Assembly: GCF_026151205.1 (NCBI RefSeq)
Contig: NC_087077.1
Coordinates: 250,001-310,000 of the forward strand
Direction: 5' to 3'
Length of the DNA stretch: 60,000 nucleotides
Origin: Bolinopsis microptera
Lineage: Eukaryota; Ctenophora; Tentaculata; Lobata; Bolinopsidae
In this document: one piece after another, positions 1 to 60,000 of the stretch
How the letters are laid out: each line of letters starts with the position of its first letter
Numbering within the stretch: position 1 is the stretch's first letter
The notes under the pieces: generated by a model
What the model saw: only the letters and a program-made list of their open reading frames with translations
Database searches by the model: none
Told to the model about the DNA's origin: nothing
Translations under genes and position numbers: made by a program

Positions 1-1299
1 TTTAAGGTTACGTAATGAGTAAAAGCCAGATGTTATTAAATATAATTGCACTGTGCTCTTTTGAAAGCTTTTAAACGGTTTTACGTACTGTTTAACAATT
101 TCTCCGAAAAAGATAGAAATTTAATCTTACCGTGATTAAACTGTTATTGTACTCTGTCTAGTGTTACCCACAGTATGGGTTAGGTTTACTGCAATGTGGA
201 CTAGTTTAGATTTAAGTCTAGAACAAGTACTTAGAAGTACTTTACATTGCGTTAAACCTCGCCCATTCTGTTTATCTTGTATTTAAACGTATCTTTCTAG
301 ATTTGTTTAATATTTTGTATGAGAGTCTTAAATTTAAAGAGGGCGCATGACAATCAGCCATGTTAAAGAGTTAAAGATCGTGCGAGCTTTGAGAACAGTG
401 GTATTTAAAAGTTGTATACTTGTATTAGTGAATAGTGATATTACGACATTTACATACTTGTTTTTCAGTTTGATAGCTCTGTAAAGTTTTAAATCAAGCG
501 AAATGGTACTACCATTCTATAGTGGTTATGATTCAAGATCATGTTGTAGTATCGGCATCGATTAGATGCTGGTGAATGCTTTAAAGATTTGGCCCAAGAA
601 ATACCTGGGTCACTTTTTGTATGCATGATATTATGGTTAGTCTTACGTACTGTTTTACTCTCTTTTCAAAGTAAATACAGTGCATTTTATAATAAAAAGG
701 TTCAAGCTTGAAATTCAAGTATCTTTAATTTTTATCTGACACCCTGAATAGCTTCTGATTTTATCTTTTTATGTTACGAATAAGTACTGCTTTTAATTTT
801 TTCTGTTTATGTGTTTTTAAGTCTGGTTTTTAAAATATTTTCCCGAAATGGTAACCAGGTAACCGTGGTATATTTTTATAAAATTATTACACGTAATGTT
901 TTATACTCTCTTTTCAGAGTTATAGCTTTATAGCAGTGGAAATTTTCAAGTCATCCCAATATTAATAACTCAGCTTTTATTTCTCTTTCTAATCCAAGAT
1001 AAGGCTTTTTACTGTTTTCATCTGTCTATTGTTAATGATAACTAAACTCGATTTCAGGGATACTTAACACCCAAAAATTAAAATTAAAGTATACCGAAAT
1101 CAATACCTTGAAATTTTAAGATTGAAGTCAAAACAGCCAAATTAAGAAAACCTTGTTTCATCGAATAAAGAAGTATAAATCGTTTTCCTTACAACTCTTG
1201 TGTTGATTTATGTATAGATATGTGACGGGCTACACGCACTAAGGGAGTAATCTCCGTGACTCCTCCTCTAAGAAGAAAGCTACCGTAACACAGCAGACA
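1..1299. other. Upstream AT-rich non-coding DNA
   Basis: I see no coding region here. The stretch lies immediately 5' of the BTAF1 start codon, so the promoter and 5' UTR should be in its right part, but no core promoter motif can be assigned with confidence. Confidence 0.5.
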
Positions 1300-3944
1300 A
1301 TGTCTTCAAGGTTAGTATTTAATTACTAAAATATCAGTAATAATTAATAATACATAATCGTGTATAGTACTAGTCGTGTGTACTGTGATACTATTTTAAA
1401 TGACACCTACGATAAGTCAAATATATTACATATTGTACATGTTAAATATGTTTAAAATATTGTATGATATGTAAGATATGTTAAATATGTTAAATATGTT
1501 ACATACACTATGTAAGATATGTTAAATATGTTAAATATGTTAAATATGTTAAATATGTTAAATATGTTAAATATGCTAAATATGTTAAATATGTTAAATA
1601 TGTTACATACACTATGTAAGATATGTTAAATATGTTAAATAACTGCAGGTTAGACAGACTGCTAGTACTGCTGGACACTGGCTCCACTGCTGTAGTAAGG
1701 TCAGCAGCAGCTAAACAGCTGGGAGACATCCAACAATCCCACCCTCGTGAGCTGCAGAACCTTCTCCAGCGGGTAATTACTAATTGGTTAATTGATTGTT
1801 AATTACAGTAGAACCTCTGTTATATAATACAGGGCCCCAATTCCAAGTATCTGAAGTCCCTCAAATAACCTGTCAAGCGTCTCAGCTAGGAAGTCTTAGG
1901 CAGAACGTTTTAAAACAGGAAGTGTTAATTGTTTGCAAATCCCGTGCATTTATATTATTATTATATATAGGGATTATAGCACATATTATGAAGCAACAAA
2001 ATACTATTAGAGTTACAATTAGCGTTACTTTCTCACCTGTTAATCGGTCACTAAATTTAAATTGTTCAGTGAATGGGCATATCTGCGTATGATTGATAGA
2101 TAATTCGTATTTTAACTGAGCAAGAAACTAGCCAATAGCAATAATAATAAAATTAAAATCAGTTCGTATGTACATCGTTTTTCTTCAAAGGGAAAACAGT
2201 CTCACACAGTTTGATCCAGTATTATCGAACCTCCAGAGAATAAACACCTGTTGACCTGTTTGCAATATATAAGCTAATCTTAAAATAAGAAATGATATTT
2301 GTTACAGTAAATTACTCCAGGTTTATGTGTATCTGAAGTCTAAGACGTGGGAGAGTAGAGTTGCTGCTGGGGAGGCTATCACAGCTATTGTTCAGCATGT
2401 TCCTCTGTGGGGCAACTGTAAAGGTAAGGCTATCACTGCTTTTACTAAATTGTTTTATTATTAAATACATTTATATAATTACATATCATTACTAAATACA
2501 TGTAAGTACATTATCTATGCTTTACAGTCTACTCAGTACTATACATACAATCGCAATCCATACATATGTCATATACCACCAGTCTATAATACACACTGTA
2601 ATCATTACATTCAAGTTATATAATATTTACTGATACATAACACATGTGGCACTTTGTAGAATGACTAATGAATTTAGTTATTGAACTTCTATACTGGTTA
2701 ATAATTACTAAAGTATTGGCACGATAAATGTCTAATAATTACTGAATAATTGGAACATGTGCTCTCTAGCAATCACTAAATTTTTAGAAAGTTAAAATAA
2801 GTAATTCTAATTCTAAGTACCTAGGGGTCGTTCAAATATTACGCAAGCCACTTTACACACAGTTAATAGCTATTGTGTAGAAATCCCATTAGCGCTTTTC
2901 AGAACCCTACCCTTAGGCTGAATTACGTAATATTGGTCCCTGTAGTATAATGTAAAAACTAAGTTATTTATACTGTTTAAAAGCGACTAGTATTACGTTA
3001 CATTCTAACTAATAAACTTCCTTTACAGCATCACCTATAGTTTCTTATATAACTATAATAACTAACTCAAATAATCAAATATTTACTGATAAATTGCTGT
3101 ATTAAATTTGACTAAATTTACCTTAGTCGGTAATATTATGGGGGTCAAATTTGGTTCTTTTCGGGCCAAACAACCATAATATTATAGGAGTCCATATTTT
3201 TAACACCCATAATTCCACCCCCCATAATATTACCGACTAAGGTATTCAGATCTATTTATTTACACCCAATATCTCCAGTGGAAGAGGAACAGTGTGGATA
3301 CCTAACATTCCAAACCTTCTCACTGGAAGATGTCATGAGGCATGGTACCCCACTACTGGCTAGTGTCGGAACCGAGTTCGATTCTCATTTAGCGGTTAGT
3401 TCCTGTTTGTGTGTTTAGGTGTTTTTCGTGTGTCAATTTGATGGTTTAGTTTCATATGGCTTGACTCATCTTCAAGCTGTTTCCTTTCTGTCTCGGAAAA
3501 GTATAAACTTCTTGAATAGTTGAATTACAATGAGCGAAATCAGTATAATAATTGAATCTGACCCACTGTTCCAGGACCAACCAGGACAGAAGCAGCGGCT
3601 ATCTAAAGAGCTGGGTTTAACGGTGGGTAATGTTCAGCTATCAGATGATCTGTTTAATGACGAGGATCTGGTTCAAGCTCCTCCTCCTCCTCCTGCTAAC
3701 ATCAAACCTGAGGACCTCAAGAGGGTCAGTGCTATTTGTTAACAGTTTGTTTATCTGTTGTTTGTTGAACTCTTGACTTTAACCGTATGGTCAATAAGCC
3801 TGATATAATGAATAATCAGTCCTTTCTTCTTCAGAGTATAAATAGTTTACTGAACGGTGACGAGACCTTATCGGCAAGGGAAAGAAATAAAGCTAAACGT
3901 AAAGCTAAACAGTTATCTCGTCAAAACAGCCTCAGTGGACCAAG
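1300..3944 (+). CDS. BTAF1: BTAF1/Mot1 (TBP-associated factor 172), N-terminal six exons
   Basis: BTAF1 is a Snf2-family ATPase that strips TBP from promoters in the nucleus; its N-terminal HEAT-repeat region grips TBP. Six exons join with matching phases and GT-AG borders: 1300-1310, 1649-1772, 2321-2423, 3279-3394, 3575-3724 and 3835-3944 (614 nt, 204 codons plus 2 nt). The start ATG is at 1300. The protein begins [17 protein letters not shown] and continues with [20 protein letters not shown], the first HEAT unit of the family. Later family landmarks are [43 protein letters not shown] and the basic run [16 protein letters not shown]. The family is about 1,800 residues long, so only about a tenth is here. 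The last exon ends in phase 2 at a GT donor, and I found no matching next exon in the window. Identification rests on remembered family landmarks, not a search. Confidence 0.9.
1440..1640. repeat. 9-bp minisatellite in BTAF1 intron 1
   Basis: About 20 copies of ATATGTTAA-type units, with two longer interruptions (acatacactatgtaag), run up to 8 bp before the exon 2 acceptor (ctgcag, ending at 1648). The array occupies the place of the normal branch-point and pyrimidine region. Confidence 0.9.
2821..2945. mobile_element. Possible MITE with imperfect terminal inverted repeats
   Basis: The left end CTAGGGGTCGTTCAAATATT and the right end (reverse complement TACAGGGACCAATATTACG) match imperfectly with one small gap. 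The length is about 125 bp and it lies in BTAF1 intron 3. No clear target duplication is visible, so this is tentative. Confidence 0.4.
3121..3242. mobile_element. 122-bp MITE with TA target duplication (Tc1/mariner-like)
   Basis: Inverted termini CCTTAGTCGGTAATATTATG... and its reverse complement are essentially perfect over about 24 bp. They are flanked on both sides by TA (3119-3120 and 3243-3244), the target site of Tc1/mariner elements. It has no coding capacity. It sits in BTAF1 intron 3 with its right end only 36 bp before the exon 4 acceptor. Confidence 0.8.
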
Positions 3945-5105
3945 GTTTGCTCATATTATTTGACACCAAATATTTCCTTTAAGAATAATTAAATAATTTT
4001 AAGAATTACAGATACTTACATGTGTTCAAGTAATTATATAATATGGTCTAGAACCTTATCATTTAAATTTAAATCGAAAGAAGGGATGAAGATGTCAGCC
4101 TTAGAGCTTGTTGGGCCCAAACATCTTTCATCTTTTAAAGGAATTATAGGGGAATTGATCCTGAAATCACCACCAAAACTGTGTTTTAAAATATTACAAT
4201 TTAAAATATATAGAATTTGTTTTCAAACATGAAAAATAAGATTCGAAATATAACTTATACGAGTTACCAACCATACAATAGCAAGAGAGTCCGGGACTGT
4301 AAGACACAAATTCGATTATTGTAACTGGACCCTGCTGTTTTAAGAACGTATGTCTCACTCTTCCACTCCCATACCAGAGTTGACTCGTGCCCCCGACACC
4401 CAAACCCTAGCATATCCTCCTGAAGATGTTTATTGTTAACTAACACTGTTACTAACTAATCACTGTTACCTACTATAACACTGTTACTAACTAACACTGT
4501 TTCATTTACTTACTACCACTGTTTACTAACTAACACTGTTACTAACTACACTGTTACTAACTATCACTGTTTACTAACTAACACTGTACTAACTAACCAC
4601 TGGTTCTATTTATTACAAACACTGTTACGAACTAACACTTGTTACAACTAACACAGTTCTAACTAACAATGTTACACTAACACCGTTCTAACTAACACTG
4701 TTCTTAACTAACTAACAATGTTTGTACTAACTAACACTGTAGTAGTTACTACACTGTTACTAACTAACATCTGTACAAACTACTTGATTTAGGACTCGTG
4801 TTATTCTAGTCATTTCTTTGTTTAAATATTGATTATTGAGTGTAAGTTTGGTGGTTGTCAAAAATTTCATGAGACAATGTCATCGAATTCCAACAGGAAA
4901 ATTACCTTTTAAATTTGCTTACTATACTTACAACAGCAGATCTTATGTAGTACAGTGACTACCATTGCAAAATGTAATAAGTGTAGTAACAGCAATTGGA
5001 GACCAACTGTTCCTCAACGTTTACCCACAGGAATGGAATGGATACATTATGTTTTCCCCTGGTGCAGTGTCCAATTCATGACATTTTAAATATAATTTCA
5101 GAACC
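3945..5105. repeat. Non-coding; degenerate ACTAACTAACACTGTT repeat at about 4435-4790
   Basis: After BTAF1 exon 6 no coding exon is recognised. Between about 4435 and 4790 there are some 25 degenerate copies of a 13-17 bp unit of the form actaactaacactgtt, heavily mutated by single-base indels. Confidence 0.7.
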
Positions 5106-5410
5106 GGGGGGGGGGGGGGGGGGGTGGGTGTGTTTACAAACTTATTCATTACAGACCGTTTATATTTTATAGTAAAAAACATTCGTCTGGAAATCAGGAC
5201 CTAAGTGTCCTATTATATACTATATTATATACTTAGAACAATCTCACAGACTGTAGACTGGTAACAATGAGCAATTTGTACTAGCATAAACACACACAGT
5301 CACATGGAATTAGTAATGGTTGCCCGGTTAGCTGACAAAAATGGACACACACCACGCACGCACGCACGCCGCACGCACCACGCACGCACGCACGCACACA
5401 CACACACACA

Positions 5411-5480
<70 letters not shown>

Positions 5481-5490
5481 CACACACAAA
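5106..5490. repeat. G19 homopolymer and (CA)n/(GCAC)n microsatellite
   Basis: A run of 19 G at 5106-5124 is followed, after about 220 bp of unremarkable sequence, by a cacg/ca dinucleotide microsatellite from about 5345 to 5490. The open frames over the microsatellite are artefacts of the repeat. Confidence 0.9.
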
Positions 5491-6554
5491 TACTCATCAC
5501 AGTAGTACAGAACAGATCCCTGGAGGTGAACACAGTGCTCATTACACAGAACCAAGCAATGTAATCGTAGCACTGCAACTAAAAGCTGTATCATCCTACT
5601 CATATGATGATTGGGCAGGCAGAGGACGTGCAAACTGTAGCTGTCACGTGACTGACGTAACAACCATTATACAGCGAGACTAAAGGACTGTGGGGATATC
5701 TAAGAGACTGACAGTAAAAGGCGTAGTGTGATTAATTTTGCCCTGATTATATCGGAGCGATCTGGGCACGATTTTCATACAACAAACTTGTCAAAAGTCA
5801 ATGAACTGAAGCCACAGTGTGAACAGAACATTTGGGTAATTAATGCTTTTGTGTAAGACTGGAATAACACATGTATCTATTAGCAATACAAGCTAGAACC
5901 CGTCTACCCTAAAAGTGGGTCAAGACTCGAGAGATCAAAAATAAGTATTACCTAATTAATTCGCGTTTTTGACCCCACTGGAGTCAAAATTTTGGCACTA
6001 AAATTCTTTTATACCCTGCCAATTTTTAATTTTTTTCATGCTTATTTGAAGGCATTAAAGCATTTGCCCAGCAAAAAAATTTCAGTTTGTATATCTTTTA
6101 CGGTTTTTTGCGGAAGTCGCGTTAAAGTGTATGCCGAGGTGTCAGTAAAATGCACGGATCCAGATAACATATTTATAATATTCATGGCTGGATTCTACAC
6201 AAAAAAAGAAAGCGGTTGTGATTAGATCTTCGAAGTCTTTGCATCGTTTTAATTACATCAATTCTGAGACATTATACTTAAAGTAAACTACAACAATACG
6301 ATTCATATACAATTGAAATAAAAAAAAACTAAAAGCAGTGGGAAAATCCTGATGAACTGAAATTTAAAAAAAAGAAACTGAAAGCCGTTAAAAATGACTC
6401 TTATCTTAATCTCTTATCTAAATACCGGATAACTGATTCTCGAAAACACTTAAAATCACAACAAAAACCTGTAAATTTATACTATTTAAGTAAAAAAATG
6501 TAATATGCCCGTCACTGGAATAAATGTATAACAAAATAAAATCTACAAAATATA
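5491..6554. other. No gene seen
   Basis: AT-rich sequence without a recognisable exon, RNA gene or mobile element. Short open frames show no family resemblance. Confidence 0.5.
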
Positions 6555-7905
6555 CTAAAACTAAAACTAAGCTCCCGCTGATTTAAAAGTAAGTGTTACA
6601 TCAGGGTTTCCATACCCCCAAACCGTTCAAGGGTTTTCAATTGGGTCTGGTAAACCCCTCTCTAGCGTCCATACCTTTCTTTGTCCGCTTTACTAATATA
6701 GGCTCAAATACTAAAGCGTCTACTAGAATGACAGAAAGTGCTTTACTGAGTGAGGAATATAGTGAGGCTATGGTACTAAAAAATCTACATCATGATCAAT
6801 ATCTAAAAAATGTAACTAATTTACAACTTCTTATACCTTTCTTTATGTAACTCTTATGGTTAGAGCCTCTATTAGGGAGATTGTGAGGTAAGTATAACCG
6901 ACATACGACTGTTTACAAGTCTTACACTCCATTAAAATTAAATGAGGGTTATAAACTCTGACAAGATTTTACTTTGTGTTATAGGGAAAACTTTTTTAGA
7001 AGGTGACTACTACAATGGATCAGGGGGACAGGAATTTTGCTTACAAACATAACATATACTCACAAGCAGGCACCCGGGTCGACAGCCCCGAACCGCCCTC
7101 GACTGTTCGGAGTCCGGTTCCGGATCTGGCTTTTCAGTTGTTTCCTCTCATTAACACAGATTTAAAGTTCCACTGCACGTACTTATTGTGTACAAGCAAG
7201 CCACCGATAGTTTGATTCTTTCGATGACTCACGATTACACTGTCCACACGTACCAGCTTCTTCAGGGCCGGTCAAGGTAGAAGGTGCTTATACATATGGA
7301 TAATGCCCCCCATGTTTGGGAAGTGCTGGATTTGATCCATCACCAATGGGTATTAAACAGCAGTCCGACTCATCCTTGACTTAAGGGTATACAAGTTTTT
7401 CCATTAGCTATATCACTAATTTTTAAAGGCATCTTCTATACTACTGGAATGATAACTCGGCTATATATATTATATATTTTATTACTAAATATATAACTTG
7501 TCAGAGTAATAACTATTTAATTTATGGAGTTGAGAACTTGTAACAGTCGTAGTAGGATATACTACTTCTAATCTCCCTAAGAGATTTTCTAACATAAAAG
7601 CCCACAATTAAGAAAGTATCAGAAGTTGTAAGTTAGTAAATCACTTTTTAGATATTGATCTTGATTGAGATTTTAGTGTCTATAGCTTATATAACTGTTC
7701 ACTTATACCACCTTTCTGTATTATCGTGGACGCCTCTTGAATTTAAACCTGCAATAAGACAAGCAGATAGGGAAAAGGCCATGTAAGCTAGAGAAGGGTT
7801 TCTAACCAGACACAATTGAAAACCCTTGAGCGGTATGGGGGATGAACACCCTCGATCGTAAACCACAACCTATTTAAATCCGCTGGAGCTGAAGTTTAGT
7901 TTTAT
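6555..7905. mobile_element. Old 1.35-kb element with about 150-bp terminal inverted repeats
   Basis: The segment 6555-6710 is a diverged reverse complement of about 7735-7905. Matched blocks include gctcccgctgatttaaa against the complement of tttaaatccgctggagc, and a shared internal block caagggttttcaattg. Arms look roughly 75-80% alike by eye with several indels. Nothing inside resembles a transposase, so it is either a non-autonomous DNA transposon or a foldback element. Exact ends and target duplication are not resolved. Confidence 0.65.
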
Positions 7906-8585
7906 TTTAATTTTATTTGACATGATCTCAGCCTATTAACCAGTTTTAGTTTTTACTAGATTGCTATCAGAACGTGGTTTTTATATTCATTACCTAATAT
8001 ATATTTTTACTGCTTGATCAGAGAACTCTAGCTTTTTTTCCGAGAAACTAATCTTTAATAGATTAGATAAAATGTACGCAGCCATTCTTTTCGTTTGATT
8101 ATTACTCAGTATACTTTTAGTTTTTGTATCCGTTTTAAGTCTCATAGTTTTTGGACTCTTCCAAGCCTTGTTTTCCTTTCCTAGTTTGTAAGTTATTTTA
8201 AAGATTTGTGAATATCCAGTTGCTTTTAGAACAATTTATCTCAGATAACGAGGTTTATAAAATGAGCTAAGACTTAATTCGAAGATCTAATCAACACCGA
8301 CTTTTTAATGTGTAGAGTACAGCTACAAAATTATATATATATATATCGTCTCGCTATAATTTTTTTTTTATATTTTTAAAAAAAAAAGTAAATAAAAGGG
8401 AATATAGGCTGAGTGTATGTACAATGAAAACCACACTAAAATTACTAAACCCGAAGACTAATGGAAACTGTAGAGATATCTTTCAGAGATTGAGAGGGTG
8501 TGTATCTGTCAAATGTGGGGAGGTCATACAACGTGAACTGACCACTGAAATTATTTACATTGTTATTCGTTTTTTCCCTTTATAG
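7906..8585. other. AT-rich non-coding DNA
   Basis: No gene seen. It contains a short (TA)n tract near 8335-8346 and poly-T/poly-A tracts at 8361-8390. Confidence 0.5.
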
Positions 8586-8990
8586 ATATTTAATTATAAA
8601 ACTATTCAAATCAAAAATAGAACATAGAGAACATCTTGATGACTGATAAGTCCCAAGAGAAAAATAACACAGAATAAACTAAATCATGCTTAACTTCTCC
8701 TCCATGCTTTTTCTATCTGTTGCAAAAAGTCCCTTAAAATGGTATAAAACGTCTGTAATTTACAATCTAAATTTCTGTCTCTTAACTCGTTCAAAAATAG
8801 TTTTTTAACAAGTTTGACTGTTCGTCCGACGCTAACCTCACATCAACACGGAACTCTCTACAAGCAAAATGTAAGGCCAACGGGCCAGGTAAGTTATTAT
8901 CACTGGCCACTGCGGAGGATGTGACCGAGCATTCCTCCACCGTTACGAGCAACACGCTCATTAGTGGAACAACTTTATAGATATTTATGT
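8586..8990 (-). mobile_element. LINE 3' end fragment, RTE-like (same family as LINE C)
   Basis: Antisense copy of the 3' part of the element found at 13600-15200. It shares the tail region (ttcaaatcaaaaatagaaca), then the C-terminal coding stretch around LALHFA and the 3' UTR, but it is interrupted by indels and stops. The 5' part is missing, as expected from incomplete reverse transcription. Confidence 0.75.
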
Positions 8991-9640
8991 TGTGCAATAT
9001 GCTAAAACGTTGATAGAGTTGTCAATCGGTGGTTTCATAAATATACCTCTCGCTGCATTTTAAGGTAAGGTATTTTGTCATTTTTGCAGTAAAATCAAAA
9101 GGTAATTGAAAACTTGGCGAGATATCGAAGATGGTTGAAGTGGGGAATTCAACTTGTTTATACTTACTTGGATAACCGTACGACCCAGAAGAGCAGATCG
9201 CGAGCAGCACAAGGTATTGTATTTCCTCCAGCTTGATTCACAAAGATTTTAGACAAAACACTCCACTTACTGAAAAGATCATTTTAAATGACAATTGGTG
9301 TTAGAAACGATTAGTTCAAACCTCCTCCTAATGACTGTTATTTATCTATCTTTGCTCAAAATAAACCCACGCTAAATGAGCGAGTGGTTGTTGGATCTAT
9401 AGATTTGGCAACGTGTTTTAAGAAAATTGCAGATAGTGGTAAGAATAGAGGATTAGAGATTAATGAGAAAACAACACCTCAAAATGTTGTAAAATAACAT
9501 CGAGAAGATTTACCCCTCCATCTCTTGTCCCTATATGCAGGAACTTCTTCATGGTTTTCATTGCATTAAACATCAACCTACCCAGTAAGAGCACTGCGTC
9601 CCACATAAACATACACCGTCAGCACTGAACTGAGATCACC
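8991..9640. other. No gene seen
   Basis: AT-rich sequence without recognisable coding or RNA features. Confidence 0.4.
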
Positions 9641-9649
9641 TCTTGCGCA

Positions 9650-10440
9650 CCACCAAGGTCCCCAAAACCAGGCGCCCACCACGCTGCGCTTGTGGTCCCC
9701 GTCAGGGTAACGGTACAAAGTCTCTTCTGGTTTCACGAGAGAGCACTTTATCTGTCATGTCCACACTTCCACATACTAGGCAACGGGAACCCGCGCCTCC
9801 ACTTATCGTAGACACCTGACAGGTAACAGGAATGTTTTCATTGTTTATTAGCAAACACCAAACCAAGATAATCAGAAAGTTGTTCAATGTTCATTGATCA
9901 TATAGATATAGGGAAGATTTGGTTTCACAAATTGCACAATGAAGCTGAAATACACTGAAATTACTCCCCGCACCACATCGTATTGTCCAGGGTAAGTGCG
10001 CACTAGAGTGAAAGGAGTTGAACCTCTTAGAGACTGGTGCCAGGCGCGCACCAACAGCTGCACGTGCTTGCCCGTGTGACACTGCAATGTGGGCCTCCCG
10101 TACCGGAATAGCTGATGGCCACTGACGGGCTTTTTGAAGATTTTGGTTGGTGTGCCAGTAATACCTAGAGGGGAGTATAATTTGGTTTGGAATTTGCAAC
10201 CCCCGGCATATAAGATTGGAGATGCACAAAATGATAAAAAGAGATTTCATTATAACACTGCACGGTTTGCGGCAGCAAAGCAGAGTTAGATATTGCATTG
10301 CGAGAATATTCCTTTGTGAGTGAGAGAGAGTTGACCAAGAAAGGATTTAAGCATATATATTCAATATTGTGAAACAACTCACCCATTGTCTGAGGTTTAT
10401 AAGGATAGCTCGGCCCTCCACATCGACACAAACCAAACCT
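9650..10440 (-). other. GC-richer exon-like islands, unidentified
   Basis: Three blocks on the minus strand are much richer in CpG than their surroundings and look exonic: about 10380-10441 (ending at a gtgagt donor), about 9949-10162 (after a ctcctctag-like acceptor) and about 9660-9805 (after a tgtcag acceptor). One phase-compatible reading of the first two gives FGLCRCGGPSYPYKPQTMG followed by a frame containing RYGRPTLQCHTGKHVQLLV. The third block has an open frame containing LYRYPDGDHKRSVVGAWFWG, but it does not join to the second without a frameshift. I do not recognise the protein. It may be a decayed gene copy or part of a gene on the minus strand inside the BTAF1 region. Confidence 0.3.
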
Positions 10441-10639
10441 GTATTTTACCGCAGGGTGACAGGCGAAACATCCATGTTTTTACTGTTTTTCAAATGGTAA
10501 ATTCACCGTCTTGCTGAAAATCAAAAAATTTGAAAATCTTTTAATGATCATAATAAAACAATAGATTGCGGTTTGTTTTCCACAAAATAATATCTGATGG
10601 CGGCTAACTGTTTAATTAACCTTTTATATAAGATACTGA

Positions 10640-10745
10640 ACGAATATTAAGAATTTAAAGAATTAAAAAAATTTATAGAATTTAAAGAATTAAAGAGAAT
10701 TTCAAGAATTTAAAGAATTTAAAAATATTAAGATATTAAAGAATT
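10640..10745. repeat. Degenerate AGAATTTAA repeat
   Basis: About ten imperfect copies of a 9-12 bp AT unit (agaatttaa, agaattaa) immediately upstream of the exon-like ORF that follows. Confidence 0.7.
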
Positions 10746-10751
10746 AAGTCA

Positions 10752-10946
10752 GAGTCCCAGACCGCCCTTCAATGACGAAGACGTGATCTACTGCCGACCC
10801 TGGACAGAGCAGCTGGTACTGTCTGGACTGAAAATGAGGTTTCCTCCTTGTACACCGTACCGCACAATTACTGAACTCATAGCTGAAACTTCATCTGATC
10901 TCTGTTCAAATTGTGGTACATTCAATAATTACCAATTAGCACATAA
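10752..10946 (+). other. Unassigned exon-like open frame
   Basis: After an acceptor-like gtcag there is an open frame with balanced codon use containing FNDEDVIYCRPWTEQLVLSG, with a possible donor (gaggtttcc) near 10840; otherwise the frame runs on to a TAA near 10946. No family is recognised. Position and strand would allow it to belong to a + strand gene, but it does not resemble any BTAF1 segment I know. Confidence 0.3.
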
Positions 10947-12115
10947 TTAACCATGAGTAACACAATTACTATAATTATAAGGAACATTAATTTGTACTAG
11001 TAACATTCATATTATTGGCTACATTACATTTCATTGTAATTTTGCGAGTCTGTCTATAATTGCACATTTGAATAAAGTTGCAGAAGGATAATCATTCGCC
11101 CAATAATTTACAATTTAATCTAATTTTGTTACGCTTTTATTTCTCAACTGCAAATTTTTATCAACCACACACCTCATAACTTCATAATATATTAATCCCA
11201 TTTCTCATCAATCTATAAATTAATCATAATGATCAGTACATCATCCAATTGGACTGATAACGTTTAAGTAGAGTAACAGAACACAAATACATTACTGCCC
11301 CGTTAATTACCACTGCTCAGATATTGCACCACCTTCAGAATACATTGCTCAATATACACCGCCCTTTGAGTGTCTTGCGGGTGAAATGTTATGGAAAGGG
11401 AGGAGATACGCGAGCGAGAACGTAATAGCACCCCAAAGATATATAATTTGGGTAATTGCTTTACTGGCATATTTGACTGTCAAGATAAACTGGATTGTCT
11501 GGATTGGCTCACGGGTTTAGACTGGGAACCAGGGGGTTTTAAGCAGCTCAAGCTTTCCAACTTTACGCAGGAAACTTACAGGAAACGGCTTGAGTGCGAA
11601 ATATGGTTGGCATTGTATATTATAATTTAACGATGTATAAATTGATAAAACAGATAAAAGTAGGTTTCATATAATTATATTACCCCTATATAAGCAAAAT
11701 CATGTAAAAAGCATAAAACATGATTCAATTTTAAAACTTTAGCAGTACGAAAGTGTAATCCAAAACAGCAAATGTGTCCCGGTAAATAGGTCATATCACA
11801 TCTGACCTTGATAAATGTTAATGTTTAAGTGTTTAAAATTGAATACGTGCTCGTCAGTCGGCATACAGCATACTCGATAACATTATTATGCGTCCAAAAT
11901 TTGGGAATCTGATGTTAAGATGTAAAACGCGATTTACCCATTATGTAAATCTGTCCACATTTGTATAACCATATTTCGACTGGTACTACAAAGAGAGGTG
12001 GTAACCAAGTTAAAATAGAACACCAGGGTTAATACCGACTATCTGACTGTTTTAGCTACTGATTCCTGCCTCTCCACTTCACCTTATCCTCAATTTCTCG
12101 AGTTACCTCCGCTGA
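10947..12115. other. No gene seen
   Basis: AT-rich non-coding sequence. A 79-codon open frame at 11391-11630 has no recognisable domain and is not called. Confidence 0.4.
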
Positions 12116-12856
12116 ATGGTCCTCAAAATGCTGATTACTAACCCCCTGTGTTTCCCAATGATAGTCCGGCCACCCCCGTTTACTAAATCCCATAAGTACC
12201 TTGGACTTATAGTTGACAGCAGATTGACATTTAATGAACATATTGATAACATTAAGAAAAAGATATCCAAAAGAATTGGTGCTATGTATAGATCAAAACA
12301 ACTTCTCCCTCTTAAGTTCAGGAAGATGTTTGCTAATGCACTTATGTTGCCACATTTTGACTACTTAGACACCATCTGGTCAAGATCATATAAAAAACGA
12401 CTAGGAGATTTAGATAACATGTACAAAAAGGTTGCTAAAATAGCCCTAGATGTAAACATCAGAGAGAGGTCGGTTAATGTATACAAAAATATGGGATGGC
12501 TTCCTCTCCATTTGAGACGACAGGTTCATCTTAGCTCATATATGTACCGTATAATCAATGAAACATGTCCAAAGCATTTTATCGGGAAATTCTCGTATAT
12601 TTCTGGTGGATCACGTGAGGCAGAAAACTGCAATCTTTATACTCCTAAATCAAGATCTCACAAGGAGTTTAACTATCTAGGAACTAAGGCCTGGAACATA
12701 TTACCAAAGTCCCTTAGAGAGTGTGACGACGTTAAGAAATGTTCTAGGTTATACAAAGAAACTCTTATGAATATGGTGCTAACTGATGAGAATTACCAAG
12801 GGGATAACTCTTACGATAAATTCATGATCCCACCCAACACTAGCCAATTTATCTAG
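12116..12856 (+). mobile_element. LINE A: 5'-truncated non-LTR retrotransposon (RT C-terminal part)
   Basis: An uninterrupted 246-codon frame covers the thumb and C-terminal region of a jockey/CR1-superfamily reverse transcriptase. Family landmarks are KYLGLIVDSRLTFNEHI at the start, LPHFDYLDTIWS in the middle and NYLGTKAWNILPKSLRE near the end. The RT catalytic core and endonuclease are absent, so this is a 3' fragment left by 5' truncation. It ends directly before LINE B in the same orientation and differs from it clearly in sequence, so it is a separate family. Confidence 0.8.
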
Positions 12857-12932
12857 GCAGTTAAGTTATTTCAGTAAAGTTATCTCAGTACATAAGTGAA
12901 TCCAATCTATCCCCTGCAATCAAAGTATTTCC

Positions 12933-13599
12933 ATGCCTATTAGATTTAACGACACCAACAATCAAAAATTCAGAGACTTAATTACAGATGAAAGTTGGTC
13001 AGAAATTTTTAACAATACCAATGATGCCAACGAACAGTTCAATAATTTAAATACGGCTTATAATAAGATTTACGAGTCTGCCTATCCCACAAAAAGACAA
13101 TCACGAAGACAAAATGAACGTGTTAATCCGAAACCATGGATGCTGCCCTGGCTCGAAGAAGCTATAGAACGTAAAAATGAGTCATATTATGATTTTGTTA
13201 AGGAACCATCTGATAGTAACCGCAGTAAATATGACCGTCTGAAGAAGTTTTGTAATAAACACATCGATAAAGCTAAAAACAAGCACTTCAAAAAATTTTT
13301 TGAGCAAAACAAAGAAAATTCTAAGAAGCAGTGGCAAATGATAAACAGTCTTCTTAATAGGAAAAAATCTAAACCTACTTCAATTAAACTGACTGACGAA
13401 GACGGCTCAATCAGCACTCCGGCAGCTGTAGCAGAAAAATTTAACGATTACTTCTCAAACATCGCTCCTAAAATTAAGTCTGAAATTAGTAGTAGGACCA
13501 CTTTTGATCCTGGTGGAACCCATAGCACACTTCGCACCGCCACTCCAAGTAGTATTTACTTAAAGCCAGTCACTGCCACAGAAATTCAGGACGTCATAA
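12933..13599 (+). CDS. LINE B ORF2, 5' part (linker before RT)
   Basis: About 222 codons covering the region between endonuclease and RT. The typical landmarks are PWLEEAIERKNESYYDF, the basic KHIDKAKNKHFKKFFEQNK stretch, FNDYFSNIAPK and the start of the RT N-terminal box (PVTATEIQDVI). The frame is broken by the insertion of LINE C after GACGTCATAA and continues at 15201. The reading frame is identical on both sides once the insertion and one copy of the duplication are discounted. No N-terminal endonuclease is present. Confidence 0.8.
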
Positions 13600-15200
13600 T
13601 TATTATATAACTTTATTCAAATCAAAAATAGAACATAAATGAACATCTTAAAGATCTGATAAGTAGCCAGAAAAAAAGAAAAACTGATACACAAGCTATA
13701 ACAACTTCTTCCATCCCGCTCTATCAGAGGCTAAAAGTCTTAAATTGTACAAATCGTCTGTATTTACAAATGGAATGTTCCTGCTACCTAAATCAAATTT
13801 AATAGTCTTAAGCAAGTTCGACTGGTGTCTACCTACTCTACCCTTTTTAGTACTCTGACTCTCTACTGCAAAGTGTAATGCAAGCTGTGCAGGTGAGTTG
13901 TTATCACTGCGAAGGACATGTCCGAGCATCCTCCATCGTGCACATGCAACACGCTCACTGAGTGGAACCACTTCACATCTCTTGTAAAGGGTGTCGTTTT
14001 TGATTATATTAGGGTAAGTCATTCTGATGATTTGCCTCAGATGCTTTCTGTGGCAAATATCCAGTTTACTCAGTAGCTGCTTTGAAGCTGCCCAGCAGCT
14101 ACAATTATACATTAAGACGGAGACCACCTGGGCTTCGTAGATCTTAAGTCTGGTCTTAAGAGGTATGCGTTTACCTTGTTCCCAAACTTTCTTGTAGGTT
14201 TGGAAAGCAAGATTTGCCAGAATACATCGTCTTTTTATGTCCTCGTTGCTGCACAATTTGGAACCAAGTGAGATAGATGATCTCCAGGGCTCTCTTCCTC
14301 GAAGTGGCTCTCCTTTGTCATCAACTTCGTTCTTCTCGGCCAGATAGATATGTGTGAACTCTGTTTTTGATTCGTTGACAAAAAGATTCCACTCCTCCAA
14401 TATCTCCTTGCATATTGGTAACATGGACTCCAAATTCTTTTTATCCTCGTCTGTGAAGTCTGCGTCGTCTGCGTACTCCCACTCAAGAGGTAGCAGGTTT
14501 TCAGCAAACGGAGGGTTGGGTCTTAGATAAGACATAAAGGCACGAAGGTGGTAAAGTGCGCCAGCCAAATACAGGGTGAAAAGGTTTCCAGACAAACTAT
14601 CACCTTGGAACGCACCTATCGTGACAATGAACTCCCCTGATACGGTAGACCTCACTTTAATCTTCAGTTTGGTACATGAGAGTAGGTACCTTACCAGTCG
14701 GATGTCGTCTTCACTACAACCAGCATCAGCAAGAAGTTCTAGCAAAACTGATCTCTTAATGGTGTCGAATGCAGATGACATATCAATACCCATTTTGTGT
14801 AGAGACCAGCGTTTCTCCTTCACAACTGAAACTAGGATCCGTTGTGTCAAAACACTGTCCATAAAACGCTTGTTAACAACAAAACCAAGACCTCCATGTC
14901 TACCCTGCTTCTGGTCAAACAGAAACAGTCTATGATGACCGGGAAGTGTTGTTTCCAAGAATTCACGAGTTTTGGTTTCTTGTAAGGCCAAAATATCTAA
15001 ATCGTATCTGTCGATGTCCTCTGCAACAAGATGTTGCTTGTGAGTGGTGGAGAGACCACAAACATTCCATGTCCCAAAATTGAGTGTCGTACTAGCAATG
15101 ATGGAAAAAGTTGCACAAAGAAGGTATCCAGCGATCTTTGTCGAGGCGATAAACTTACTGGCTGCTTTCACTGCCATGCGGACTCGTTACTGTCACACAC
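13600..15200 (-). mobile_element. LINE C: RTE-like element with 9-bp target duplication inside LINE B
   Basis: The insert is bounded by ACGTCATAA at 13591-13599 and again at 15201-15209. The element lies antisense to LINE B. Its 3' end (left in the window) has a GAATAAAG-type polyadenylation signal and an AT-rich tail; its 5' end is at 15200. The length is about 1.6 kb, against the usual 3 kb or more. A second, older fragment of this family lies at 8586-8990. Confidence 0.9.
13696..15177 (-). CDS. LINE C ORF: APE endonuclease N-terminus fused to reverse transcriptase
   Basis: A continuous 493-codon frame. Residues about 32-110 are the first half of an APE-type endonuclease (FGTWNVCGLS and the catalytic-Glu motif ALQETKT). 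From about residue 115 it is reverse transcriptase: motif A GIDMSSAFDTI, motif B GAFQGDSLSGN, motif C EYADDADF, and the C-terminal WRMLGHVLRSD motif typical of RTE-type LINEs. The second half of the endonuclease (which carries the Asp/His catalytic residues) and the RT fingers are missing, yet the frame is intact across the junction. Full-length relatives are roughly 900-1,000 residues. The first about 30 residues are hydrophobic and unlike the family start. Confidence 0.85.
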   Translation of the reverse strand: MAVKAASKFIASTKIAGYLLCATFSIIASTTLNFGTWNVCGLSTTHKQHLVAEDIDRYDLDILALQETKTREFLETTLPGHHRLFLFDQKQGRHGGLGFVVNKRFMDSVLTQRILVSVVKEKRWSLHKMGIDMSSAFDTIKRSVLLELLADAGCSEDDIRLVRYLLSCTKLKIKVRSTVSGEFIVTIGAFQGDSLSGNLFTLYLAGALYHLRAFMSYLRPNPPFAENLLPLEWEYADDADFTDEDKKNLESMLPICKEILEEWNLFVNESKTEFTHIYLAEKNEVDDKGEPLRGREPWRSSISLGSKLCSNEDIKRRCILANLAFQTYKKVWEQGKRIPLKTRLKIYEAQVVSVLMYNCSCWAASKQLLSKLDICHRKHLRQIIRMTYPNIIKNDTLYKRCEVVPLSERVACARWRMLGHVLRSDNNSPAQLALHFAVESQSTKKGRVGRHQSNLLKTIKFDLGSRNIPFVNTDDLYNLRLLASDRAGWKKLL

Positions 15201-15202
15201 AC

Positions 15203-16861
15203 GTCATAAACCTGCTTAAGAATAAAGCCACACTAGACACTAAAATTGAACCTCTAAAAATCGCTAACAGCTGTCCCAGTTTTACTAGTGTACTAGCCCA
15301 CGTTGTCAACAGTTCTTTTGAACAGGGGATCTTTCCACAGGCTTTGAAAGAAGCGAAGGTGGTCCCAATTCACAAAGGTGGATCTAAATCTGACATAAAA
15401 AATTACAGGCCAATATCTCTTCTTGCTTCTTTCTCTAAAGTATTTGAAAAGCTAATGCATAACCGAGTTATAAGTTTTTTAGATAAATACAGCATACTAT
15501 GTGAAAACCAATACGGTTTTCGCCCGGGTAGGTCTTGTGAACATGCTCTTCTCAACGCAAAAGACACCATTCTTAATTCAATGTCTAAAAAGCAGGTAAC
15601 TTTACTTCTTTTAATCGACTTCAGCAAAGCTTTCGACCTTGTGGATCATTCCATACTCTTGCGCAAGCTGGACCATTACGGCATAAGGGGTCAAGCCTTA
15701 AACTGGTTTAAGTCATATCTCACTAACAGGAAACAGTTTGTATCAATTGGCTCGTCAAAATCTTCAACCAACCAAATTTTATACGGCGTGCCTCAAGGGT
15801 CAATATTAGGACCTTTACTTTTTATAATCTACATAAACGACCTACCTCAAATATCAGATATAGCAAATTTCATTATGTACGCAGATGATGCCAACATCTT
15901 CCTGATAGGAGAAAATCTTAATGAAGTTTACGATAAACTAATAACTCTTAGCGATGCTTTAGTTAAATGGGTAGATAATAATGGTTTAGCTCTCAACCTT
16001 AAGAAAACAAATTATATGATCTTCTCTCGACAAAGAAATTTTAATTATCGTGATGTGGCAATTTCTGGTGTCACAATTGAGAGAAAAACAGAAGCCCGTT
16101 TTTTAGGAGTTATAATAGATGATAAACTAAACTGGTCCCATCATATTTCTGCCATGAAAATGAAAATGTCCAGATACATAGGAGTCATGTACAAACTTAA
16201 AAAATATCTGCCTCTCGAAGCACGTCTTCAAATTTATCAAAGTTTTGTGCAGTCACACCTTAATTATTGCAGCCTTGTATGGGGTTTTGCTGCCAAGTCT
16301 CATATTGAATCGCTTTTTGTAAAACAGAAAATGGGCCTTCGAGCAGTATTACCTGGTTTCGTCAATTACTGGTACAAGGACGGTATCCCCCCAGCAAGTA
16401 CCAAGTCTGGCTTTTATTCACATAAAATATTGACAGTACACAGTATCATTGTAAAGAACGTACTCATTTTAATGCATAAATTGAAAAACTTTCCTAATCT
16501 AGTACCATTGTCTCTCAAGAAAACAATTCCCAAAAGTGCACCATTATTTAATACTAACCTGGATTCTATTCTCACTACACAATGGTCAGAAAAGTATGGT
16601 CAACACCCTTACAACAACTCAGTATTTTTTAAAGGTCCATTATTAGCAATAAACCGATATAATGTTGCAGCAACTTCCCCGCCTAGTCTATTTAACCTGA
16701 ACATTTACAAAACTTGTATAAAAACTATGCTCATCGATCAGCAAAATGAAAACATCGAAGACGATTGGCCTAATTTCATGTTATATTGTATAACAGGACT
16801 AAGAAAATCAAAGCGTAACATAAACCAAAATGCCGATAATAACCTTGTCTCTACATCTTAG
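15203..16861 (+). CDS. LINE B ORF2, 3' part (reverse transcriptase)
   Basis: About 552 codons. RT blocks in order: KEAKVVPIHKGG, NYRPISLLASFSKVFEK, QYGFRPGRSCEHAL, motif A LLIDFSKAFD, motif B GVPQGSILGPLLF, motif C MYADDANIF, then RFLGVIIDDKLNWSHHI and a long C-terminal region ending shortly after GLRKSKRN. The catalytic Asp residues of motifs A and C are present and there is no internal stop, so this copy is young. The ORF can be extended leftwards into LINE C, but the true continuity is with 12933-13599. Confidence 0.85.
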   Translation, partial: VINLLKNKATLDTKIEPLKIANSCPSFTSVLAHVVNSSFEQGIFPQALKEAKVVPIHKGGSKSDIKNYRPISLLASFSKVFEKLMHNRVISFLDKYSILCENQYGFRPGRSCEHALLNAKDTILNSMSKKQVTLLLLIDFSKAFDLVDHSILLRKLDHYGIRGQALNWFKSYLTNRKQFVSIGSSKSSTNQILYGVPQGSILGPLLFIIYINDLPQISDIANFIMYADDANIFLIGENLNEVYDKLITLSDALVKWVDNNGLALNLKKTNYMIFSRQRNFNYRDVAISGVTIERKTEARFLGVIIDDKLNWSHHISAMKMKMSRYIGVMYKLKKYLPLEARLQIYQSFVQSHLNYCSLVWGFAAKSHIESLFVKQKMGLRAVLPGFVNYWYKDGIPPASTKSGFYSHKILTVHSIIVKNVLILMHKLKNFPNLVPLSLKKTIPKSAPLFNTNLDSILTTQWSEKYGQHPYNNSVFFKGPLLAINRYNVAATSPPSLFNLNIYKTCIKTMLIDQQNENIEDDWPNFMLYCITGLRKSKRNINQNADNNLVSTS

Positions 16862-17220
16862 ATTATATGCACACACTTTGCATCACTCAATAAACGTCGC
16901 ATATCTCATCAATTACACTGCCAACATAGGACATTCTTTTTTATCGCCGCGATTTCAAATCAAGTTACAAATTCTACAAATTTTGAAGTGCTCAGTCTTG
17001 TTTTACTTTTCTTATCTTTACCTATTAACCATTGGAAAATAAAACTTTAAATTATAAACCTTCATTGCATACTTTACCGGTAGAATCTAAATTGAATAGT
17101 TTGAGATTTCCTTTACATTTTATATTTATGCATGTGCCCCACGGGGATGAATTTCTTATTACCATTGATATTATATATATTTTTTGAGTAAACATTGGCT
17201 GGTACCACGGGCCAGTCCCC

Positions 17221-18490
17221 AACAAAAAAAAAAATTAAGCTATTACAGGAAATTAGGAACATCAGTGGAAAGGTGCACTGTCAATCATTATTGCTTCATA
17301 CCTCCAGTCCTCCTGTTATGTGCAATTCTCACTGCTATGTATGCTCCTCATTTGTATCAATTATATTGATGCTACATTGTTATAGAATATGAAATATAAT
17401 TCTTAACCGTATTAATTTATTAACTTATTGTAAATAGCAAGTTTGACAAAGGGATTACGTTTATTTTACCCGGAGTTCGTTTAAGTTTAGTATTGTAAAT
17501 AGTTAATTTGACGAAGGGAATACGTCTATTTTACCCTGAGTTATGTTTTAGTTCAATCTTGACACAATTTTAAAATTATAATTTAATTATTTTATAATAT
17601 GTATTGTCCATAACTAGGGTGGCCTGCTAACAGAACCATGATCTGCCTTGATTCATCCTTCAGCACAGAGAAAAAGCTCCCTTTTTTATACATTATGATT
17701 ACAGAGGATCTGATATTTAGATATATATTGCTGTGCTGTAAAAATTGACTTTATTTATTTATTTTATTTATTTATACTCAATCAAGATTTTTGTAAACAC
17801 GACACACTGAGAATGAGTAACTGAACAGAATTCTGACCTTAGGTCTACTAAATGTACCCTACAAATAATACATGTTATACTGTTATTTTTACACACACTA
17901 CACATAACATTACGTGATCTCTAACACAGTGATCTTAAGGGTTCAAAAATGTTTGCGGCCAACACTTGCTCATGATGTGTATTTCAGGATTACCACTATT
18001 GTGAACTCAAGTCAGCGACTGAACAGATCAACCTTAGGACTACACACAAACACAAACACACACTACACATAAAATATTTATTTCATACTTAAGAATACAC
18101 TCAAGTATAAACGTAACACAACTTCATAATTATATCAGCTGGCTACTTCCTCATGAATTAGGGCATTTTTATTGTTAACTCGTCATTATCTTGACAGTAG
18201 CCTTTGAAATTCCCTGCGGACTGTACTAATAATTATTAATTATCTAGAATAGAACTTATAAAAGATTGTGATGATTCATAGTTCACGTTAAAATTTGTTT
18301 TCCTATTGTGATTATTCTAAATTAGGGAAAATATGTTTATTTGTTCCAAACTGATAAAATTTTGATCATTGCAAATGTTCGTGACTTAATCTAACTCGTT
18401 TCACTTGTTAATTTTGCAAAGGAAAGGTATTATTTCTTCCCAAGATATTATGATTAGACGATATAATATGTTAAGTATAATAATCTAATG
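17221..18490. other. Non-coding DNA after LINE B
   Basis: No gene seen. Two copies of a block aagtttgacaaagggattacg-like / agttaatttgacgaaggga lie about 70 bp apart (17430-17540). The rest is AT-rich. Confidence 0.4.
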
Positions 18491-18494
18491 TGAA

Positions 18495-19085
18495 AGGGGT
18501 ATGGGTCCGAAACCCATAATCTTTCGCCAGCCATCTAATAGATAATATTCACATTTAATTTGCAATTTATATCTTTGAATTACACAACATAAATTGAATC
18601 ATACTATAGTGTAGATTTTCTGTCACAACAAGACTGCAATCATAGTATATTAAGTAAAACAAAATTTTAAGTAAAACAAAATTTAAATTTTATTGCCATT
18701 TCAATGAATAATGATATCATAATAAATATAAGTAGACATCCGATAATAAACTTGTTACATCCAGTACAACCCAAGATGTCAGCCGACGCGACTCACAAAA
18801 ATAAAGAAAGAAAGCTAGCATGTTCATTGTTCATAGTTTTTCTAACGAGCATACTTAGGCTGTACGGAAATAGCTTTAATTCTACGTCATATTAGTAACA
18901 AGCTTTTATCTCAGACAACAATTGTTATCTGGTCCAAAAGTCTTGTCTCCAAAAACTCATCTGGACTAGTGTTTCGGGGTGTGCAAAAGCTTTCAGGCCC
19001 GCACATTCCTTGCCCGGTTAGTTGCCTGTCCTTATTCACAACCCAATCAGCAGTCGATGGCAAAAAGCCTTACACCAAATAAGCA
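18495..19085 (+). repeat. Dispersed repeat, inverted partner at 38640-39010
   Basis: Two blocks, about 18540-18630 and 18930-19075, match the reverse complement of 38870-38985 and 38660-38815. Shared strings include tgcagtcttgttgtgacA and gtgtgcaaaagcttTCAGGC-type sequence. This copy has about 245 bp more between the blocks. Function is unknown. It directly precedes LINE E here, so it may be part of that family's 5' region. Confidence 0.65.
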
Positions 19086-19914
19086 TGGATCATTAAAGAG
19101 ACAGTAAAACGACTTGGTAAGTTATCAATGAATTAAGGGAAATGCAAAAAAAACATAAAGCCTCAATACTGTGTCGACGGAGTACGCATCACATAACGTA
19201 GACTCATAGCCAACAAATTTAATGAGTACTTTGGTCTTTGCCTCAATAGCGTCGAAATTGAATGAACAAGTTGATGGGGAAATGAAAATTGAGCCACTTC
19301 CTTCATTTGTTGAATTTTTACCAAAAACTAACCCAAATTCGATGTACTTAACAGACTGCACTGAGGGTGAAATATCTCATATCATTTCTGAGCTACAAAA
19401 TGGCAAAGCTAGTGATTTCACCATCAGTGTTATTAAAAAGGCCTCACACATTCTCAGCCCAGTGCTTTCCATACAATACAACTAAACCTTATGTCAACAG
19501 GATGCTTTCCCGCCATCCTTAAGATAGGTTAAATTAGCCCCATCTACAAAAAAGATAACGAAAAATTCTCCCAATTTTTGGTAAAATTTTTGAAAAGGTT
19601 ATCTACTCACGGCTTTATGGTTTTCTCTTGAGTCAGGGAATACTGCACGATAGCCAGTTTGGGTTCCGAAAAGGTCATTCAACATCACATGCACTCAACT
19701 ACTCAGTTCACTACATTCAGCAATCACTCAAAGCTTGTAATCATGTTTTAGGAATCTTTATCGACCTAAGTAAAGCATTTGATACAAAAGATCACTCAAT
19801 ACTTCTCAAAAAATTAAACACATACGGGATCAGAGGACGGGCACACAAACTCCTGGAAAGTTATCTTTCCGACCGTAAACAATATGTTGGTGTGCTCAAT
19901 AAAATATCTGATAC

Positions 19915-20389
19915 GACTGGTTCACAGTGTGAACAGATTCCAGATTTATATATTTTTTAAGTGATATTTAATAAATGATTAAAAGAACCAATTTTAAAGT
20001 TGCCATAGTAAAGCCTTTAGGTCCAAAAATATACCCATTATGCTCAGTTAAAAACAACTCTAAATCAGTAGGCTGTCACTCTATTAATGCACCACACCGC
20101 TTCCTCCACTGCACTAAAAGTTATACAATAAATTCTACAATCCTAATTTTGTATCGTGATGGAGACCGGTGTCCATACAAAACATTTACTAGGTTGCCGT
20201 TTGGTGTGAGCAATAGCGAACAGCACGCACACCCCTTTGTCAACCTATATCTAATCTATTTAAGAGTGACAACCATACTACACATTGAATTAGGATTCCT
20301 TTAAATATCAAATTGATTTATTGTAAACTTGTTTACTCTGTAATAAATGGCATAAAATTGAATTTTTGTTTAACTGAATTTTTGTTTAA
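19915..20389. mobile_element. 475-bp insertion in LINE E with 7-bp target duplication
   Basis: The direct repeat CTGATAC flanks it (19908-19914 and 20390-20396), and removing one copy plus the insert restores the LINE E frame. Inside, a short stretch reads like the RT motif of a Ty3-type element (TFTRLPFGVSN), but it is isolated and the rest is not coding. It ends in a duplicated ttgaatttttgtttaactg motif. The class is undetermined. Confidence 0.6.
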
Positions 20390-20699
20390 CTGATACTCTA
20401 CCTGTGCTTTTTGGAGTGCCACAAGGGAGCTGCTTAGGGCCCCTTCTGTTCTTAATTTACATAAATGATCTTACAAACTCTGAAAAGAATTCTAAATTTG
20501 TTCTATTTGCTGATGACACAAATATCTTCGTCGCTGCAAAAAGTAAAAGCCTAGCATACAAAAAAGCCAATGAAGTCCTAAGTTCCGTACACCGCTACAT
20601 GCTTGCCAATAAACTTCACATAAACACTGGCAAGAGCTGTTACCTTGAATTCTCAAACTCTCGATCCAACAAAGATGAAGATACACCCTCTGATCAAGT

Positions 20700-21151
20700 C
20701 AGTAAACGACCGGGGGTAGGATTTGGCCGGGGCCGGGAATGTCCAAATTTTGCTGGGGGCCGGGAATTGGCCGTTCTGGAATTTGGCCGGGGCCGGGCCG
20801 TGAATTTAATAAATCCACGGCCAAGTTAGAACTTTTCAGGACTTAGGATCTGAACTTATTTTTACATGACAATATAATGTTCGTATCAATTGAACAGTTT
20901 AGAAGGTAATCAGATTTCATATATATTTTGATAAAATAATTTTGTTCAGCTGAAACAGTAAATAAAAGTTGGCCTCTGGACATCATCCTTTCAAAATTGA
21001 AAATCCATTTTAAGATTTATATGAAAGTTTTAGGCCGATTTCGATAAAAAATTCCCGGCAAAAATTGAAAATCGGCCGGGGCCGTTGCTGGGAAGAAATA
21101 GCTCCCCCGGCGCCGGGATTTCACGGCGCCGGGAATCCCGGTCGATTACTG
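20700..21151. mobile_element. hAT-type MITE, 452 bp, 8-bp target duplication
   Basis: Flanked by GATCAAGT at 20692-20699 and 21152-21159. The terminal inverted repeats begin CAGTAA(A/T)CGACCGGG. Both subterminal regions are unusually GC-rich, with repeated GGCCGGGGCCGGG and GGCGCCGGG blocks. An 8-bp duplication plus CAGT termini is typical of the hAT superfamily. There is no transposase, so it is non-autonomous. Removing it restores the host LINE frame. Confidence 0.9.
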
Positions 21152-21246
21152 GATCAAGTAATCAATATCAATGGCATACCTTTGGAGAGAGTACATGAAA
21201 CTAAATTCTTAGGTGTAACAATCGACCTAAACTGGAACACACATAG

Positions 21247-21430
21247 TAAAATACAATTCTATTACCCGTACGGCATATTATTACGCGCAGGTGCCACTGG
21301 TGGCTCGCCGACCAGAGACGCCCGGTGGCAAGCTGATCTGCATATATGACCTCCATATCTGAAAGCAGGTTGGAGTGCACTACGGAAAGCTTAGAAGCTT
21401 CTGTCACCTACTACTACTACTACTACTAGA
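21247..21430 (+). mobile_element. Probable SINE-like insertion in LINE E
   Basis: Sequence foreign to the LINE frame interrupts it between WNTHSK and EISKKLA. It is more GC-rich, has a possible pol III box A (gtggctcgccg) and box B-like gcaggttggagtgc, and ends in a (tac)n trinucleotide tail before the LINE resumes. The target duplication is not clear, so the class is an inference. Confidence 0.45.
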
Positions 21431-22364
21431 AGGAAATTAGCAAAAAACTAGCCAGCTGCTGTGGCATGCTAAATAGAATTAAAGATAACATTCCCACATC
21501 ACTCCATAAAGATCTGTATCACACTCTGTTTGAAAGCTATCTTGCATATGGTATAACTGTCTGGGGAGGCCGAGGGGCATCTAACAAAAAACTTGAACCT
21601 CTGTTCAAAGCACAGAAAATGTGTGCCCGCATAATGTTTGGAGATAAAGAAGCATACTTGGATAAATTTAAAACTAGTGCACGATGCAGACCCTACGGGG
21701 AGCAAATCCTGGGCAAGGAATTCTACAGAAAGGAGCATACAAAACCCATCTTCGACACCCATGAAATCATGAATGTGCATAATCTGTACTTCTACCATTG
21801 TATTAATGACATCTTCAAGGTCTTGAAATATAGAACTCCTATATCACTATACTCCCTCTTTGAAAAATCTGGCAGACTTGGCAAAGAGACACTCATTCTC
21901 ACACCTAAACCATCAGACAGCTACATATACAGAGCAGGGACAATATGGAATACAGTACGACAAAATCTCATGCTAACTACATTCACCTGTTATAAGCCCA
22001 ATCACCTCAAATCATCCATAAAAATCACCATCACTCGCACTTAAAAGGAAGGAGAACCAAATGACTGGAACTTAGCCTTAAACAGCGTTCGACAAAATTC
22101 AGGTTAACAACCTACAAGGACGCGCGCCGAGTTGGACTCGTCAATATATGGAACAGATATTTTACAAGTATCACCCGTTGAGAATCAACTGCTCGCAATA
22201 CATTATTGCTTAAAAATTGTTAAATATGCTGATCGCTATACATTTAATTTTTAGATTCCGCATTTATATGTACATATTAGTTCATAATACCAAATAACAA
22301 TAATAAATAAATTAAAACCATGAAGAGGTCCAAAACCAACTCAAGCATGATACCAGATTAGAAC

Positions 22365-22425
22365 CAACATTGAACACATTGTCATCGGAAGCTGCAAGCT
22401 TCCGATGACAATGTGTTCAATGTTG
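22365..22425. other. Perfect 29-bp hairpin with 3-nt loop
   Basis: Left arm 22365-22393 and right arm 22397-22425 are exact reverse complements around the loop GCA. It lies just outside the left inverted repeat of the 22.4-24.6 kb structure. Confidence 0.9.
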
Positions 22426-22466
22426 TTATTATTTGTATCACGTGGTGACCCCCACGGTCGCTTCAC

Positions 22467-22533
22467 TGTAGCGTCTTCGACGCTACAGGGGGAGCCGCGC
22501 ACTTCGTGCGCGGCGGGTCATACAACGTATGAC
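22467..22533. other. Three consecutive tight hairpins
   Basis: Stem TGTAGCGTC with loop TTC (22467-22487), stem CCGCGCAC with loop TTC (22495-22513) and stem GTCATAC with loop AAC (22517-22533). All stems are perfect. Together with the 29-bp hairpin at 22365 they make four perfect three-nucleotide-loop hairpins in 170 bp. Confidence 0.85.
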
Positions 22534-22809
22534 AAGTTATTATGCAGTCACCTTCAGGCGGTGTCGACGGATTATGTGAAAAGGCTTTTTGACAGGCTGT
22601 GCCCTTACAATAATTAAATTGAACCATTGCCTGTTACGATGTACATATCAGTGTTGGATAATTGAGCCACGCAAGTGCTCGCGCGCACATTTGAACTGAT
22701 CTATAGGTTTATCAAAAAGCATAATGCAAAGAGCGAGTGAAAGGAAGGAACAAAAATTTGTATTTGATCTCAAGCACATGCAAGCGCGCGTTGTCACGTG
22801 GCTTCACAT

Positions 22810-22986
22810 AGCTCACTGCTGCTCACTGCTGCTATGGGTGCGCGCGCGACAGCAGCAGTGAGCAGCAGTTAGTAGCAGTGAGCAGCAGTGAGCAGCAGTG
22901 AGCAGCAGTGAGCAGCAGTTAGTACATAGTAGCAGTGAGCAGCAGTGAGCAGCAGTGAGCAGCAGTGAGCAGCAGTGAGCAGCAGT
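22810..22986. repeat. 10-bp AGCAGCAGTG minisatellite with inverted start
   Basis: A few CACTGCTGCT units (22817-22834), then a cgcgcgcgac spacer, then about 14 AGCAGCAGTG units in the opposite orientation, so the transcript could fold on itself. It is followed by agtttctttgcacttagccc, which also follows the related array at 36765-36960. Confidence 0.85.
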
Positions 22987-23478
22987 TTCTTTGCACTTAG
23001 CCCTTCCTGTGAACGCACCTTTGGCGGTTACGCACTACTGCAAGCAAAAGGGGTTTGGTTAAAGCAATCGCGTGACTTAAACACTGCAATATCATTGGTC
23101 ATCTTTATATTGTATATTCGATGAGAAATACAAAGTAGAGCGCTTTTCCTATAATCCATGGTGAGTGAATTAGTAAAACCGACATGAGTCTTGGGGAAAT
23201 TCGAAAAGTAAAATTTAAGCGTTTTGAGCGTCGTATGAAATTTAACGGGTGATACTCGTAAAATATCTGTTCCATATATTTATTGTACGGGCGAAATAGT
23301 TGGTCGCGCGCAGTACGCCGCGCTTTTGGTGTTGACCATTGGTGGCAGGTACTTTTTGTCCTATTACGTCATGGCGCAGTATTGCACGCACACTACACAC
23401 TGATAAAGCTTCTCACACCGATAAAGCTTCTCTCAGATCACAGTTTAAGTTAGATCATCGATCAATTAGTGATTAATA

Positions 23479-24335
23479 GTAGAGGCTCTTACGGGCATTG
23501 TCTGCTCGATACGTTGGGGACCCCAGATACACCTTACTAGACGTATTTTTGACCGTAGAATCGATTGAAAGTGGTTTCAAGATGATTGGACTGATTGTTC
23601 TGGGGTAAAATCGCAAAAAACCGATTTTTGGGCCAAAAATAGGCCAAAAAACCATGTTTTTTGATATTTTGAGCAAGTTAATTTTGTTGGCATGTCGGCA
23701 AAACTTGCATAAAGATAGCTTAAAGACAGCCGCACAAGATTGTATAAAAATAAAACAAATCCCTCTATTTGTTCTGAGGTAAAAATCCAAAAAAGTGGTA
23801 AAAATTTTGACTTTTTTGCTTGAAGTTTGAATAATTTTTTGCAGTTGTATTAAATCAACCCAAAAATAGTCACATCGTGTTTGCCTAAATTTTTCCTTTC
23901 CGAGAAGTACCCACTTCATATACTTTATCGAAGTTTGAATATTTTCACTCCGCAAGCGTTTTTGCCAAATTTTCGACGCGCACTACGCGCAAAAGCATTT
24001 AGTTGTTATCAATTGGCACCCGCGCGTTCATCATAAATTTCAAACAGCTATAACTCAGCGAGATTATGTCCGTTCTAGCTCATATTTTCACACTAAATAG
24101 AAAATAATGTGATCTTATTGCTGACAAAATATGAATATAATTACTCTATTTGCCTTAGAGTAATAGACTGTCAAAGTTTAAAACGCGCATTGGTATAGCA
24201 CGTGACTAATAAGGCCAAATTTATACTTCTTAACATATTATCGATCCTTAGACATCATACTATTGTGTCCAATTAGCGGTTAGGTCTCTAAACTCTTAGC
24301 AGAAAACACGTCTTTTTGCCCGTAAGAGCCTCTAC
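23479..24335. mobile_element. 857-bp element with 19-bp perfect terminal inverted repeats and TA duplication
   Basis: Ends GTAGAGGCTCTTACGGGCA (23479-23497) and its exact complement (24317-24335) are flanked by TA at 23477-23478 and 24336-24337. This fits a Tc1/mariner-like non-autonomous element. The internal 160-codon minus-strand frame is T-rich and resembles no transposase. Confidence 0.85.
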
Positions 24336-24574
24336 TATAACAAAGAAAACAAAATATTGAAACAACGGATTATAATATAATGTTTATTTTTCTAAATCCC
24401 GTGCACAGTGTAACATTATGAACTGGAATTGTCATTTTAAATTCTTTGATCGGAGCAACATCTTGAAGATTAACTCAATCTTCAAGTTCAAGCGTTCGGC
24501 ATAGAGTTTGTTATACGTTGTATGATCCGCCGCGCACGAGTGAAGCGACAGTGGGAGTTACCACGTGATACAAT

Positions 24575-24770
24575 GTAGAGTATGGTGGCCGAGGAGGCTC
24601 ATTTAAAAAATAAAATGAAAAACCATACTCACGTGGCCGAGGAGGCTCATTCGGCCGAGGAGGATTACCTTTTTTAATGACCCTGCTCGGCCATGGCCGA
24701 GCAGTATCAAACAATATGACGGAAAAATGAGTCTCCTGGCCTCGGCCATGGCCGAGCAGTATATACACTA
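24575..24770. repeat. GGCCGAGGAGG repeats and CTCGGCCATGGCCGAG palindromes
   Basis: Three copies of ggccgaggagg (two as ggccgaggaggctcatt) and two copies of a palindrome centred on CCATGG; the first is 22 bp long at 24683-24704. No coding function is seen. Confidence 0.75.
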
Positions 24771-25374
24771 TACAGTATCAAAACATCTCGCGCGCAATGC
24801 GCGTCTTTTACTTCTTAACAATGTCACGCACAGCGGCTTACGTAAACAACAAGACAGCGTGGACTAAGTTTGCATAATCAAACTAAAGGGTTATTTCGAC
24901 TCGAATTATAGAACGGACATGTCATTGTCATCATCTTTATACTTGAAATCTCTTTTACAAAATGAAACACAGATGTAAAATAATGAATTTATAAGAGCAT
25001 TATCCGAGAACCCTTAAACACTGCAATGAAACTCCGCTGAAAAATCCGTTAAGTAGGTGAGAATTTACCTACCATCGGAAAGTTCCAAAATCTGTAGCTT
25101 AATCCAAAACGTTTACAATCATACACTCCTTGCACCTTGAGATGGCGTCGAAACTAATGTCTTCTGCCCTGGTTATTATACCATCGAGTAATTGTTCACA
25201 TGATAACATATTTAACTCTTAAGGAATTGTCTCAAACTTATACTCTACCAAATATATAGATGTAAAAAAAGGCACAAGGGAAAAAATTGATAATCAATGT
25301 GATAAACAATTCAATAGCCAATCAATCTTAGGTTAGGCCAGATCAAGCAGAGGGTAGTAAATACAGGGACGGAT
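24771..25374. other. No gene seen
   Basis: AT-rich sequence without recognisable features. Confidence 0.4.
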
Positions 25375-25665
25375 ACCTAACAATGAGACAGAGATTGAAC
25401 AGTGAGACAGAGATTTAACACCGATACGGAGATTGAACAGCGAGACGGAAAATAAACGATGAGACAGATATTGAACACTAGGAGTTGGACGGACATTAAA
25501 TACAGAGAGAACTATTTAACACGAGATAGAGATTGAAAATTGAAAGACAGATATTAAACACTGCATGCACAGTGAGACGGACAGTCAATACGCAGGGATA
25601 CGGAGGGAAACACTGGGACGGTCATCAAACATTGAGGGAGACGGAGAATCGAGAGAGTTAACACT
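25375..25665. repeat. Degenerate GAGACGGAGATTGAACA tandem repeat
   Basis: About a dozen diverged copies of a unit of roughly 20-25 bp (agtgagacagagattgaaca and variants). Confidence 0.7.
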
Positions 25666-26612
25666 GAGTGACATAAACACTAATGTGCATGATTGTTGAA
25701 CTACTCAAACTCTATCCCCATTCAAAACATCAAATAACAAATGCTGTCAGTAGCAGATTGAAAAATAACATTGCATTACTTTAAGATTAAAATTATAACC
25801 ATTCTGAGCTGCGAAAGTAGCATTTGGAATTGAATTTCAATCCTCCAACAAACTTCAGTAAAATACACGATGTCATATGTTTCAAAAGATTGTTATATTT
25901 TAATCTACCCTTGCTTATTTAATTAACCTCGTGCTATTTGCTAAAGAGAGAATAGCATTAGCAGATCTAGTTCACGTCTTCAGATTTTCATTCAAGTCTG
26001 CGTGATGTAATTCGATGAAGCCACAAATCTCACAGAGCTACAGAATTCAGTGATCGTCTACAACACCAATAAAACCTGAAAAAATGGAAGTTATGATATA
26101 CATTTTAGAAACTCCATTGCAACATATTGCAATAGATCATCTAATCCGGGGTATAGTATGATGTGAAATTTGAAAAGTATTTAATATAAAAGCAAATTGT
26201 TTTTCTCGTTAGGAAAATTTATCAAATAATCATGCGAATTGTGATAGCGTGCTACGACACCGTGATTAATGAATATAGTGTTCTTCGTTTACTCTCAAAT
26301 CTGGATCCTAATTCTACCAGCTTCACGGAACTCAGAAAAGAACTTTCCTGAGTTCTTTCCACTACACGAAGGCCAACGCAGTAAATTTTAATGCTAAAGA
26401 TATCTTTCTTCAAGAAGCACTCTAAAATTTGGATCAGAATAATAAACAATGAACCTTATGCCAAATTATTAGACGGAGATCGTCTACTGATATTTCTCCG
26501 GAGTTTGCAGTTCCACGACCGGAGACCATCTACGGTAATTTTGTTGATTCTGTATGAATTAATCTCCGAGAAATTCCCGGAGAGCTTCATCTCCGTCTAA
26601 TACAGTAGACGG
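25666..26612. other. No gene seen; left border of the satellite
   Basis: Mostly AT-rich. Short repeated and inverted blocks around ctccg/cggag and agacggag appear between 26470 and 26615. Confidence 0.4.
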
Positions 26613-29600
26613 AGCCGAAATGGCGGACTGGGGGTCAAGCATACAAAGTGTCATCATAAATTTCAGCTATTGAGTTATTCAAAATTTAAGGATTTAACTG
26701 GATCTGGACGAGTCATTTTAAGGTCTATCAAAAAATCGTTACCACCATGTTGACCGCCATTTAATTCTACACCTTTTGAACATAATCGATTTTTATGAAT
26801 CTCAAAAATGGTGGACTGGGGGTCAAGCATACAAAGTGTCATCATACATTTCAGCTATTGAGTTATTTCAAATTTAAGGATTTAACTGGATCTGGACGAG
26901 TCATTTTAAGGTCTATCAAAAAATCGTTACCACCATGTTGACCGCCATTTAATTCTACACCTTTTGGAAACAATTGATTTTTATGAATCTCAAAAATGGC
27001 GGTCTGGGGGTCAAGCATACAAAGTGTCATCATAAATTTCAGCTATTGAGTTATTTCAAATTTAAGGATTTAACTGGATCTGGACGAGTCATTTTAAGGT
27101 CTATCAAAAAATCGTTACCACCATGTTGACCGCCATTTAATTCTACACCTTTTGGAAACAATTGATTTTTATGAATCTCAAAAATGGCGGTCTGGGGGTC
27201 AAGCATACAAAGTGTCATCATAAATTTCAGCTATTGAGTTATTTCAAATTTAAGGATTTAACTGGATCTGGACGAGTCATTTTAAGGTCTATCAAAAAAT
27301 CGTTACCACCATGTTGACCGCCATTTAATTCTACACCTTTTGGAAACAATTGATTTTTATGAATCTCAAAAATGGCGGTCTGGGGGTCAAGCATACAAAG
27401 TGTCATCATAAATTTCAGCTATTGAGTTATTTCAAATTTAAGGATTTAACTGGATCTGGACGAGTCATTTTAAGGTCTATCAAAAAATCGTTACCACCAT
27501 GTTGACCGCCATTTAATTCTACACCTTTTGGAAACAATCGATTTTTATGAATCTCAAAAATGGCGGTCTGGGGGTCAAGCATACAAAGTGTCATCATAAA
27601 TTTCAGCTATTGAGTTATTTCAAATTTAAGGATTTAACTGGATCTGGACGAGTCATTTTAAGGTCTATCAAAAAATCGTTACCACCATGTTGACCGCCAT
27701 TTAATTCTACACCTTTTGGAAACAATTGATTTTTATGAATCTCAAAAATGGCGGTCTGAGGGTCAAGCATACAAAGTGTCATCATAAATTTCAGCTATTG
27801 AGTTATTTCAAATTTAAGGATTTAACTGGATCTGGACGAGTCATTTTAAGGTCTATCAAAAAATCGTTACCACCATGTTGACCGCCATTTAATTCTACAC
27901 CTTTTGGAAACAATTGATTTTTATGAATCTCAAAAATGGCGGTCTGGGGGTCAAGCATACAAAGTGTCATCATAAATTTCAGCTATTGAGTTATTTCAAA
28001 TTTAAGGATTTAACTGGATCTGGACGAGTCATTTTAAGGTCTATCAAAAAATCGTTACCACCATGTTGACCGCCATTTAATTCTACACCTTTTGGAAACA
28101 ATCGATTTTTATGAATCTCAAAAATGGCGGTCTGGGGGTCAAGCATACAAAGTGTCATCATAAATTTCAGCTATTGAGTTATTTCAAATTTAAGGATTTA
28201 ACTGGATCTGGACGAGTCATTTTAAGGTCTATCAAAAAATCGTTACCACCATGTTGACCGCCATTTAATTCTACACCTTTTGGAAACAATTGATTTTTAT
28301 GAATCTCAAAAATGGCGGTCTGGGGGTCAAGCATACAAAGTGTCATCATAAATTTCAGCTATTGAGTTATTTCAAATTTAAGGATTTAACTGGATCTGGA
28401 CGAGTCATTTTAAGGTCTATCAAAAAATCGTTACCACCATGTTGACCGCCATTTAATTCTACACCTTTTGGAAACAATTGATTTTTATGAATCTCAAAAA
28501 TGGCGGTCTGGGGTCAAGCATACAAAGTGTCATCATAAATTTCAGCTATTGAGTTATTTCAAATTTAAGGATTTAACTGGATCTGGACGAGTCATTTTAA
28601 GGTCTATCAAAAAATCGTTACCACCATGTTGACCGCCATTTAATTCTACACCTTTTGGAAACAATTGATTTTTATGAATCTCAAAAATGGCGGTCTGGGG
28701 GTCAAGCATACAAAGTGTCATCATAAATTTCAGCTATTGAGTTATTTCAAATTTAAGGATTTAACTGGATCTGGACGAGTCATTTTAAGGTCTATCAAAA
28801 AATCGTTACCACCATGTTGACCGCCATTTAATTCTACACCTTTTGGAAACAATTGATTTTTATGAATCTCAAAAATGGCGGTCTGGGGGTCAAGCATACA
28901 AAGTGTCATCATAAATTTCAGCTATTGAGTTATTTCAAATTTAAGGATTTAACTGGATCTGGACGAGTCATTTTAAGGTCTATCAAAAAATCGTTACCAC
29001 CATGTTGACCGCCATTTAATTCTACACCTTTTGGAAACAATTGATTTTTATGAATCTCAAAAATGGCGGTCTGGGGGTCAAGCATACAAAGTGTCATCAT
29101 AAATTTCAGCTATTGAGTTATTTCAAATTTAAGGATTTAACTGGATCTGGACGAGTCATTTTAAGGTCTATCAAAAAATCGTTACCACCATGTTGACCGC
29201 CATTTAATTCTACACCTTTTGGAAACAATTGATTTTTATGAATCTCAAAAATGGCGGTCTGAGGGTCAAGCATACAAAGTGTCATCATAAATTTCAGCTA
29301 TTGAGTTATTTCAAATTTAAGGATTTAACTGGATCTGGACGAGTCATTTTAAGGTCTATCAAAAAATCGTTACCACCATGTTGACCGCCATTTAATTCTA
29401 CACCTTTTGGAAACAATTGATTTTTATGAATCTCAAAAATGGCGGTCTGGGGGTCAAGCATACAAAGTGTCATCATAAATTTCAGCTATTGAGTTATTTC
29501 AAATTTAAGGATTTAACTGGATCTGGACGAGTCATTTTAAGGTCTATCAAAAAATCGTTACCACCATGTTGACCGCCATTTAATTCTACACCTTTTGGAA

Positions 29601-32600
29601 ACAATTGATTTTTATGAATCTCAAAAATGGCGGTCTGGGGGTCAAGCATACAAAGTGTCATCATAAATTTCAGCTATTGAGTTATTTCAAATTTAAGGAT
29701 TTAACTGGATCTGGACGAGTCATTTTAAGGTCTATCAAAAAATCGTTACCACCATGTTGACCGCCATTTAATTCTACACCTTTTGGAAACAATTGATTTT
29801 TATGAATCTCAAAAATGGCGGTCTGGGGGTCAAGCATACAAAGTGTCATCATAAATTTCAGCTATTGAGTTATTTCAAATTTAAGGATTTAACTGGATCT
29901 GGACGAGTCATTTTAAGGTCTATCAAAAAATCGTTACCACCATGTTGACCGCCATTTAATTCTACACCTTTTGGAAACAATTGATTTTTATGAATCTCAA
30001 AAATGGCGGTCTGGGGGTCAAGCATACAAAGTGTCATCATAAATTTCAGCTATTGAGTTATTTCAAATTTAAGGATTTAACTGGATCTGGACGAGTCATT
30101 TTAAGGTCTATCAAAAAATCGTTACCACCATGTTGACCGCCATTTAATTCTACACCTTTTGGAAACAATTGATTTTTATGAATCTCAAAAATGGCGGTCT
30201 GGGGGTCAAGCATACAAAGTGTCATCATAAATTTCAGCTATTGAGTTATTTCAAATTTAAGGATTTAACTGGATCTGGACGAGTCATTTTAAGGTCTATC
30301 AAAAAATCGTTACCACCATGTTGACCGCCATTTAATTCTACACCTTTTGGAAACAATTGATTTTTATGAATCTCAAAAATGGCGGTCTGGGGGTCAAGCA
30401 TACAAAGTGTCATCATAAATTTCAGCTATTGAGTTATTTCAAATTTAAGGATTTAACTGGATCTGGACGAGTCATTTTAAGGTCTATCAAAAAATCGTTA
30501 CCACCATGTTGACCGCCATTTAATTCTACACCTTTTGGAAACAATTGATTTTTATGAATCTCAAAAATGGCGGTCTGGGGGTCAAGCATACAAAGTGTCA
30601 TCATAAATTTCAGCTATTGAGTTATTTCAAATTTAAGGATTTAACTGGATCTGGACGAGTCATTTTAAGGTCTATCAAAAAATCGTTACCACCATGTTGA
30701 CCGCCATTTAATTCTACACCTTTTGGAAACAATTGATTTTTATGAATCTCAAAAATGGCGGTCTGGGGGTCAAGCATACAAAGTGTCATCATAAATTTCA
30801 GCTATTGAGTTATTTCAAATTTAAGGATTTAACTGGATCTGGACGAGTCATTTTAAGGTCTATCAAAAAATCGTTACCACCATGTTGACCGCCATTTAAT
30901 TCTACACCTTTTGGAAACAATTGATTTTTATGAATCTCAAAAATGGCGGTCTGGGGGTCAAGCATACAAAGTGTCATCATAAATTTCAGCTATTGAGTTA
31001 TTTCAAATTTAAGGATTTAACTGGATCTGGACGAGTCATTTTAAGGTCTATCAAAAAATCGTTACCACCATGTTGACCGCCATTTAATTCTACACCTTTT
31101 GGAAACAATTGATTTTTATGAATCTCAAAAATGGCGGTCTGGGGGTCAAGCATACAAAGTGTCATCATAAATTTCAGCTATTGAGTTATTTCAAATTTAA
31201 GGATTTAACTGGATCTGGACGAGTCATTTTAAGGTCTATCAAAAAATCGTTACCACCATGTTGACCGCCATTTAATTCTACACCTTTTGGAAACAATTGA
31301 TTTTTATGAATCTCAAAAATGGCGGTCTGGAGGGTCAAGCATACAAAGTGTCATCATAAATTTCAGCTATTGAGTTATTTCAAATTTAAGGATTTAACTG
31401 GATCTGGACGAGTCATTTTAAGGTCTATCAAAAAATCGTTACCACCATGTTGACCGCCATTTAATTCTACACCTTTTGGAAACAATTGATTTTTATGAAT
31501 CTCAAAAATGGCGGTCTGGGGGTCAAGCATACAAAGTGTCATCATAAATTTCAGCTATTGAGTTATTTCAAATTTAAGGATTTAACTGGATCTGGACGAG
31601 TCATTTTAAGGTCTATCAAAAAATCGTTACCACCATGTTGACCGCCATTTAATTCTACACCTTTTGGAAACAATCGATTTTTATGAATCTCAAAAATGGC
31701 GGTCTGGGGGTCAAGCATACAAAGTGTCATCATAAATTTCAGCTATTGAGTTATTTCAAATTTAAGGATTTAACTGGATCTGGACGAGTCATTTTAAGGT
31801 CTATCAAAAAATCGTTACCACCATGTTGACCGCCATTTAATTCTACACCTTTTGGAAACAATTGATTTTTATGAATCTCAAAAATGGCGGTCTGGGGGTC
31901 AAGCATACAAAGTGTCATCATAAATTTCAGCTATTGAGTTATTTCAAATTTAAGGATTTAACTGGATCTGGACGAGTCATTTTAAGGTCTATCAAAAAAT
32001 CGTTACCACCATGTTGACCGCCATTTAATTCTACACCTTTTGGAAACAATTGATTTTTATGAATCTCAAAAATGGCGGTCTGGGGGTCAAGCATACAAAG
32101 TGTCATCATAAATTTCAGCTATTGAGTTATTTCAAATTTAAGGATTTAACTGGATCTGGACGAGTCATTTTAAGGTCTATCAAAAAATCGTTACCACCAT
32201 GTTGACCGCCATTTAATTCTACACCTTTTGGAAACAATTGATTTTTATGAATCTCAAAAATGGCGGTCTGAGGGTCAAGCATACAAAGTGTCATCATAAA
32301 TTTCAGCTATTGAGTTATTTCAAATTTAAGGATTTAACTGGATCTGGACGAGTCATTTTAAGGTCTATCAAAAAATCGTTACCACCATGTTGACCGCCAT
32401 TTAATTCTACACCTTTTGGAAACAATTGATTTTTATGAATCTCAAAAATGGCGGTCTGGGGGTCAAGCATACAAAGTGTCATCATAAATTTCAGCTATTG
32501 AGTTATTTCAAATTTAAGGATTTAACTGGATCTGGACGAGTCATTTTAAGGTCTATCAAAAAATCGTTACCACCATGTTGACCGCCATTTAATTCTACAC

Positions 32601-33960
32601 CTTTTGGAAACAATCGATTTTTATGAATCTCAAAAATGGCGGTCTGGGGGTCAAGCATACAAAGTGTCATCATAAATTTCAGCTATTGAGTTATTTCAAA
32701 TTTAAGGATTTAACTGGATCTGGACGAGTCATTTTAAGGTCTATCAAAAAATCGTTACCACCATGTTGACCGCCATTTAATTCTACACCTTTTGGAAACA
32801 ATTGATTTTTATGAATCTCAAAAATGGCGGTCTGGGGGTCAAGCATACAAAGTGTCATCATAAATTTCAGCTATTGAGTTATTTCAAATTTAAGGATTTA
32901 ACTGGATCTGGACGAGTCATTTTAAGGTCTATCAAAAAATCGTTACCACCATGTTGACCGCCATTTAATTCTACACCTTTTGGAAACAATCGATTTTTAT
33001 GAATCTCAAAAATGGCGGTCTGGGGGTCAAGCATACAAAGTGTCATCATAAATTTCAGCTATTGAGTTATTTCAAATTTAAGGATTTAACTGGATCTGGA
33101 CGAGTCATTTTAAGGTCTATCAAAAAATCGTTACCACCATGTTGACCGCCATTTAATTCTACACCTTTTGGAAACAATCGATTTTTATGAATCTCAAAAA
33201 TGGCGGTCTGGGGGTCAAGCATACAAAGTGTCATCATAAATTTCAGCTATTGAGTTATTTCAAATTTAAGGATTTAACTGGATCTGGACGAGTCATTTTA
33301 AGGTCTATCAAAAAATCGTTACCACCATGTTGACCGCCATTTAATTCTACACCTTTTGGAAACAATTGATTTTTATGAATCTCAAAAATGGCGGTCTGGG
33401 GGTCAAGCATACAAAGTGTCATCATAAATTTCAGCTATTGAGTTATTTCAAATTTAAGGATTTAACTGGATCTGGACGAGTCATTTTAAGGTCTATCAAA
33501 AAATCGTTACCACCATGTTGACCGCCATTTAATTCTACACCTTTTGGAAACAATCGATTTTTATGAATCTCAAAAATGGCGGTCTGGGGGTCAAGCATAC
33601 AAAGTGTCATCATAAATTTCAGCTATTGAGTTATTTCAAATTTAAGGATTTAACTGGATCTGGACGAGTCATTTTAAGGTCTATCAAAAAATCGTTACCA
33701 CCATGTTGACCGCCATTTAATTCTACACCTTTTGGAAACAATCGATTTTTATGAATCTCAAAAATGGCGGTCTGGGGGTCAAGCATACAAAGTGTCATCA
33801 TAAATTTCAGCTATTGAGTTATTTCAAATTTAAGGATTTAACTGGATCTGGACGAGTCATTTTAAGGTCTATCAAAAAATCGTTACCACCATGTTGACCG
33901 CCATTTAATTCTACACCTTTTGAACACAATTGATTTTTATGAATCTCAAAAATGGCGGTC
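26613..33960. repeat. 188-bp satellite, 39 tandem monomers
   Basis: The word GG(A/T)CTGGGGG recurs every 188 bp from 26625; the next expected position after 39 units (33957) holds the start of a truncated copy. One unit is 1 bp short (near 28510) and one 1 bp long (near 31330), so the total is exact. Monomers are almost identical; recurrent variants are caatcg/caattg and ctggggg/ctgaggg. The two end units are more diverged (ttttgaaca instead of ttttggaaaca). Each monomer contains an 11-bp inverted pair, GACCGCCATTT and AAATGGCGGTC, about 47 bp apart. No open frame is maintained. Confidence 0.97.
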
Positions 33961-34625
33961 GTCATAAAGATATTCGTCATTGAAGTTAGTAGTAGTACTT
34001 TTTTGAAGAATTATTTTATAAAAACGTCAATTTTGCGATTTAGTATTCTCTAGTGTTGGGCCATGTCTTGGGTTGTGGAGCTCAGTTCTGCTTCTTATAG
34101 GTCTATATTGTGCATTAGGCTAGTTTTAAAGTTGAAAATCGAAAAGTTGCACACGTGGGGAGTGGGGACACGCCCAAATTGATAGAAAATTGCTAAAATC
34201 ACTGAAAATTACTGTTTTCACCATTTTCTGTCAACTTTGGAGAGCCGTTGTGATATCAGTTCTTCTTGAAATACTTTGAAACTTTGCATGCTTTTAAAAC
34301 TATACATAAATTATGAATATGCAAAAATTTAGGGTGATTCAATATCGGATGCGCACGCAACGTCCGCTCAAAGTTTGCACGTGCGAAAGGTGATAATTTT
34401 GCTCATTCGTGATTTCGATTAGATTCTGCTTTTCCATGACAGTTAAATGGCATTATATATGAATTTAATGCCAACTTGAATGAGTATAATGTGGCATATT
34501 CAGTCAGTGATCGACAGATATGCTTACCTAAACACAAGGAAATGTTTTCAAAGGTAAAATTTAAAAATCGCGTTGAAATTACAACTTTGAAAAGTACCCT
34601 GACATTATAATCAAAAAGAGATGAT
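33961..34625. other. Sequence between satellite and foldback element
   Basis: No gene seen. It is not satellite-like. Confidence 0.4.
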
Positions 34626-35124
34626 ATTTGACCAAAACCCATAATCATGGGTAGAGTGGACCGCTGCCAGTGTCTCTCTTTCCCAAACAAAAGGATATGA
34701 TATTAATTTGATTGACCGTTCTCAAATGCAAAATGATACCGAGAATGAAATCGGTCGCTCGCTTTTCCCATTCATTTACAATTGTAATAGATTAAGGAGA
34801 ACTACCCGAAGGCAGCTGTACTCGGCAATAAAGATTCAATAAACTTCAGCTAATTCACTAACTACCACCATTATCCCGAAACACTAGGTATTGACCCGAA
34901 CACAACCCAAAGAGATTTTTACAGCATGTGATTGATGTAATTAATCGAAATTTATTACAATTCGTAAGCCGTGAATGAATGGGAAAAGCGAGCGACCGAT
35001 TTCATTCTCGGTATCATTTTGCATTTGATAACGGTCAATCAAATTAATATCATATCCTTTTGTTTAGGAAAGAGAGACACTGGCAGCGGTCCACTCTACC
35101 CATGATTATGGGTTTTGGTCAAAT
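34626..35124. mobile_element. About 500-bp foldback/MITE with 150-bp inverted arms
   Basis: 34626-34779 and 34971-35124 are near-perfect inverted copies, with outer ends atttgaccaaaaccc and gggttttggtcaaat. The loop is about 190 bp, with weaker pairing possible for a few more bases. The right end is followed immediately by satellite-related sequence. No target duplication is evident. Confidence 0.85.
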
Positions 35125-35516
35125 TGAGTTATTTAAAATTTAAGGATATGACTGGATCTGGACGAGTCATTTTAGGGTCTATCAAAAAAATCGTTACCAC
35201 CATGTTGACCGCCATTTAATTCTACACCTTTTGAACAGGCTCGATTTGTTTGAGTCTCAAAAATGGCGGACTGGGGGTCAAGCATACAAAGTGTCATCAG
35301 TAAATTTCAGCTATTGAGTTATTTCAAATTCAAGGATATGACTGGATCTGGACGAGTCATTTTAGGGTCTATCAAAAAATCGTTATCACCATATTGACCG
35401 CCATTCAATTCTACACCTTTTGAACAGGCTCGATTTGTTTGAGTCTCAAAAATGGCGGACTGGGGGTCAAGCATACAAAGTGTTATCAGTAAATTTCAGC
35501 TATTGAGTTATTGAGT
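35125..35516. repeat. Two diverged satellite monomers
   Basis: A partial and a fuller copy of the 188-bp monomer with many differences from the main array (aaggatatg for aaggattta, agggtcta for aaggtcta, gaacaggctcgatttgtttgag). Confidence 0.9.
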
Positions 35517-36356
35517 TGAAGGGATAAAAACCGACGAAATAAATCACAACACAAATTCGGGCTAACAGCAGTTTTGGAACATACCACATTTAAAGGACCA
35601 CCGCAACTGTTCCCCATCAGGATCGCAGGTCAAGTCTACTTTACTTAATGGATAAATATAACAATTAAAACTAAAAGAATGTTTAAAAGTTGTCTCAAGG
35701 TTTTCTAAAACGTGGATTCTATTGACATATATTCTTAGAGTTGATGAATCCGGAATTTTGGAACATTTTTGGAACACAAAATGGGGACAAAAGTTTTCGA
35801 GAATTTGATAAAATTTTAAACAAACCAAAGGCAGGATACAGATTTGGCGCAAGCTTTGATAATATTTGCGCGCACAAAGCCGCGCGTTATTTGCACGTGC
35901 ATCATTCATAACTGACCACAAACATAAACTAGAAGTAGGAGGGCCCTTCCATTACTAATTTGATATGTAGCTATATTGCAAATTTGCCCGAAACTGGAAA
36001 CCACAATTTTACTAGTAAAAGAATTACTTGCCAGTTGACGTTAAAATAAATGAATTTGATATTTCAGAACCCTACCGCTGATCTCAAATTTGAAGATTAA
36101 CAATTCATTGGAAAATACGTCAGATCAAGCTGAGAATGAATACATGTTTTGTGGGGAGAAAATCGGTAACTGGAAGTGGACCCTCTCAAACAGTGATGAC
36201 TTTCACAAAATACCACGACTGGCATCGAACCATGAACGTCCCTCATTATCTGCCTGATCCTACAGATTCAAGATTACTCGTCTGCGCTACTCAAACGTTG
36301 TCAGATACGTTATTATTATTATTCAATATGAAGCCCGCGGCGTTCGCCGGGGTGTT
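35517..36356. other. No gene seen
   Basis: Short open frames on both strands show no family resemblance. Confidence 0.4.
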
Positions 36357-36500
36357 TGGGGTTATGGTAAGGGTTAGGGTTGGGATTAGGGATACCGCGA
36401 CAATTGACCCCCGACAATTGACCCCCCGACAATTGACCCCCCGACAATTGACCCCCCGACAATTGACCCCCTATGTAATTGTAATTACACTGGGGTCAAT
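36357..36500. repeat. Telomere-like G tracts and 16-bp CGACAATTGACCCC repeat with inverted end
   Basis: 36366-36391 contains aagggttagggttgggattaggg (four G3 tracts). It is followed by five copies of a 15-16 bp unit CCGACAATTGACCCC and, about 30 bp later, a single inverted copy GGGGTCAATTGTCGCG. The inverted ends suggest a small terminal-repeat element whose left end was amplified. Confidence 0.75.
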
Positions 36501-36764
36501 TGTCGCGAAATCTAGGGCTTATATTAGTACAAATAGTACAAATAGGTAGTGTGCCATCGACAGTGAGCCGCGCGTGCCGACTGTAGGATGGTTTTTTAGC
36601 GCTAATTTCGGCCAGCACAATTATCTTGACACAAATAGATATTGAGTATCCTTCCCGACCTACGATTGCTACAAAAATTGGTAAGCTTACTTATAGACTT
36701 ACAAGGAAAATGTCCGAAAAATTTAAAGCATATCCAACCATCAGACATTATATTATATTATACT

Positions 36765-36960
36765 AACTGCTGCTCACTGCTGCTCACTGCTGCTCACTGC
36801 TGCTCACTGTTGCTCACTGCTGCTCACTGTTGCTCACTGCTGCTCACTGCTACTCACTGCTACTAACTGCTACTCACTGCTGCTCACTGCTGCTCACTGC
36901 TGCTCAGTGAGCAGCAGTGAGCAGCAGTTAGCAGCAGTTAGCAGCAGTTTCTTTGCACTT
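36765..36960. repeat. 10-bp CACTGCTGCT minisatellite with inverted end
   Basis: About 13 CACTGCTGCT units run into AGCAGCAGTG/AGCAGCAGTT units in the opposite orientation at 36905, followed by agtttctttgcacttagccc as at 22981. Confidence 0.85.
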
Positions 36961-37001
36961 AGCCCATCCTGTGAGAGCAACGATCGAAGATCGTTGAAGC
37001 A

Positions 37002-37735
37002 AGAATGCTAGTTTGCGCGGCGCGTCGAAGCGGCGAAGTCCTCCAAACCGAATCTATATATGATTAATAAAAAAATTTCCGTTTCGTAAATTTAAAGTTA
37101 GCTCCCCAGAAGCAAAATTTGGGTCAACTTAAATTCTGAATTAAACCGAAAAGTTTGATTTTGGGCTAAATAAAAGATCGCAGCTTTTAAACTTTGCAAA
37201 GAAATGTCGTTGTCATGACTTGTGACTATTAGGCTAAATGCAGCGTGCGAAAGGTGAACTTGATGTGACGCGCGAGGACAAACGTGCTGTTGAAAATCGA
37301 TCACCTCTAGCGAGCTCGGTAGGTTTTTTGGGTATAATAGCCATTAGCCTGGCTCCCCAGGTAACGGGAAGTCAGCCTGCGATATAAAGAGGTGCAGGCT
37401 GACTAGACCGCAAGCACAGGCCTGTTGTTGAAATCGCTAGTTTATGACAACAAATTTTTTGAAGCAGTAACTAAATTATTTCAAAAGCGTTTAGATACAG
37501 GATCCTTAATTGATTCACGATGTCAATCCTTCGCATCTCGCCGATCTGCATAAGTGTGGTTGCCGATTTGCATAAGTGTGGTTGCGAGAAGCATTATTGG
37601 ATGCGCGCGCGCGACCCAGTAGTGCATCGCGCTACAAGATCCTTAACGCATCGAGATTGTTGCTCTGCGAATCAGATAAGAGCAAGAATGCTAGTTTTCG
37701 CGGCGCGTCGAAGCGGCGACGCGAAGTCCTCCAAC
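37002..37735. repeat. Direct repeat pair, about 680 bp apart
   Basis: gcaagaatgctagttt(g/t)cgcggcgcgtcgaagcggcg...aagtcctcca occurs at 37002-37047 and 37682-37732; the second copy has 6 extra bases. Between them, 37371-37403 forms a hairpin with stem GTCAGCCTGC. Confidence 0.8.
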
Positions 37736-37769
37736 CTTAACTGCGGTGTGAAAATTTGCATCTTATCTG

Positions 37770-38475
37770 TTGTAGCATTGTTTGAAAAAGGTATTATTAT
37801 ATATATTAAATCGGACCCTTTAAATTGTAGACCTGAGACCAGTTTCATTAACTTGTATTTTGTACAAAGTGTATGGAAAATTGGTGAGAGCACATGTATT
37901 AGATTTTCTAAAACATCGAATTTCGAAGCATTTGTTAAGGGTAAATCGTGTTTATCTAATCGTTTAGATACATTCGATGATAAATTCTTGACATTTTAGA
38001 TGAAGTGTGAAGGTGCCCCGGTTGATCTTTTATACTTTGATTTTAGTAAGGCGTTCGACACAGTCCCCCACTTTAGACTTCTGTTTAAATTGGGAGGCGT
38101 TGGGTTTGTGTAGAAGGACAATGGTCTGAGGTTAAACATGTTTTATCTGGTGTTTCTCAGGGATCAGTTTTAGGCCCTCTCCTATTCATTCTGTATATTA
38201 ATGATTTGCCTGACCTTGTAAATGAATAAGATTAAGCTATTTGCTGATGATCTTGAATTAATTGGTTATGCGGCTAGGCTAACCACAGTAGTGTTGCTGG
38301 AGATATTGAAGAATTAGAAGTTTGAGAAAGTATTTGGCTTTTACAATTTAATCCTGCCAAGTGCAAATTAGTGAATATTAATTTTAACAACAATCCTATT
38401 TTAAATTATAAGGTAAATGGTATAGAACTTGAAGTATCTGCACAGGAAAAAGATTTGGGGGTTATTACCCATAGC
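37770..38475 (+). pseudogene. LINE G: decayed RT fragment
   Basis: A broken CR1/jockey-type reverse transcriptase: remnants of the N-terminal RT boxes at 37770-37990, motif A YFDFSKAFDTVPH (38035-38075), motif B GVSQGSVLGPLLF (38150-38185), motif C KLFADDLEL (38233-38260), then PAKCKLVNI and EKDLGVI. It has several frameshifts and stops. It ends abruptly at about 38475. The next expected RT region appears 3.1 kb later at 41575. Confidence 0.8.
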
Positions 38476-38639
38476 TCCCTGCTTTGATGGGTGGTGGCAG
38501 TGGTGAGGCCTGCCGTTTCTGTAACAGCTTCATCGATTCTCCCGTACACCAGCTCCTATTGTGTCTCAATGAAACAAGAAATTCAATGAAACAAGAAATT
38601 TAATTTTAGCACATTTTTACAGAATAAAAAGATGTAAAA

Positions 38640-39010
38640 CAATTCATAAAATATAATGCCCATTTGGTGTATGACTTTTTGTCCTTGACTGCTAGTTTGG
38701 TTTTGGAAGGACAGGTTACTAACGGGGCAAGGAATGCGCGTGCCTGGAAGCTTTTGCACACACCGAAACGCTAGTTCAGTTAAGTTTATAGAGACAAGGC
38801 TCAGATTAGGACTAGAAGAAAAATTGTAAGCAGACATTAGGGGTTCTGTTTATAGTTGTTATTATAGGTTGCAGTCTTGTTGTGACAAAAAGTCTACACT
38901 AAAACATTCTTTAGTTTATATTGTGTAGTTCAAGGATATAAAATGCAGCTTAAAGTTGGATATTGGAGAGCTGGCGAAATATTATGGCCTTTGTATCAAT
39001 GGTTATAATA
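38640..39010 (-). repeat. Dispersed repeat, inverted partner of 18495-19085
   Basis: The reverse complement matches the repeat preceding LINE E in two blocks. The spacing between blocks is shorter here (about 55 bp against 300 bp). Confidence 0.65.
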
Positions 39011-39204
39011 AGCTATAAATATCTTAAACTATAATACACTGCTAATTAAAAATTTCTTTAAACTTCATTCTCAAATTAGATTTTAAAAATTCAAAAGTAA
39101 ATACACAATAATTTTATTAAAGCTTTCTCACACATACTTTACTCACAGGACAAGACTTGGAAAACAGTAGCCTAGGGTAATTTTAATTGAGATGTGTGTG
39201 ACCA

Positions 39205-39865
39205 GCCAGTTATAATGTTTGGGAAATAAGATTTGCGCAGTCAAAATCTTTGACAGTCCAATCAAGCAGGGCGTGATTATGTTGATTCGTTAATAGCGCA
39301 CGTTTTAGCTTACCTCGCAAGCACATTACACTAGTAGTAAAGTCAGTCATTCTGAATTTTGGGGTTAAAATGTTAAAAATTTTGGTTGATCTAGTGTTGT
39401 GATTGTCAGGTAGGTCTGCCTGACAGATTAGAAGGCAGGGTTTCCTCGAGGAACATGTGTAACCCTCATGTAAGGATATTGGAGCACGGAATTTCATTAT
39501 CTTGTAGAGCTCGAGGTAACTGTGGTATGTATAGAGATTTTGTATAGCTAGAATATTATTATGCTTAAATATCGGTTTGGTGTGCTCTTTTATGAAAAAT
39601 TTTTGGTCAAGATTCTGGTGTCCTATAGGCCTAGTACGTGCACAAGTCTTAAACTTATCAAGGTACGCCAGCCTGTCACCAAATAGTACTCTGAGACAGT
39701 ACTTCTGAGCAGTAAATAATGAGCTTATACGTTGTTTCGCTGCCCCACCCCATACAGATATACAGTAGGAAAGATGTGATTCGAACAGGGTATAATATAA
39801 TTGTTGGTGTAGAAATTCTGGAAGGGAGCAGCGACTGGAGGTGCAAGACACCAGTTACCTGCAAC
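39205..39865 (-). mobile_element. LINE F: 5'-truncated copy related to LINE E
   Basis: An open frame of about 213 codons on the minus strand shares the C-terminal RT landmarks of LINE E: LFESHLSYCISVWGG, FGDRLAYLDKFKT, KEHTKPIF. Upstream RT sequence is missing. Confidence 0.8.
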
Positions 39866-40580
39866 TGAAATAAGAGCTGGGTGGGGCAGACTCACATTCC
39901 TATCTAGATGAAGTGTTAACAAAAAGCAGCACACAAAAAGCATTCATTAGGAGAGTCGAATTTCTTTGGGGACAAAATGATGCTCTCCAGGATTTATCCG
40001 ACTAGAAAGATCATGAAATAAAGACTCTGCAAACATCTCAGAGAAATATTACCACCTTTCAGAGGTACCAATGTGGCAGGAAACCAGGGCTCATGCTGCC
40101 TCTGAGCTAAAGCAGAAGAGGTGATGGCGGCTTCTCTAGGATCTAACACATCCTGAAACAGACCAACACTGTGACCCAACGCACTGGTGTTGGGATGTCT
40201 GCCCCCGGGGCCTGCCCGGGTCAATTAAGCAGTCAAGCATCATGTACGTTATGTTGAGCATTCTCAACCAGCAGATGTGGGAACTCCCATAAAAGACCGA
40301 AACAGATCTGAAGAAACAGTTAGCAAAATCAGAAAAATAGACTTGAATTTGTTTATATAATTTATAAAGTGTATGTTATTGCCCACGTTAAGGGGCCTGT
40401 TAATAATTAATTAAATTATTAGCTATCTAAGATTTAATAATAATAATCCCTTTGAACAAACAGATCATAGCATGTATCTCTAAGGCAAATCGTAAGGAAT
40501 TTAGTTATTAGAGAAAAAGTTGTTATGATTGCTATACTTTCAACATCATATCACACTTCACCAGCACACCTTCTCACACA
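39866..40580. other. No gene seen
   Basis: 40393-40440 resembles 42108-42155, the flank of a foldback copy. The rest is unremarkable. Confidence 0.4.
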
Positions 40581-40584
40581 TTAA

Positions 40585-41323
40585 GGGGGCCGGGGGGGGG
40601 GGGGGGGTCTTCATCAAAATTCTCTCGAAATTGATTTTATAGTTGTTTCTGATAGAGGGGAGTGATATCTATCAGCTGCTTTTGGTCCCATGGAAAAATA
40701 TTGTTCCTAGCCGAAATTATCGCTAGTCAAAGGTCAGCGCTCATGTGTAATTGTATTGCGCGAGCGATTTTCAATCGCGCGTCCTGAAAATCGAGTCTAA
40801 AAATCTATCTTCTCCTACATTTTTTGATTAATCACCCTGAAACTTTCAGGATATGTTCTAGGGATCATTTAGAAGAGAAGTATCGAGCCGATTTTTGAGA
40901 TAGGCCTCAGAAAATTTTTAATTCGATTTTGAAAATCTTGGACCTCATTTTTTGACGATTTTTCCAGGTCCAAGATTTTCAAAATCGATTTAAAAATTTT
41001 CTGAGGCCTATCTCAAAATTCGGCTCGATACTTCTCTTCTAATTGATCCCTAGAACATATCCTGAAAGTTTCAGGGTGATTGCTCAAAAAATGTAGGAGA
41101 AGATAGATTTTTAGACTCGATTTTCAGGACGCGCGATTGAAAATCGCTCACGCAATACAATTACACATGAGCGCTGACCTTTGACCAGCGATAATTTCGG
41201 CTAGGAACAATATTTTTCCATGGGACCAAAAGCAGCTGATAGATATTACTCCCCTCTATCAGAAACAACTATAAAATCAATTTCGAAAGAAATTTGATGA
41301 AGACCCCCCCCCCCCCGGCCCCC
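40585..41323. mobile_element. 739-bp foldback element, arms about 360 bp, TTAA flanks
   Basis: A nearly perfect palindrome: the left arm from GGGGGCCGGGGG to cttggacct (40585-40947) is complementary to 40967-41323. The spacer is about 20 bp and there are only scattered mismatches. TTAA lies directly outside both ends (40581-40584, 41324-41327). No coding capacity. Two partial relatives follow within 1.3 kb. Confidence 0.9.
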
Positions 41324-41574
41324 TTAATGACCATTTCAGACCTGTATCTAATGTATCTGGAATTTGACGTATTGAAATACCAATTTTGACTCTATATCCA
41401 CGGTTATTCACCATGGATTTGTTTGTTATTAAATAGTTTTTTATAAATTTTTGGATTTAGATTAATTCGATGTAATGGGTCCAAGTTACTGCGGACATAG
41501 TTCACTATGTGTTTACCGTGTTTGGGTGCCCATCATATTTTACAGATGGGGGCGATATTTTGAACGATTCTATT

Positions 41575-41945
41575 TTATATTCATCTATTGCTGTACTCTG
41601 TAAAATTTGAAAAGTATTTAATAAAAAAAATAAGACCTCATTTTGAGTATTTTGTCCAATTGTGGAATCCACCTGCAGCTCATGGAAGTTGGGGGACTAT
41701 TTTGGAGCTGCAGAGCATCAAGAGGCGGTTTACCCGTCTGATTGATGAGGTGGGTACTCGACTTCCCTACAGCGGTAGACTAGAATCCTCGATTTGACAA
41801 CACTGGCAGAGCAGTGAATACGTGGGGACCTCATAGAAGCTTTTAAAGTAACAAGTGGTTTGACTGATTATGGATCGGGGATGTTTAGAATTAGCAGATC
41901 CAGTCTTAATCTTGTTTCAAGCAACAGATGTAGTAGAAGTGCCGG
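41575..41945 (+). pseudogene. LINE H: RT C-terminal fragment, possibly the rest of LINE G
   Basis: Frame segments KKIRPHFEYFVQLWNPP, LQSIKRRFTRLI and RGDLIEAFKVTSG are the post-RT landmarks of CR1/jockey-type LINEs, with one frameshift near 41800. It starts about where LINE G stops, in the same orientation, so a 3.1-kb interruption of one element is likely. Confidence 0.75.
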
Positions 41946-42107
41946 TCAAAGGTCAGCGCTCATGTGTAATTGTATTGGCGATAATTTCGGCTAGGAACAA
42001 TATTTTTCCATAAGACTAAAAGCAGCTGATAGATATCACTCCCCTCTATCAGAAACAACTATAAAGTCGATTTCGAGAGAATTTTGATGAAGACCCCCCC
42101 GGCCCCC
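41941..42107. mobile_element. Foldback family copy 2, right arm only
   Basis: Matches the right arm of 40585-41323 with an internal deletion after tgtaattgtattg. It ends ggccccc followed by TTAA. Confidence 0.85.
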
Positions 42108-42187
42108 TTAATAATTAACTAAATTATTATCTATTTTAGATTTAATAATTATGTGTTATCTTACTAATCGTGGAAGAAGTCATTTAA

Positions 42188-42565
42188 GGGGGCAGGGGGG
42201 GGGGGGGTCTTTATGAAATTTCTCTCGAAATTGATTTTATAGTTGTTTCTAATAGAGGGGAGTGATATCTATCTGCTACTTTTGGTCCCATGGAAAAACA
42301 TTGTTCCTAGACGAAATTATTGCCGGTCAAATGTCAGCGCTCATGTGTAATTGTATTGCGCGAGCGATTTTCAATCGCGCGCCCTGAAAATCGAGTCTAA
42401 AAATCTATCTTCTCCTACACTTTTTGAGCAATCACCCTGAAACTTTCAGGATATGTTCTAAGGACCATTTAGAAACTTTTACTCTTGTTAGAATTTCGAG
42501 ATAGGCCTTTAAACATTTTTTATTCCATTTTGAAAATCTTGGACCTGGAAAATTCGTCAAAAAAA
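42188..42565. mobile_element. Foldback family copy 3, left arm only
   Basis: Starts after TTAA (42184-42187) with gggggcagggggg and follows the left arm to cttggacctgg. The right arm is absent. The 25 bp ending in this TTAA (42163-42187) recur at 43403-43427. Confidence 0.85.
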
Positions 42566-44602
42566 GAGGAACTTTTTTTTTTTTTTGAAATAAATTTTCG
42601 TGCACATACAGAATGAATGGTTAATAATTTAATATATATGTAGACCAAGGTCTGTGTACGGGATGCTTCCTGGAAGAATCCAGTTCTTTTAGCGGGGCAC
42701 CCTACCTAAAGCCAAATTGAGATATAATAATCATATTCCTAAGAAATAATCAGAAATCGAATACCAATCAAATAATATGATATATAGGAGTAGTAACCAT
42801 ATTTACTATGCAAAATGCCCCAACCACATAGTGTAAATTTATATAGAATTCAAATTCCATATCATCATTAAACCTCAATAGTCAATATAATAGCCCAAGC
42901 AAAATTAAATAACTTCTTGTATACCTTACTGTCATACTACAAATTGATTAAACATTTGAAATCTGTTAACCAGAGAATAAATTTCTAAGGACACGTTTTT
43001 TTTAAAGTGTGGTGAGTTGCTGATTTCACCTTTTTCAAAGTAGAGTGCACAAAATGAGGAAAAAGTCGCAATGCTTTTTAAAGTGCAACCTACATTTGTA
43101 CATAGGATGAAGTGAAAATATTCAGCAGTTGTGATTTGAAAAAACGAAGTGCCAGGCTCAAGCAGAATATGACTTATATGAGCAATTAAACTGAGTGCCA
43201 AAAATCAGCAAACCATTTTAACCTCCAATTGACTAATTCCATTGATTTCGCCATATTTTGCTCAAATATTGTTCACATAACACTAGTAGATTGGAGCGAG
43301 TAACTGTTTTCAGCATTTTAGTCATTATTAGCAATTCCAGTAAGTGACAGAATCTAGCAAAAAGTCATTTTTATATCTGAATACGACTGCTCTATTGATG
43401 GAACTAATCGTGGAAGAAGTCATTTAACAGTATTGATCATTTTAATAACTACATTCACACACAAAGCCCGTGGTAACCAAAGATACAGCCGATTGAAACA
43501 CTTTAAAACCGATCAAAATGCTGCTCCAACAATCTTTGCACATGCACATGCGAATTACAACACCGTTGCTGTGCAACCTTTTAGTTTTTATCCAACTTCC
43601 TATTACTCATCAAATTTGCACGTGGGCGGTCGGGGTTGTATGTATACAGACGTAGACATAGCATAAATTATATTACAGATTGTTTGAATACTTTTTATAT
43701 ATACTAAGAAAAAAAATGTAAGTGATTCTTAAAAGAATGGTTCCAGAAAACCCACTTCGCGATACTCCTGAAACATGACACTTTTTGTAATCGATTTGGT
43801 GAACATCTAGACGACCTGCAAAATTTAAGATTTCTAACTTAATTTAACATCTTTAGATTTATTTGGAGAGGCGAATCATACACAGTTTAGGCTCTTGAAA
43901 TCTTCGATATAAAAATCATCTTGAGAGAACCTCCTGAATAGAATTAAGTTAGGCTCATATTTAGATGAAACAAAACATTCTTAAAAACAAGAATCCCTAA
44001 AATTTTGTATGAATGGAAAAAATATTTTATTGTAAACAAATTTAACGGGACACCAATCAATAACAAAAACATAAATACTGACAAAATTAAAGAAAGGCTA
44101 ATAAATTACACAACACAAATATCTAAACTTATCATCTTATAACTTTAATTCTATGTATCCCCAAAATATTAGTTCTGAACATAGAAATTAAACGGTGCTC
44201 TTCTCTATCAAGTTCCATTGCTGGACATTTCTTGACAAACGCAACTTTAAAATTCATAAGACTCATGGATTCCGGGTGTTCATTAATTTTAACATGGTTT
44301 TTAGGCACCTGAATATGTGTATAAGAGTGCTGAATTTCGTATAACAGTGAATTTCGTATAACAGTGCTGGCGCATATTTTATGCAAATTTATTAAATTCT
44401 TATTCTTATTCCTGTCATCTTTGACATTGAATTTGAATGTTTTGAACTAAAAATAAACCTGATGAATGACTTCCGATGAGTCTTCATGCCTGAAAAAACA
44501 GTAAAGGGGGTATAATAGTATAAGGGTGACGGTCGTGCTTGCCAGCACTGTGATAACATTGTTTTGAATATCTTACATTTGAGTTAACTTATTTTTATTT
44601 AG
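42566..44602. other. No gene seen upstream of the channel gene
   Basis: AT-rich. Short open frames show no resemblance. The channel gene's 5' exons and promoter could lie here, but I could not identify them. Confidence 0.4.
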
Positions 44603-44698
44603 CCTATCTAAAATCAATGGAAGCCTATCTAACAGATTTAATTTCTACAAACACATACGCTCGAAGAGTGACAAAGCATCATTCATACGATTATGAAA
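44603..44698 (+). CDS. Channel exon: N-terminal region a
   Basis: Phase 1 in, phase 1 out. Encodes MEAYLTDLISTNTYARRVTK. Acceptor tttattt-ag, donor gtaaga. No domain; an upstream exon is required. Confidence 0.65.
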
Positions 44699-47600
44699 GT
44701 AAGACATTCATTTGTTGTTTTCCAATGCATTTGAGCTGTTCCAATAATTAAAAAATTTGTGATGTGGTATTTTGTTTTCTATGCATATTCAACTATCAAA
44801 GTCTTAGACTCAAACTGGAAACGGCTAGAAGAAATCACAATCTTTTCAAGTTGATTCAACTGTTATCATACTTACTTATAAATTTCAGATAACTTGGTGA
44901 ATCTTGACATCGAAAAGAGTTTAAAGGCTACAGAACTACAGAATGTTGATCACTCTTACAATGAGAATTTGGAAAAGATGCTGACTACAATACATGGCAT
45001 TAGTGAGTTTTACTTTAAATTACAATACAAAGTTATTATGAAATCAAGATCATAATCTATACTAATAATCCCAATAAATGTGTGGGTGTTCCTGTCTGTC
45101 TGTCTGTAATTTACGAATGGTTAACTCGAGAAAATGGTAAGAGATATGGGACTGGTTTTTTTTGGTATAGTCACGCCGACAAAACTCTAAAGTAACGATT
45201 ATATACTTGTCAGGTCAAATGTTCATGTTGGTGAACTCTAAAGTAACGATTATATACTTGTCAGGTCAAATGTTCATGTTGGTGAACTCTAAAGTAACGA
45301 TTATATACTTGTCAGGTCAAATGTTCATGTTGGTGAACTGTAAAGTAACGATTATATACTTGTCAGGTCAAATGTTCATGTTGGTGAACTCTAAAGTAAC
45401 GATTATATACTTGTCAGGTCAAATGTTCATGTTGGTGAACTCTAAAGTAACGATTATATACTTGTCAGGTCAAATGTTCATGTTGGTGAACTCTAAAGTA
45501 ACGATTATATACTTGTCAGGTCAAATGTTCATGTTGGTGAACTCTAAAGTAACGATTATATACTTGTCAGGTCAAATGTTCATGTTGGTGAACTCTAAAG
45601 TAACGATTATATACTTGTCAGGTCAAATGTTCATGTTGGTGAACTCTAAAGTAACGATTATATGTACTTGTCAGGTCAAATGTTCATGTTGGTGAACTCT
45701 AAAGTAACGATTATATGTACTTGTCAGGTCAAATGTTCATGTTGGTGAACTCTAAAGTAACGATTATATACTTGTCAGGTCAAATGTTCATGTTGGTGAA
45801 CTGTAAAGTAACGATTATATACTTGTCAGGTCAAATGTTCATGTTGGTGAACTGTAAAGTAACGATTATATACTTGTCAGGTCAAATGTTCATGTTAGTG
45901 AACGTGACGATACCAAGTTTCCCGGTGGTGTTTGTTAGTAACGAGTTCACCACTTTCTATCGATATTCACGTAACGATGTGTACCTGAAGGATGCTAGAC
46001 TAGCGTTTATGATGGGACCCTGTACCAGAAAGGGAATATTACGTGAGATAAAACATACTCTTGAAGCCTCAAACGAGAACACACTGGATTATGTGCTCTA
46101 CACTAAGGATGGTATACCTGTTCCCACCACTATTGGTCTCTTGCGAGTCAAAAAACCGGATCATCACAACAACGACTCGTACTTTGCCATGACGTTTGAT
46201 CCGTTCAAGAGTAAAGATGGACCTGTCGAAGGAGGTATAAAGTTTATTACTCTTGCAGTAGCTTATGTGGAATGAATTCTGGTAACCAGACTTAAATGTT
46301 CTTGCATGAACTCTTCGTTGATTTTTTTTTCGTGACACGTGAGTAACGTTGTTATCCGCAGAAAAAGACCCGGAGAAAGAGTTGAATGTTTGGTTGGGAG
46401 AAAAGTCTCTTGTTGCACCGATATTGAAGAACAAGGATAAAGTATTGTATACGAAACATAAATCATTCAAAAGGTGTGTGTTCAAAAAGATTATTCGACT
46501 CTATTTATATTGTTGGGTCCGGGTCATTTTCTATCAGGTTTGCTACCGGTCCCATTAGAATTGGATGTAGAAATGTGGTTGAAACCGAACTTTTAATTTC
46601 TACCACATTTCCAGACCCGGCCCCATTTCGAATGGACCGGTAATTTTTACATGATACCCTTGGCTAAGGAGTCCTTAAATTTTTCAGGAAGATATTCCAA
46701 AGATTTACACAATTGTTTGAGAGCGTTAACCTTCTGGCGGACTCAACTATTCGTAAAACATGGGACTGGTTTATACTTCTTGCCAGTATCTGGGCAACTT
46801 TTTCAGTTCCTGTTCAAGTCTGTTTCGATGAAAAGATCTATTACTCCAAAGATGTAAGTCGTTTCACTACCTATTTTTACATCAAATTGAATTGAAGTTG
46901 CATATCAAACCTATTTCAAGCTTATGATTTTGCTGGGTTCTATCTTTTGTTATATTGGCTTCGTGATTGCTTCTAAGTTCTACAATCTACAACGATTTAA
47001 TCGTTCAAATTTATTCCAGATTGATTTGATAACGGATATTTTGTTTCTCATTGATATGGTAATGAACTTCCGCACTACATTCGTAAACGCTGATGGGCTT
47101 GTCATCCTGACTAGTAAAAAGATGGCGACCCATTATTTGAAAGGGTGGTTTATTGTTGATTTATTGACTGCTGTACCCTGGCAGTTTCTACAGCTCATCA
47201 AGCCAGCCAAGGTAAGTTGACAATGGATTAATTTCCGAATGATTGATTGATTGGGGGACTGGTCCGTAGTACCAGCCAATGTTTACTCAAAAGTAATATA
47301 TAATTGAAATAAGTTAAATATTCATCCCCGAGGGGCACGCAGATTATAATTGTGATGTTATCTATTAAAACTATTCGATTAAAATTTTATTGGTCGAGTC
47401 GACTGGCCCTGATCTGCAAACATATTTGATATTGGTAACTTTATGATGCTGCCTCACCGCAATTAGGTGTGTTATCAGTGTAGATATGCGCTATGTGGCA
47501 GTGAAATAAGGAATGTGCTGTTAGAATGGTAGGTGGTTAGAAATGTTGTCCTGATTCAGATTGTTTAATTTGAGCTGTATGAGTTTGGTTTTGAGTGATT

Positions 47601-50600
47601 ATTGACTATGTTCTTTGTGATTTACGTAATCCAGGTAGGTTGTGGAGTAAAAATGGTGGCCATTCGTCGTTGCAGCCAGCACTTTGCAAGTCTAGTAGTA
47701 CTTTTTTTGACGAATTCTTATATATGTTGATAGAAAATATACTGGATGGGCATGTAATGCGAGTGTTATGCTCTGAAATAGCGAGCATTGGGCCTTTATA
47801 AAAGATGCTAGATCTCAGGTCAGTCTGTGAGTAAATTGATAACCAGTCTAAGTTTTGTTCGTGTGTCGTTCCTTGTTTGGGTGTGTTAGGAGGGAAAAGT
47901 TCTGAAATCGATTTAGGTAACAAACTAGACATATTTCGAATTTTGTGCAGTAAAATAAGTGCGTTTTTAACGATAACCCCTTGAACGGTTAAGACCTCGT
48001 GTTCTTTAAATGCTAGTTTTGTGTGCTCTGGCAGTTTTCCGTCCTTGTAGTAGTAGTTCACATTTCCGGCCATAACTGCCCTCATACCTTGTTTTTGTTT
48101 AGCAAAAAGAGATTCTATAAGAGATTTTGAAGCAAATCCCCAGACAAGTGAGCAGAAGTTTAAATGGGACTGAACAAAACTTTGGAAAATCTGTAAACGG
48201 GCCTTCATTGGCAATTTATGTTTTATCCTGTAAATCCCCAATAAATCTTGACATCTTGCTCCTCAGTGCTTTTATGTGGCTACTCCAGTTAAGCTTTTCA
48301 TCTACAATTACACCAAGAAACTGGGCTTCAGTTTTACGTTCTAATACTGTATTTTCTATTTGTACTTTAATCAATGATGGTTCTATGCGCTTTTTCGAGA
48401 AAATCATATAACACGTCTTTTTTAGATTTAGTGCTAATCCGTTGCTATTAACCCACCGTGATAATGTTTCCGTTAGTTGGTTGACCCTTAGCATTAGTTC
48501 TTGGACATTGGAACCGTTAATAATGATATTTGCATCGTCTGCATAAAGTATGAATTTTACCATCATGTTAGAAATACCGGGAAGATCGTTGATGTATATG
48601 ACGAAAAGTAAGGGACCTAGTATGCTCCCTTGTGGAACACCATGCACAATAGGCTTGTGGGACGAATGTGAATTGTTTATTGCTACATAGCATGCAGTTA
48701 CTATAGATTTCCCAGTGTTGTTTAGGTGGAGGCCGTCTCGTGCGAGGTGAGGCAGACCAAAATTCAGGTTGTCAAACAGGTGAAAATTGGCCGAACGTAG
48801 AGAAAGGTGGAGAAGCAGTTCGTTCAGGTTGTCAATTCTGTCGTTCAGCTCAAAATAGGGGTCTGCACTCAGGTTAAGAGGTGTGATAGCGTCAAAAATG
48901 AATTCCGTTCTGAATTTACTTGTGAAATGCTTTAGGTGGTTGTGCAAAGTCATGGGATCAGTTCGACCGTATCTGAGATCATTAACTCCGGCACTTATCA
49001 GGACTAGATCGGACTGTTCAATTAAGGCTTGGTGTTGAGCTAAGTCTCTCAGATGGAATAGGTCTTCTCTGAATGCGATGATCGGCTCTTTGAGAAGTGA
49101 ACAGTCAAAGGTGCGATTCTTAGAGTCAGACAAAATGAGAACTCGCAGATGTCGTTGCGGGGTTTGGTGATCCTCATGGTGCGGTGATGACAGACCTGGT
49201 GACATTACGCGTCCTTGGTGTCGTCTGTTCCTCTTGTTTGGTCCGGGGTCCTCTAGCAGTCTGAACGTAATACTCATTCGTGGCCCCTCAAAATTCTCCA
49301 CAGATGTCGTTGGAACGGAGTGATCCCATTCATCTTGGCTACGTCTTGACATCGCATAGAGTGAAGCATGAGTAGCAGTAAAAGTCACCTTCTTGTACTT
49401 ACCAGGGATCTTCCTCCGAAATACCACCTCTCTAGGAGAGCCAAGTGACAGAGTGATGATGTTACTATCTCTTGAGATACTGGCTTCGTTGTCTGAGTGG
49501 GGTGGGATGCACGAGTGGGGAGCATCATAGGAAGTGACCATGACAGAGTTGAAATTAAATTCTGGGTGACGGGTCTTAAGTACCTTGATAATTCCACTCA
49601 AATAAGATGATTCAGGCACGTCTCTAGCTGGATGGAGACCGCCGGAATAGCGATAAGAAAACTGACCATAGTATGCAACACGTCTATTAGGAAAAGTGGG
49701 TCATATATAACGTCATCGTTCAGTAAAGAAGTCGAAAATGTTTCAAAACAGGAACCATCAAGTGTCTCAAATGGTAATGTACCTGGTTCTGAGTCTGTAA
49801 TGTTACCATGTGGACGTTGGCTAGGAGGAGTGGAAGGGATCAGCGGAGGACTGCAGCGTGTGTTCGTAGCTCCAGTAGTAGTTGAAGCGAGCGTTTGTCC
49901 TTGGGCGATGTCTTTCTGGAGTTCTTCAAACTGCTTTCTTGCGCTTTCCACACGTTTTGTTGAGTCTTCAGTGTGCCTCGTAATCATGTCAGTTAGATTA
50001 TTGACAGTGTTAAATAAAAGATTCAATAAACCATCTTGTTCTTGGCCAACTAAAAGCTGAAAGTGACCTCTCAGGGCGTCCCGAGCCCCATTAATTCCCT
50101 TGTCGCTACGGGTTCTACGAGGTAGCTTGCTAACGATATCAGGATCTAATATGAGGTCGCTCTCCCTCATGATCTGTTCTTCGGATAACTTATCAATTAG
50201 CTCTAGGCAGGTTAATGGGGAGAATCCACCGATCAATCTATCTTCTAATCCTGTCATATCACTTACTTTAAACAAAAGTTTTTAGCAGCTTTTTGTATTG
50301 GACGGTTCTGATTCCCGTACCGCTTAGCCTCAGTCTGTCAGTCGTTGGTTGGTAGATAGGTAGTTACCACAGTCCGCGCCACAAGCAAGTGCAATTTAAC
50401 TGTTATCTACATAGATAAGCGAGGGCAAACGTACTACAGAATGTTTAAGAGATATGAATGGGAATGTTTAAGAGATATGAATGAAGAATGTTTAAGAGAT
50501 ATGAATCCCACCCATGAATGAGCCTGCATAGATGTTTAGTTTTAAAAGTAAATTTTTTCCCGATCCATGACTCCTGTGCTGAAGGCACAAAAGAGCCAAG

Positions 50601-53600
50601 GACAAGGGTTAGCGAACGAGGTTTTTCTTTTCGTATATAATGGTAGCTTGCGACCGTCGTGCGTCGTCATACAAATGTGCCATCACGGATCGGGAAATTG
50701 AGAAGCCATCCACAAAAGAAAAGCGGCTGCATTCCCTGCATTTCTTGTTTTAACTTTTGCTCTCTTATTTTTTATCAGATTTTCTAAACAACATCGAATT
50801 CCAGGCGTTTAGGTACCTCAAGCTCACCAGGGTGTTACGTATGGCTAAAGTGGCCTTTCACTTAGACGAGTACACTAAAAACGGTCCCATTTCCCTGATC
50901 CTCATCATCATGTATTTCATTATGCTGGGTCACTTGATCGCGTGCGGCTGGTTTTGGTTGGGGCGGAGTGACTATGAGAGTAATATTGCTGGCTGGGTAA
51001 CTTATCACCTTCAGAATAACCATTTCGTTCTTACTCCTGATATTGTTGGCGAACAAGGTTTCTAGTTCACATCTTTTTGATTTTAATTTTATATTTGTTT
51101 ATTTAATTATAAAACTTAAGATGCATCTTGCTTGTCATAAACTACCAAATTATCATCTTTATTGTTTCTTTTGTTAAAATGAACATGTTCACATCAAATT
51201 TTTCTCATTGAATTGGCTTTAATTTTATCCTGATAAGAAAAGCCTCAATTTTCATATATATCAAAATGCTACCCACAGACTTACAAGAGGATTTCTACTC
51301 AGCCTCCCTTTATTTCGTCATGACTATTTTCTGTACCGTTGGATTCGGAAACATTGCACCCTGGAACGTTTCGGAACAGATTTTCTGTGTCATAGTCATG
51401 TTGATCGGAGGTGGGATCATTATTTTTAATGCTGATTTTCTGATATCTTCCGTCATTTTCTCATCCCGTCATTTTCTCATCCCGTAATTTTCTCTTCCTA
51501 CTTAATTTGCTGTTAAAAATAATCTTTAGAAAATTACTGATATAATGTTAAAATTTCTACTTTGCAGCGTTCTTCTACGCTATAATCTTCGGGTCCGCTA
51601 CGAATATCATTATGAGAATGGGAGCCCAGCAGTCTCGGTTCCTGGACCAACAGAAAGATCTGGATTTATACACCTCCGTCAACAAGTTTCCTCTTGATCT
51701 CAAGGTTACCAATCCTTGCTGTGATTCATTATTATAAATTGTTTGTCGGTTCTGTCCCTGTTCCACACAGAAATGTATACAAATTGTATACAAGTAAACC
51801 CTCATCAGTCTGTTGTTATCACTGATATTGTATACAAGTAAACCCTCATCAGTCTGTTGTTATCACTGATATTGTATACAAGTAAACCCTCATCAGTCTG
51901 TTGTTATCACTGATATTGTATACAAGTAAACCCTCATCAGTCTGTTGTTATCACTGATATTGTATACAAGTAAACCCTCATCAGTCTGTTGTTATCACTG
52001 ATATTTCAAGTAAACCCTGGCCCTCATCAGTCTGTTGTTATCACTGATATTGTATACAAGTAAACCCTCATCAGTCTGTTGTTATCACTGATATTGTATA
52101 CAAGTAAACCCTCATCAGTCTGTTGTTATCACTGATATTGTATACAAGTAAACCCTCATCAGTCTGTTGTTATCACTGATATTTCAAGTAAACCCTCATC
52201 AGTCTGTTGTTATCACTGATATTTCAAGTAAACCCTGGCCCTCATCAGTCTGTTGTTATCACTGATATTGTATACAAGTAAACCCTCATCAGTCTGTTGT
52301 TATCACTGATATTGTATACAAGTAAACCCTCATCAGTCTGTTGTTATCACTGATATTGTATACAAGTAAACCCTCATCAGTCTGTTGTTATCACTGATAT
52401 TTCAAGTAAACCCTGGCCCTCATCAGTCTGTTGTTATCACTGATATTTCACCTTCTCAGAATCGTATGGAGGACTATTTCTACTACCACTGGTTCAACAG
52501 TAAAGGTATTGAGCACTCCCAGATGATGCAGGATTGGCCCAGGACCCTCAAGGAAGACACTTCTCTCTTCCTTCACAGGATTCTGTTTGCGGAGTGGCCT
52601 GTGTTTAACGAGGCTAGTACAGGCTGTAGACGGTCTCTGAGCTCACTTGTTGAGAGGCATGGTAGGTCACACTGGATCATATTATCAACGCTTCTTGTAC
52701 GTAACGACGGAATTACAATATCAGTCGAATTATTGATGAATAAAATTAGAGTATTGACAACTTGAATGTTTACTGGAGTTTTACTGTAGTTTTACTGTAG
52801 ATTTACTGTAGTTTTACTGTAGTTTTACTGTAGTTTTACTGTAGTTTTACTGTAGTTTTACTGTAAGTTTCAATGTAGGTTTCACTCCTGGAGATTACAT
52901 AGTCCACGAAGAAGACTGTGTTGATGCAGTGTACTTTCTGGTTCGTGGTCACGTGAAGATTCTGAAGGACGGTGACGTCATTGGAATTCTAAGTAAGTCT
53001 GTAATTTATTGGAGAATTTTTAAATCGTATCTTATATTTCTTGTAATTGTAAAGCATTTTTATTTTTACCTTTGAGCGTTCGATACGTTTATCATGTTTC
53101 TTGTTTAGCAATGGGAGACACATTCGGAGAGAAATGGTGGCCGACAGCCGCGTCAGGCAAAGCAAACGCAGACATACAAGCAATGACATACGCCGAAATA
53201 GAGGTGTTGACCCACGAGGTAAACATTTATTGTTTCTACGGATTTATAATTTAAATTTACCAAAATTCACCAAATTTAGCTGACACATGTATGAATTGTA
53301 ATTAATTAATGAATTGCAAACTACCTACGCGCTACGATCACAGTGTAGCACTGAGACCCAGTTAACTAGTGTAATATGGTAAGCTAGTTGCAGCAGTATT
53401 TATATATGTATTAGGCTTTTTAGATCTTTTAGAATATTCTAGTATTAGTGTTAAATAACCGTTAGGATTAGTATAAGATTAGATTAGATTAGTGGAATAG
53501 ATTATGGATGGTTTTGCGGAGGAAGGCACGTGTTAGTCAGGTTAGCTAGTTAAGTTAGGTTATTGGACAGACTGGGCCGCGCGGTGTCACGTGGTTCGCC

Positions 53601-56600
53601 ATGTGATGTCACGTGACCCAGTGCTGGTAGGTTTTGCCTGCCCCGTTAGCGGCAGTTCTTCGGGAAGCATTTAACGGTAAGGTTGTAAAAGTTACCGCTT
53701 CCGAGGACAGTGTAGCGTGGCCTTCGAGTCGCTAGTCTTGGTTTATTGATCTAATATTAATATATTACCTTTCGAGACTTCTTGTTCGAACCCCCTGTTT
53801 CCTTTGTTCCTACCTAACTTAGGACTCGATCAAGTCATTCGATCATTTAATGTTGTACGGCACTCAGAAGCCTGTAAGAGTTAAAGTTGCAGAGCTTGAG
53901 AGCTAGAGATTTGCAAGTACCGCGTACGATACTTCAAGATCGTACCCGTGTATTTCTTAAGTACTGTGTACGACACTTCTCTATCGTACCCTTGTACATT
54001 CTAATTACCCGTGTACGCCACTTCGCTACCGTACCTTTGTGAGCAGGCACTGTTGACCATCGGTACGCCCGGGAGGACTGTTCTGGTGCCTAACCTTATT
54101 TTACACTATCTGGAGAACCTAGGAAAGTGGTACTATGTCTGGACTCACAAGGATGGAACAGGAATTGAAGGAACTTGTGGAGGAGGAAAAGCAGATTGTT
54201 GACCAAATGGTGGAACTGAAGATGGAAATGAAGTCTTGGGACGCAGTTGACAAAGAGACGGAGATAAAGGAGAGCAAAGTGGAGTTGTTTGATTTGGGTG
54301 AGAAGAGAGAGAAGTGTTTGAACAGAGTGAGAGAGTTGGAGAGAGATATGATCAAGTGGAGACATGAAACAGAACTTGAACGAGAGGGATTGATGAGGGA
54401 ACAAGAAGTAAAGTTGGAAAACACGAGCAACTTATTTCAAGAAAGAGCGAGAACAACTGAGAGCGATAGTCTGCAACCCGGAAATACAGAGAGAGATAAG
54501 GGAGTATACACGATGAACTGCAAGGAACCAAAGTACAGGAAGAATGATGACTTTTGTACATTTTTGCAGAGATACGAGCAGTGGGTCTTGTTATGCGGAA
54601 TAAAAGACAATCTCGACTTGAGACTTGCCGGTCAGATAGAAGACGATGCAAAGTTCAAGAAAGTCAAGAACATTCGGCTGTCGAGTGAGGAGAGAAATGA
54701 CGTGAAAATGCTGATCAGTGCGGTGAAACGAGAGCTATATCCCGCCACGGATGCGAGAATCATGAGGACAACGTTTCACAAGATGAAGCAGGAAGCGTTA
54801 GAGAGCGTGGAGCAGTTCGCAGAGAGAATACAGGACACTGCTGAGAAGATTTACCCGAGGGCTGTGGAGAGAGAGAGTGCGGGTATCACTGTGTTGATAC
54901 AGGGCGTAAAGGACCCTGCTATTAAAAGACGGCTCCTTCAGATGAACACGGAGACAGAGGATTTTGATAGCGTGATCCGGCTAGCTGTACAGGAGGAGCA
55001 CATATCCAAGGCAGTAGAGGGAGATACGGACAGTGATCCAATGACTACACTGGAATTCTCGGCACCTACTTACGGTGTTGGCAGGCAAGGTGATAGAGAA
55101 AAGGATGAGAATGACTGTCAGATGTGTGGGAAGAGAGGTCACAAGGCTGACTCGTGTTGGAGCAATATAGTGTGCCAGCTGTGTGAAGGTAAAGGGCATG
55201 TTGCCAGTGTTTGCAGGAGTAGAGTGAGTCCGGTTGAGCAGAGTAGCAGAGGAGCGAGTAGAGGTGCGAGTAGAGATGCGAGTAGAGGAGAGAGTCGCAG
55301 GCCGGTGATTTGTTATAATTGTCACGGTGAGGGTCACATTCAAAGATTCTGCAACGTCGACAGAGAGCGATCTGGAGGACGAGGAGGGCAGTACAGACCC
55401 ACAGAGACTGAACAGTATGGAATGCAGAGAGACCATTTAAACGGGCGTGCGACTGGACAAAATCAATTTCCCGTCAGTCGCAATTAAAATCATCTGGGGA
55501 GCAGAAGGAGGTAAATGCAGTAAACTGGGAGCACATCTTGGTGGCTGGGAGTTGCAGAGGAGTGGAAGCCTACCTTTTTGTTGACAGCGGGTCGGCTGTG
55601 AGTATTGTGTCCACGGGTTTTGTGAGAGAACTGGGTCTAGAGAGCGGAATCCGACCGTGTGGCATGACATTGAAGTCATTTTCTCAAGACAAGATACAAA
55701 TCAGGGGAGAGTTAGAGCTACAGGTAGTAGTTGCTGGCAATAGATTTGTACACACCTTCGTGGTAACTGATCTGTTAGACACAGAATTCTTGATTGGAGA
55801 TGATTTCTTGAGGTCAAATAGGGTAACTCTGGACTACAGCAAGTGCAGACTGGTGCTGACTAATGGAGATAGTGTACCATTCACGGAGAAGCCGGAGAAT
55901 GTCAAGCAGCAGATAAAAGTTAGATGTAGCAAGGTCACAATTATTCCTCCTAACACGGTGCAGTACATCAGGGGAAAATTACAGGCGAAAGGGGTGAATT
56001 TTAAAGGTGTGATTAAGCCACAGTACAAGCAAGGTATTGGGGACACGGGCATTTCATTCGCTCATGCAGTTGTGCACTCTGATAAAAGATTGGTCCCGTT
56101 AAAGTGTGTTAACTCTACTGATGAGCCAATAACGATCCGCAAGAACAAGATCGTCGCACTATTGAAACCTGTAGGCGGTAAGAAATTCATACACGGCGTG
56201 CAGAGGATCAGAGGTCACGATATCGGTGTTAGAGGGACTGCGATTGATAGACAAGCTCAAGATAACAGGGGTCAGACAGAAAAGTTCTGTGGTAAAAGAT
56301 GGACTCAGAATGAGTTGTTGGAGAGTCACGGGCTGAACATGATAAAGGCGACAATGTCTAATGCTGAGGAGGACAGACGAAGCAGAGTTCCATTCAGAAG
56401 GAATTTTGCGGAAGCATCGTGCCAGACAGAGGTTATTCTATTTCTAGATGAGAGATCGGGAGGAGAGGAGTTTACCAGGTCTGTGGGTATCAATACCATT
56501 CCGAATCACAACGCTTCTTCCGTTAGTGAATCCTCTAGTAATGTTACACGTGATCACAACGCTTCTGCCGTTAGTGAATCCTCTAGTAATGTTACACGTG

Positions 56601-59306
56601 ATCACAACGCTTCTGCCGTTAGTGAATCCTCTAGTAATGTTACACGTGATCACAACGCTTCTGCCGTTAGTGAATCCTCTAGTAATGTTACACGTGATCA
56701 CAACGCTTCTGCCGTTAGTGAATCCTCTAGTAATGTTACACGTGATCACAACGCTTCTGCCGTTAGTGAATCCTCTAGTAATGTTACACGTGATCACAAC
56801 GCTTCTTCCGTTAGTGAATCCTCTAGTAATGTTACACGTGATCACAACGCTTCTGCCGTTAGTGAATCCTCTAGTAATGTTACACGTGATCACAACGCTT
56901 CTGACGTTAGTGAATCCTCTAGTAATGTTACACGTGATCACAACGCTTCTGACGTTAGTGAATCCTCTAGTAATGTTACACGTGATCACAACGCTTCTGA
57001 CGTTAGTGAATCCTCTAGTAATGTTACACGTGATCACAAAGCTTCTTCCGTTAGTGAATCCTTTAGATCTTTCTACACACCCGGGTGGAGCAGAGGGGTT
57101 GAGGAACCTACATCCGGGATAGAGGATAGTTTAAGTCCTGTCGAGCTGGGGGTGAGGAACAATACACTAGCTTACTCACCTGATGAACAGAGTACGCCTG
57201 TAGCCAGTGGAGGACGTTCTCTAAGAAATAGAGCTCAGTTAAAGAGGCCGGATTACTATAGACCGGTATCAAGAATTAATGCTGTATTGAAGAGGGTAAA
57301 GAGAAAACTTGGGTTTTAGAGGATTGCTGGTCACGGGATGCCAGCTAACTACCTGTTGCTCGGGCAGATACGACGATTGTTGTCATGTTTTGCAGACTAC
57401 CTGGAACCTGTGGAAGGTGGTCATCGTTGCATTTCTTATCTCCCGCCGTGCTAAGGGTATGCCTGGTGTCCTTAATATCAGTTGATATTGATGAGTGATG
57501 TCTGGTTTTTATTTTGAAGGGCTTGCTACCCTAGAGAGTGGAGAGTTTGCTAGAGGTGGAGTTAGTTGTTGAACCGTGGAGAAGAGTAGAGTGTAGAGTG
57601 TGGGTCACCTTAGTTCCGGTAGAGCATCGCTCCTGATGCCTAGGTTTGCCTTTAGTTGACTTTTTATCTTGTGCCGATAAGGTCTTAATCTAGATGATTG
57701 ACTTCATATCTATGAATATGACAGTTTGAGGTGACTAGCAGGTTCGTACCTAGAGTATACTGAGCATTTTAGATAAGTATGTTAGTACCTAAAGCGTACT
57801 GAGCATTTTAGTAGAGGGTATGTTCGTACCTAAGCGTACGGAACATTAGATGGAGTAGAGGGTTCGTGACTGGGTGTGCCGAGTAGAGGAGTATTTTCAG
57901 GCATCGATCACCAAGTGGAGAATGCAGGATCGAAGACGATACAGATACTACATCGACAATCTACATCACTTCAAATAACATCAGAGACAGGAGCAGAGAT
58001 AGCAGGAGGGACAGTTTGGAAAGGACAGTTGGGACAATTTAGGAGAGGCTAGAGGGTAGCAAGTGTGTAAATATATTTATAAATTTTATGTTTGTATGAC
58101 GTGATGTCGTGATGGTTATTACGGGATAATTTTAATATTTGTTGTTACGAGCATTTATTATATGTGCGTAATTGTTTATTTTGTAGTTGAAAGTTTTTTT
58201 ACACGTGCAGTGTATTACGTGAAATTTTTTGATTGTGTATGGAGTTGGACACGTGAGGTTAGCACGTGGGGTTTTAGGGTCAGTGTTAGTCACGTGAGGG
58301 TTTATACGTGCATTTTCTTTAGATTTTTTAGTGGTGTAGGTTTTAGTATTTTAGGATTTTAGTAGGTAGGGGGGGATTTAGTCGAATTTGTCAATACCTC
58401 CTGGAGATATTGACTAAATCGATTAAATTTTCCCGGGGGATATAGTGTAATATGGTAAGCTAGTTGCAGCAGTATTTATATATGTATTAGGCTTTTTAGA
58501 TCTTTTAGAATATTCTAGTATTAGTGTTAAATAACCGTTAGGATTAGTATAAGATTAGATTAGATTAGTGGAATAGATTATGGATGGTTTTGCGGAGGAA
58601 GGCACGTGTTAGTCAGGTTAGCTAGTTAAGTTAGGTTATTGGACAGACTGGGCCGCGCGGTGTCACGTGGTTCGCCATGTGATGTCACGTGACCCAGTGC
58701 TGGTAGGTTTTGCCTGCCCCGTTAGCGGCAGTTCTTCGGGAAGCATTTAACGGTAAGGTTGTAAAAGTTACCGCTTCCGAGGACAGTGTAGCGTGGCCTT
58801 CGAGTCGCTAGTCTTGGTTTATTGATCTAATATTAATATATTACCTTTCGAGACTTCTTGTTCGAACCCCCTGTTTCCTTTGTTCCTACCTAACTTAGGA
58901 CTCGATCAAGTCATTCGATCATTTAATGTTGTACGGCACTCAGAAGCCTGTAAGAGTTAAAGTTGCAGAGCTTGAGAGCTAGAGATTTGCAAGTACCGCG
59001 TACGATACTTCAAGATCGTACCCGTGTATTTCTTAAGTACTGTGTACGACACTTCTCTATCGTACCCTTGTACATTCTAATTACCCGTGTACGCCACTTC
59101 GCTACCGTACCTTTGTGAGCAGGCACTGTTGACCATCGGTACGCCCGGGAGGACTGTTCTGGTGCCTACCCCATTTTACACTATAACCGGTTCTTTATCA
59201 GCGTTTGAAGGACATCCTGGTCAAGTTCCCAGATTACTGGTCCATGTGGGAGCAGAAGCTGGACATCACGTACGAGTTGGCTAATCGAGCAGACCAGAAT
59301 ATCTTT
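44603..59306 (+). CDS. KCNH/EAG-like voltage-gated potassium channel, partial, at least 13 exons
   Basis: The predicted product is a six-transmembrane K+ channel subunit of the plasma membrane that opens on depolarisation and assembles as a tetramer. Exon order gives: N-terminal region, PAS domain, S1, S2-S3, S4-S5, pore with TVGFGN filter, S6, C-linker, cyclic-nucleotide-binding homology domain and further C-terminus, continuing past the window. Splice phases agree at every junction except the one before the S4 exon, where either an internal acceptor (50805) or an unseen microexon is needed. A PAS domain at the N-terminus plus this C-linker/CNBHD arrangement is specific to the EAG/ERG/ELK (KCNH) family. 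The homology domain lacks the phosphate-binding Arg of true cAMP-binding domains, as is usual in KCNH. Introns carry a LINE and an LTR element. The first visible exon needs an upstream partner, so the start is missing. Confidence 0.9.
44889..45002 (+). CDS. Channel exon: N-terminal region b
   Basis: Phase 1 in, phase 1 out, with acceptor atttcag and donor gtgagt. Charged stretch containing NLVNLDIEKSLKATELQN. Confidence 0.7.
45187..45903. repeat. 14-copy 51-bp repeat containing a splice acceptor and exon start
   Basis: The unit (period 51 bp, 17 codons) contains intron end tatatacttgtcag followed by exon-like gtcaaatgttcatgttg. The last copy is the real acceptor of the PAS exon (AG at 45879-45880). 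Units are almost identical; two carry a 2-bp insertion (tatatgtac, near 45664 and 45716). Apart from those insertions the repeat is open in the same frame as the PAS exon. Confidence 0.95.
45881..46234 (+). CDS. Channel exon: PAS domain
   Basis: 118 codons, phase 1 in, phase 1 out. PAS landmarks: FPVVFVSNEFTTFYRYSRND (the core strand and helix that in EAG channels read as a P-V-Y-x-N-D-G-F motif), LAFMMGPCTRKGIL, YVLYTKDGIPVP and the final strand DSYFAMTFDPFKS. The start follows the last acceptor of the 14-copy array. Confidence 0.85.
46362..46473 (+). CDS. Channel exon: PAS-S1 linker
   Basis: Phase 1 in, phase 2 out. Hydrophilic, containing EKELNVWLGEKSLVAPILKN. Acceptor atccgcag, donor gtgtgt. 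Confidence 0.75.
46688..46853 (+). CDS. Channel exon: S1
   Basis: Phase 2 in, phase 0 out. Contains RKTWDWFILLASIWATFSVP, matching the KCNH S1 start (K-x-x-W-D-W-hydrophobic). Donor gtaagt. Confidence 0.85.
46978..47211 (+). CDS. Channel exon: S2-S3
   Basis: 78 codons, phase 0 on both sides. S2 with DILFLIDMVMNFRTTFV and S3 with HYLKGWFIVDLLTAVPW are highly typical of KCNH channels. The start is set at the acceptor ttctaag behind a long pyrimidine tract. An alternative start at 46921 stays open but would add 19 hydrophobic residues to a normally polar loop. Confidence 0.85.
47606..48241 (-). CDS. LINE D RT C-terminal region (after frameshift)
   Basis: 211 codons continuing the RT of the preceding frame from IYRIKHKLPMKARLQIFQSF to LPGLRKSQRT, closely parallel to LINE B. 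It is separated from it only by one extra base in a homopolymer at 48236-48239. Confidence 0.8.
   Translation of the reverse strand: MGIYRIKHKLPMKARLQIFQSFVQSHLNFCSLVWGFASKSLIESLFAKQKQGMRAVMAGNVNYYYKDGKLPEHTKLAFKEHEVLTVQGVIVKNALILLHKIRNMSSLLPKSISELFPPNTPKQGTTHEQNLDWLSIYSQTDLRSSIFYKGPMLAISEHNTRITCPSSIFSINIYKNSSKKVLLDLQSAGCNDEWPPFLLHNLPGLRKSQRT
48216..49619 (-). CDS. LINE D ORF: AlkB-like dioxygenase + SGNH esterase-like + partial reverse transcriptase
   Basis: 467-codon frame. Residues 20-121 carry the complete AlkB signature: iron ligands H41 and D43 (PPHSDNE), LSLGSPREVVF, H100 (DHSVP) and the R-x5-R pair R114/R120 (PRMSITFR). AlkB enzymes use 2-oxoglutarate and Fe(II) to demethylate nucleic acid bases. 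Residues 158-316 fit an SGNH hydrolase: S164 (LSDSKN, first block SDS instead of GDS), G211/N213 (SAGVNDL) and D295/H298 (DGLHLN). CR1-type ORF1 proteins are known to carry such esterase domains. From residue 324 it is RT from motif B (GVPQGSILGPLLF) through YADDAN (361-362 Asp pair) to FLGVIVDEKLNWSSHI. Motif A is absent, so the RT cannot be active. The domain joint is in frame. It ends at a frameshift in a G run. Confidence 0.8.
   Translation of the reverse strand: MPESSYLSGIIKVLKTRHPEFNFNSVMVTSYDAPHSCIPPHSDNEASISRDSNIITLSLGSPREVVFRRKIPGKYKKVTFTATHASLYAMSRRSQDEWDHSVPTTSVENFEGPRMSITFRLLEDPGPNKRNRRHQGRVMSPGLSSPHHEDHQTPQRHLRVLILSDSKNRTFDCSLLKEPIIAFREDLFHLRDLAQHQALIEQSDLVLISAGVNDLRYGRTDPMTLHNHLKHFTSKFRTEFIFDAITPLNLSADPYFELNDRIDNLNELLLHLSLRSANFHLFDNLNFGLPHLARDGLHLNNTGKSIVTACYVAINNSHSSHKPIVHGVPQGSILGPLLFVIYINDLPGISNMMVKFILYADDANIIINGSNVQELMLRVNQLTETLSRWVNSNGLALNLKKTCYMIFSKKRIEPSLIKVQIENTVLERKTEAQFLGVIVDEKLNWSSHIKALRSKMSRFIGDLQDKT
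49598..50275 (-). CDS. LINE D ORF1 N-terminal part
   Basis: 225-codon frame. An N-terminal region of about 110 residues with a coiled-coil-like segment (HTEDSTKRVESARKQFEELQ), then a Ser/Thr/Pro-rich linker, then the beginning of the AlkB-like domain up to LHTMVSF. After that point the frame leaves the domain; the continuation is in the neighbouring frame (reading FSYRYSGG) and is consistent with loss of one T in a T run. The last about 20 residues are therefore out of frame. The N-terminal region is not recognised. Confidence 0.7.
   Translation of the reverse strand: MFKVSDMTGLEDRLIGGFSPLTCLELIDKLSEEQIMRESDLILDPDIVSKLPRRTRSDKGINGARDALRGHFQLLVGQEQDGLLNLLFNTVNNLTDMITRHTEDSTKRVESARKQFEELQKDIAQGQTLASTTTGATNTRCSPPLIPSTPPSQRPHGNITDSEPGTLPFETLDGSCFETFSTSLLNDDVIYDPLFLIDVLHTMVSFLIAIPAVSIQLETCLNHLI
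50437..50510. repeat. Triplicated GAATGTTTAAGAGATATGAAT
   Basis: Three near-identical copies separated by 2-5 bp. Confidence 0.9.
50805..51057 (+). CDS. Channel exon: S4-S5
   Basis: Contains S4 FRYLKLTRVLRMAKV with alternating basic residues, and S5 with IMYFIMLGHLIACGWFWLG. The end is phase 1 at gtttct. Start 50805 (after ccag) keeps phase 0. The much better acceptor tttttatcag at 50778 would put the exon in phase 1 and conflict with the preceding donor, which may mean a missed microexon. Confidence 0.8.
51279..51410 (+). CDS. Channel exon: pore helix and selectivity filter
   Basis: Phase 1 in, phase 1 out. Pore loop SLYFVMTIFCTVGFGNIAPW with the K+-selective GFG filter as in EAG channels, then the first part of S6. 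Confidence 0.9.
51568..51704 (+). CDS. Channel exon: S6 and start of C-linker
   Basis: Phase 1 in, phase 0 out. S6 end FFYAIIFGSATNIIMRMG and helix A' of the C-linker (QQKDLDLYTSVNKFPLD). Confidence 0.85.
51785..52447. repeat. 44-bp minisatellite ending at a splice acceptor
   Basis: About 16 copies of a unit with core taaaccctcatcagtctgtt; several copies lack the gtatac segment or carry a ggccc insertion. The last unit runs into the acceptor accttctcag of the next exon (AG at 52458-52459). Confidence 0.95.
52460..52661 (+). CDS. Channel exon: C-linker
   Basis: Phase 0 in, phase 1 out. NRMEDYFYYHWFNSKGIEHS, then WPRTLKEDTSLFLHRILF and FNEASTGCRRSLSSLVE: the KCNH/HCN/CNG C-linker pattern. Confidence 0.9.
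52765..52870. repeat. 11-bp GTTTTACTGTA repeat before a splice acceptor
   Basis: Nine or so units; each contains ctgtag, itself a possible acceptor. The genuine acceptor caatgtag (52871-52878) follows at once. Confidence 0.9.
52879..52992 (+). CDS. Channel exon: CNB homology domain, first half
   Basis: Phase 1 in and out. FTPGDYIVHEEDCVDAVYFL and VRGHVKILKDGDVIGIL match the beta-roll of CNB domains. Confidence 0.9.
53109..53218 (+). CDS. Channel exon: CNB homology domain, second half
   Basis: Phase 1 in, phase 0 out. MGDTFGEKWWP then ADIQAMTYAEIEVLTHE. The Arg that contacts cyclic nucleotide phosphate is replaced (SGKANADI), so ligand binding is not expected. Confidence 0.85.
53367..54108 (+). 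repeat. 5' LTR
   Basis: Starts TAGTGTAATATGG and ends TTTTACACTA, giving 8-bp inverted termini TAGTGTAA/TTACACTA. It differs from the 3' LTR, as far as I can see, only at three or four positions next to the 3' end (taacctta against taccccat-type sequence). Confidence 0.95.
54135..55487 (+). CDS. LTR element gag (capsid/nucleocapsid)
   Basis: 450 codons starting 27 bp after the 5' LTR. The N-terminal about 110 residues are highly charged and probably a coiled coil. A capsid-like region follows (about 120-290), then three CX2CX4HX4C zinc knuckles starting at residues 328, 347 and 393, with a short ASRG-type repeat between the second and third. The knuckles bind the element's RNA during particle assembly. 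The frame is intact. The protease frame follows at -1 relative to it and is open back into the gag end, which is the usual arrangement for frameshift expression. Confidence 0.9.
   Translation: MSGLTRMEQELKELVEEEKQIVDQMVELKMEMKSWDAVDKETEIKESKVELFDLGEKREKCLNRVRELERDMIKWRHETELEREGLMREQEVKLENTSNLFQERARTTESDSLQPGNTERDKGVYTMNCKEPKYRKNDDFCTFLQRYEQWVLLCGIKDNLDLRLAGQIEDDAKFKKVKNIRLSSEERNDVKMLISAVKRELYPATDARIMRTTFHKMKQEALESVEQFAERIQDTAEKIYPRAVERESAGITVLIQGVKDPAIKRRLLQMNTETEDFDSVIRLAVQEEHISKAVEGDTDSDPMTTLEFSAPTYGVGRQGDREKDENDCQMCGKRGHKADSCWSNIVCQLCEGKGHVASVCRSRVSPVEQSSRGASRGASRDASRGESRRPVICYNCHGEGHIQRFCNVDRERSGGRGGQYRPTETEQYGMQRDHLNGRATGQNQFPVSRN
55538..57319 (+). CDS. LTR element protease with 16-residue repeats and pol C-terminal tail
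   Basis: 593 codons. The aspartic protease active site FVDSGSAVSIV is at residues 14-24, and a retropepsin-like region runs to about 120 (LIGDDFL). A region resembling the post-protease part of pol follows to about 315, then 11 copies plus a partial copy of a 16-residue unit (DHNASAVSESSSNVTR). The last about 60 residues are basic and end like an integrase tail (GGRSLRNRAQLKRPDYY). RT, RNase H and integrase are missing between protease and tail. The start is uncertain because the frame is open upstream and probably entered by frameshift from gag. Confidence 0.8.
   Translation: MVAGSCRGVEAYLFVDSGSAVSIVSTGFVRELGLESGIRPCGMTLKSFSQDKIQIRGELELQVVVAGNRFVHTFVVTDLLDTEFLIGDDFLRSNRVTLDYSKCRLVLTNGDSVPFTEKPENVKQQIKVRCSKVTIIPPNTVQYIRGKLQAKGVNFKGVIKPQYKQGIGDTGISFAHAVVHSDKRLVPLKCVNSTDEPITIRKNKIVALLKPVGGKKFIHGVQRIRGHDIGVRGTAIDRQAQDNRGQTEKFCGKRWTQNELLESHGLNMIKATMSNAEEDRRSRVPFRRNFAEASCQTEVILFLDERSGGEEFTRSVGINTIPNHNASSVSESSSNVTRDHNASAVSESSSNVTRDHNASAVSESSSNVTRDHNASAVSESSSNVTRDHNASAVSESSSNVTRDHNASAVSESSSNVTRDHNASSVSESSSNVTRDHNASAVSESSSNVTRDHNASDVSESSSNVTRDHNASDVSESSSNVTRDHNASDVSESSSNVTRDHKASSVSESFRSFYTPGWSRGVEEPTSGIEDSLSPVELGVRNNTLAYSPDEQSTPVASGGRSLRNRAQLKRPDYYRPVSRINAVLKRVKRKLGF
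56504..57063. repeat. 48-bp coding minisatellite
   Basis: 11 full units and one partial. The third base of the variable codon makes Ser, Ala or Asp at one position, and the pattern S-A5-S-A-D3 shows block-wise amplification. Every unit encodes NAS and NVT, both N-glycosylation sequons. Because 48 is a multiple of 3, other frames are open too; those are shadows. Confidence 0.95.
57320..58442 (+). other. LTR element 3' non-coding region
   Basis: 1.1 kb without a coding region. It contains several copies of ttcgtacctaaagcgtac-type blocks (57743-57870), and an imperfect hairpin around 58376-58436 (gatttagtcgaatttgtcaa / ttgactaaatcgattaaat). Confidence 0.6.
58443..59183 (+). repeat. 3' LTR
   Basis: A copy of 53367-54108, followed by TAAC and then the channel gene's acceptor sequence. 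Any promoter or poly(A) signal in it was not resolved. Confidence 0.95.
59202..59306 (+). CDS. Channel exon: post-CNBHD C-terminus
   Basis: 35 codons, phase 0 in and out. RLKDILVKFPDYWSMWEQ continues the domain's last helix as in KCNH channels. Donor gtgagt, so the gene continues. The acceptor lies 18 bp from the end of the LTR element. Confidence 0.85.
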
Positions 59307-60000
59307 GTGAGTTCTTATACTTTTCAGATTTACAGACGGTATTAGGTAACCTAAATCACCGTCTCTAATATTGTTGTACTTGTTTACTCACAAAATAATT
59401 GATGGTACCAAGCTGAGGAATAAGCTCGAAAAAATATGAGCCGTTAGTCGAAGACGAGTTATTTGAAAGCTTCTGAAACCCCTCTTCTGAAACCCCTCTT
59501 CTGAAACCCCTCTTCTGAAACCCCTTATGTATTTGTAAGTGCACGTCACAGATTGTGAATCAAGAAGTCGCAAATCACAATCATCTGTAACATACCTATC
59601 ACGTACTTGATTACTTATCGAACATGCTTTTTTAGATTTAAAATTGATTGAGTTCCATTTTGAACAATCTTTCCAGAGTCACGAAAAACAATCGACTATG
59701 ATTAATTATAGTTAATAATATATAGTTATTTTAATTATAGTTAATATATTATATTTACAATGAAAAGTTGTACTCCAATTTTTTTCAATAGTTGTTTATG
59801 ATCATTCATTATAATTTGTAAGTCGAAAACGTATGATTTGCATGAAAATCGATTATATCCAACCCCCTCGCTCCGGCCTCCTTTCTTCTTCTTTCCTTTC
59901 AACCCCTTCCTTTCTTCTCCTGTCTGCAGTTCAATTCTTCAAAGTATTTGTCCGCGTCATCATCCCTTTCAACAAAGAACTGGCAGGAATGTACATTTAT
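59307..60000. other. Channel intron; 14-bp repeat at 59472-59524
   Basis: Four copies of ctgaaacccctctt at 59472-59524. AT-rich otherwise. A coding-looking stretch at the right edge (from about 59930, after ctgcag) may be the start of the next channel exon: TTCAATTCTTCAAAGTATTT reads FNSSKYLSAS and continues to the edge. Confidence 0.5.

Follow-up and report, generated by a model that had tools for sequence, protein, structure and literature searches.

Retrotransposons of the CR1/L2 type with a type IV (esterase) ORF1, such as zebrafish ZfL2-1, are the described LINEs whose layout comes closest to the elements analysed here: both have two ORFs, an SGNH domain in ORF1, and an ORF2 that encodes an endonuclease and a reverse transcriptase (RT). 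AlkB domains, for their part, are carried by the replicases of plant RNA viruses, and these can be set beside the present elements, by description only, as mobile RNA replicators with an AlkB domain. In the available portion of a survey of ORF1 domains in the Jockey superfamily, PHD fingers are described in CR1/L2 ORF1, and esterase ORF1 is confined to vertebrate groups within the sample (PMC4120745); neither AlkB nor oxygenase occurs in the text of that survey. A retroelement that encodes an AlkB domain has been described in orchids, in Ty3/Gypsy elements, and the accessible part of the report gives m6A RNA demethylation in vitro, a precedent for a retroelement demethylase (PMC9289625). Full-text searches gave no report of AlkB in a LINE among the matches listed (in three of the searches the best 20 of 263, 20 of 23 and 20 of 165), though one could still exist in subscription papers or Repbase notes, and no report of a Helitron with AlkB among the matches listed (best 10 of 15).

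The window, by which we mean the whole stretch of DNA analysed (60,000 nucleotides of Bolinopsis microptera contig NC_087077.1), contains a defective LINE copy (Table 1). It lies antisense to flanking ion-channel stretches on the plus strand, one matched over the cut-off (46891-47220, E 1.8e-7) and one under it (50754-51065, E 1e-3). A preliminary description of this DNA had placed the LINE at 48216..50275; a LINE is indeed there, but it extends further on both sides. The copy has two kinds of damage. First, ORF1 is interrupted: it changes frame just upstream of AlkB, and the frame that holds its N-terminal part had no match in a Pfam scan. Second, blastn aligns the copy with another locus, L012, over 2004-2862 of that locus at 99.8% and then over 6284-7739 at 99.1%; the intervening 3.4 kb, from SGNH to partway through the RT, has been deleted. 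Because this internal deletion fuses SGNH to RT, a single frame of 494 aa (48216-49700) reads AlkB, SGNH and RT in succession, and ORF2 is reduced to part of the RT. The upstream part of the copy is 77% identical to L009-L011 by blastn and stops about 20 bases short of where those three loci begin to match one another. The 3′ end is kept: CCCCC is followed by AATC units, three in the window, where L009-L012 end in CCCCCAATCAATCA with two AATC units each. No poly(A) was present at the 3′ ends of these five copies.

Table 1. The LINE copy and its parts, in window positions
Feature	Position	Strand	Evidence
LINE copy, defective	about 47240-50441	-	blastn against L009-L012 (where the window matches begin and end)
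ORF1 N-terminal part	49598-50281	-	first ATG of the stretch at 50257; frame differs from that of AlkB
AlkB-like 2OG-Fe(II) dioxygenase domain; H, D, H, R, R intact	49251 to about 49685	-	Pfam, ALKBH3 match, residues
SGNH/GDSL esterase-like domain, C-terminal end removed by internal deletion	48690-49148	-	GDSL_2; family profile (built from other copies) match to 4c1b
Join of the 3.4-kb internal deletion	48688-48690	-	blastn; relative to L012, 2862 to 6284
ORF2 3′ part, split over two frames (remaining reverse transcriptase, C-terminus)	47606-48689	-	RVT_1; collinear with the 3′ part of L012 ORF2

When the 494-aa frame, which runs from stop to stop on the minus strand, was scanned with Pfam, it matched 2OG-FeII_Oxy_2 at E 2.3e-14 (score 54.5 bits, cut-off 31.2), RVT_1 at E 2.7e-17 and GDSL_2 at E 4.3e-7 (31.1 bits, just below the cut-off of 32.9). 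A search of the PDB with the 48668-49700 part gave human ALKBH3 as the best match (E 1.1e-9), and ALKBH2 was also matched at about 4e-7. The Pfam and PDB matches bear out the preliminary description, which had put an AlkB-like domain directly before an SGNH-type domain in a LINE ORF1. All five of the residues that it named (H41, D43, H100, R114 and R120 of the 48216-49619 frame) stand at those positions; its frame start was too far downstream, in that AlkB begins at about 49685, upstream of the GTG at 49619. The spacing of the five residues proves little by itself, because the same pattern is found in 134 of 2000 shuffles of the 48216-49619 frame, and we dropped it as proof of AlkB; within the window it is present in 2 of 42 ORFs of at least 100 aa, the AlkB frame included. 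That frequency, together with the defective state of the window copy, is what would speak for a chance look-alike or a one-off fusion in a dead copy. The profile matches, rather than the spacing, are decisive for the predicted AlkB identity. A single-sequence structure model of the window protein reached a pLDDT of 34.6, too low to be of use; the AlkB homology is one by sequence only.

Copies elsewhere in the genome, a comparison suggested in the preliminary description, carry the same domain. Searching the assembly (264,652,675 bases in 232 contigs) with the AlkB segment of the window yielded 726 candidates at first look, and each of the 150 that were scored had an E-value of 4.6e-15 or better and no stop within the match. 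Twenty loci, chosen to span identity levels and ORF lengths, were fetched. AlkB lies in an open frame in all twenty, within an ORF1 frame of 537-740 aa in 19; the other, L012, is a 5′-truncated copy whose likeness to the window begins inside AlkB, the remainder of its 518-aa frame before AlkB being unrelated upstream sequence. A single open ORF2 of 996-1242 aa is present in 16 of the 20 loci and is split or shortened in L017, L019, L020 and L025. Two pairs of loci are near-identical with both ORFs open (L010/L011, 99.8% over 6558 bp; L013/L014, 99.7% over 6781 bp), which points to recent activity.

Among 15 representative ORF1s from these loci, Pfam placed 2OG-FeII_Oxy_2 over its curated cut-off in 13, in each of which the match left the initial 40 to 65 profile positions uncovered, and gave no match for it in L017 and L019. 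As a cross-check, a profile was built solely from nine cellular and phage AlkBs and run over 65 ORFs from 26 loci (the 20 described above and six picked by their RT, described below). It matched 24 ORFs, each of them the ORF1 of its locus (20/20 AlkB-picked and 4/6 RT-picked loci, E 2.3e-14 or better), and these include L017 (E 2.8e-21) and L019 (E 2.7e-23). This is a check on Pfam and not a blind test, because five of the nine rows had been found using a LINE AlkB query. E-values of this order from the profiles, together with the number of copies and families, rule out a chance look-alike or a one-off fusion, a reading to which we give practically no weight. The predicted AlkB-SGNH ORF1 is instead a trait of several divergent LINE families in the Bolinopsis microptera genome.

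Loci can also be picked by their reverse transcriptase. A search of the assembly with RVT_1 gave 6502 candidates, 150 of which were scored; eight of the scored loci, with ORF2s of varied length, were examined. Four have a whole AlkB in ORF1 (L035, L036, L037 and L039), two have part of one and two have none, counts that come from a small, hand-picked sample and do not give a genome-wide fraction. The partial cases are L040, which keeps only the C-terminal end of AlkB (read by eye), and L051, which keeps an N-terminal part of AlkB in a deleted ORF1. The two without are L038 and L052. In L038 no ORF1 is open, though the ORF2 seems to be almost the same as in L039; L052 belongs to a different type of LINE, and the 3.3 kb retrieved upstream of its RT holds no AlkB. 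Pfam found only PHD in the ORF1 of L037, where the nearly identical L036 scored AlkB at 2.4e-16; the AlkB of L037 is matched by the cellular/phage profile.

PHD-like matches precede AlkB in all four of the RT-picked loci with a whole domain and in L023 and L027, each of the six falling under the Pfam cut-off; the other 13 of the 19 ORF1s scanned had no PHD match, and none of the 19 matched RRM or CCHC. Downstream of AlkB, GDSL matches at E 0.01 or better are present in 12 of 15 representative ORF1s (the exceptions are L020, L021 and L025), all under the curated cut-offs, and the Ser, Gly, Asn and His columns of SGNH are invariant in 15/15 rows. Run against the PDB, the family SGNH profile matched the ORF1-encoded protein 4c1b, which we take to be the zebrafish ZfL2-1 esterase, at E 2.4e-8; 4c1b stands among lysophospholipases and PAF acetylhydrolases, and several of these outscore it. 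The five ORF2s scanned, all from other copies than that in the window, matched both RVT_1 and endonuclease/phosphatase (the latter below the cut-off in L021, L027 and L035), and the RTs of 15 loci form three groups. The arrangement is almost certainly an ORF1 protein made up of a variable N-terminal region (with a weak PHD match in several families), AlkB and SGNH, in that order, and an ORF2 that encodes both an endonuclease and an RT.

The AlkB residues themselves were compared in an alignment of 31 rows: 19 from LINEs, three of Helitron type, four host or human ALKBH2 and ALKBH3 sequences, four bacterial and one phage. The H, D, H, R and R of the active site are present in 31/31 rows, the 19 LINE rows among them, so that the predicted iron ligands, and the arginines predicted to contact 2-oxoglutarate, are all retained in the LINE domain. 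Two other positions differ between rows. Two residues before an invariant Tyr, 12 of the 19 LINE rows have Thr in place of Asn, against 0 of the 12 others. At the Asn position of R-x-N-x-T-x-R, every LINE row has Ser, as do Helitron, Halomonas and phage rows. Selection was gauged by dN/dS (Nei-Gojobori) in AlkB between pairs of copies, another comparison suggested at the outset. Where a pair can be read, the ratio is low: 0.076 for L022/L024, 0.129 for L026/L028 and 0.24 for L011 and the window copy. A value of 0.29 for L021/L023 is unreliable at a dS of 2.6. L009 and L011 have zero amino-acid changes and almost zero silent ones, and silent sites are saturated in six pairs (L013/L015, L017/L018, L017/L019, L018/L019, L023/L027 and L020/L025). 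Two pairs with L012 gave 0.39 and 0.94, values that are spoiled because the first AlkB residues of L012 are unrelated sequence. In the measurable pairs, the LINE AlkB is under purifying selection.

Conservation of this kind bears on whether the domain is still an enzyme. ORF1 proteins bind RNA, and with no RRM or CCHC among the ORF1s scanned, AlkB could have been kept as a nucleic-acid-binding fold that is no longer enzymatic; the Pfam misses in L017, L019 and L037 would fit such a drift. A fold kept for binding would be expected to lose some of the five metal and 2-oxoglutarate residues, however, and 19 of 19 rows from divergent families keep them all, while the three ORF1s missed by Pfam match the cellular/phage profile. 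We regard loss of catalysis as quite unlikely. Some AlkB homologues act on proteins, and the company of PHD-like fingers, AlkB and SGNH in one ORF1 might hint at a target other than base methylation, for example a host protein or chromatin. This is less likely still: the PHD-like matches are all below cut-off and missing from most of the ORF1s scanned, and two tyrosines common to ALKBH2/3 are shared across the alignment (Y11 in 31/31 rows and Y13 in 30/31, human ALKBH2 having Phe at the second).

The bases 1-methyladenine (m1A) and 3-methylcytosine (m3C) carry their methyl group on the base-pairing face, block reverse transcription, and are the classic substrates of ALKBH2 and ALKBH3. It is these two enzymes that the LINE AlkB profile matches best in the PDB (ALKBH3 5e-24, ALKBH2 1e-21), ahead of ALKBH8 (1e-8) and bacterial AlkB (4e-5). 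From this we infer that the enzyme's role, put in the preliminary description as taking methyl marks or alkylation damage off LINE RNA or acting against host RNA marking, may be narrowed to bases like those that its ALKBH2/3 relatives repair, with removal of m6A or 6mA as a rival. A mechanism can be proposed on this basis. ORF1p would coat the element RNA within a ribonucleoprotein, and its AlkB domain would use Fe(II), oxygen and 2-oxoglutarate to strip methyl groups from the bases of that RNA or, alternatively, from single-stranded cDNA at the target site. The likeliest substrates would be m1A and m3C, ahead of m6A, and their removal would keep a long template copyable by the element's reverse transcriptase; SGNH would act as has been proposed for other LINE ORF1 proteins, in lipid or membrane contact. 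Taken whole (LINEs with an AlkB-SGNH ORF1 whose AlkB demethylates their own RNA or cDNA), this explanation could equally well be right or wrong. That AlkB is a demethylase acting on the element's own nucleic acid is, taken by itself, a tentative claim, close to an even call and a little short of one.

The rival reading is that AlkB erases host marks, taking m6A off element RNA or 6mA off new DNA and so evading host readers or silencing. It is a serious one, because the AlkB of the orchid Ty3/Gypsy elements is an active m6A demethylase, and the available part of a study of L1 indicates that marking matters, m6A altering L1 activity and the eraser ALKBH5 suppressing L1 (PMC7873242). The sign is the opposite one, though: in the same part of that study, m6A helps L1. 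The nearest solved relatives, ALKBH3 and ALKBH2, also argue against it; chains of DNA N6-methyladenine demethylases match the LINE AlkB profile at E 0.001-0.007 only, and ALKBH5 is absent among the 36 PDB matches at E 0.01 or better. On these grounds mark erasure is unlikely, and demethylation of bases that would otherwise block copying is the reading that we carry forward.

The origin of the domain was approached through the cellular homologues. The host genome contains an ALKBH2 (L029, whose domain is 51% identical to the human one) as well as an ALKBH3-like gene (L030). In a mixture-model tree, 22 mobile-element rows (19 LINE and three Helitron-type) stand apart from nine cellular and phage rows with a support of 94/94, just below the tool's star threshold; a phylogeny with AlkB families had been suggested in the preliminary description. 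Several topologies that would derive the LINE domain from a cellular gene were rejected: grouping with host ALKBH3 alone (p 0.009; 0.018 with the Helitron rows), with host ALKBH2 alone (p 0.004; 0.002 with the Helitron rows), with both ALKBH3s (p 0.008) and with both ALKBH2s (p 0.023). Joining the LINE rows to both host genes together gave p 0.001, a test that carries little weight because the grouping breaks the host-human pairs. A single LINE AlkB clade is not the best tree, L026 and L028 falling outside it, but it is not rejected either (p 0.33). Viral contigs searched with one LINE AlkB (that of L022) held no relative.

Across 15 loci, AlkB and RT distances are correlated (Mantel r 0.62, reached in 0 of 5000 permutations), and AlkB has therefore largely travelled with the replicase. 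The two trees are not identical and differ in places. We favour an old acquisition of AlkB, carried since then mainly with the replicase. Some exchange has probably been superimposed, with ORF1, AlkB included, swapped between LINE subfamilies: between L011 and L012, identity is 98.7% over a stretch that holds ORF2 and falls to 80% in the portion of ORF1 present in both; the corresponding values for L026 and L028 are 97.6% and 61-69%. Such swapping agrees with the reticulate history of ORF1 that the accessible portion of PMC4120745 gives for the Jockey superfamily.

The Helitron rows extend the comparison beyond LINEs. A frame of 3226 aa (C9:15866647-15876327, read in two loci) encodes, in order, SGNH (E 3e-11), AlkB (7.7e-18), DUF6570, Helitron_like_N (1.5e-23) and PIF1 (1.6e-24); SGNH precedes AlkB here, the reverse of the order in LINE ORF1. 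Related AlkB frames are found at L042 (C9, with a partial SGNH read by eye) and L043 (C1), both known from these domains alone. It is conceivable, if somewhat doubtful, that ctenophore mobile elements share an old and distinct AlkB family, apart from the cellular ALKBHs and repeatedly paired with SGNH, which would be a portable module for cleaning or unmarking selfish nucleic acid that has spread between retrotransposons and DNA transposons.

The presence of AlkB in several LINE families, with catalytic residues kept, suggests that these parasites may carry their own tool for cleaning or unmarking nucleic acid. With a likely 2OG-Fe(II) demethylase encoded in the LINE ORF1 of several divergent families that have recent copies, two questions become directly testable: does methylation of bases in retrotransposon RNA or cDNA hold back an animal mobile element, and do such elements counteract it? 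Set against the known systems, the finding adds an AlkB lineage that is paired with an SGNH esterase. Host and human ALKBH2 and ALKBH3 belong to the same family, have the same active-site residues and include the best PDB matches, and yet the mobile-element domains stand apart from them. The orchid Ty3/Gypsy domain belongs to a plant LTR element, occupies a separate ORF and is of ALKBH5 type, according to the available part of that report (PMC9289625), whereas the present domain lies in a LINE ORF1, is nearest to ALKBH3 and ALKBH2 and is followed by SGNH. CR1/L2 LINEs with a type IV ORF1 differ in that the present LINEs have AlkB ahead of SGNH. Esterase ORF1 itself was already known, and what appears new here is the addition of a predicted AlkB domain to a LINE ORF1 of that type.

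LINE subfamilies in this genome have probably swapped ORF1, because in two pairs of loci (L011 and L012; L026 and L028) ORF2 is 97.6-98.7% identical, whereas the common part of ORF1 is only 61-80% identical. Copies have also lost sequence: parts of AlkB, SGNH or ORF2 are missing from LINE loci L040 and L051 and from the LINE copy in the window, which are possibly non-autonomous forms.

The window also holds repeats and a frame with CCHC-like zinc knuckles (table). The 51-bp repeat has a mostly open reading frame on the plus strand, and the 23-bp repeat sits exactly at the LINE copy's 5′ end. The 454-aa frame had no Pfam match at E 0.01; it is perhaps a gag-like protein from another element.

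Coordinates of features in the window and at loci of the same genome
Feature	Location	Details
51-bp tandem repeat	window 45183-45903	14.1 copies, 98% matches
23-bp repeat	window 50438-50506	2.9 copies
44-bp tandem repeat	window 51783-52447	15.1 copies
454-aa frame	window 54123-55487	CCHC-like zinc knuckles (by eye)
Host ALKBH3-like gene	L030 421-1938	
3226-aa Helitron-type frame	L041 48-4001 and L044 2-5758	C9:15866647-15876327

The host's own ALKBH3-like gene lies in one open frame and has a long, low-complexity N-terminal extension that is RG-rich close to its start.

AlkB-bearing frames related to the Helitron-type frame occur on contigs C9 and C1 (L042 and L043); the Helitron_like_N and PIF1 assignment refers to the 3226-aa frame. 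That frame carries SGNH, AlkB, DUF6570, Helitron_like_N and PIF1: a rolling-circle transposon here has the same two extra enzyme domains, SGNH and AlkB, as the LINEs.
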